Source: Limnothrix sp. RL_2_0 (GTDB taxonomy: Bacteria > Cyanobacteriota > Cyanobacteriia > Cyanobacteriales > MRBY01). Taken from it: a stretch of DNA of 34,597 nucleotides. The notes beneath the pieces were generated by a model. It saw nothing but the letters and a program-made list of their open reading frames with translations. It was not told the origin of the DNA and ran no database searches. The translations under genes and the position numbers were made by a program. The stretch lies in NCBI GenBank assembly GCA_012033055.1, contig JAAUPR010000036.1, positions 1-34,597 on the forward strand, read 5' to 3'. Of this stretch, positions 1 to 34,597 are shown one piece after another; position 1 is the first letter of the stretch; the number at the start of each line of letters is the position of its first letter.

Positions 1-99
1 TCCTACAAATTTGATCGCCTCCCCCTTTTTACCCTTTTCATCACAAAAAAAGGGCATCCCAGAGGACACCCTTACGACTCAATTATTTTTGGAATCAAG
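1..99. repeat. 99-bp direct repeat, copy 1 (cut by window start)
   Basis: Bases 1-99 are identical to bases 173-271, an offset of 172 bp. Each copy carries a short pyrimidine-rich stretch followed by a complete hairpin terminator pointing along the minus strand. Copy 1 begins at the window edge, so the true left end is unknown and the unit may be longer. Identity stops at base 100 (A) against base 272 (T). Because no substitutions separate the copies, the duplication looks recent or is kept identical by gene conversion. It does not encode protein. Confidence 0.95.
45..72 (-). terminator. Rho-independent terminator, distal copy
   Basis: Read on the minus strand this is a 9-bp stem (AGGGTGTCC with GGATGCCCT, two G-U pairs), a 4-base loop and then seven T. 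It is the copy of the terminator at 217-244 carried in repeat copy 1. It would catch read-through from groEL2. Confidence 0.8.
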
Positions 100-110
100 A
101 ATCGACACCT

Positions 111-174
111 GATGGGTTGCGCTCGATGAATAATTTTGGATTGGTTCATTAATTTGATGCTCGCTTCACCCATC
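111..174. repeat. Small imperfect palindromic element between the two direct repeats
   Basis: The spacer between the two 99-bp copies is bounded by a perfect 7-bp inverted repeat, GATGGGT at 111-117 and ACCCATC at 168-174, with partial pairing further in (ATGAA near 127 with TTCAT near 155). The end sequence CACCCATCCTACAAAT resembles, from memory, short dispersed palindromes common in cyanobacterial genomes (type CAACCCAACCTACAAAT). This suggests a small non-coding mobile or palindromic repeat whose edge coincides with the start of the duplication. Its family assignment is inference. Confidence 0.45.
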
Positions 175-271
175 CTACAAATTTGATCGCCTCCCCCTTT
201 TTACCCTTTTCATCACAAAAAAAGGGCATCCCAGAGGACACCCTTACGACTCAATTATTTTTGGAATCAAG
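173..271. repeat. 99-bp direct repeat, copy 2
   Basis: This is the second, identical copy of the repeat at 1-99. It lies 28 bp beyond the groEL2 stop codon and supplies the first terminator that transcription leaving groEL2 would meet. Copy 1 lies 172 bp further on and supplies a second, identical one. Confidence 0.95.
217..244 (-). terminator. Rho-independent terminator of groEL2
   Basis: On the minus strand the right arm at 236-244 pairs with the left arm at 223-231 (9 bp with two G-U pairs) around a 4-base loop at 232-235, followed by T7 (the A run at 217-223 on the plus strand). It starts 55 bp after the groEL2 stop and has the correct orientation. Confidence 0.85.
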
Positions 272-299
272 TTTTAATTTGGTCTAGACATAGACGGGA

Positions 300-1976
300 T
301 TACATCATCCCCATGCCGGGCATACCCATGCCGCCCATACCGCCCATACCAGGCATTCCACCGCCCATGCCACCCATATCAGGCGCAGCGGATTCTGGTT
401 CAGGCTTCTCAACCACGAGAGCTTCAGTGGTGATGACCATGCCAGCAATCGAGGATGCATTCTGGAGTACAGAGCGCACAACCTTCGCCGGGTCAATGAT
501 GCCCGCTTCGATCATGTCTACATATTCGCCAGTGGCTGCGTTGAAACCAATGTTCATGGCACTTTCACGCACATGCTCAACGACCACAGATCCTTCTTCG
601 CCAGCATTATCTGCTAGTTGACGGAGGGGGGCTTCGAGGGCGCGAGCAACGATGTCTACACCGAGCTTTTCTTCGTCAGAAGTGAGACCGGCTTTAACTT
701 CACCGACTTTGCTTGCAAGGTAAATCAAAGTTGTACCACCACCGGCAACGATACCTTCATCAACGGCTGCTTTGGTTGCGTTGAGGGCATCTTCGATGCG
801 GAGCTTACGATCTTTCAGTTCGGTTTCTGTTGCTGCACCGACTTTAATCACGGCAACTCCACCCGCAAGTTTAGCGATGCGCTCTTGGAGTTTCTCCATG
901 TCGTATTCGGAATCGCTGGCTTCTAATTGCTTACGAATCTGTACCACGCGGGCATCGATGTCACTCTTGGAGCCGCCACCGGAAACGATGGTTGTGGTTT
1001 CTTTGGTGAGGGTGATTTTGTCTGCGCCACCAAGCATGTCGAGTTCAACGGTTTCGAGGTTGAGGCCGACTTCTTCGGAAATGACGCGACCACCTGTGAG
1101 GACGGCGATGTCTTGTAACATTTGCTTACGGCGATCGCCAAAACTAGGGGCTTTAATTGCCGCTGCATTGAGGACACCACGGGCTTTGTTTACCACCAAA
1201 GTTGCAAGGGCTTCCCCTTCGATGTCTTCGGCAATAATGAGGAGGGGCTGGCTGGAGCGGGCAACTTTCTCAAGGACGGGAACGAGGTCGGCGATCGCCG
1301 AAATTTTCTTGTCCGTGATTAATACGAGGGGATTCTCGAACTCAACAATTTGACGCTCCTGATCGGTAACAAAGTAGGGCGACATGTAACCGCGATCCAG
1401 CTGCATTCCTTCCACTACATCTAATTCAGTGGCGAGGGACTTGGACTCTTCAACGGTGATTACACCATCCTTCGTGACCTTAGCCATGGCATCGGAAATC
1501 ATCCGACCCACTTCTTCATCGTTACCCGCAGATACTGCCGCAACCTGAGCAATGGCATCACCTTCGACTGGCTTGGCGATCGCCGCCACTTCCTTCACGA
1601 GAAACTTAATCGCCGCATCAATACCCCGACGCAACGCAATGGGATTTGCCCCAGCAGTCACATTTTTGAGACCTTCATGGATCAGTGCCTGAGCCATAAC
1701 CGTCGCAGTCGTTGTACCGTCACCAGCACTATCATTTGTCTTCGAGGCAACTTCACGAATGAGACGAGCACCAGTGTTCTTGAGAGGATCAGAAAGCTCG
1801 ATTTCCTTAGCAACAGTGATGCCGTCGTTCACAATCTGAGGCGCACCGTACTGCTTTTCGAGAAGAACGTTGCGACCCTTAGGGCCTAATGTAATCTTGA
1901 CGGCATCGGCTAGGGCATTAATTCCCGCTTCCAATGACCGTCTGGATTCGTCTTTGAAGGAGACAATCTTAGACAT
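300..1976 (-). CDS. groEL2: Chaperonin GroEL2 (Cpn60)
   Basis: 60-kDa chaperonin, 558 residues, a normal length. It forms the double-ring cage that refolds proteins in the cytosol with GroES and ATP. The start [17 protein letters not shown], the conserved nucleotide-binding stretch with GDGTTTATV, and the DRR-K and [17 protein letters not shown] segments are all present. The C-terminal tail (about residues 530-558) is the Gly-Gly-Met-rich repeat that lines the cavity; cyanobacterial GroEL1 proteins encoded next to groES usually lack it. No groES lies upstream, so this is the monocistronic second chaperonin, which in cyanobacteria is often specialised for heat, light or other stress. A CIRCE operator lies 38 bp before the start codon and two terminators follow the gene. 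The GroEL2 assignment rests on sequence memory of the family and the lack of groES. Confidence 0.95.
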
Positions 1977-2013
1977 AAAAATTCTGAGCTATAAGTTAAC
2001 TTCACTAGCAAAT

Positions 2014-2040
2014 TTAGCACTCAAAGGGGGCGACTGCTAA
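2014..2040. promoter_or_regulatory. CIRCE operator (HrcA binding site) of groEL2
   Basis: The sequence is TTAGCACTC, a 9-base spacer, then GACTGCTAA. The CIRCE consensus is TTAGCACTC-N9-GAGTGCTAA, so the left arm is perfect and the right arm has one mismatch (C for G at 2034). It sits 38 bp upstream of the groEL2 start, the usual place. HrcA bound here is known in bacteria, including cyanobacteria, to repress chaperonin transcription until heat stress. An hrcA gene lies about 17.6 kb away in this same window (19650-20699). Confidence 0.92.
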
Positions 2041-2296
2041 CTTTTTGGCTGAGAGGTTTACAAAATCACTGAAATCTTTACAGGGTAAGGCTTTTTGTAT
2101 TTTCTGCTATTGGCACAGCATATTTTCTTGTAAAATTCAAGTGAGGGATCTAATACCTCAAACCCCAACCAGCCGTAATGCAGTACGCAACATAGCTTCG
2201 GGAAATTCATAAATATCGGATTCTGAAATAGGGATAGGCCCACCCGACAGTACACTATAAATATCTGATGTGAATTTTCTGCTGTTTGCTCCTTCT

Positions 2297-3834
2297 ATGG
2301 CTGAACCTGCCTTTCCTGCGCTACAAGTGGTGTGCGATCGCCTCGACAATTCGCCGACAGAACATCATTTTGTGATTTGGGCAGCGGCAACGCCTTTTGT
2401 GCGGGGTTACGAAAAGGAAGATGTGCTGTGGAATGACGTTTTGAGTCGGGCATGGTTAACATGGCAAGAATTTTTTACCCCAACCCAAACGCCTCACTAT
2501 CCTGTCGCTGATGCAAAGATCAAGCCCTTAGAGATTAGTCCTAATCCGCAATTGTCCATTAGCGGAGGGTTGATGCAGGAACTGGGGGTACAACTCTGGC
2601 AATGGTTGTTTCAGGGGGCGATCGCCGGAAGTTTTGCACGGGCGGAGGGGGTTGCTTTAGGACAAAAAGAAACATTGCGATTGCGGCTCGATGTGCGGGA
2701 TCCTCACCTATTGCCATTGCCGTGGGAAATTATGCAGCCGGAGATGGGCAAGCAAGCCGTATCCCTTAATCCTCAACTTTTTTTTAGTCGCACTATTGGT
2801 AATGTTGCGCCCCTCAGACTCCGACACACCGAATCGCACCTAAACATTTTGCTCGTGCTGGGAAAAAGTGATCATGACGGTGATGCCCTTGATCTACAGG
2901 CCGAGGCGGAAAAATTGCAGAGCATGTGGCAGCAACATAATCGGGGTATTGCTGATGGTGATATTTTGATTCAGCCGACAGCGACGGAACTTAGTGCAGC
3001 CCTTGCGCGGAAACCCTACCAACTGTTTTTTTATAGTGGCCATGGTGAACCAGCGGCGGATGGTGGGCGGATTCACCTCAGTGAAACGGAGACTTTAAAC
3101 GGTAAAGAATTGGCGCAAATATTGATTCAGCAGGGGATTCGGTTGGCGGTTTTTAATTCCTGTTGGGGGGCAAAATCGGCTCAACATAACCATCAGCGAT
3201 CGCCACCAGTAGCCTTAGTGAAGTGCTGATCCATTCGGGGGTTCCGGCAGTTTTAGCGATGCGAGATCCCATTAGCGATGACGAGGCCATTACGTTCATT
3301 ACCCACCTCAGCCAAGCCCTATGCAACCATCGTGGGGTGGATGAAGCAGTGGCGATCGCCCGCCAAGCATTACTGACCCAATTTAAATTCAACTCACCCG
3401 CTTGGACATTACCGATTTTGTACATGCATCCAGAGTTTGACGGCCAAATTTTGTCAGAATTATCTCCCATCACCGAACTGCCTACCCGCCTACCGAAACC
3501 CCTTTCCAAACAAACCATGGGTCTCCGTTCTTGCACCAATCCAGACAAACAGTGGATGATGACGGGCAAACTAATGCGCATCGGTCGGCGATCGGATAAT
3601 GATGTGACGGTTGAAGAGCAATGGGTGAGCAAAGAACATGCCGAAATTATCCAGCGTGAGGGGGGTTATGTCCTACGGGATAGCTCTCGCTTTGGGACAT
3701 TGATTGCGGCTCAAAATCAACCATGGCAAACCATTCACCAAGAAGAAATTGAACTGGCAGTGGGTAGCCAAATTCGTTTTGGGAGCGAGCAGGGTGAAGT
3801 GTTTCTCTTTTTCGTGAATCATCAAGCGAATTAG
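2297..3834 (+). pseudogene. CHAT (caspase-like) domain-FHA domain protein, split by a frameshift
   Basis: The gene is read in two frames: 2297 (ATG; an in-frame GTG lies at 2270) to a stop at 3227-3229, and a second frame ending at 3834. Part one holds the CHAT protease-like domain with the expected dyad: His in FYSGHGE (codon at 3041) and Cys in FNSCWGA (codon at 3161). Part two continues the CHAT fold (SSLSEVLIHSGVPAVLAMRDP) and ends in an FHA phosphothreonine-binding domain (RIGRRSDNDV, VSKEHAEI, SRFGT). One extra G at about 3196, turning CAGCGATCGCC into CAGGCGATCGCC, restores one protein of about 512 residues. A TAA at 3187-3189 in the second frame confines the slip to 3187-3200, exactly at a HIP1 site. 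The intact family links regulated proteolysis to phosphothreonine signalling. It may be a real mutation, a sequencing error or, less likely, programmed -1 slippage. Long divergent antisense frames across it are shadows. Confidence 0.85.
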
Positions 3835-3909
3835 CGATCGCCCTCCGACCACCATGGGATGTCGAGTTAACGGGCATTTTGCTTGACCCTGTTTAAACTC
3901 CCGAATTGT

Positions 3910-4632
3910 TCAGCCATTGATCTTCGTCGGAACTCTCTTTGGCGATCGCAGATAGGTATGTTCGGTGCGCTCAAGGATAATGATTTTTTGTCCCCGCAAG
4001 GGAATCACCTGTGCCCAGTGGGGCAAACTCGCGTTAACACTCACCATATTCCGCGCCGCATCGTAGATATCTGCTTGACCGACAATTCCTTCAGTGTAAT
4101 GGGGTAATTTTTTCGAGGTGACGATTCCTTCACAGCCAATAAAGCGATCGCTGCTGACATCTTCCCCAAAGGACGCAAAGATTTTACCGAGGGGATAAGC
4201 CAATAATTTACCGATCCACAAGGCGATCGCCCCGCTGAGGATAAACAATCCAGTCCCTAACAATCCCGTCGGAATTTCACCAATCCCGGCTCCGACCCAC
4301 ACATTAAAAATCCAACCCAATAATCCCCACAGACTACAGTCCGTAGCGAGGAGCAGCATCAGGGGAGCTTGCCCAAAACCAAACCACGACAAGATGGAGA
4401 ACAGGCCAAATCCATCCCCTTCCATCTCCCCATCGACATCACCATCCACTTCGGCATCGACATTCATGTCCGCGTCAAAATCTGCATCAATATCGACATC
4501 CACATCAATGTCTGCATCTAGATCTGCGTCGAGGTCATCATCCCCACCGCCAGAGAAAATGACAAAAAGATAGAGAAACACTCCTGTACCTAATAAAACC
4601 CAATACCCCAAATTTGCCGCGTCAAAGATCAT
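3910..4632 (-). CDS. YqiJ/NfeD-like membrane protein with OB-fold tail and Asp-rich linker (DUF1449 type)
   Basis: 240 residues. Order: membrane helix at about 8-27, a very acidic segment at about 30-66 built of DAD/DVD-like steps, two or three further membrane helices (about 74-100, 105-160), then a soluble C-terminal beta domain of about 70 residues (from FIGCEGIVTS) resembling the OB fold of YqiJ/NfeD proteins. In other bacteria such proteins pair with flotillin/SPFH proteins at membrane microdomains. Here no flotillin is adjacent, though an SPFH protein is encoded at 8842-9723. The Asp-rich linker could bind divalent cations, which is inference. The family assignment is from remembered architecture, not a search. 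Confidence 0.75.
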   Translation of the reverse strand: MIFDAANLGYWVLLGTGVFLYLFVIFSGGGDDDLDADLDADIDVDVDIDADFDADMNVDAEVDGDVDGEMEGDGFGLFSILSWFGFGQAPLMLLLATDCSLWGLLGWIFNVWVGAGIGEIPTGLLGTGLFILSGAIALWIGKLLAYPLGKIFASFGEDVSSDRFIGCEGIVTSKKLPHYTEGIVGQADIYDAARNMVSVNASLPHWAQVIPLRGQKIIILERTEHTYLRSPKRVPTKING

Positions 4633-4950
4633 TGGCGTTCCGTTACAGTTGCTCGTGTTGGCTTAAACTAATTCTCTCCTCAGCATAGTCTGAAGCTTAA
4701 TTTTAGGGATTAAATGCGACATGGTTTTTAATTGAGCAGCCATTGTAAAAATACCTGTTGGCGATCGCCAATTTTGTGACAAATATCACTGCTTTTGAGG
4801 ATTTCGAACAATGACAACCTGTAATCTGAGTCCGGCGATCGCCTGATGAAATTCACTCCAACCGAATTACGGTGTCACAGAATTTCCTTGAAATTTACGT
4901 AATACTAAAAACATCGAGACAGCACAACAATTTCTTTCTAAACAACCACC
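4633..4950. other. Intergenic stretch, no gene seen
   Basis: No reading frame with convincing composition occurs on either strand. It holds two HIP1 palindromes (near 4761 and 4833) and one CRP-like palindrome (4775-4790, listed separately). It separates the divergent gene at 3910-4632 from the small frames at 4951-5272. Confidence 0.5.
4775..4790. promoter_or_regulatory. Candidate CRP-type (SyCRP1-like) binding site
   Basis: TGTGA-CAAATA-TCACT matches the CRP consensus TGTGA-N6-TCACA in nine of ten half-site bases. Cyanobacterial SyCRP1 is known to bind this type of site in a cAMP-dependent way. The site is about 160 bp before the start of the small frame at 4951 and about 143 bp from the divergent start at 4632. 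That is rather far for direct activation, so the target is uncertain. Confidence 0.45.
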
Positions 4951-5124
4951 ATGAACTTCACTGAATTTTTCAAGAATTTTCTTTTTTCCACAAGCTATGA
5001 ACTTCCTAACTGCTCAGTAGAAAGCCCAACTCAATCTAGTTTTCAAATTAACGAGAGTACTTTAGGACATAACATGCCTACATTTGAACCAAGCGATTCA
5101 GTTCTCTATTTACACCACCTTTAA
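4951..5124 (+). CDS. Candidate small protein, 57 residues
   Basis: ATG at 4951, TAA at 5122-5124. The product begins MNFTEFFKNFLFSTSYEL and ends SVLYLHHL. There are no membrane helices or motifs I recognise, and no Shine-Dalgarno sequence precedes it. Support is modest: it is an open frame placed after a CRP-like site and 31 bp ahead of a second small frame in the same direction. It could be chance, or the 5' part of a regulatory transcript. Confidence 0.3.
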   Translation: MNFTEFFKNFLFSTSYELPNCSVESPTQSSFQINESTLGHNMPTFEPSDSVLYLHHL

Positions 5125-5155
5125 ATCACGAAAGTTTTCTCTCCGCATTATTGCT

Positions 5156-5272
5156 ATGGCTACTCCCTGTAACGATCCTAAACTCAAAAAATCTCCGTAT
5201 ACGACCTACCGCAACCCAGAGACGGGCGAGTGGGTTGTTAAAAAAAAGTCAATTTCAATAGATTTTGCCTAA
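5156..5272 (+). CDS. Candidate conserved small protein, 38 residues
   Basis: ATG at 5156, TAA at 5270-5272; an in-frame TTG at 5084 could extend it to 62 residues. The core SPYTTYRNPETGEWVV looks like a constrained motif (aromatic-rich with NPETGEW) and resembles short cyanobacterial proteins I have seen with a YRDPxTGxW pattern, but I cannot name the family. It is basic at the C-terminal end (VVKKKS). No ribosome binding site is evident. The bias of the core motif makes it more credible than the frame before it. Confidence 0.5.
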   Translation: MATPCNDPKLKKSPYTTYRNPETGEWVVKKKSISIDFA

Positions 5273-5349
5273 TCTTGACGAGTCGACTTTTGCAATGCTT
5301 GAGATTAAAACTGGGTGTGACAACATCAATCAGCACATAAATCAGCACG

Positions 5350-5385
5350 AAAAAAAGAGGATTGATCTCGGCGATCGCCCCTCTT
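5350..5385 (-). terminator. Probable terminator of ilvC
   Basis: On the minus strand AAGAGG (5385-5380) pairs with CCTCTT (5360-5355) and runs into a T tract (plus-strand A run 5350-5356). The 19-base loop contains the self-complementary GGCGATCGCC, which may fold into an inner hairpin. It lies 73 bp past the ilvC stop in the right orientation. Confidence 0.55.
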
Positions 5386-5457
5386 GCTCACAAAAATAAT
5401 TTTGCGCGGACGTTCATGGGCATCTACCATTATCCACCACGCAAAAACAAGATTTAA

Positions 5458-6471
<1,014 letters not shown>

Positions 6472-6749
6472 TTACAAAGTTAAAATATGTGTTAATGCAT
6501 ACTGCAAATTTTTCATTATAGAGGATAGCTGTCTTTGCCCTGTACCCGACAATGTTTCGATATGAAAATCACTATTGAAATGTTTGCTGGGGATCAAATG
6601 TTGGATGGAGTAATGATGAGGGAAAGTCGTGGCGATCGCCCCTTGTCCATGCCCCCATCGAGCCAAGCCTCTATCAAGACTTTCGGGACTGTTACAATAA
6701 ACAAATTCGCAAAATCTATCGTGCCAAATTTTAGGTAAATCTAACTCCC

Positions 6750-7517
6750 ATGGGTAAAGGAATTGTTCTGCTGTCAAAAAGAGAAATTGAAAAGATGCGC
6801 AATGCGGGACGGCTTGCTTCCCAACTGTTGGATTATTTGACACCGATGGTGAAGCCCGGCGTTTCGACCCAAGATTTGAACGATGCGGCAGAAGCATGGA
6901 CTCAGGAACATGGTGCCAAGAGTGCTCCCCTTGGTTATGGCAAGAGTAATCCTTACCCCCGTTCCATTTGCACCAGCGTAAATGAAGTGATTTGCCACGG
7001 CATCCCGAATAAAAAAGATATCCTCAAAAATGGCGACATTATTAATATCGACGTAACGCCCATCCTCGAAGGTTACCACGGCGATACATCCCGGACTTTT
7101 TTCGTGGGAACGCCCAAGCCGGAAGTGGAAAAATTAGTTGAAGTGACAAAAAAATGCCTTTACCTTGGTATCGAAGCGGCCCAGCCTAATGCTCGTATCG
7201 GTGATATTGGTGCAGCGATTCAAGAATATGCGGAAGCGCAGGGCTATTCGGTCGTGCGAGATTTCGTTGGTCATGGTGTAAGTAATGTTTTCCACACTGA
7301 ACCCCAAGTTCCCCACTACGGCACGCGCGGTAAGGGTAAAAAAATTCGTCCCGGTATGGTGTTCACTATTGAGCCAATGATCAACGAAGGAACCTACGAA
7401 GCAGAGGTGCTCGCGGATGGTTGGACGGCGGTCACGAAGGATCGTAAGTTATCGGCGCAATTTGAGCACACGATCGCCATTACACCCGATGGCCCTGAAA
7501 TCCTGACTGTATCTTAG
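6750..7517 (+). CDS. map: Methionine aminopeptidase, type I
   Basis: 255 residues. It removes the initiator methionine from new proteins in the cytosol. All metal ligands of the pita-bread fold are present: D101 and D112 (IDVTP, HGDTSRT), H175 (GHGV), E208 (IEPM) and E239 (FEHT), plus the substrate-side H83 (CHGIP). It lacks the N-terminal zinc-finger extension of eukaryotic enzymes. It stands alone, divergent from ilvC across 299 bp. Its stop codon overlaps by 4 bp the stop of the convergent small gene at 7514-7729. Confidence 0.97.
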   Translation: MGKGIVLLSKREIEKMRNAGRLASQLLDYLTPMVKPGVSTQDLNDAAEAWTQEHGAKSAPLGYGKSNPYPRSICTSVNEVICHGIPNKKDILKNGDIINIDVTPILEGYHGDTSRTFFVGTPKPEVEKLVEVTKKCLYLGIEAAQPNARIGDIGAAIQEYAEAQGYSVVRDFVGHGVSNVFHTEPQVPHYGTRGKGKKIRPGMVFTIEPMINEGTYEAEVLADGWTAVTKDRKLSAQFEHTIAITPDGPEILTVS

Positions 7518-7729
7518 TTCTGTAAGAATTCTTGTAGGGGACGGGATGGCGGTTCTGGTTGCTGTTGAGTTTGGTTGGCAATGGTAACGGCGATCGCCAA
7601 ACCAGTAAGAAATAGGACTACGGGAACCCATAGAGGATATTTTTTGCGGCGACGGGTAGGGGCTGGTGCTTGGCCTCGCACACGGCGAATTTTTTCAGCC
7701 CACTCTTCAAATTCTCTTTCAGTCGTCAT
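7514..7729 (-). CDS. Small single-pass membrane protein, hypothetical
   Basis: 71 residues: an acidic/basic N-terminal part (EREFEEWAEKIRRVRG), a basic RRRKK patch, one membrane helix at about residues 32-50 (LWVPVVLFLTGLAIAVTIA) and a Pro/Gln-rich tail. By the positive-inside rule the N-terminus is cytoplasmic. It converges with map with a 4-bp stop overlap. I do not recognise the family; the composition and clean topology argue that it is a real gene. Confidence 0.6.
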   Translation of the reverse strand: MTTEREFEEWAEKIRRVRGQAPAPTRRRKKYPLWVPVVLFLTGLAIAVTIANQTQQQPEPPSRPLQEFLQN

Positions 7730-7877
7730 AGATGATGCTGGCGTAATTTTCTAGACGCAATTTTACTTGCCATGGTGACACATTATACAAAATCAAAATT
7801 CAAGCTAGTTAGCCCTTAATTGTCGTAGTTTCTAAAGTCGCTTATTCTTGAACTTTAGGTAGGCACACGGTGAGCAT

Positions 7878-8695
7878 ATGCAGGATATTCGTTTGTTGGT
7901 TCTCGACATTGACGGCACGATTTCTGGGCACGCAAATCAAGTTACGCCGGGGGTGTTGGAGGCCATTCGCCATGTGCAAAAACGAGGGGTTCGGGTGGCG
8001 ATCGCACGGGGAGAATGTTCCGTTCCGCCCAAAGATTTCATGAAGTAATTGCCTCAGATTTGCCGATTATTGCCTACAACGGCGCGTGGATACAGGATCC
8101 TGCCGATAAAAAACTCCATCGTCAACTGTCAGTGGCAGCGGATATTTGCGTTGATCTTTTGGATTATCTCGCCGCAGAGCCATGGCGATCGCAGCTCCAT
8201 ATTCATATTTATCGCGATGATGAATTATATGTTTCAGAATCTAATGATAAGATTGATGCCTATCAAAAAAGAACCGGATGTAAGGCGAACTTATTAAAAG
8301 ATTTGCGAGAAATTGTAGACTATTCCCCGACAAAACTATTAGCTGTTTGTCACCACGAAGGCATTTCTGAAAAGCTTGTACCTGAAGTTCGTAAACGCTA
8401 TACAACAGAGCAAATTTATTGTACTCAATCTACCGAATTTTATGTCGAATTTACCAGTCCCATTGCCACGAAAGGTCAAGCTGTAAAGTTCCTCGCCGAA
8501 GAAATGATGGGTTTAAAACCAGAAAATGTGGCAGCGATTGGTGACAATTTTAACGACAAAGAAATGCTGCAATATGCAGGTATTGGGATTGCGATGGGCA
8601 ATGCACCCGATGACCTTAAAAAAGTTGCTGATTATGTGACTAGTTCTGTTGATAATGATGGAGTAGCCCAGGCGATCGCCCACTTCAATTTATAA
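7878..8695 (+). pseudogene. HAD-superfamily (Cof-type) phosphatase, frameshifted
   Basis: ATG at 7878 opens a frame with the HAD nucleophile motif LDIDGT (motif I) that reaches VAIARGE and soon stops. The rest of the protein is in the -1 frame from about 8009 to 8695 and holds the cap domain, the motif III lysine region (SPIATKGQA) and motif IV (IGDNFNDKEML, GIAMGNAP). One extra A after 8006 changes GCACGGGGAGA to GCAACGGGGAGA and restores the family motif VAIATGRM, giving one protein of about 272 residues, the usual Cof size. The missing base lies one or two bases after a HIP1 palindrome (7998-8005). Such enzymes dephosphorylate sugar phosphates or flavin nucleotides; the substrate cannot be read from sequence. 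Otherwise the gene looks undecayed. Confidence 0.9.
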
Positions 8696-8841
8696 ATAAA
8701 GTCTTTAGACTCTTTACTTTAAACCATAGAAAACATTGTGAAGTATAAAGCAATATTGAGCTAGATTAAGCCACAATCCAGACCATAGGAAGACAGTGTT
8801 AGCCTCGAAGGAAGAATATTCAGTTTTGCTAGGTTAGGAAA

Positions 8842-9723
8842 ATGGTCAATACAATCCTTAGAAATCTCCGTCAGAATACAGGCTTGACTGTCCTCGGTTG
8901 GCTTGTTATTTTTGCAAGTATTACGGGTATTTTAAATAGTTTTACTATTGTTAAACCGGGCAATGTTGGGGTCAGAATTTTCCTTGGTAAAACCAGCCCT
9001 AAATATTTATCAGAAGGCTTTCATTTTAAGCTACCTTTTGTGAGCGAAATTCAGACTTTAAGCATCCAACAACAGTCATTAGTCCTAGAAGATCTGGATG
9101 GTAGTTCGAGTGAAGGTAACAATATTTTCCTTGATACTCAACTGACTTATTCTCTGAAACCTACGGAAGCAGTTGATTTTTATGTTAACTACAATACCAT
9201 TCAGAATTTCCAATCAAATTTCTTGAGTAATATTGTCCAAACCGAAGCAAAAGGGGTTTTAGTCCGACGTAATTTACAGAAAACAATTGCCGAGCGGGAA
9301 CGCATTGACAATGAGATTGAAGAGGCTGTTTTTTCTGCTTTACAAGACTATCCACAAATTGCGCCAAAGCGTGTGCAAGTTCAGGATTTAGATTTTGCCC
9401 AAGGGGTAATTGATGCATTAGAACAGAAGGAAGTCGCCCAACAAAAAGCCCAAGAAGCAACTTATAAATTAGAGGAGGCTAAAAAGTTGGCAGAGGCGGC
9501 GATCGCCAAAGCTGAGGGACAAGCCCAATCTCAAAAGCTTTTAGCACAAGCTTTACAGGGGGATGGTGGAGAGTTGGCCCTACAGAGACAAGCCTTAGAA
9601 AATCAATATGACATGATTCAAGCTTGGGAAAAAGGGGGTAGCCAAATGCCCACGATCCTCAATCTTGGTGATAGTGGTAGTTTACCTTTGATGATGGATA
9701 TTAATTCGCTCAAGCAACCTTAA
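8842..9723 (+). CDS. SPFH/prohibitin-family (Band 7) membrane protein
   Basis: 293 residues. It has an N-terminal membrane anchor (about 17-36), a Band 7/SPFH domain (about 38-190, starting at VKPGNVGVRIFLGK), then a helical Ala/Glu/Lys/Gln-rich coiled coil (about 195-265) typical of prohibitins, and a short polar tail. Prohibitin-like proteins form ring assemblies at bacterial inner or thylakoid membranes and often work with FtsH proteases. AGGAAA precedes the ATG. Its last 14 bp overlap the 3' end of the convergent decarboxylase gene once that gene's frameshift is corrected. Confidence 0.88.
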   Translation: MVNTILRNLRQNTGLTVLGWLVIFASITGILNSFTIVKPGNVGVRIFLGKTSPKYLSEGFHFKLPFVSEIQTLSIQQQSLVLEDLDGSSSEGNNIFLDTQLTYSLKPTEAVDFYVNYNTIQNFQSNFLSNIVQTEAKGVLVRRNLQKTIAERERIDNEIEEAVFSALQDYPQIAPKRVQVQDLDFAQGVIDALEQKEVAQQKAQEATYKLEEAKKLAEAAIAKAEGQAQSQKLLAQALQGDGGELALQRQALENQYDMIQAWEKGGSQMPTILNLGDSGSLPLMMDINSLKQP

Positions 9724-11157
9724 TCGTCTGAATTTGCTCAAGGTCAGCATCATTTGCACCAGTGATTGTGCCCCCCAACTCTAGGATTTTTCTTAAGTCA
9801 TAGAGTTTTTTTTCTGTAATTATTTCGCCGGGCATTAGGATCGGAATACCGGGGGGATAAGGACAAATAAGCTCGGCACAAATTTTATTTATACTCTGTT
9901 GTAAAGGGCAGCTTTGGCTTTCTGAAAAAAAGGCTTGACGAGGTGATAATTTTGGTAAGTCGTAAAGTATTTCTACAGGTCTAGAAACAGTTGATGGTGA
10001 GCTAAAGGGATTTTCTGGACGGCGATCGCCTAATTTTTTAACCCATTAATCAATGCCCGAATATCTTTCTCTGTATTGCCAAAAGTCAGAATAAAAGTCA
10101 GTGTTTTTTCTAAGGGTAATTCGGCTGTCACCCCTAACTCTTCATGGAGAATTTCATCGGCTTCATAACCAGTAAAACCCAACTCTGTTATATCCACAGT
10201 CAAGCGAGTCGGATCAAAATATCTAATGCCTGTTTGTGGTGCTGGATTAAAAATATTTAGTCTTGTAATTTGGGCTAATTCTTGCCGTGCTGTATTTGCT
10301 AAAGCTAAAGTTTTTGACCAGAGTTTTTCGCCTTCTGTGGTCATTTGCTCGCGGGTAATATCGAGGGAAGCTAATAGTAAATAACTCGGACTTGTGGATT
10401 CGACTAATTGTAAAGCACGACTGATTTTCTGAGGGTCAATCAATGATTCACGCCAATGCATCATCGAAGCTTGGGTCATGGCTCCGAGGGTTTTGTGGGT
10501 GGATTGGATTACTAAATCTGCACCGAGTTCTAAGGCTGTGGGCGGCAAATCGGGATGAAATTTGAAGTGACTGCCGTGGGCTTCATCGACGATTAACGGA
10601 ATATTTTTGTTGTGGGCGATCGCCGCAATTTTCCCTAAGTCTGGACAAACCCCTTGATACGTTGGCGACAGAATTAAAATCGCTTTGATGTCGGGATGAA
10701 TCGCCAAAGCTTGTTCAACAGATCCCGGCGTTAATCCATAACTCAAATCCCACTGGAGATCATAGGGCGGATTTACAAAAACAGGCATTGCTCCCGAATG
10801 AATTAGTCCGGCGATCGCCGATTGATGAATATTGCGCGGTAGTAAAATTTTTTCGCCATCACCAACCGTTGCCAGAATTGCCGCCATGATCCCGCAGGTG
10901 GAGCCATTCACCAAAAACCAAGTTTTATCAGCCCCAAAAGTTTGAGCCGCTAAATTTTGAGCTTGTTTGATGACCCCTTCCGGCGCAAACAAATTATCCA
11001 GATCGGGGAGTTCCGGTAAATCGGCCCGAAAAACATCTATGCCCCAAGCATCAGTTAAGCCAGTAAAAATCCCCCGACCGAGTTTGTGACCGGGGGCATA
11101 AAAAGGCGCGTGTTTTTTCTTCGCGAGTTCGAGCAGTTTTGCAAAAAGCGGGGTCAT
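9710..11157 (-). pseudogene. Orn/Lys/Arg decarboxylase (fold-I PLP), frameshifted near the C-terminus
   Basis: The first frame (11157 to the stop at 10030) gives 375 residues with the PLP core: DEAHGSHF (D191) and the Schiff-base lysine K222 in STHKT. The frame stops at LINGLKN. One extra A in the A6 run (plus-strand T run 10034-10039) gives GLKKLGDRRP and opens another 106 codons to TGA at 9710-9712, including ICAELICPYPPGIPILMPGE, the conserved C-terminal domain of this family. The restored protein is about 482 residues, the expected size. The run is 4 bp from a HIP1 decamer (10021-10030). The product would make a polyamine (cadaverine, putrescine or agmatine); substrate undetermined. It follows ctaB by only 3 bp and is probably co-transcribed with it. 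Confidence 0.9.
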
Positions 11158-11160
11158 GAA

Positions 11161-12120
11161 TCAGGCAACAAAAGCAGTGGTAATCGTTGTTGTGACCATC
11201 GCCGTAATGTGATGCACCGCAGGCAAACTATCCACCACCATCGCCGTACAGAGCAACATCATGTAGAGGATCGAATATTTGAACATCGATTTTGCCATGG
11301 GCTTATCAAAGGGATTTTGCTTGAGATCCCACGCTTTCTGAATGAAAATCCAGCCTAAAATCGCGGCGGCGATCGCATAAATTGCCCCAGAAGAATGGAA
11401 CGGGAACACCAACAAAAAGCTAAAAGGCACAGTAATCAGCGTGTAGATCCAGATTTGATCCACAGTTACTTTTTCACCCTTTACCACCGGCAACATCGGC
11501 ACATTTACTTCCGCATAATCATCCTTGATCATCAGGGCCAAAGCCCAAAAGTGGGGAGGAGTCCAGAGGAAAATCAGGGCGAATAAAATCCAAGCTGACC
11601 AATCCAATTGACCCGTTACCGCCGCCCAACCGACTAGGGGAGGAATAGAACCCGCTGCACCGCCAATGACGATATTTTGTACATGGGAACGCTTCAGCCA
11701 GTGGGTGTAAACCAACATGTAGAACACGATGCCGGAGAAGGCGAGACAAGCACTGAGCAGGTTGACAAAAATCGAAAGAATCGAAAAGGATAGCCCCCCC
11801 AATACCAACGCGAAAATAAGAGCATGGCGGGGTTGCACACGACCGGAAGGGATGGGACGTTTACGGGTACGCTGCATCGAAAAATCGATGTCTTGGTCAT
11901 AGATGCAGTTGAGCGTTTGCGCGGAAGCGGCGGCTAGGGTTCCCCCCAACATCGTGAGGACAAGTTTGACGGGATCAATCTCTCCGTGGGACGCAATCCA
12001 CATGGAAGCCGCTGTAGTGATTAGAAGTAGGGGAATAATTCTGGGCTTCGTGAGTTGGTAATAACTCTTCATGACCGCCAAAAAGTTGTCATGGTGGGGG
12101 GAAAGGCTTGTGCCGAGCAT
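11161..12120 (-). CDS. ctaB: Protoheme IX farnesyltransferase (heme O synthase)
   Basis: UbiA-family prenyltransferase of about 319 residues from ATG at 12120 (MLGTSLSPHHDNF). An in-frame TTG at 12189 would add 23 residues but abuts the ctaA stop and looks less likely. It transfers farnesyl to heme b to make heme O in the cytoplasmic or thylakoid membrane. The first Asp motif NCIYDQDID-M-RT-RP and the second motif DDYAEVNVPMLP are present, among about nine membrane helices. It lies between ctaA and the decarboxylase on the same strand, and the ctaCDE oxidase genes are divergent from it. Confidence 0.95.
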   Translation of the reverse strand: MLGTSLSPHHDNFLAVMKSYYQLTKPRIIPLLLITTAASMWIASHGEIDPVKLVLTMLGGTLAAASAQTLNCIYDQDIDFSMQRTRKRPIPSGRVQPRHALIFALVLGGLSFSILSIFVNLLSACLAFSGIVFYMLVYTHWLKRSHVQNIVIGGAAGSIPPLVGWAAVTGQLDWSAWILFALIFLWTPPHFWALALMIKDDYAEVNVPMLPVVKGEKVTVDQIWIYTLITVPFSFLLVFPFHSSGAIYAIAAAILGWIFIQKAWDLKQNPFDKPMAKSMFKYSILYMMLLCTAMVVDSLPAVHHITAMVTTTITTAFVA

Positions 12121-12189
12121 ATAAAAAATATCCTGATAGAAATGACGCAGTGTAAGGAACAGACAAGGATTTTTGGGCTGATTAGCCAA

Positions 12190-13095
12190 TCACTGTCTGC
12201 GATCGCGGAACGAGAAAACGGTAAACATCACGAGGGTACCGAGGAGGGCTGCGCCCATTGCTTGGTGGGTAACCGTTAGCGGTTGGGCTTGGAGGTGAAG
12301 TTTAAAGGTGGCGACACCAATAGCAATCTGGAGGACGACACAGAGTAAAGCGAGGTTGGCAAAGGTGCGGAGCACTGGGTGAAGAGCCGCTGTACGCCAA
12401 GCAACAATGACTGTGATGAGGGTTCCGAGGGTGGCTGGGACAACACCAACAAGGTGGCTATTCATCACGACGCACATGTCCCCTTGGAAAAAGCATTGGT
12501 GCAACGCCCACTGGGAGGCCACGAGACCACCAATGAGGCTTTGGGCATAGATCAGGATTGATGCAGTGAGACCAATCCAAGGCAATTTGCCAGCCGTGCC
12601 GTTACTGGTGTAATCGCTAAGACAACAGCCAATAGTGAGGAGAGTGGTAAAGAAAAATAGGGCGGTGCCAAGGTGAGCGGTAACGATATCAAAGCGGAGC
12701 AATTCAGTCACGGTCAGCCCACCCAAAATGCCTTGAAACATGATTAGGAATAGGGCAAAGCCTGAAGCCCACGGTAACCAACTTGGCAATACATTTCGGA
12801 ACCACAAGGATAATCCCACGAGGGCGATCGCCGACAAACCAATGAGCGCCGCATCAAGGCGATGGAACCATTCAAGGAAGACCTGTAGATTCATCTGCCG
12901 GGTCGGAATAAGTTGCCCGTAGCACAGGGGCCAGTCCGGACAAGCCAAGCCAGCATTCATCACCCGCGTCGCACTACCAATTGCCATTAATAGAAAGGTG
13001 GCGATCGCCATTTTCCAGACAAGACGACGGATCCAAGTTGTCACCTGCTGCCCATCCGCAGAAAAAGAATTAGGAGATGAAAGGGATTGAGTCAT
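12190..13095 (-). CDS. ctaA: Heme A synthase
   Basis: COX15/CtaA family, 301 residues, eight membrane helices. It oxidises the C8 methyl of heme O to the formyl group of heme A. The first half has GSATRVMNAGLACPDWPLCYG and EWFHRLDAA; the histidines in WFHR, TAHLG, NSHLVG and THQAMG fit the four heme ligands. A paired-Cys loop between helices (CFFQGDMCVV) matches the redox Cys pair of some family members. It is the first gene of ctaA-ctaB and diverges from ctaC across 382 bp. Confidence 0.95.
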   Translation of the reverse strand: MTQSLSSPNSFSADGQQVTTWIRRLVWKMAIATFLLMAIGSATRVMNAGLACPDWPLCYGQLIPTRQMNLQVFLEWFHRLDAALIGLSAIALVGLSLWFRNVLPSWLPWASGFALFLIMFQGILGGLTVTELLRFDIVTAHLGTALFFFTTLLTIGCCLSDYTSNGTAGKLPWIGLTASILIYAQSLIGGLVASQWALHQCFFQGDMCVVMNSHLVGVVPATLGTLITVIVAWRTAALHPVLRTFANLALLCVVLQIAIGVATFKLHLQAQPLTVTHQAMGAALLGTLVMFTVFSFRDRRQ

Positions 13096-13477
13096 GGAGC
13101 TTCCTCACAGAATGCTTAATAGTTTGCGAAGTAAACACTTCAACAGACCTTAGTGGCGTTAAACAAAGAATTTTTGATGGCAGCGCATCAATTACCCTTG
13201 TCCCCACTCTAATCACCCTGTCCAGACCAGAACATTCCCGTGCCTATCCTGTACAAATTCTTTACATTCCTTATGCCGACTAGGTTTCGATTGTGAACAT
13301 ATCATTAAAAAAACGTAATTTAGAACACTTTTGTGGCCTTACAGGGGTAAAAAGTCGCCCAATCTCCCATTTGTCATTAACTGAACATGAAGATTGTTAC
13401 GAACGAAAGGCGATTCTCAAAAGATTGTTTTAACGTTGAGTACAGCAGTCAGATTTAGAGAATTCATATAAGTTCTA
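13096..13477. promoter_or_regulatory. Divergent control region between ctaA and ctaC
   Basis: 382 bp with no credible gene. It must hold promoters for both the heme A synthesis genes and the oxidase operon. It is AT-rich near 13280-13320 and 13420-13470. I could not pick a confident -10/-35 pair or activator site, and no clear Shine-Dalgarno sequence precedes the GTG start of ctaC. Confidence 0.5.
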
Positions 13478-14476
13478 GTGAATATTCCAAACAGCATCAC
13501 AACTTTGATCGCTGGAATTGTAATTACCCTCATTAGTCTTTGGTACGGACAAAACCACGGCCTACTCCCAGTTGCCGCCTCCGCCGATGCCTCAGACGTA
13601 GATGATCTTTTCAACCTCATGATGACCATTGCGACAGGTCTATTTTTGCTGATTGAAGGCGTCTTAGTAATTTGCATGTTCCGGTTCCGTCGCAAAAAAG
13701 GAGATCTTACCGATGGCCCTTCCATCGAAGGAAATATTCCCCTAGAGATCGTCTGGACAGCCATTCCCACCTTGATCGTCTTTGTTTTAGCTATCTATAG
13801 TTTTGAAATCTATAACCAGATGGGTGGCCTTGATCCCATGGCTTCTCGGGGGGGCATGATGGCTATGCACAATCACGGTGGCGGCCACAACATGGACAGT
13901 ATGGTGGCGATGGGCGACACGAATGATTCCCGCATGGCGATCGGTATTGGTAAATCCCCCGGTGACGGCGATGAGCCTGCCCTTTTGGTGGATGTGAATG
14001 GGTTGCAGTATGCCTGGATCTTCACCTATCCCGAAACGGGTATTGTCTCTGGGGATCTCCATATTCCGGAGGGCCGTCGGGTACAGCTCAATATGAAGGC
14101 AGCGGATGTGATCCATGCTTTTTGGCTGCCGGAGTTTCGCATTAAGCAGGATGTGATGCCGGGTCAAGTTTCTAAGTTGAGTTTCGTCGCGAATCGTGAG
14201 GGGACTTATCCGGTGATTTGTGCTGAACTTTGTGGGTCTTATCACGGCGGCATGAAAACCACGATGACCGTCGATAGTCCGGAAGCTTTTGATGAGTGGG
14301 TACAATCGCGCACGGTGGCAATGCAGTCGCAGGATAGTGTGGCAGTGAATCCTAGTGATCTAAGTGATGCGGCATTTTTGCAATCCTATGCTGAGGAAAT
14401 GGGCGTGATTGAAAACACCCTTGAGCAGCTGCCCCATGTGATACCGGATGATGCGGTTTCTGTGTTGCCTCAATAG
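13478..14476 (+). CDS. ctaC: Cytochrome c oxidase subunit II
   Basis: 332 residues from a GTG start. It accepts electrons from cytochrome c6 or plastocyanin through the binuclear CuA site. N-terminal membrane helix at about 7-25, second at about 45-66, third at about 88-108, then the cupredoxin domain. CuA ligands are C248 and C252 (CAELC), H256, M259 and the histidine in VIHAFWLPEF. Between the last helix and the cupredoxin domain is a His/Met/Gly-rich insertion (about residues 125-146) with possible copper affinity. It is the first gene of ctaCDE. Confidence 0.96.
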   Translation: MNIPNSITTLIAGIVITLISLWYGQNHGLLPVAASADASDVDDLFNLMMTIATGLFLLIEGVLVICMFRFRRKKGDLTDGPSIEGNIPLEIVWTAIPTLIVFVLAIYSFEIYNQMGGLDPMASRGGMMAMHNHGGGHNMDSMVAMGDTNDSRMAIGIGKSPGDGDEPALLVDVNGLQYAWIFTYPETGIVSGDLHIPEGRRVQLNMKAADVIHAFWLPEFRIKQDVMPGQVSKLSFVANREGTYPVICAELCGSYHGGMKTTMTVDSPEAFDEWVQSRTVAMQSQDSVAVNPSDLSDAAFLQSYAEEMGVIENTLEQLPHVIPDDAVSVLPQ

Positions 14477-14536
14477 GTAACGTTTTCGGACAACTAGGAC
14501 AGATTCATTTAGTAAATTTCAGATAAACGATCAACT

Positions 14537-16186
14537 ATGAGTGACGCAACAATTCACCATGCAGGCGATCGCAAGTGGACAGACTATTTCACCTTTTGTA
14601 CCGACCACAAAGTCATTGGAATTCAGTACCTTGTTACTTCCTTTTTCTTTTATTTTGTGGGTGGTGTCATGGCTGAGATGGTGCGCACAGAGCTTGCGAC
14701 CCCAGACCCAGATTTTGTTAGCCCTGAGGTTTATAACCAACTCTTCACGATGCATGGCACGATCATGATCTTTTTGTGGATTGTGCCTGCGGGGGCAGCT
14801 TTTGCGAACTATTTAATCCCGCTGATGATCGGTGCGGATGATATGGCGTTTCCCCGCTTGAATGCGGTGGCCTTTTGGATGCAGCCTGTCGGCGGTATTC
14901 TCCTTATTTCCAGCTTTTTTGTGGGAGCCCCCCAATCGGGTTGGACTTCTTATCCGCCTTTGAGTTTGATCTCTGGGAAATGGGGTGAGGAGCTGTGGAT
15001 TCTCTGTCTCTTGATTTTGGGGACGGCATCGATTTTGGGGGCGATTAATTTTGTCACCACGATTTTTAAGATGCGCATTCCGGACATGGATATCCACAGT
15101 ATGCCGTTGTTCTGTTGGGCAATGTTGGCGACTTCGGCGTTGATTTTGCTCTCGACTCCGGTATTGGCAGCGGCGTTGATTTTACTTTCTTTTGACTTGA
15201 TGGCTGGGACTGCATTTTTTAACCCTACTGGTGGTGGTGACCCGATTGTCTATCAGCACTTATTTTGGTTCTATTCGCATCCGGCGGTTTACATCATGGT
15301 TTTGCCTTTTTTTGGGGTGATTTCTGAGGTGCTACCTGTTCACTCTCGTAAACCAATTTTTGGTTACCGGGCGATCGCCTACTCAGGATTAGCCATTAGT
15401 TTCCTCGGTCTGATCGTCTGGGCACACCACATGTTTACCAGTGGAACCCCCGGTTGGTTACGGATGTTCTTTATGGCGACCACGATGCTAGTGGCAGTGC
15501 CGACGGGGATCAAAATCTTTAGCTGGTGCGCAACCCTCTGGGGCGGTAAATTGCAATTAAACTCGGCACTATTATTCGCGATTGGCTTCCTTTCTTCCTT
15601 CCTGATTGGTGGTTTGACAGGGGTCATGTTGGCCGCAGCACCTTTTGATATCCACGTTCACGATACTTATTTTGTCGTCGGACACTTCCACTACGTCTTG
15701 TTTGGTGGTTCTGTATTTGCGCTGTTCTCTGGGGTTTACCACTGGTATCCGAAAATGACGGGCAAAATGTATGACGAAACTTGGGGCAAAATCCACTTTG
15801 TGATGACCTTTATTGGTTTTAACCTCACGTTTTTACCGATGCATTATCTCGGTATGCAAGGCATGAACCGACGTGTCGCCCTCTACGATCCCCAGTACCA
15901 AAGCGTTAACCAAATTTGTACGATTGGTTCTTACATTTTGGCGGTTTCGACGTTACCTTTCCTTGTCTCTATGGCGTTGGGCTTTATCAAAGGGGAAGCG
16001 GCTGGTCGTAATCCTTGGCGTGCCCTTACCCTTGAGTGGCAGACGACTTCTCCTCCTCAGATCGAAAACTTCGAGGAAATGCCTGTATTGTGGGCTGGCC
16101 CCTATGACTATGGCATCGATAGTGAGTCTGAGGATGGGGATGAAGATGTGGAAGATATGCTCACCGAAGTGGCAAATGTAGCTTAA
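14537..16186 (+). CDS. ctaD: Cytochrome c oxidase subunit I
   Basis: 549 residues, twelve membrane helices. Catalytic subunit with heme a and the heme a3-CuB centre; it reduces O2 and pumps protons. The helix VI motif is YSHPAVY (Y246-Y252), so the His-Tyr cross-link pair H248/Y252 is kept while the pumping Glu of the classical HPEVY motif is absent. YSHPxVY defines the A2-type oxidases, as expected in cyanobacteria. The CuB histidines (WAHHMF) and heme ligands (VGHFHYVL) are visible. It lies 60 bp after ctaC and 10 bp before ctaE. Confidence 0.97.
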   Translation: MSDATIHHAGDRKWTDYFTFCTDHKVIGIQYLVTSFFFYFVGGVMAEMVRTELATPDPDFVSPEVYNQLFTMHGTIMIFLWIVPAGAAFANYLIPLMIGADDMAFPRLNAVAFWMQPVGGILLISSFFVGAPQSGWTSYPPLSLISGKWGEELWILCLLILGTASILGAINFVTTIFKMRIPDMDIHSMPLFCWAMLATSALILLSTPVLAAALILLSFDLMAGTAFFNPTGGGDPIVYQHLFWFYSHPAVYIMVLPFFGVISEVLPVHSRKPIFGYRAIAYSGLAISFLGLIVWAHHMFTSGTPGWLRMFFMATTMLVAVPTGIKIFSWCATLWGGKLQLNSALLFAIGFLSSFLIGGLTGVMLAAAPFDIHVHDTYFVVGHFHYVLFGGSVFALFSGVYHWYPKMTGKMYDETWGKIHFVMTFIGFNLTFLPMHYLGMQGMNRRVALYDPQYQSVNQICTIGSYILAVSTLPFLVSMALGFIKGEAAGRNPWRALTLEWQTTSPPQIENFEEMPVLWAGPYDYGIDSESEDGDEDVEDMLTEVANVA

Positions 16187-16196
16187 GGAGAAAAAT

Positions 16197-16799
16197 ATGC
16201 AAAGCTCGGCAACAACAAATACGGCGATCGCCGCTGGCTACCAAGAAGCTGCCACAGAACACCATGGTCATCCCGATTACCGGATGTTTGGTTTGGTGAT
16301 GTTTCTGATCGCTGAAAGTATGATCTTTATGGGGCTATTTGCGGCCTTTGTGATCTACAAAGTGACAATTCCCGATTTCACAAAAGAGCTGGAATTGCTG
16401 ATCCCGACGGTGAACAGCATCATTCTGGTGAGTAGTAGTTTCGTCATGCACAAGGGTCAAAGTGCGATAAAAAATGACGATGTGAAAGGCTTGCAATTGT
16501 GGTTTGGCATCACAGCACTGATGGGCGCAATCTTCCTTGGTGGTCAGGTTTTTGAATATGCCCACATGGAATTTGGCCTCACTGAGCATATGTTCGGTAG
16601 CTGTTTTTATGTCCTCACTGGTTTCCATGGTCTCCACGTGACAGCCGGTCTACTGTTTACCCTTGCGGTATTGTGGCGATCGCGCGAAGCAAACCATTAC
16701 AGCAGCAGTAATCATTTCGGTGTGGAAGCTGCGGAACTTTACTGGCACTTTGTCGATGTCGTGTGGCTCGTACTTTTTGTACTGGTCTATCTACTCTAA
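16197..16799 (+). CDS. ctaE: Cytochrome c oxidase subunit III
   Basis: 200 residues, five membrane helices, the short bacterial form. It stabilises subunit I and its proton uptake. The motifs FLIAESMIFMGLFAAF and FHGLHVTAG are typical. A perfect AAGGAG lies 7 bp before the ATG. It ends the ctaCDE operon and a hairpin terminator follows 39 bp after its stop. Confidence 0.96.
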   Translation: MQSSATTNTAIAAGYQEAATEHHGHPDYRMFGLVMFLIAESMIFMGLFAAFVIYKVTIPDFTKELELLIPTVNSIILVSSSFVMHKGQSAIKNDDVKGLQLWFGITALMGAIFLGGQVFEYAHMEFGLTEHMFGSCFYVLTGFHGLHVTAGLLFTLAVLWRSREANHYSSSNHFGVEAAELYWHFVDVVWLVLFVLVYLL

Positions 16800-16838
16800 A
16801 AAACAAAAATTCTGACAGTTGAAATAAATTAGGTAAAG

Positions 16839-16866
16839 GAGGTTCTAAAAATAGACCTTCTTTTTT
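16839..16866 (+). terminator. Terminator of ctaCDE
   Basis: GAGGTTCT (16839-16846, read with the preceding AAG) pairs with AGACCTTC (16853-16860) with one mismatch and one G-U pair around a 6-base loop, followed by six T (16861-16866). Orientation and spacing fit the end of ctaE. Confidence 0.7.
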
Positions 16867-17002
16867 ATTGCTGATTAAACACTCCCAAAAATAGCTCACA
16901 CCCAATCTGTTTATTGAGCAGGCGATCGCCACATTTGCTATAGCCGACAGATTCCTTGTCCTCTTAAAATTACAAGCAATACAAATCAATCAAAGGTAAG
17001 TC

Positions 17003-17220
17003 ATGATAAAGCTTTTGAAAAAGCGATCGCCACTTTCCGAAAACAATCAAAATTGCGCCAATCAGATATTAAGGGGGTTTCTTCTCGACAAGTCAGCCGC
17101 ATCGAAAATGGAGAAAATACAAAGCTAGAAACTCTCGAACTCTTTGCCAAAGCTCATAAACTTGAAATCAATGACTATCTGGAGGCGATCGCCGATTTCA
17201 TGAACCGTAGCGTATGTTAA
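17003..17220 (+). pseudogene. HTH (XRE-like) DNA-binding protein lacking an in-frame start
   Basis: The frame 17005-17220 encodes a compact 71-residue HTH protein: KAFEKAIATFRKQS, then the helix-turn-helix RQSDIKGVSSRQVSRIENGE and a leucine-rich end (LETLELFAKAHKLEINDYLEAIADF). No ATG, GTG or TTG occurs in that frame back to the TGA at 16915. A good ATG with AAGG ahead of it (17003) is one base out of frame. Either a G lost after that ATG (ATGGATAAAGC would read MDKAFEKAIA) or an A lost from the A5 run at 17018-17022, beside the HIP1 site at 17023, repairs it. Its size suits an antitoxin or small regulator, but no toxin gene adjoins. Confidence 0.75.
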
Positions 17221-17239
17221 CGCGGGGTAACGCATCCAT

Positions 17240-17276
17240 AAAATAAAAAAGGCGCGTTACATTTTGAACGCACCTT
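17240..17276 (-). terminator. Terminator of ndhD
   Basis: On the minus strand AAGGTGCGTT pairs with AACGCGCCTT (10 bp, one G-U pair; plus-strand arms 17249-17258 and 17267-17276) around an 8-base loop and runs into a T-rich tail (plus-strand A-rich 17240-17250). It lies 29 bp after the ndhD stop. Confidence 0.85.
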
Positions 17277-17304
17277 GCAATATTTAATTATTCGAGATAG
17301 TTAC

Positions 17305-18885
17305 TTACTTGATTTCTGGTGCGCGGAGGAAAGCAACATCAGCAGTATTTGCTTTAGCCACTTGATTCAGACTTGGTACAGATAAACGTATGCGAGCCGT
17401 CAGGGTTTCAGTTGTCGATGCATAAATCTGAGTAACCGCTTTTGGATAGAGACCAATGCCGATGATGGGGATCAAAAGGCAGGCAATTACAAAAACTTCA
17501 CGGGGTTCTGCATCGACGAGTTTTTCATGCTCGACAAGCTCTTTGTTTTCGGGGCCATAGAGGATCTCCCGCAACATTGAGAGGAGGTAAATGGGCGTTA
17601 AAATTACACCGACCGCCGCGAGACAAACAATAATGACTTTGAAGGTGGGATTGTAGGCATCGCTCGTGGCAAAACCGACAAAAATCATTAACTCTGCAAC
17701 AAATCCGCTCATGCCGGGCAGGGCGAGGGACGCAAAGGAACAAGTTGTCCACATGGCGAACATCTTTTTCATCTTCTTACCAACACCACCCATTTCGTCG
17801 AGCATCAGGGTGTGGGTGCGGTCATAGGTTGCGCCCACCATAAAGAAGAGACTTGCACCGATAAGTCCGTGGGAAATCATTTGGAGCATTGCGCCACTCA
17901 TGCCGAGATCGGTGAAGGAGGCCATGCCGATCAGGACAAAGCCCATGTGGGAAATGGATGAGTAGGCAATTTTTCGTTTTAGATTCCGCTGGGCAAAGGA
18001 AGTTAACGCGGCATAGATAATATTCACGACTCCCAAAATCACGAGGACGGGGCCAAATAATGCGTGGGCATCGGGTAACATGCCGACATTCATTCGCAGG
18101 AGTGCGTAACCGCCCATTTTGAGGAGAATTCCGGCGAGGAGCATATGGGCTGGGGCTGTGGCTTCACCGTGGGCATCGGGCAACCATGTGTGCAGTGGGA
18201 AGATGGGGAGTTTAACGCCGTAGGCGACTAGGAAGCCTGCGTAAAGGGCGAGTTGTAGGTTGATGCCGAAGTCTTTGTTGGCGATCGCCGTCATATCGAA
18301 AGTTGTGACATCCCCATAGAATGCCATCGTTAAGCCGCCGAGCAGGATAAATAGGGAGCCACCAGCCGTATAGATGATGAATTTGGTTGCTGCATAAAGC
18401 CGTTTTTTGCCGCCCCAAATGGACAAAATTAGATAGACCGGGACAAGTTCCAATTCCCAAGTGAAGAAAAATAGAAGCATGTCCTGTACAGCAAATACGG
18501 CGATCTGACCGCCATACATCAGCAACATAAAGAAATAAAACAGCTTCGGCTTTAGGGTGACAGGCCAAGCCGCTAGGGTGGCAAGGGTTGTGATAAAACC
18601 AGTCAGCAAAATTAGGGGCATCGAAAGGCCATCCGCTCCCACAGACCATTTCAGGCCGATCGCCTCAACCCAGGTGTAGCTCTCGACTAGCTGCAGATCT
18701 GGATTGCTGAAGTCGTAGCTCGTGTAGAACGCTGCCACGATAATGCCGAAATTAATTAACCCTACAGTGAGGGCAAACCATCGCACTGTTTTTCCGTCCT
18801 TATCTGGAATGATGGGCAGAAATAACGCCGCTGCGATGGGAAATAAAATAATTGTGGATAACCACGGAAAATTGGCAAAGTTCAT
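17305..18885 (-). CDS. ndhD: NAD(P)H-quinone oxidoreductase subunit 4 (NdhD)
   Basis: 526 residues, about fourteen membrane helices. Proton-pumping antiporter-like subunit of cyanobacterial NDH-1, which serves respiration and cyclic electron flow in the thylakoid. Typical features: the Glu in [14 protein letters not shown] (TM5), the Lys in [21 protein letters not shown] (TM7) and the Lys/His of [17 protein letters not shown]. It resembles the NdhD1/NdhD2 type of respiratory and cyclic NDH-1 rather than the CO2-uptake D3/D4 type, though I cannot separate D1 from D2 here. No ndhF is adjacent; it is a single-gene unit with its own terminator. Confidence 0.95.
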
Positions 18886-19195
18886 ACAAACTCAAGATAG
18901 TGACTGACTGCTAAAAATGGATACTTAATCTAAGGTTCAATGGTGAGGATAGAAGGCGATCGCCCGATTTCGCGGCGTACCGAGAGAATGGCTATGCCCC
19001 TCTAGAGTTACTTGTACCACCCACAAATTTCCTTGACCGTCTCTAAGGACGAACTGCAATACTCCTTAATCTTAGATTCCTCGATAAGACTGTTCGCTTA
19101 AGTAACATACTGCCGAAAATTTCAGCCAGATTGCGATAACTGTGTCAGGATCTTCTCAATTATTTCCCCAGCAACTCACCCCCATACGTCACCCT

Positions 19196-19537
19196 ATGCC
19201 CTCCCCGATCCCCGTTGTCTCCGTCGAAGCTTTTGCCCAACGCCTTGCCGAAGGCGATCGCCCCCAACTCATCGATGTACGCGAACCCCACGAAGTCGAA
19301 ATCGCCGCAGTCGAAGGATTTCAAGTTCGTCCCCTGAGCCAATTTGAAGACTGGTCACCCCGCATTGCCGTTGATTTCGATGCCGACGCGGAAACCTATG
19401 TCCTCTGCCACCATGGCGTACGTTCAGACCAGATGTGTCACTGGTTACAGCAGAACGGCTTTACCAATGTAATCAATATAGGCGGCGGTATCGATGCCTA
19501 TTCCCTGCGGGTGGACCGCTCTATTCCCCGTTACTAG
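19196..19537 (+). CDS. Rhodanese-like domain protein
   Basis: 113 residues from ATG at 19196; a GTG at 19142 would add 18 residues of low-conservation character. Single rhodanese domain: the entry motif LIDVREPHEVEIA and the active-site loop CHHGVRS with the catalytic Cys (codon at 19406). Such proteins carry a sulfane sulfur on this Cys and donate it in thio-transfer reactions. It lies 112 bp before hrcA on the same strand; the T8/A7 run between them (about 19610-19626) makes co-transcription uncertain. Confidence 0.9.
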   Translation: MPSPIPVVSVEAFAQRLAEGDRPQLIDVREPHEVEIAAVEGFQVRPLSQFEDWSPRIAVDFDADAETYVLCHHGVRSDQMCHWLQQNGFTNVINIGGGIDAYSLRVDRSIPRY

Positions 19538-19649
19538 GAGACCGTTAGGCTATACTAAGCCCCATGATCCCTGCTCAATCTTTTGCATTTCTTAATTACT
19601 TCTGTTGACTTTTTTTTAAAAAAACAATTTATTTTCCCCTGCTGAACCT

Positions 19650-20699
19650 ATGGCTGCTCCAAAGATTCTTAATCCGCGTCATCAGAATATTTTTCGAGCC
19701 ACAGTTCATCACTACATCTCTACGGCAGAGCCAGTCGGCTCCAAGACGCTGCTCAATGAGTACGATTTCCAAGTGAGTTCCGCCACCATCCGCAACGTGA
19801 TGGGCAAGCTGGAGAAAGCAGGTTTTTTGTATCAGCCCCACATTTCCGCAGGCAGGATTCCTTCCGATTCTGGTTACCGTTTCTATGTGGACGAGCTGGT
19901 TACTCCCAATCAACAAACGAAACAGCAAGCCCGTCAAGCCCTCCAACCCCAACCTACTGCAGATTTTTGGGGACTAGAAGCCACCCTCAAACGGGCGACA
20001 CAGATTTTAGCAACCCTCAGTGGTTACATCGCTCTGATTACAGTGCCGAGCCAGAGCCATGCCCGGTTGCGTCACTTACAGCTACTCCCCATTGCGCCAA
20101 GGCAGGTGATGATGATTGTCGTGACGGATATTTATCAGCCCCAATCAATGTCCTTGGCGATCGACTGTGATCCGGAAGAGCTAGAAATTCTTTCTAAGTT
20201 TTTAAATCACCATCTCCAAGGGCGATCGCTGCAGGATATTGCCTACCTTGACCCGGAAGCGTTGGATGAAGATTTTCGCCATTGTGCTGAATTGTTGAAA
20301 AGTATTTGCCAGAAAGTTTCCCAAGTTGCTCCTAATCATATGGCTACACCGATCTTGGTCCATGGTATTTCCGAGGTGTTGCGCCAACCGGAATTTTCTC
20401 AGCTAGAGCAGTTACAGACATTGCTCCATTTGCTGGAAGTGCGGCAGGAGCAATTATTACCCGTACTGTTTGACAGTGTGACCGAGGATCGGCCAACGAT
20501 GATTCATATTGGGGCGGAGAATCCTTTGGAGCCAATGAAAACCTGTGCCATGATCTCGGCGAACTATTATCAGGAGGAGATTCCGGTGGGGAGTGTCGGT
20601 GTGATTGGCCCTACGCGCATGTTTTATGAAAATGCGATCGCCCTCGTAGAAGGAACAGCAGACTATCTATCGGCGAGTTTACAAAGTCAGATAGCTTAG
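19650..20699 (+). CDS. hrcA: Heat-inducible transcription repressor HrcA
   Basis: 349 residues. It represses chaperonin genes by binding CIRCE, and needs GroEL to fold, so unfolded proteins relieve repression. The N-terminal winged helix (about 1-75) has PVGSKTL and SSATIRNVMGKLEKAGFL-Q-H-SAGR-P-D-GYRFYVD, the family hallmark. The GAF-like and C-terminal parts follow, ending PVGSVGVIGPTRMFYENAIALVE. No CIRCE occurs upstream of this gene, but one controls groEL2 in this window. Confidence 0.97.
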   Translation: MAAPKILNPRHQNIFRATVHHYISTAEPVGSKTLLNEYDFQVSSATIRNVMGKLEKAGFLYQPHISAGRIPSDSGYRFYVDELVTPNQQTKQQARQALQPQPTADFWGLEATLKRATQILATLSGYIALITVPSQSHARLRHLQLLPIAPRQVMMIVVTDIYQPQSMSLAIDCDPEELEILSKFLNHHLQGRSLQDIAYLDPEALDEDFRHCAELLKSICQKVSQVAPNHMATPILVHGISEVLRQPEFSQLEQLQTLLHLLEVRQEQLLPVLFDSVTEDRPTMIHIGAENPLEPMKTCAMISANYYQEEIPVGSVGVIGPTRMFYENAIALVEGTADYLSASLQSQIA

Positions 20700-20746
20700 T
20701 GCGGCGTAATTCATTCAATGCAGCAAATTTAGATGCACCATTGAGA

Positions 20747-21148
20747 TCACAAAAGACCTTCTAATTGACGGCGGATACGTTCGAGTTCGGCGCTGGCCAT
20801 GTCGGATTCAGAAATTTCTGTTTTTTCGGTTTCAGCAGTGGGTTGGTGATTGCCATCGATATCCCAGTTTGTTTTGGGGACGGTGCTTTCTGGGGGCACG
20901 GCGAGCTGGCCAGATTCAATATTTTCCCAGTCGTAATTGGCTTCACGACAAAATTCGATAATGTCTTCTTCCTCCATCTTTTCGATGGTTACTGGGGGGA
21001 AATCTTGGGCTTCTAGCATTAAGCCAAAGCGGGTGGCATCGTCTTCATCGGCAAACATCAGCACTTTATTGCGATCGCCAATTTGCAGCGTATGGATACC
21101 TTCATTTTCGGTGCGAGCATTGAAAAGAAGTACATAAACTAAACTCAT
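20747..21148 (-). CDS. DUF3110 family protein
   Basis: 133 residues from ATG at 21148, chosen because AAGGAG lies just upstream and the family starts MSLVYVLLFN; an upstream in-frame start at 21181 would add 11 residues. The conserved first half (VYVLLFNART-NEGIHTLQI, VLMFADEDDATRFGLMLEAQDFP) is typical of this family of cyanobacteria and plastids. Function is unknown. The C-terminal part is acidic and variable. It is convergent with hrcA. Confidence 0.88.
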   Translation of the reverse strand: MSLVYVLLFNARTENEGIHTLQIGDRNKVLMFADEDDATRFGLMLEAQDFPPVTIEKMEEEDIIEFCREANYDWENIESGQLAVPPESTVPKTNWDIDGNHQPTAETEKTEISESDMASAELERIRRQLEGLL

Positions 21149-21607
21149 GGGGGATCTCCTTACTGACTCAAGGGTTCTCAACTAAAGGTTTTTGCAAGGC
21201 TTAAAGCATTCTGATCGGCTGGGGATCAAGATTCAGTATCATAATCATAGGCTGGTACAGCCCAATCTTAAAATCACATCCCTTTGTAGAGAGTCTTCTG
21301 AGAAAATCGACAGAATCCTTGGGTTTTCCAATAGCCTTGGGCGATCGCCTCTAGGGAAAGCTTTGTCATAGGTCACCCCAGAAATTTGAGCGGTGAGTTT
21401 GTGAAGTTGACCGGAAAGCCGCCATGTAACAGGGCATAAACCAGACAGGTGGGCGATCACCCGCTTAGGATATTCTGAAATTAGCAGAAAATAATTTTCC
21501 TTTATAAATAGGGAACCTTTCCAGAATATTTTCTTCTCAATAACTAGGGATCAGATCTCCTAAGGACTCTTGCTCCCATTGCGATAAACCTTAGGGTTCA
21601 AAAAATC
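21149..21607. other. Intergenic region, no gene seen
   Basis: About 460 bp between the divergent DUF3110 gene and the exported-protein gene. A 71-codon frame on the minus strand (21245-21460) has no features of a real protein. One HIP1 site (near 21341) and a variant GCGATCAC (near 21453) occur. An AT-rich stretch (21478-21515) with TTATAAAT near 21502 could hold the promoter of the exported protein, with no firm assignment. Confidence 0.45.
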
Positions 21608-22096
21608 ATGAAACTCTCTACTGCCATTTCCTTATCTGCCGCCGTCGTTGGGACTTTAGCCATTGCCATCGCACCGGCGATCGCCCAACCCCGCAACTTC
21701 ACCGTGGCATCCAGCGGTTCTCAGGTTAGCATCCAGACCAATGGTCAAGCATTTAGTGGCCCCATTCGTGGTACCGCTGGCGGCAACATGGACAGTGTCG
21801 GTTGTGGCTGGATGAGTAACACCCCAAATCATACCTTCACTATCGGTCCCGGTGGCATCGTCTCCATGAAGCTATCCGTCACAGACGCTAATGGCGGGAC
21901 TCAAAAGCCCTACACACTGATGATTAAAAATGCTAGCGATCCCAATGCAACCCCATTTTGTGCGATCGCCGATCCCTTCAGTAATGCCAAAGCCGAAATT
22001 GGTGGCGTCTGGAACCCCGGCAATTACCAAGTTTTTATCGGTAACTTTGAGACCCAAAATCAAAAAGATGCTTATGTACTAAATATTTCTCCATAA
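21608..22096 (+). CDS. Exported protein of unknown function
   Basis: 162 residues. A clear Sec signal peptide (MKLSTA, hydrophobic core to about residue 23) is followed by a likely cleavage site APAIA-QP. The mature part (about 136 residues) is beta-rich and Gly/Asn-rich with two Cys (VGCGW and PFCAIAD) that could form one disulfide in the periplasm. No lipobox or catalytic motif is evident. I do not recognise a named family. It is a single gene preceded by a long intergenic region. Confidence 0.8.
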   Translation: MKLSTAISLSAAVVGTLAIAIAPAIAQPRNFTVASSGSQVSIQTNGQAFSGPIRGTAGGNMDSVGCGWMSNTPNHTFTIGPGGIVSMKLSVTDANGGTQKPYTLMIKNASDPNATPFCAIADPFSNAKAEIGGVWNPGNYQVFIGNFETQNQKDAYVLNISP

Positions 22097-22294
22097 GAAT
22101 AGTTCAGTTCCCGTACGCGACTCCCAGAAAGTCCATAACGAAAGCTCATTTCCCTTTTAGATCTTGCAGTGATAAATAATCACGCTGTAATTTCTGGGGA
22201 GGTGGGCTTTTCGCTTGAAGCTACTAGACCGATACCCTGCCCCAAAGCGCCCATGAATATAGCCGCCATGCCAAAACTTAGGACAAAAAATTAC

Positions 22295-22318
22295 AAAAAA
22301 AATCCGGGGAGACCCGGA
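22295..22318 (-). terminator. Terminator of psbH
   Basis: On the minus strand TCCGGG-TCTC-CCCGGA (perfect 6-bp GC-rich stem) is followed by eight T (plus-strand A run 22295-22302). It starts 41 bp past the psbH stop. Confidence 0.9.
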
Positions 22319-22358
22319 CGTTAGAAATAGTTTTTTATAAATATTCAAGCCGTAACTT

Positions 22359-22562
22359 CTAGAGACCGAGGGCAGTCCAATCGACTTCAAAACCTTCGAG
22401 GATCAAAGAAGAGTTGTAGATCTGAAGGATAATCAGTAGAAATACTAAGAATAAAGCCATAAAAACGCCCATGATGGGTGTTGTGCCCCAGCCGGGTGCG
22501 ACTTTACCGTATTCAGAATTCAAAGGCTTGAGAATGTCTCCCAATCGAGTACGCTGTGCCAT
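22359..22562 (-). CDS. psbH: Photosystem II protein PsbH
   Basis: 67 residues, the usual cyanobacterial length. Low-molecular-weight PSII core subunit next to CP47 with one membrane helix (about 28-48). [29 protein letters not shown] is the diagnostic start (truncated relative to the plant form, which has a phosphorylated Thr extension). It is divergent from psbN with 80 bp between the start codons and followed by a strong terminator. Confidence 0.98.
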
Positions 22563-22642
22563 AAGATTCGTGTATCGTAAAGGTTTTTTGTAATGTTCCG
22601 TAATATTATAGAGGAAGAGTCATCATATTCTGAGATACAACC

Positions 22643-22774
22643 ATGGATTCTGCAACAGTTCTTAGCATCGGCATTGCGGCGGTCGTTATCGCTGTGACCG
22701 GTTTTTCGATTTATACGGCGTTTGGTCCTCCTTCTATGGAGCTTGAGGATCCTTTTGAAGATCACGAAGATTAG
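22643..22774 (+). CDS. psbN: PsbN, photosystem II assembly factor
   Basis: 43 residues: MDSATVLSIGIAAVVIAVTG, one membrane helix and the conserved tail FGPPS-ELEDPFEDHED. Although named as a PSII subunit it is known in chloroplasts as an assembly and repair factor of the PSII reaction centre. ATG at 22643, TAG at 22772-22774. The opposite-strand pairing with psbH is conserved from cyanobacteria to plastids. Confidence 0.97.
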   Translation: MDSATVLSIGIAAVVIAVTGFSIYTAFGPPSMELEDPFEDHED

Positions 22775-22854
22775 GGGGGTTTTCCTGTTTGGGGAATGGC
22801 TTTTTTTCTTTCATAATCTTTTTTGATAAAAACCGTTTTTTTGTTTGTGATGGG

Positions 22855-22878
22855 GCAGCCGTGGGGCTGCTTTTTTTT
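22855..22878 (+). terminator. Terminator downstream of psbN
   Basis: GCAGCC (22855-22860), loop GTGG, GGCTGC (22865-22870), then T8 (22871-22878). It is a strong hairpin in the plus orientation, 81 bp past the psbN stop. Confidence 0.88.
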
Positions 22879-23052
22879 GTGGGGCTTTGGTGGATTATGG
22901 CTGCTGGGGCGATCGCCGTACTTCTATTGAGTGAGTTCTCGCAAAAGTGATCAAAAGTCCTTGCTTGGGGAAGGCCTCCGCAGGCCAGGAGATCGGTAGA
23001 TTACTTGGCCTACGAAGTTTCCTCTTAACCCTTATCAGACAAGTCCAAGAGG

Positions 23053-23083
23053 GAAAAAGAAAAGATTTATGCGACCGAAATCT
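23053..23083 (-). terminator. Weak candidate terminator of the kinase gene
   Basis: On the minus strand AGATTT (23083-23078) and AAATCT (23068-23063) form a 6-bp AT-rich stem with a 9-base loop, followed by TTTCTTTTT. It lies 34 bp beyond the kinase stop. The stem is weak, so this is tentative. Confidence 0.35.
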
Positions 23084-23116
23084 AATCTTCTCCTGTGTCT
23101 TGCCGTGATGATGGTC

Positions 23117-25384
23117 TTAACGCCCAGGCAATAGGTCTTCTATGGTGGACTTGATGTCTTCGGCGGATTCTTTTAGTTCTTCTGTTTTCTCTTTTAGCTC
23201 TTCTGTTTTTTCTTTGGTTTTCTCTTGTAGTTCTTCGGCAGTGTCTTTGATCTCGATTTGCTCTTGCTCCCAAGCTAAGAGTTGTTGGGCTTCTTGTTTG
23301 CTCGCAATGAGCTCTGGGTCGTTGGGTTTGTACTGTAAGGCGCGGTCATAGGCGGCGATCGCCTCTTCGTAACGTTCTAATTCAACGAGGGTATCGCCTT
23401 GCTTGGCCCAAGTGTCTCCATCGTTGCCATCGAGGTTCAGGGTGCGGTTATAAGCTTCATTTGCTCCAGCATAGTCGCCAGCGGCATACAACAGATTACC
23501 GAGGTTGCGCCAACTAGGACGGTCATCGCCCTTGATCTGGACTGTTCTGCGGTAGGCGGCGATCGCCGTGGATCGGTCATTATTTTGTTGGGCATTCCAC
23601 GCGAGGTGATACCAAGCCCGATCATTTTGGGGTTCCAGCTCCGTCACTTTGGCAAAAGCACCTTGGGCATCCCGATTTTCCTTGAGGTTTTCGAGGGAGA
23701 TGCCTAGGCTATACCAAGCGGCTGCATGGTTGGGCTTGAGGCGTACGGTTTTGTTATAAGAATTTTTTGCTTCCCGATTATTGCCCAGTTTAAAGAAGCT
23801 ATTGCCCCGCTGATACCAGATATTGGGGTCATTATTGTTGATTTTGATCGCTCGGTCATAGGCGGCGATCGCCTCGTTGTATTGCCCTTGGCTGTGCTGA
23901 ATCCAGCCTTTTTCATACCAAGCCCAAGCCTGCCGATCATCCAATTTCAGCAGCGATTCTAAACTATAGAGAGCATTCGCCGTATCTTTCTGGGCAAGGT
24001 GAATTTTCGCTTTCGCTTCCCAAGCTTCCACATTATTCGGGTCGATGGCAATGGCTTTATCCAAGGCGGCGATCGCCTGACCATAATCTTTGCGATCGCG
24101 GAAAATTTGCCCCCGTCCCCACCAAGCCTCCCAAACATTAGGATTCATCTGGAGCAACGTATCATAGGTTGCCAACGCCTCATCATACCGCTCAAGCTGT
24201 TGTAACATCTGGGCCTTGCCCAACAAAGCCCCCTGATGATTCTCATTCTCATCCAAAACATCTTGGTAACTTCTGAGCGCATTCTCCGCATCCCCCAACT
24301 CCTGATAGAGCTGGGCTTGCTCAAGACCCGCTACCGCCGCCTGACGACCCGCCAACCATTTCTGACCCAGATTAATGCTCACCCCTAAACTGAGCAGTCC
24401 CGCAATGCCCAACCCAAACACCAGCGCCATCGCCGTGCGATCCTTCGGGTTAACCCCCAAAGGTGAAGCCGTTTCCATCTCAGGGATCTGAGTTTGCATT
24501 ACCGCCGTGTTCATCGACGTGGGCGGTCTTAAAACAACCGTATTAGACGCTTCCTGACCCAACTCATTGAGGGCTGCAAGGGCATCCTGCGCCGTAAAAA
24601 AGCGTTCTCGGAAATCGTGACGCACCATTTTATCGAGCACATGGGCTAATTCATCATCAACCTCCGCCGAATCCCGCCATTGGATTTCTGCCGTTCGGGG
24701 ATCTGCTGGGAGTAGATGGGGAAATAATCCAGTGATCGCTTCAATACCGATCATGCCCGCAGCATAGACATCACTGCCAAATTGGGGACGACCTTGGGCT
24801 TGCTCACTAGGCAAATAGCCCTGAGTGCCGATCGCCACTGTTGCGCCGGAAGGTTGGGCAAATTGTGTGGTGACCCGTTTCACTGCGCCGAAATCGATCA
24901 GACAAAGTTTCCCGTCAGTTTTACGGCGAATCAGATTACTGGGATTAATATCGCGGTGGATCACCTGATTGCTGTGGACAAACACGAGAATTTCGAGAAT
25001 TTCTTTGAGCATTTCGACTGCTTCCCGCGCCGAAAGTTTGCCCTTGTCCCGCAGTTCATCCCGGAGACTTTGCCCTTCGATGTAGTTTTCGACGAGATAA
25101 AATTCTTGCTGTTCTTCGAAATAAGCAAAGAGCTGGGGAATCTGATCGTGCTTGCCGATCTCGTGGAGGATCTGCGCCTCGGTTTCAAACAGGCGGCGGG
25201 CGGTGGTCAAGGCGGTAGGCTCTGCGGTTTGCGGCTTGAGCTGTTTGACGACGCACCGGGGATGTTCGGGTAAATGCAGGTCTTCTGCTAAAAACGTGGC
25301 TCCAAATCCACCTTGGGCAAGTTCGCGAATAATTTGGTAGCGTCCGTTAAGGGTTTGTCCGGGAGCCAGAATCATGGCAGTCAT
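23117..25384 (-). CDS. Membrane-anchored Ser/Thr protein kinase with TPR repeats
   Basis: 755 residues. Kinase domain at about 16-285: Gly-rich loop AQGGFG (residues 23-28, first Gly replaced by Ala), ATP lysine K47 (VVKQLK), catalytic HRDINPSN (143-150) and DFG (164-166). All catalytic residues are kept, but the Lys usual two after the catalytic Asp is Asn147. A membrane helix follows at about 318-338, then about ten TPR repeats (about 350-690), and a charged C-terminal helix with KEKTEEL heptads (about 705-745). The TPR part presumably lies across the membrane and binds partners. It belongs to the large cyanobacterial kinase family with C-terminal sensor or TPR modules; the target is unknown. 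It lies 116 bp after the DUF3352 gene on the same strand. Confidence 0.93.
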   Translation of the reverse strand: MTAMILAPGQTLNGRYQIIRELAQGGFGATFLAEDLHLPEHPRCVVKQLKPQTAEPTALTTARRLFETEAQILHEIGKHDQIPQLFAYFEEQQEFYLVENYIEGQSLRDELRDKGKLSAREAVEMLKEILEILVFVHSNQVIHRDINPSNLIRRKTDGKLCLIDFGAVKRVTTQFAQPSGATVAIGTQGYLPSEQAQGRPQFGSDVYAAGMIGIEAITGLFPHLLPADPRTAEIQWRDSAEVDDELAHVLDKMVRHDFRERFFTAQDALAALNELGQEASNTVVLRPPTSMNTAVMQTQIPEMETASPLGVNPKDRTAMALVFGLGIAGLLSLGVSINLGQKWLAGRQAAVAGLEQAQLYQELGDAENALRSYQDVLDENENHQGALLGKAQMLQQLERYDEALATYDTLLQMNPNVWEAWWGRGQIFRDRKDYGQAIAALDKAIAIDPNNVEAWEAKAKIHLAQKDTANALYSLESLLKLDDRQAWAWYEKGWIQHSQGQYNEAIAAYDRAIKINNNDPNIWYQRGNSFFKLGNNREAKNSYNKTVRLKPNHAAAWYSLGISLENLKENRDAQGAFAKVTELEPQNDRAWYHLAWNAQQNNDRSTAIAAYRRTVQIKGDDRPSWRNLGNLLYAAGDYAGANEAYNRTLNLDGNDGDTWAKQGDTLVELERYEEAIAAYDRALQYKPNDPELIASKQEAQQLLAWEQEQIEIKDTAEELQEKTKEKTEELKEKTEELKESAEDIKSTIEDLLPGR

Positions 25385-25500
25385 AGGGTCGAGAAAGATT
25401 TACAAAAGGGAATGGTTTGGGTATAGGGGTTGCTTCACCTTTAACCGGTTTAATTCCGTATTTTTATCTTAGATGGATTTGATGGCGATCGCCGACTGTC

Positions 25501-27177
25501 TCAATTTTGTAAACGGTCTGGCGAGAGGCTAAAGAATAAAGTGGAACGGCGAATATCCTCGGTACTGCCGGAGCTGGTAAGGGTGAGGGAGTTGAGATGA
25601 TTAAAGAACGGTTTTGCCACATAATCCACAACCCGTAGGATAGGCACTTGGGTTTTAAAGAGTTTAGAACCCTGCTGCCAGTCGGCGAAGAGGTAACCGC
25701 CATTTTCTGTGGGGAGTTGATTGATGCTGGTTTTAAAGGCTTGGTTATCCAGCAAAGATTTGCTTTCGCTCGCTTTAACGGCACGGCTGAGGGTTTTCAC
25801 GGAAGTGGCAAATAGTTCATACCCTTCGACACTAATATGAGCGCCTTTGACATCGGCGTTTAGTTGTACGAGATCATCCCGGTCGGAGGTATCAATTTCT
25901 GTCCAGGCAGTCACTTTGCGATCGCCGAGTGGTAATCTGCCGACGCTAAGACCCTTATCTTGAGCCAGCTCATCAAAGTGGGCGATCACAGGGTCAATAT
26001 TGACATCGGGTTTCCGTTCCGCCACAAACAGCCAATCTACATTTTGACGATCTGCATCTGGGACGACTGCCAACGCATATTCCCCAGAAATCCACTCAAA
26101 AATATCGGTGGGCAAATCTAATCCGAAGGGATCCTGCACCGCGACGACAGCTTGTTGGAGGATTTGGGAGAGGGGGCTATTGGGATTTAAACCGGTGGTC
26201 GCTTCTCCCCAGAGGGCTTTAAGATCGGTGCCTGCCGCAGTTAGCATGGCTTGTTGTGGAATATAGTGCAAAGCATTCACGGGGGCATCGAGGGCGGGGG
26301 GATTTGTGGCTGGGGCGCTGTCACCGATTAAACCTGTTTCTGCAATCAGGCCGTCTGGGTGTAAACCGATGGTAATTGCTAACCGTTGTTCTAGGGTTGG
26401 TTCTTCGGGGTTGGGGTCATGGGCAATCCAAGCACTCAGGGCGGGCAAGTTTGCAACGGCGATCGCAATATGATCCCGATCAATAGTCTCTAACGCTTCC
26501 ATGTACTGAGGGTCATGGCTAAGATTCAGATCCGGCACTTGCACCGTATTAATCGCACTGCGCAACACTTTTGGGTCATTAGCGAACAGCACATATTTGC
26601 TCACAATCGCGCTCGAAAACTGCTGACTCGGCGTATTGGGAATGACTAGGTTTACCCCTTTATAGGTCTCAAAACTTAAACCTCCATCGGCGGCGATCGC
26701 CTGATCCGCATAGGCCAACTGTAAAAATTCTTTTGCAAAGGTAGCATCCCTTGCTTCTGCCATCAACAGATATCCCGGCTGCACACCATTCTCTGGATTG
26801 CGGTCAATATCGAGGGTCGTCACCGCCAAACTAATTTCGTTACCGAGCCAAGGTTCAATTTGTTGGGTATAGTCCAAGCCCGTCGCACTGAGCAGACTCG
26901 TCTTCACCTGTTGCAATTCTTTCATCGTTGCCCGGCGTTTCCCCCAAGGCGTCTGTACTAAACCCAACGCTTCTAGCTTCTCTGGATTCACCACGAGGGA
27001 CAACATGAGTGGGGCTTGGCGGGGCACAAATAGCGCAGCGGCAGGCGTTCTGGCAACACCGCCATTAAGCCAAGGGAGGGGACTCCGGGCAAAAATGCTG
27101 TACCAACTGCTTATGCCCACAGACAGCAAGAGTACCGCCAGAAGACCCAGATAAACGAAAAAAGAACGAGATTTCAT
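25501..27177 (-). CDS. DUF3352 family membrane-anchored protein
   Basis: 558 residues. An N-terminal signal anchor (about 5-27) precedes a long soluble domain, probably periplasmic or lumenal, starting TPAAALFVPRQAPLMLSLVVNPEKL, the conserved beginning of DUF3352. Phrases such as YLLMAEARD, YKGVNLVIPN and KYVLFANDPKVLRSAI show the tandem beta-strand pattern of the family. The function is unknown. The gene lies directly upstream of the kinase gene on the same strand, so a joint transcript is possible. No frame problems are seen. Confidence 0.88.
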   Translation of the reverse strand: MKSRSFFVYLGLLAVLLLSVGISSWYSIFARSPLPWLNGGVARTPAAALFVPRQAPLMLSLVVNPEKLEALGLVQTPWGKRRATMKELQQVKTSLLSATGLDYTQQIEPWLGNEISLAVTTLDIDRNPENGVQPGYLLMAEARDATFAKEFLQLAYADQAIAADGGLSFETYKGVNLVIPNTPSQQFSSAIVSKYVLFANDPKVLRSAINTVQVPDLNLSHDPQYMEALETIDRDHIAIAVANLPALSAWIAHDPNPEEPTLEQRLAITIGLHPDGLIAETGLIGDSAPATNPPALDAPVNALHYIPQQAMLTAAGTDLKALWGEATTGLNPNSPLSQILQQAVVAVQDPFGLDLPTDIFEWISGEYALAVVPDADRQNVDWLFVAERKPDVNIDPVIAHFDELAQDKGLSVGRLPLGDRKVTAWTEIDTSDRDDLVQLNADVKGAHISVEGYELFATSVKTLSRAVKASESKSLLDNQAFKTSINQLPTENGGYLFADWQQGSKLFKTQVPILRVVDYVAKPFFNHLNSLTLTSSGSTEDIRRSTLFFSLSPDRLQN

Positions 27178-27361
27178 TAGCTGTCCGAAAACGCACAGGA
27201 TTCATTATCTCATTGTGCATGAGGATGTCGAAATGCGGCTCGTCTGGGGATGATTTTTCGAGGCTTACTGTTATAAGTCACAGCCATCAAGATTAAGACA
27301 TGAAGTGTGCTTCAAAACCTTATTCTGTAGGGGTTTAACATGTTAACCCCTACCAAGCTTG

Positions 27362-27556
27362 CTAGCCATGACTATAATTACCTTTTTTCTTGGCTTTCCA
27401 AGTGCCGCCGTATCGATAGTGGGGATTATTTTTGGCGATCGCCTGCCAGCAGTCCGGACAGACAAGTTGCCATGTGTGACTAGCATCACTCTGGATTCGA
27501 TAGCAAATAGCCGCGCTTTTTTGGCAATGGGCACAATTCTTTTCCCGGAGCCTCAT
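27362..27556 (-). CDS. Small double-CxxC (zinc-ribbon-like) protein
   Basis: 64 residues with C8-x2-C11 and C33-x2-C36, a fifth Cys at 18 and the end YRYGGTWKAKKK. Two CxxC pairs about 20 residues apart are the signature of a zinc ribbon, and HTWQLVCPDCW fits its second knuckle. Similar small proteins ending YGGTWKAKK are, from memory, common in cyanobacteria, with no known role. It is divergent from the gene at 27607 with 50 bp between starts, a gap that includes a HIP1 site. Confidence 0.8.
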   Translation of the reverse strand: MRLREKNCAHCQKSAAICYRIQSDASHTWQLVCPDCWQAIAKNNPHYRYGGTWKAKKKGNYSHG

Positions 27557-27606
27557 ACTCTGCTGGGCGATCGCCCCATGACGAAGATTATTTGAGCCGT
27601 AAAAAA

Positions 27607-28533
27607 ATGATATATCTTATGGCGGTTAATTTTTCTGGGAAGACGATGGCGGAAGCATTTGAAAAAGGTGGACAGCGAGCGTGGTTCCATGACCATGGCC
27701 ATTGGGGTGGATTTTTCCATACCTACGACAATCTCCAGATCTCTGGATTTGGCGCCCATTTCGATCAACCCCGCAAAATTCACGTTTTTATTCCCCGCGA
27801 TTACGAAGTCAGTGGCGATTGCTACCCCGTGCTCTATTGCAACGATGGGGATGATATTTTCTTTGCCGATGGTGCGTCGGGTCAAAGTTGGCAAGTGGCC
27901 GAACTCCTCAGCCGGATGTATCTCCGGGATCAACTGCCTAAAATGATTGTGGTGGCTATCTGTGCTGGCGATCGCCCCTACGAATATTCCCACATCCCCC
28001 ACAACGGCGGTGGCTTAGAAGACTATGGCCGTTACCTCGCCAAAGGACTTAAACCCTTTATTGACAGCAACTATCGCACCCAGCCCGAGCAAACCCTTCT
28101 CCTCGGAGCAGCCCAAGGCGGACTCGCCGCATTCCACACCGCCACCCAGCATCCCCGCCAATTCCCTAAAGTTGCCGCCCTTTCCCCATCCTTTTGGTTT
28201 GGCCTCGAAAAACAACTCAGTTTGCCCCAAGATTTAGAATCCACCTTTGCGATCGCCCTCCAACATTCCACCCTAATCTTTGCCGCCACACCGATCCTGA
28301 GCAATGGCGAATTACGTCCTCAAATTTATTTAGACTGGGGTGTAAACGCAGATGCCGACCATCCCGAAGAATCACGCACCCGACTCCGAGCCTTAGAAAT
28401 GCGTAAGATTCTCATCCAAGAATTTGGCTACCAAGAAAACGTCGATTTATACACCGTCGAAGATCTATTAGGCCACCACAAAATCGAGTCTTGGCGCGGA
28501 CGACTGCCAATGATTTTACAACTTTTTTTTTAG
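27607..28533 (+). CDS. Esterase D-like alpha/beta-hydrolase fold protein without nucleophile Ser
   Basis: About 308 residues from ATG at 27607 (in-frame ATGs at 27619 and 27646 and a TTG at 27592 are alternatives; the domain starts near 27646). It has the look of the putative esterase family (enterochelin esterase-like): RKIHVFIPRDYE, YPVLYCNDGDD, KMIVVAICAGDR, a strand-elbow LLGAAQGGLAAF and a late EDLLGHHKIESW with the candidate catalytic His. The elbow reads G-A-A-Q-G where relatives, as I recall them, have G-S-S-H-G, so the nucleophile Ser is Ala. The codons are unambiguous (GGA GCA GCC CAA GGC). The fold is otherwise intact, so it may be a non-catalytic binding protein or use another residue. 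Confidence 0.82.
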   Translation: MIYLMAVNFSGKTMAEAFEKGGQRAWFHDHGHWGGFFHTYDNLQISGFGAHFDQPRKIHVFIPRDYEVSGDCYPVLYCNDGDDIFFADGASGQSWQVAELLSRMYLRDQLPKMIVVAICAGDRPYEYSHIPHNGGGLEDYGRYLAKGLKPFIDSNYRTQPEQTLLLGAAQGGLAAFHTATQHPRQFPKVAALSPSFWFGLEKQLSLPQDLESTFAIALQHSTLIFAATPILSNGELRPQIYLDWGVNADADHPEESRTRLRALEMRKILIQEFGYQENVDLYTVEDLLGHHKIESWRGRLPMILQLFF

Positions 28534-28668
28534 GCAAATAGCAACCTAGCGATTTTCATTAAAACCCTTTTTGATAGGCATTTGTCATCGTTGATTGTTC
28601 ACCAATACAGGCGATCGCCCAGTCTCAATTAGGCTCAAACAATTGCCACACACTATGAGGAACACCCT

Positions 28669-29565
28669 TTAGTAAGTGCCATTTTTGGAAGGAGCCGCAT
28701 TTTTTTCTAAGTATTCAATGATTTTTCCAGCAACATCAATCCCAGAGGTTTTCTCAATACCCTCTAAACCGGGAGAAGAATTAATCTCCATCACCACAGG
28801 ACCATGGTTCGAGCGAAGTAAATCCACTCCAGCCACCTTCAGACCCATCGCTTTTGCCGCACGGACAGCAGTACTGCGCTCCTCCGGAGTCAGCTTAATT
28901 TTTGCCGCATTTCCACCACGGTGAAGATTCGAACGAAAATCCCCTTCCGCCCCCTGTCGTTTCATTGAGGCCACCACTTTGTCGCCGATCACAAAGCAAC
29001 GAATGTCCATACCATTGGCTTCTTTGATAAATTCCTGCACCAAAATATTAGCGTCAAGACCCCGGAAAGCCTCAATTACTGACTTTGCAGCTTGGTGAGT
29101 TTCGGCAAGGACGACACCAATACCTTGGGTTCCTTCGAGGAGTTTAATCACAACGGGCGCACCACCAACTGTTTCGAGGAGTCCGTCGATATCTTCGGTG
29201 GCATGGGCAAATCCGGTGACGGGCAAACCAATACCTTTTTGAGCAAGGATCTGGAGGGAGCGTAACTTATCGCGGGAGCGGGAAATGGCTTGGGAGGGGT
29301 TGGGGGTAAAAACGCCCATGACTTCAAATTGACGGACGACGGCATTGCCATAAAAGGTGGCTGATGCGCCGATGCGGGGAATGATCGCGTCAAAGTTTTC
29401 GAGGCGTTCTCCTTGGTAAATGATGAAGGGCTGGTGGGAGGTGATATTCATGTAGCAACGTAGGAAGTTAATCACTCTCGCTTCGTGGCCACGGTTTTCG
29501 GCGGCTTCTTTTAGACGGCTGGTGGAATAGAGTTTGGAGCTTTGGGAGAGGATGGCAATTTTCAT
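28669..29565 (-). CDS. rimK: RimK-type ribosomal protein S6-L-glutamate ligase
   Basis: 298 residues, ATP-grasp ligase. Members add glutamate residues to the C-terminus of ribosomal protein S6 or make poly-glutamate. Visible are the N-terminal domain ([18 protein letters not shown]), [19 protein letters not shown], the ATP-binding [11 protein letters not shown], the VQEFI hinge, the [15 protein letters not shown] strand, and the metal-binding end [16 protein letters not shown]. It overlaps the stop of rimB by 4 bp, so the two are translationally coupled. It ends the four-gene minus-strand run that starts at 31366. Confidence 0.95.
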
Positions 29566-30023
29566 GGTTTATCTGGATGATCGGGGGAGCTTTGGAGGAA
29601 AGATTTGCTGACATCGACAAGGAAACGTTTGCGTAGGGCTTGGCGACCTAGCAGCATCCGAAATCCCATGAGGTGACGATTAGTCAGGTTAAGTTCGATA
29701 GGCCATCTTTGGTCGCCGAGCTGGATGTGGGTCTCAATCACGGGACGGGTCTGTTTTTGGCCGTTGGAGCTTTTGATGGGTCGGTGTTCAAGGAGGGGCG
29801 CGATGACGGTGATGGTGTCTTTGATGTCGCGTTGGTGGGGATGAATCTGAAATTGTACGAGTTGGCGATCGCCGTCGGTGGAATATTCAATTTTGGTGGC
29901 ATGGATAGAAGATGATGCGGCTCCGGTATCGATCTTGGCACGAATCACCGGAATCCCAAAATCCGGCAAAGCAATGCATTCACGCCAGCCAATTAGGGTT
30001 AGGGGACTGGTTGATTTTGTCAT
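29562..30023 (-). CDS. rimB: RimB-like retropepsin-fold protease
   Basis: 153 residues. It belongs to the family long annotated as ATP-dependent zinc protease, now seen as retropepsin-like aspartic proteases (RimB) that act with RimK. The catalytic Asp sits in [14 protein letters not shown] (about residue 32), the equivalent of the DTGA motif, and a second conserved stretch [15 protein letters not shown] closes the domain. It overlaps rimK by 4 bp, which fits a glutamate-adding and glutamate-removing pair. Confidence 0.9.
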
Positions 30024-30040
30024 GGTTTCGACTCAGTTGA

Positions 30041-30823
30041 TTAGCTAGAGGCACTGGTATAAAACCGGAGTGCAAACCGCCAGACGGTATTAGATAGGAC
30101 TAACAATACACTACTCAATCCTGCCGCACCGATAATCCATGGGGTTGGCGATCGCCCAAGCATAGTTTCCGCTGGAATGGTCGTGAGGAACGTCACTGGC
30201 ACAATAAATGTAAAGAAAAATCGATAGGTCGCCGGATACGCCACGATGGGATATCTCCCCGCTTCAAGGAAGCCCCGCAATACTTCTGTGACATTATAGA
30301 TTTTCACAAACCAAATACTCGTCGCCCCCAGCATAAACCAAAGGCTATAGAGAATCAGCACACCGCAACCGACGGGAATTAAGCTGAAAACATAATTCGC
30401 AGGGGACAAGCCGAGGCTGCTACCCATATAGATTAGAATCATTAGCCCCAACAGCAAATCCGGTAAGCCCCATGGTGAAACCATCCTTGTCGAAAGCCAA
30501 AACTGACTACTGATGGGTTTGAGCAGGACGTAATCTAAAGTACCTTGCTGCACTTGATCCACGATGCGGTTGAGGTTCGGGGACAAAAAGGTTTGGGAAA
30601 TGCCTTGCAAAAAAGTGAACATGCCCACCACCAACATCGCCTCTTGCCAAGACCAGCCCGCAAATTGGTAGCCCGTTCGGTAGAACAGAAATAGACTGAA
30701 TAAACTGCCGGCTAAATTCCCCACACTACTCAGGGCAGCGATGACAAAATTAAGTCGGTATTCTAATTCGGCGGCGATCGCCGTTGACCAGAAAAGCCGC
30801 AGAATCCGCCAATATTTCACCAT
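30041..30823 (-). CDS. ABC-2 family permease
   Basis: 260 residues with about six membrane helices. Features of the ABC-2 permease family are the amphipathic N-terminus (MVKYWRILRLFWSTAIAAELEYR) and the loop VQQGTLDYVLLKPIS, which resembles the coupling segment of DUF990-type subunits. Such subunits usually come as a pair with an ATPase; neither a second permease nor an ATPase is in this window, so they must be elsewhere if the transporter functions. It lies 17 bp before rimB and 12 bp after the DUF4330 gene. Confidence 0.85.
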   Translation of the reverse strand: MVKYWRILRLFWSTAIAAELEYRLNFVIAALSSVGNLAGSLFSLFLFYRTGYQFAGWSWQEAMLVVGMFTFLQGISQTFLSPNLNRIVDQVQQGTLDYVLLKPISSQFWLSTRMVSPWGLPDLLLGLMILIYMGSSLGLSPANYVFSLIPVGCGVLILYSLWFMLGATSIWFVKIYNVTEVLRGFLEAGRYPIVAYPATYRFFFTFIVPVTFLTTIPAETMLGRSPTPWIIGAAGLSSVLLVLSNTVWRFALRFYTSASS

Positions 30824-30835
30824 GGAGCGATCGCC

Positions 30836-31366
30836 CTATTCCACTGCGCGAATATCGATCACACTACCATTAAAGTCGTAGTTGTAGCCTTCCAAACGAA
30901 CGGTATGACCAACTTTCACTTTGTTGTTACCAAAGACAAAACCATTGCTGGTGAGCTGGGCATCACTGGTGAGAATAATTCTTAAGTCCGTAATATCAAC
31001 GATCTCTGGGCGAGGATCATCCAAGGCTTTGACTGAACCATCTGGCTGGGGGGCAACGGTGGTACGGGGTAAGCGTTCGATGGATTTAATCCCGACATTG
31101 GCAAAGGGTTGGTTCCGAATTACGACAGAGGTGGTTTCTGATTCCAAAAATTCTTTGACGAAACGATCGGGATCTTTCACGCTCAGGCCACGGATCAGCA
31201 ACTCTACTTCGACGGGTTTAACGTTGACGCCAATCTGAGCCACTGACCCAGAATTTCCCGGCAAAAAGAAGATGCCTATGACGACAGCCCCAACAATGGC
31301 GATCGCCCCGATGTCGAGAATGCTAATTTTGCCAAACAAACGTCCTTTTGAATCCAGCAGAGCCAT
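30836..31366 (-). CDS. DUF4330 family membrane-anchored protein
   Basis: 176 residues. MALLDSKGRLFGKISILDIGA leads into one membrane helix (about 18-36), followed by an extracytoplasmic beta-rich domain of about 135 residues that ends in GHTVRLEGYNYDFNGSVIDI. This is the typical DUF4330 architecture of cyanobacteria; its function is unknown. It is the first gene of the run DUF4330-ABC permease-rimB-rimK, with 12 bp to the permease gene, so it may be an accessory to that transporter (inference). Confidence 0.86.
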   Translation of the reverse strand: MALLDSKGRLFGKISILDIGAIAIVGAVVIGIFFLPGNSGSVAQIGVNVKPVEVELLIRGLSVKDPDRFVKEFLESETTSVVIRNQPFANVGIKSIERLPRTTVAPQPDGSVKALDDPRPEIVDITDLRIILTSDAQLTSNGFVFGNNKVKVGHTVRLEGYNYDFNGSVIDIRAVE

Positions 31367-31421
31367 GGTGTGGGGAAATCCAAGAAATTATTTATTAACT
31401 TAACCCCACATATTATAGGTC

Positions 31422-32330
31422 TTAGGGGAACTGTGCGAGGGGGCCTTTGCGACGAATATCGACGAGATCTACCAGACTTTTTTTCGGTTGCTGCTTGGCT
31501 TGGTTGGCGATCGCCGCGAGCTGTTCTGCCCGGGAAAGTTTTCGAGGGGCTGGCTCAGGATCTGTCACGGGTTCGAGATGCAGTTGGGGCGGGGCAATTT
31601 TGGTCGGTGTAGAGATGCGTAAAGGGGCGATCTCCGGGACAGGTTCAGGCTTCGGTATCGTAATAGTTGAGGTCTGACTAGGAGCAGAAATTTTCGCTAC
31701 CACCGCAGATTTTGCACCTATCTCCCGTGGATGTTTGGGGGAGGCCATACCCTTCTTGCTTGAACGTGATGGCATAATAGTTGCTTTCTGCCGCTGCTTC
31801 GGCTGGGTGGCTTTGTACAACATGTAAGTGATCAGGAAAGAACCTGAAGCACAACTGATAATAATTGCCGCATAGACCCAAAAAGGCACTGACGCATCAT
31901 CAGGACTAGGTTGGACGGGTGCAGGTGCAGGCACTAATTTCGTCGAGGTAGACTCTGCTGGAATGGTTGGGGTGGCGATCGCCCCCGGTTCCTCATTTAC
32001 GTTATCCGCTGGGACTTGGGGTTCGGAAGCTATTTCGTTAATGGCTGCTGGCTCCGGCTTCGGCTCCGGTGTCACAATTTGACTAATACGTTCCCCCACG
32101 GCTGTCACAAGGGAGGCATCGAGTTGGGCCTCAGAAGTCTCGGGCTTGTCGGTGAGCAATGCTAAAAGTGGGTCAATAATCGGCAACTTGGCATTCGGAT
32201 TAACCAAAGTCGTTGTGCCAAAAACACCAAAACACATCATCGCGAACCACGCACCACCGAGCAATAACAGCCGTTCCGGATGGGGTTTCGCTAGTTCAGT
32301 TACCAAGACAGTCTGGGGGGATTTATTCAT
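31422..32330 (-). CDS. Proline-rich two-helix membrane protein, hypothetical
   Basis: 302 residues from ATG at 32330; a TTG at 32339 would add three. It has a first membrane helix at about 22-42, a long Pro/Glu/Ala-rich stretch (about 80-150, with PEPKPEP), a second helix at about 153-172, then a Lys/Pro/Ser-rich basic tail with PEPVPE and a conserved-looking end (SRAEQLAAIANQAKQQPKKSLVDLVDIRRKGPLA). Both ends probably face the cytoplasm. Low-complexity linkers like these occur in cell-wall or scaffold proteins. I do not recognise the family. It is separated from DUF4330 by 55 bp on the same strand. Confidence 0.7.
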   Translation of the reverse strand: MNKSPQTVLVTELAKPHPERLLLLGGAWFAMMCFGVFGTTTLVNPNAKLPIIDPLLALLTDKPETSEAQLDASLVTAVGERISQIVTPEPKPEPAAINEIASEPQVPADNVNEEPGAIATPTIPAESTSTKLVPAPAPVQPSPDDASVPFWVYAAIIISCASGSFLITYMLYKATQPKQRQKATIMPSRSSKKGMASPKHPREIGAKSAVVAKISAPSQTSTITIPKPEPVPEIAPLRISTPTKIAPPQLHLEPVTDPEPAPRKLSRAEQLAAIANQAKQQPKKSLVDLVDIRRKGPLAQFP

Positions 32331-32500
32331 GGACAGCAAGCTCGATGTTCTAACCTAAAAGCATCAAGCTGACAGTTCAAAAGTATTACTTTCTCTTTTT
32401 AAAATAGTCTTAAAAGTAGAAAGAATGAACTAGTTTCTGACAGAATGCGGCAATTTTTAGGACATCTTTAAAAGTATTGATCTCAGCATAGCGAATAATC

Positions 32501-33091
32501 TTAATATTGAGAATTCTGAGGGGTTGGTTTACGTCGAAAAAATTTGGATAGTTGTTTTAAGGCAATACCTAATACGCCAAATACCACCACGATCGCCAGA
32601 AAAGGAATAAAGAGGGCTAGTAAAGATAATACGCCTGCACTTAAGACTTCAGTGGTAGCCATAATGGGGTTTGCTGCGCCCCCGGTCACTGAGGTGGAGG
32701 CTGCTCTTGTGACGGCGGTAAAGCTTTCGACAATTCCGGCAGTTCCTCCGCCTACGGCAATAGCGATCGCCCATTTGAGGAGCGGTTCCATATCGGTCAA
32801 GCCGCTAATACTTGCTGAGGTGATCAATGTGCCAATGGCGATCGCTGTGGGGATTTCGATGGCATCTAAAACGTTGTCCACTACGGGCACATAATAGGCC
32901 AAAACCTCTACCGTGGTGGCGGCGGCGAAAGCGATTAAGGCAGGATAAGTACCCATCCAAGCAAAACTTTCACTTAGGGCAAAATCTCCATAAATAGCCC
33001 CTGCACTCATCACCAGAGGCGGTACAAAAATTCGAAAACCACAAGCCGCGCTTAACGTTACACCGATACAAAGTGCGAGCAAAATATCCAT
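32501..33091 (-). CDS. DUF4126 family integral membrane protein
   Basis: 196 residues from the ATG at 33091 (MDILLALCIGVTLSAACGFRIFVPPL, the typical start); further in-frame starts lie at 33109 (ATG) and 33115 (TTG). It has about five membrane helices with Gly/Ala-rich segments (GGGTAGIVESFTAVTRAASTSVTGGAANP) and a basic tail KFFRRKP. The family is widespread and its function unknown. It is preceded by the histidine kinase gene on the same strand, with 40 bp between the kinase stop and this start. Confidence 0.85.
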   Translation of the reverse strand: MDILLALCIGVTLSAACGFRIFVPPLVMSAGAIYGDFALSESFAWMGTYPALIAFAAATTVEVLAYYVPVVDNVLDAIEIPTAIAIGTLITSASISGLTDMEPLLKWAIAIAVGGGTAGIVESFTAVTRAASTSVTGGAANPIMATTEVLSAGVLSLLALFIPFLAIVVVFGVLGIALKQLSKFFRRKPTPQNSQY

Positions 33092-33131
33092 AATTGTTGA
33101 TCCAGCCATCGGCAAAATTGGCTTTTCTATT

Positions 33132-34597
33132 TTAGGTGTGGACTAAATAATCAAGTTGAAGTTGTTGGGCAATGCTAGGTAAAAGTTGTTCCAGTTTGAG
33201 CGGTTTGTAAAGAATATCGTCGCAGTCCAGTTGTTGGCTTGGGTCTGCTTGGCTATAGAAAATATCTGCCGTAATCACAATAATTTTGGGAGCTTTATAC
33301 TGAGCATTCGCGGCGATCGCCTGATGAATTTTCTGAATAACCGTATGTCCATCCACCGAAGGCATCCGCAAATCCAACAACATCAGATCCGGTTGCCACT
33401 CATACCAAGTCCGAATCCCTTCTCCAGCATTCACCACCGCCTTTGTGGCGAAGCCCAGACCTTCGAGTTGAGCACTTAGCAATTGCCGTTGATCTTTCTG
33501 ATCCTCCACGATGAGCACTTTGGTCGCCGTTATAGATGGTGAGGGTTGTGGCAGAGATAAGCTCTCAGTAGCAACAGAATCGGGCATGGCTAAGGATGGC
33601 GAATCTCCCAAATCAAGAGGCAATGTAAACCAGAAATGACTGCCTTCCCCTGGACAACTACTCACTTCTATTTTGCCGCCCATCATCTGCACCAATTTTT
33701 GGCTAATGGCAAGGCCCAAACCCGTCCCTTGTTTTGACCGTAAACCCGTTGAAGTCTGCTGAAAAGACTGGAAAAGCAATTGCAACTCCTCTGCATCCAT
33801 ACCTTCGCCCGTATCAATTACTTCAAATTTAATGCCTGTCTCTGTCCCAGTCTGTACAGGATTAATGCGGAGGGTGACTTGTCCTGAGGGAGTGAACTTG
33901 ATGGCATTATTTAAGAGATTAATCAGAATCTGTTTGAGCTTCCCTTCGTCTAGACGCATAAGCTCCGGTAAGTTTTCGTTTAACTCACAATAGAGCTTTA
34001 TTTTTTTCTCGCGAGCCGGTAGGTAGACAATATTTCTAATCGTGTTAATGCAGTGGTACAAATCGAACACTTTATAGCAAAGATTGACTCGACCTGCTTC
34101 GATTTGAGACATCGATAAAATGTCATTGATCAGGTTCAACAAATGTTTACTACTTTCGTAAATACTGCCTAGGGAATCAAGTTGATCAACGGTGAGATTG
34201 TCGTCATTTGCCAAAAGTTCAGTAAATCCGAGAATTGCACTTAATGGAGTCCGTAATTCATGGCTCATATTAGCAAGAAATAAGCTTTTTGCTCGGTTAG
34301 CACTTTCTGCTTTTTCTTTGGCTTGACGGAGTTGGACGAATAGCTCTGTTTGCTGGATGGCAATACTCAGCTGGGCGGCAATTTGCAGGAGCATGTCGAT
34401 CTCTTCGGTGCGCCAATGGCGGGGGGCATCGTTCTGATAAACTCCTAATAATCCCCACGGGCGATCGCCAAAAAAGATGGGAATGATAATATATGCTTTT
34501 GCTTCGAAGGACTCTAATAACTTTAGGTAGCAAGGCGTAAGACTCGCTTTAGAGACATCATCCACAGCACGATAGGATATTCCCTTGGCATAAATTC
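33132..34597 (-). CDS. Hybrid sensor histidine kinase (GAF-HisKA-HATPase-REC), 5' end outside window
   Basis: At least 487 residues are visible; the frame stays open to the window edge, so the true start lies beyond 34597. Order: the C-terminal part of a GAF domain (RAVDD to [10 protein letters not shown]), a coiled linker (about 34255-34350), the HisKA motif [10 protein letters not shown] with the phospho-acceptor His, the HATPase boxes ([26 protein letters not shown]), a linker rich in Ser/Pro, and a receiver domain with its Asp in [13 protein letters not shown]. The GAF type is that of cyanobacterial phytochrome-related sensors. It has the Cys that in cyanobacteriochromes binds bilin, but a Tyr (CYLKLL) where His follows in those. 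The signal is unknown. Confidence 0.92.

What the first reader, a model, noticed from the sequence alone, without database searches (positions are those of the whole stretch)
28096..28131. Esterase-fold protein with its nucleophile Ser replaced by Ala
The elbow reads G-A-A-Q-G (GGA GCA GCC CAA GGC), while the surrounding strand, the IYLDWG acid region and a C-terminal His (GHH) are kept and the gene is fully open. Selection has maintained the fold without the usual catalytic Ser, which suggests a binding or regulatory role or a different chemistry. It is divergent from a double-CxxC mini-protein with 50 bp between them.
Basis: partly seen in the sequence, partly recalled or inferred. Interest (0 to 1): 0.52.

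Follow-up and report, generated by a model that had tools for sequence, protein, structure and literature searches.

The report
Cyanobacterial esterase missing its catalytic serine
A gene in a Picosynechococcus-type cyanobacterium makes a well-folded esterase-like protein whose reactive serine has become alanine; relatives in the genus have also altered the active site while natural selection still preserves the protein, so it is probably no longer an ester-cutting enzyme.

Summary
Window 27646-28533 (+) (or from 27619) encodes an intact PF00756 esterase-fold protein (E 1.3e-24; AlphaFold pLDDT 89.4; nearest solved fold Fes enterobactin esterase, Z 26.1) whose nucleophile position reads GAAQGG. 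Among 134 distinct relatives aligned, 125 have Ser there, 3 Cys, 3 Gly, 2 Ala, 1 no letter. In the genus (Picosynechococcus, by one named relative) the four intact copies have AQ, AQ, GH and SR, so none keeps the Ser-His pair found in 28 of 28 Ser-bearing close relatives; three more conserved acid-loop residues and part of that loop are gone too. The gene is under purifying selection (dN/dS 0.13-0.20 between two Ser-less species), but looser than its neighbours in that pair, reduced to a stump in one species and not found in another. Two other cyanobacterial lineages also have Gly for Ser. Best reading: a retired esterase kept for a non-catalytic, dispensable role; slow decay and Ser-independent His-Asp chemistry remain open. 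A new variant of a known kind (pseudoenzyme), of moderate interest.

The parts
27646..28533 (+). Ser-less PF00756 esterase-like protein, 295 aa from the conserved MAE start (304 aa from the ATG at 27619; TTG start possible at 27592)
   Evidence: AlphaFold model
28105..28122 (+). nucleophile elbow GAAQGG; A165 = 28111-28113 replaces the catalytic Ser, Q166 replaces the neighbouring His
28333..28374 (+). acid strand and loop D239-S252: D239 kept; R244, H249 and N250 of Ser-bearing relatives are changed and the loop is 3 residues shorter
28477..28479 (+). H287, position of the catalytic His, kept
27838..27858 (+). loop CNDGDDI, residues 74-80; D79 replaces a Thr conserved in 27 of 28 Ser-bearing relatives
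27362..27556 (-). divergent CxxC/CxxC mini-protein (64 aa); matches in 6 of 6 genus genomes, beside the intact esterase in G000, G002 and G004

Best explanation
It is a pseudo-esterase: an alpha/beta-hydrolase of the Fes/CE1 type (PF00756) whose ester-hydrolysing machinery was retired in the Picosynechococcus lineage. Shown by sequence: the Ser-His pair of the elbow is disrupted in every intact genus copy found, conserved residues of the acid loop are lost, the fold is predicted intact, and the reading frame is under purifying selection. Inferred: without a nucleophile it cannot form an acyl-enzyme, so what is selected is most likely binding of a ligand or partner in or near the old substrate pocket. 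The role is dispensable, since the gene is a stump or not found in 2 of 6 genus genomes.
For: A165 aligns with the Ser of solved hydrolases; 125 of 134 distinct relatives have Ser. Genus elbows AQ, AQ, GH, SR versus SH in 28 of 28 Ser-bearing close relatives. Of 86 conserved columns, 7 of 22 in active-site loops versus 3 of 64 elsewhere are changed in 3 or more of 4 genus rows (Fisher p 0.002; p 0.016, 0.018 and 0.035 with at least 1, at least 2 and all 4 rows); the nine other rows or pairs tested show no such excess (p 0.26 or more). Long stem to the genus (0.74 and 0.77 changes per site). dN/dS 0.13-0.20 between Ser-less G002 and G003 (43 nonsynonymous differences at 684 sites, 73 synonymous at 198, p 1.8e-24). 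Confident fold, Fes Z 26.1.
Against: G004 keeps Ser, so the loss is not complete in the genus (or Ser returned). In the G002-G003 pair the gene is several-fold less constrained than its five neighbours measured, and it is a stump or not found in 2 of 6 genomes, which fits weak constraint as well as a new role. The loop boundaries were set after the changed columns had been seen, so the Fisher p is optimistic. H287 and D239 are kept, but so are 64 of 86 conserved columns, so this says little. No ligand, partner or expression data.
Confidence: 0.55

Rival explanations
1. A gene in slow decay: the esterase is no longer needed in this genus, the active site drifts first, and the open frames are survivors on the way to loss.
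For: One genus genome has only a 31-codon C-terminal stump between rimK and the mini-protein (G005), another has no match (G001); broken copies occur elsewhere in the family (G300 with many stops, G594 in fragments, G041 and G417 with a stop before the C-terminus). The elbow residue varies A/G/S within the genus. For G002-G003 dN/dS is above that of all five neighbours measured (0.007-0.076).
Against: Four open frames with no stop across about 30% protein divergence; dN/dS far below 1 and inside the range of Ser-bearing family pairs (0.055-0.31 for 8 pairs, my ML ratios); changes shared by 3 or more genus rows concentrate in active-site loops. For the deeper pairs G000-G003 and G000-G002 the NG86 ratio (0.083, 0.102) is close to that of the neighbour DUF3352 (0.083, 0.091).
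Confidence: 0.27
2. Changed chemistry: the His287-acid pair acts as a general base without a nucleophile, as in cofactor-free alpha/beta-hydrolase dioxygenases, where Ala naturally occupies the elbow in some members.
For: H287 and D239 are kept in the four genus copies. Precedent seen in passages of PMC10548524: in HOD-type dioxygenases the nucleophile is not essential and AqdC naturally has Ala.
Against: The elbow varies A, G, S and the next residue Q, H, R within one genus; R244, H249, N250 are lost; keeping H and D is no better than for conserved columns in general (64 of 86). The Pfam names of the window neighbours suggest no substrate pathway.
Confidence: 0.1
3. Still a hydrolase, by water activation or another nucleophile.
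For: Fold and His kept; G004 keeps Ser.
Against: Apart from the Ser of G004, no Ser, Cys or Asp appears at or beside the elbow in the genus; the elbow residue is interchangeable.
Confidence: 0.05

Closest known systems
Fes/IroE-type enterobactin esterases and CE1 feruloyl esterases (PF00756)
   Same: Fold (Fes 3c87 Z 26.1, rmsd 2.2 over 226 residues; CE1 feruloyl esterases Z about 23), sequence family, position of His
   Different: Catalytic Ser is Ala; the alignment covers Fes residues 158-392 only, so the N-terminal part of Fes has no counterpart; the six other window neighbours scanned have no siderophore or carbohydrate Pfam names
Cyanobacterial G[AS]SHGG esterase subfamily (e.g. Crocosphaera, Symploca, Hydrococcus copies)
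   Same: 45-53% identity over nearly the full length for these copies, same N-terminal motif
   Different: Ser-His pair, Arg244 and His249-Asn250 loop kept there (27-28 of 28 rows), lost or disrupted here
Neuroligins and other non-catalytic alpha/beta-hydrolase proteins
   Same: Hydrolase fold without a functional triad (passages of PMC5943944)
   Different: A different branch of the fold (recalled); animal adhesion proteins; no binding partner known here
Cofactor-free HOD/AqdC dioxygenases
   Same: Ala at the elbow with His kept (passages of PMC10548524)
   Different: Elbow not fixed in the genus; no neighbourhood sign of such a substrate; direct sequence comparison not made

Membership tests
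PF00756 Esterase (as a homologous family) | Pfam profile match above the curated cut-off | tested here: met
   87.8 bits against 22, residues 47-300
PF00756 Esterase (as a homologous family) | alpha/beta-hydrolase fold | tested here: met
   pLDDT 89.4, pTM 0.90; Z 21.2-26.1 in the 50 rows shown, which are esterases and relatives
Active serine esterase of this family | nucleophile Ser in GxSxG | tested here: not met
   A165; Ser in 125 of 134 relatives
Active serine esterase of this family | catalytic His | tested here: met
   H287, listed as invariant in the 36-row alignment A2
Active serine esterase of this family | catalytic acid | tested here: inconclusive
   D239 kept; the acid-loop position 245 is Asp here but variable (E, D, S, K, T, Q, F) in Ser-bearing relatives, so which residue is the acid is unsettled
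Active serine esterase of this family | ester hydrolysis | not testable with these tools
   needs purified protein
Cyanobacterial SHGG subfamily | Ser-His pair, Arg244, His249-Asn250 loop | tested here: not met
Cofactor-free alpha/beta-hydrolase dioxygenase | oxygenolytic activity on N-heteroaromatics | not testable with these tools
   considered only as precedent

The most novel reading that the evidence does not exclude
The cyanobacterial SHGG subfamily has a selected function that never depended wholly on ester hydrolysis (ligand sensing or partner binding), which is why its Ser could be dropped in at least three lineages (Picosynechococcus, filamentous cyanobacterium ESFC-1, second copy in G492) with the frame intact; the Ser-bearing and Ser-less forms would then be natural wild-type/mutant pairs for finding that function.
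Probability: 0.25. Interest if true: 0.55.

Novelty: new variant of a known kind. Interest (0 to 1): 0.36.

Why it matters
I found no described bacterial pseudoenzyme of the Fes/CE1 esterase type in the listings of two searches of the open-access library (8 papers each, judged by title and start of abstract). Searches naming Picosynechococcus or Synechococcus PCC 7002 with esterase terms gave no paper that I could tie to this gene; one of them, PMC7329024, follows several PCC 7002 esterase genes by RT-PCR (passages seen), and I did not test whether any is its orthologue. A small family with Ser missing in three lineages, Ser-bearing sisters and a tractable genus (recalled) would make it testable what an esterase fold is kept for once its chemistry is gone. 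It is also a caution: Pfam calls this protein an esterase.

Tried and rejected
Functional linkage by neighbourhood: the window neighbours (protein kinase with TPR repeats, DUF3352, mini-protein, RimK-like ATP-grasp, PF05618 putative zinc protease, ABC-2 membrane protein, DUF4330; Pfam names) are largely shared within the genus, but in the eight regions outside it only kinase/TPR pieces matched, in two. The recurrent neighbour outside the genus was a DUF1499 gene (two of them confirmed by Pfam) just upstream on the same strand in 6 of 21 neighbourhoods, and elsewhere in a seventh; it does not explain the function. Other neighbours outside the genus were not annotated. The mini-protein as obligate partner: rejected.

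Simple ancestry of the Ser loss: gene tree and species tree both put G000 (Ala) with G004 (Ser) against G002 and G003. Either Ser was lost before the genus split and returned in G004, or it was lost at least twice in the genus; by my hand count the two histories need about equally many base changes (codons), so this is undecided. The shared GCC CAA of G000 and G003 suggests common descent but does not prove it.

Co-change of residue 79 with Ser loss (Thr to Asp, His, Lys or Asp in the genus and Lys in ESFC-1): dropped as a rule because the G492 second copy keeps Thr.

First genome-contig scan with the single protein found nothing; viral contigs none; plasmids only remote relatives, under 32% identity in the 10 rows shown. 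One search kept the best 80 of 404 relatives. The searches were samples of larger groups (386, 388 and 388 genomes). Rows dropped: L007 (truncated) and L067 were left out of the 28 Ser-bearing rows; L205 (fragment of G594) has no letter at the elbow; one search collapsed 168 loci to 134 by their last 200 residues; the tree used 41 of 42 chosen rows because L186 has the same tail as L066. Of the nine pairs outside the genus, L067-L006 was left out of the dN/dS range (L067 lacks Ser and dS is saturated). In one search the NG86 estimate failed for two rimK-partner pairs, and DUF3352 was not available for G004 and G005.

Full report
What is there. The window carries an open frame on the + strand (TTG at 27592, ATG at 27619, stop at 28531-28533). 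Close relatives begin at a motif MA[ED].F.KG, so the ATG at 27646 is the likely start. The protein matches Pfam PF00756 at E 1.3e-24 and its AlphaFold model is confident (pLDDT 89.4, pTM 0.90). The best solved folds by Z are Fes enterobactin esterases (26.1), followed by a Bacillus BES protein, an IroE-like hydrolase and CE1 feruloyl esterases; Foldseek ranks feruloyl esterases first. In the model the strand 154-164 runs into residue 165 and helix 166-177, the usual place of the elbow.

The nucleophile. The elbow is G163-A-A-Q-G-G168. Pairwise alignment to solved hydrolases places A165 on their Ser (three alignments shown). Over 134 distinct relatives the residue is Ser in 125, Gly in 3, Cys in 3, Ala in 2, and missing in 1 fragment.

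The clade. Of the six genomes of the genus held, four have an intact copy. The window genome and G003 have GAAQGG, G002 has GAGHGG, and G004 has GASRGG. G003 shares its contig length and this protein with NZ_CP016477.1, Picosynechococcus sp. PCC 7117, which is the only basis for the genus name. G005 keeps a 31-codon C-terminal stump between rimK and the mini-protein. In G001 no match was found in the genome and no significant one beside rimK (best E 0.05 in the part of the output that was shown). In the 28 Ser-bearing close relatives Ser165 and His166 are both invariant; no genus copy keeps both.

More than one residue. Of 86 columns conserved in at least 93% of those 28 rows, 22 are changed in at least one genus copy and 6 in all four (T79, T124, V194, R244, H249, N250). 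The loop after the acid strand is also 3-4 residues shorter. With loops defined as 74-80, 163-168, 239-252 and 284-291, changes in three or more genus rows hit 7 of 22 loop columns and 3 of 64 others (p 0.002; with at least one, at least two or all four rows p is 0.016, 0.018 and 0.035). I set those bounds after seeing the columns, so these values are optimistic. The nine other rows or pairs tested, ESFC-1 among them, showed no excess (p 0.26 or more). The genus sits on a long stem (0.74 and 0.77 changes per site, support 100/100).

Selection. Between the two Ser-less species G002 and G003 there are 43 nonsynonymous differences at 684 sites and 73 synonymous at 198 (p 1.8e-24), dN/dS 0.13 (NG86) to 0.20 (ML). 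Five neighbouring genes of the same pair give 0.007-0.076, so the protein is constrained, but less than its neighbours. In deeper pairs, where synonymous sites are near saturation, the contrast shrinks: NG86 for G000-G003 is 0.083, the same as for DUF3352. Eight Ser-bearing pairs elsewhere in the family give ML ratios of 0.055-0.31 (computed), so the Ser-less copies are not looser than the family at large. Other family members are broken in G300, G594, G041 and G417.

Repeated loss. Outside the genus, Gly replaces Ser in filamentous cyanobacterium ESFC-1 (L067, GAGHGG, 302-codon open frame) and in the second copy of G492 (L201, GAGRAG, 301 codons); the first G492 copy keeps Ser. On a 41-row tree built without the elbow columns, Ser/non-Ser needs at least 4 changes. 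Thus Ser was lost without loss of frame in at least three separate lineages. ESFC-1 keeps R244, H249, N250 and E289 and departs from the conserved columns at only four places, two of them in the loops. Selection could not be measured on ESFC-1 or L201, which have no close relatives here.

Context. The divergent CxxC mini-protein has matches in 6 of 6 genus genomes, but lies beside the intact esterase in only three of the four that have one; in G003 it is about 120 kb away. Outside the genus the surroundings differ. Each of the six genomes has one other strong PF00756 match elsewhere (E 6e-61 to 8e-58), besides weak ones in some, so another member of the family is still present; its elbow was not read.

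How it works, as far as can be said. Shown: the nucleophile and several conserved residues of the active-site region are gone, the fold is predicted intact, and the frame is under purifying selection. Inferred: no acyl-enzyme can form, so the kept function is most likely binding of a ligand or partner. Undecided: slow decay, or His-Asp base chemistry. For the latter I saw passages of PMC10548524: in HOD-type dioxygenases the nucleophile is not essential and AqdC naturally has Ala. For non-catalytic hydrolase folds I saw passages of PMC5943944, and for esterase genes of PCC 7002 passages of PMC7329024. Other papers were seen only in search listings.

Verdict.

Noticed in passing
L027, L203, L204 (genomes G147, G643, G550): A distant group of the same family has Cys at the nucleophile position (GSCAGA, GSCAGA, GACASA), with a His at the usual place: a possible Cys-hydrolase branch in cyanobacteria.
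   Followed up: partly
L201 (second esterase copy of G492): Paralogue with a GAGRAG elbow in a genome whose other copy keeps Ser.
   Followed up: partly
L067 (filamentous cyanobacterium ESFC-1): Ser to Gly at the elbow with the neighbouring His and acid-loop residues kept; residue 79 is Lys instead of Thr.
   Followed up: partly
L168 and L169 (G001): The kinase-TPR, DUF3352 and mini-protein block occurs twice, about 20 kb apart, in G001 with identical match scores.
   Followed up: no
window 27362-27556 (-): 64-aa double-CxxC mini-protein with matches in 6 of 6 genus genomes; only a weak UPF0167 match below the Pfam cut-off.
   Followed up: partly
L043, L054, L058, L062, L063, L065: A DUF1499 gene (Pfam-confirmed in L058 and L043) lies just upstream of the Ser-bearing esterase on the same strand in 6 of 21 neighbourhoods.
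   Followed up: partly
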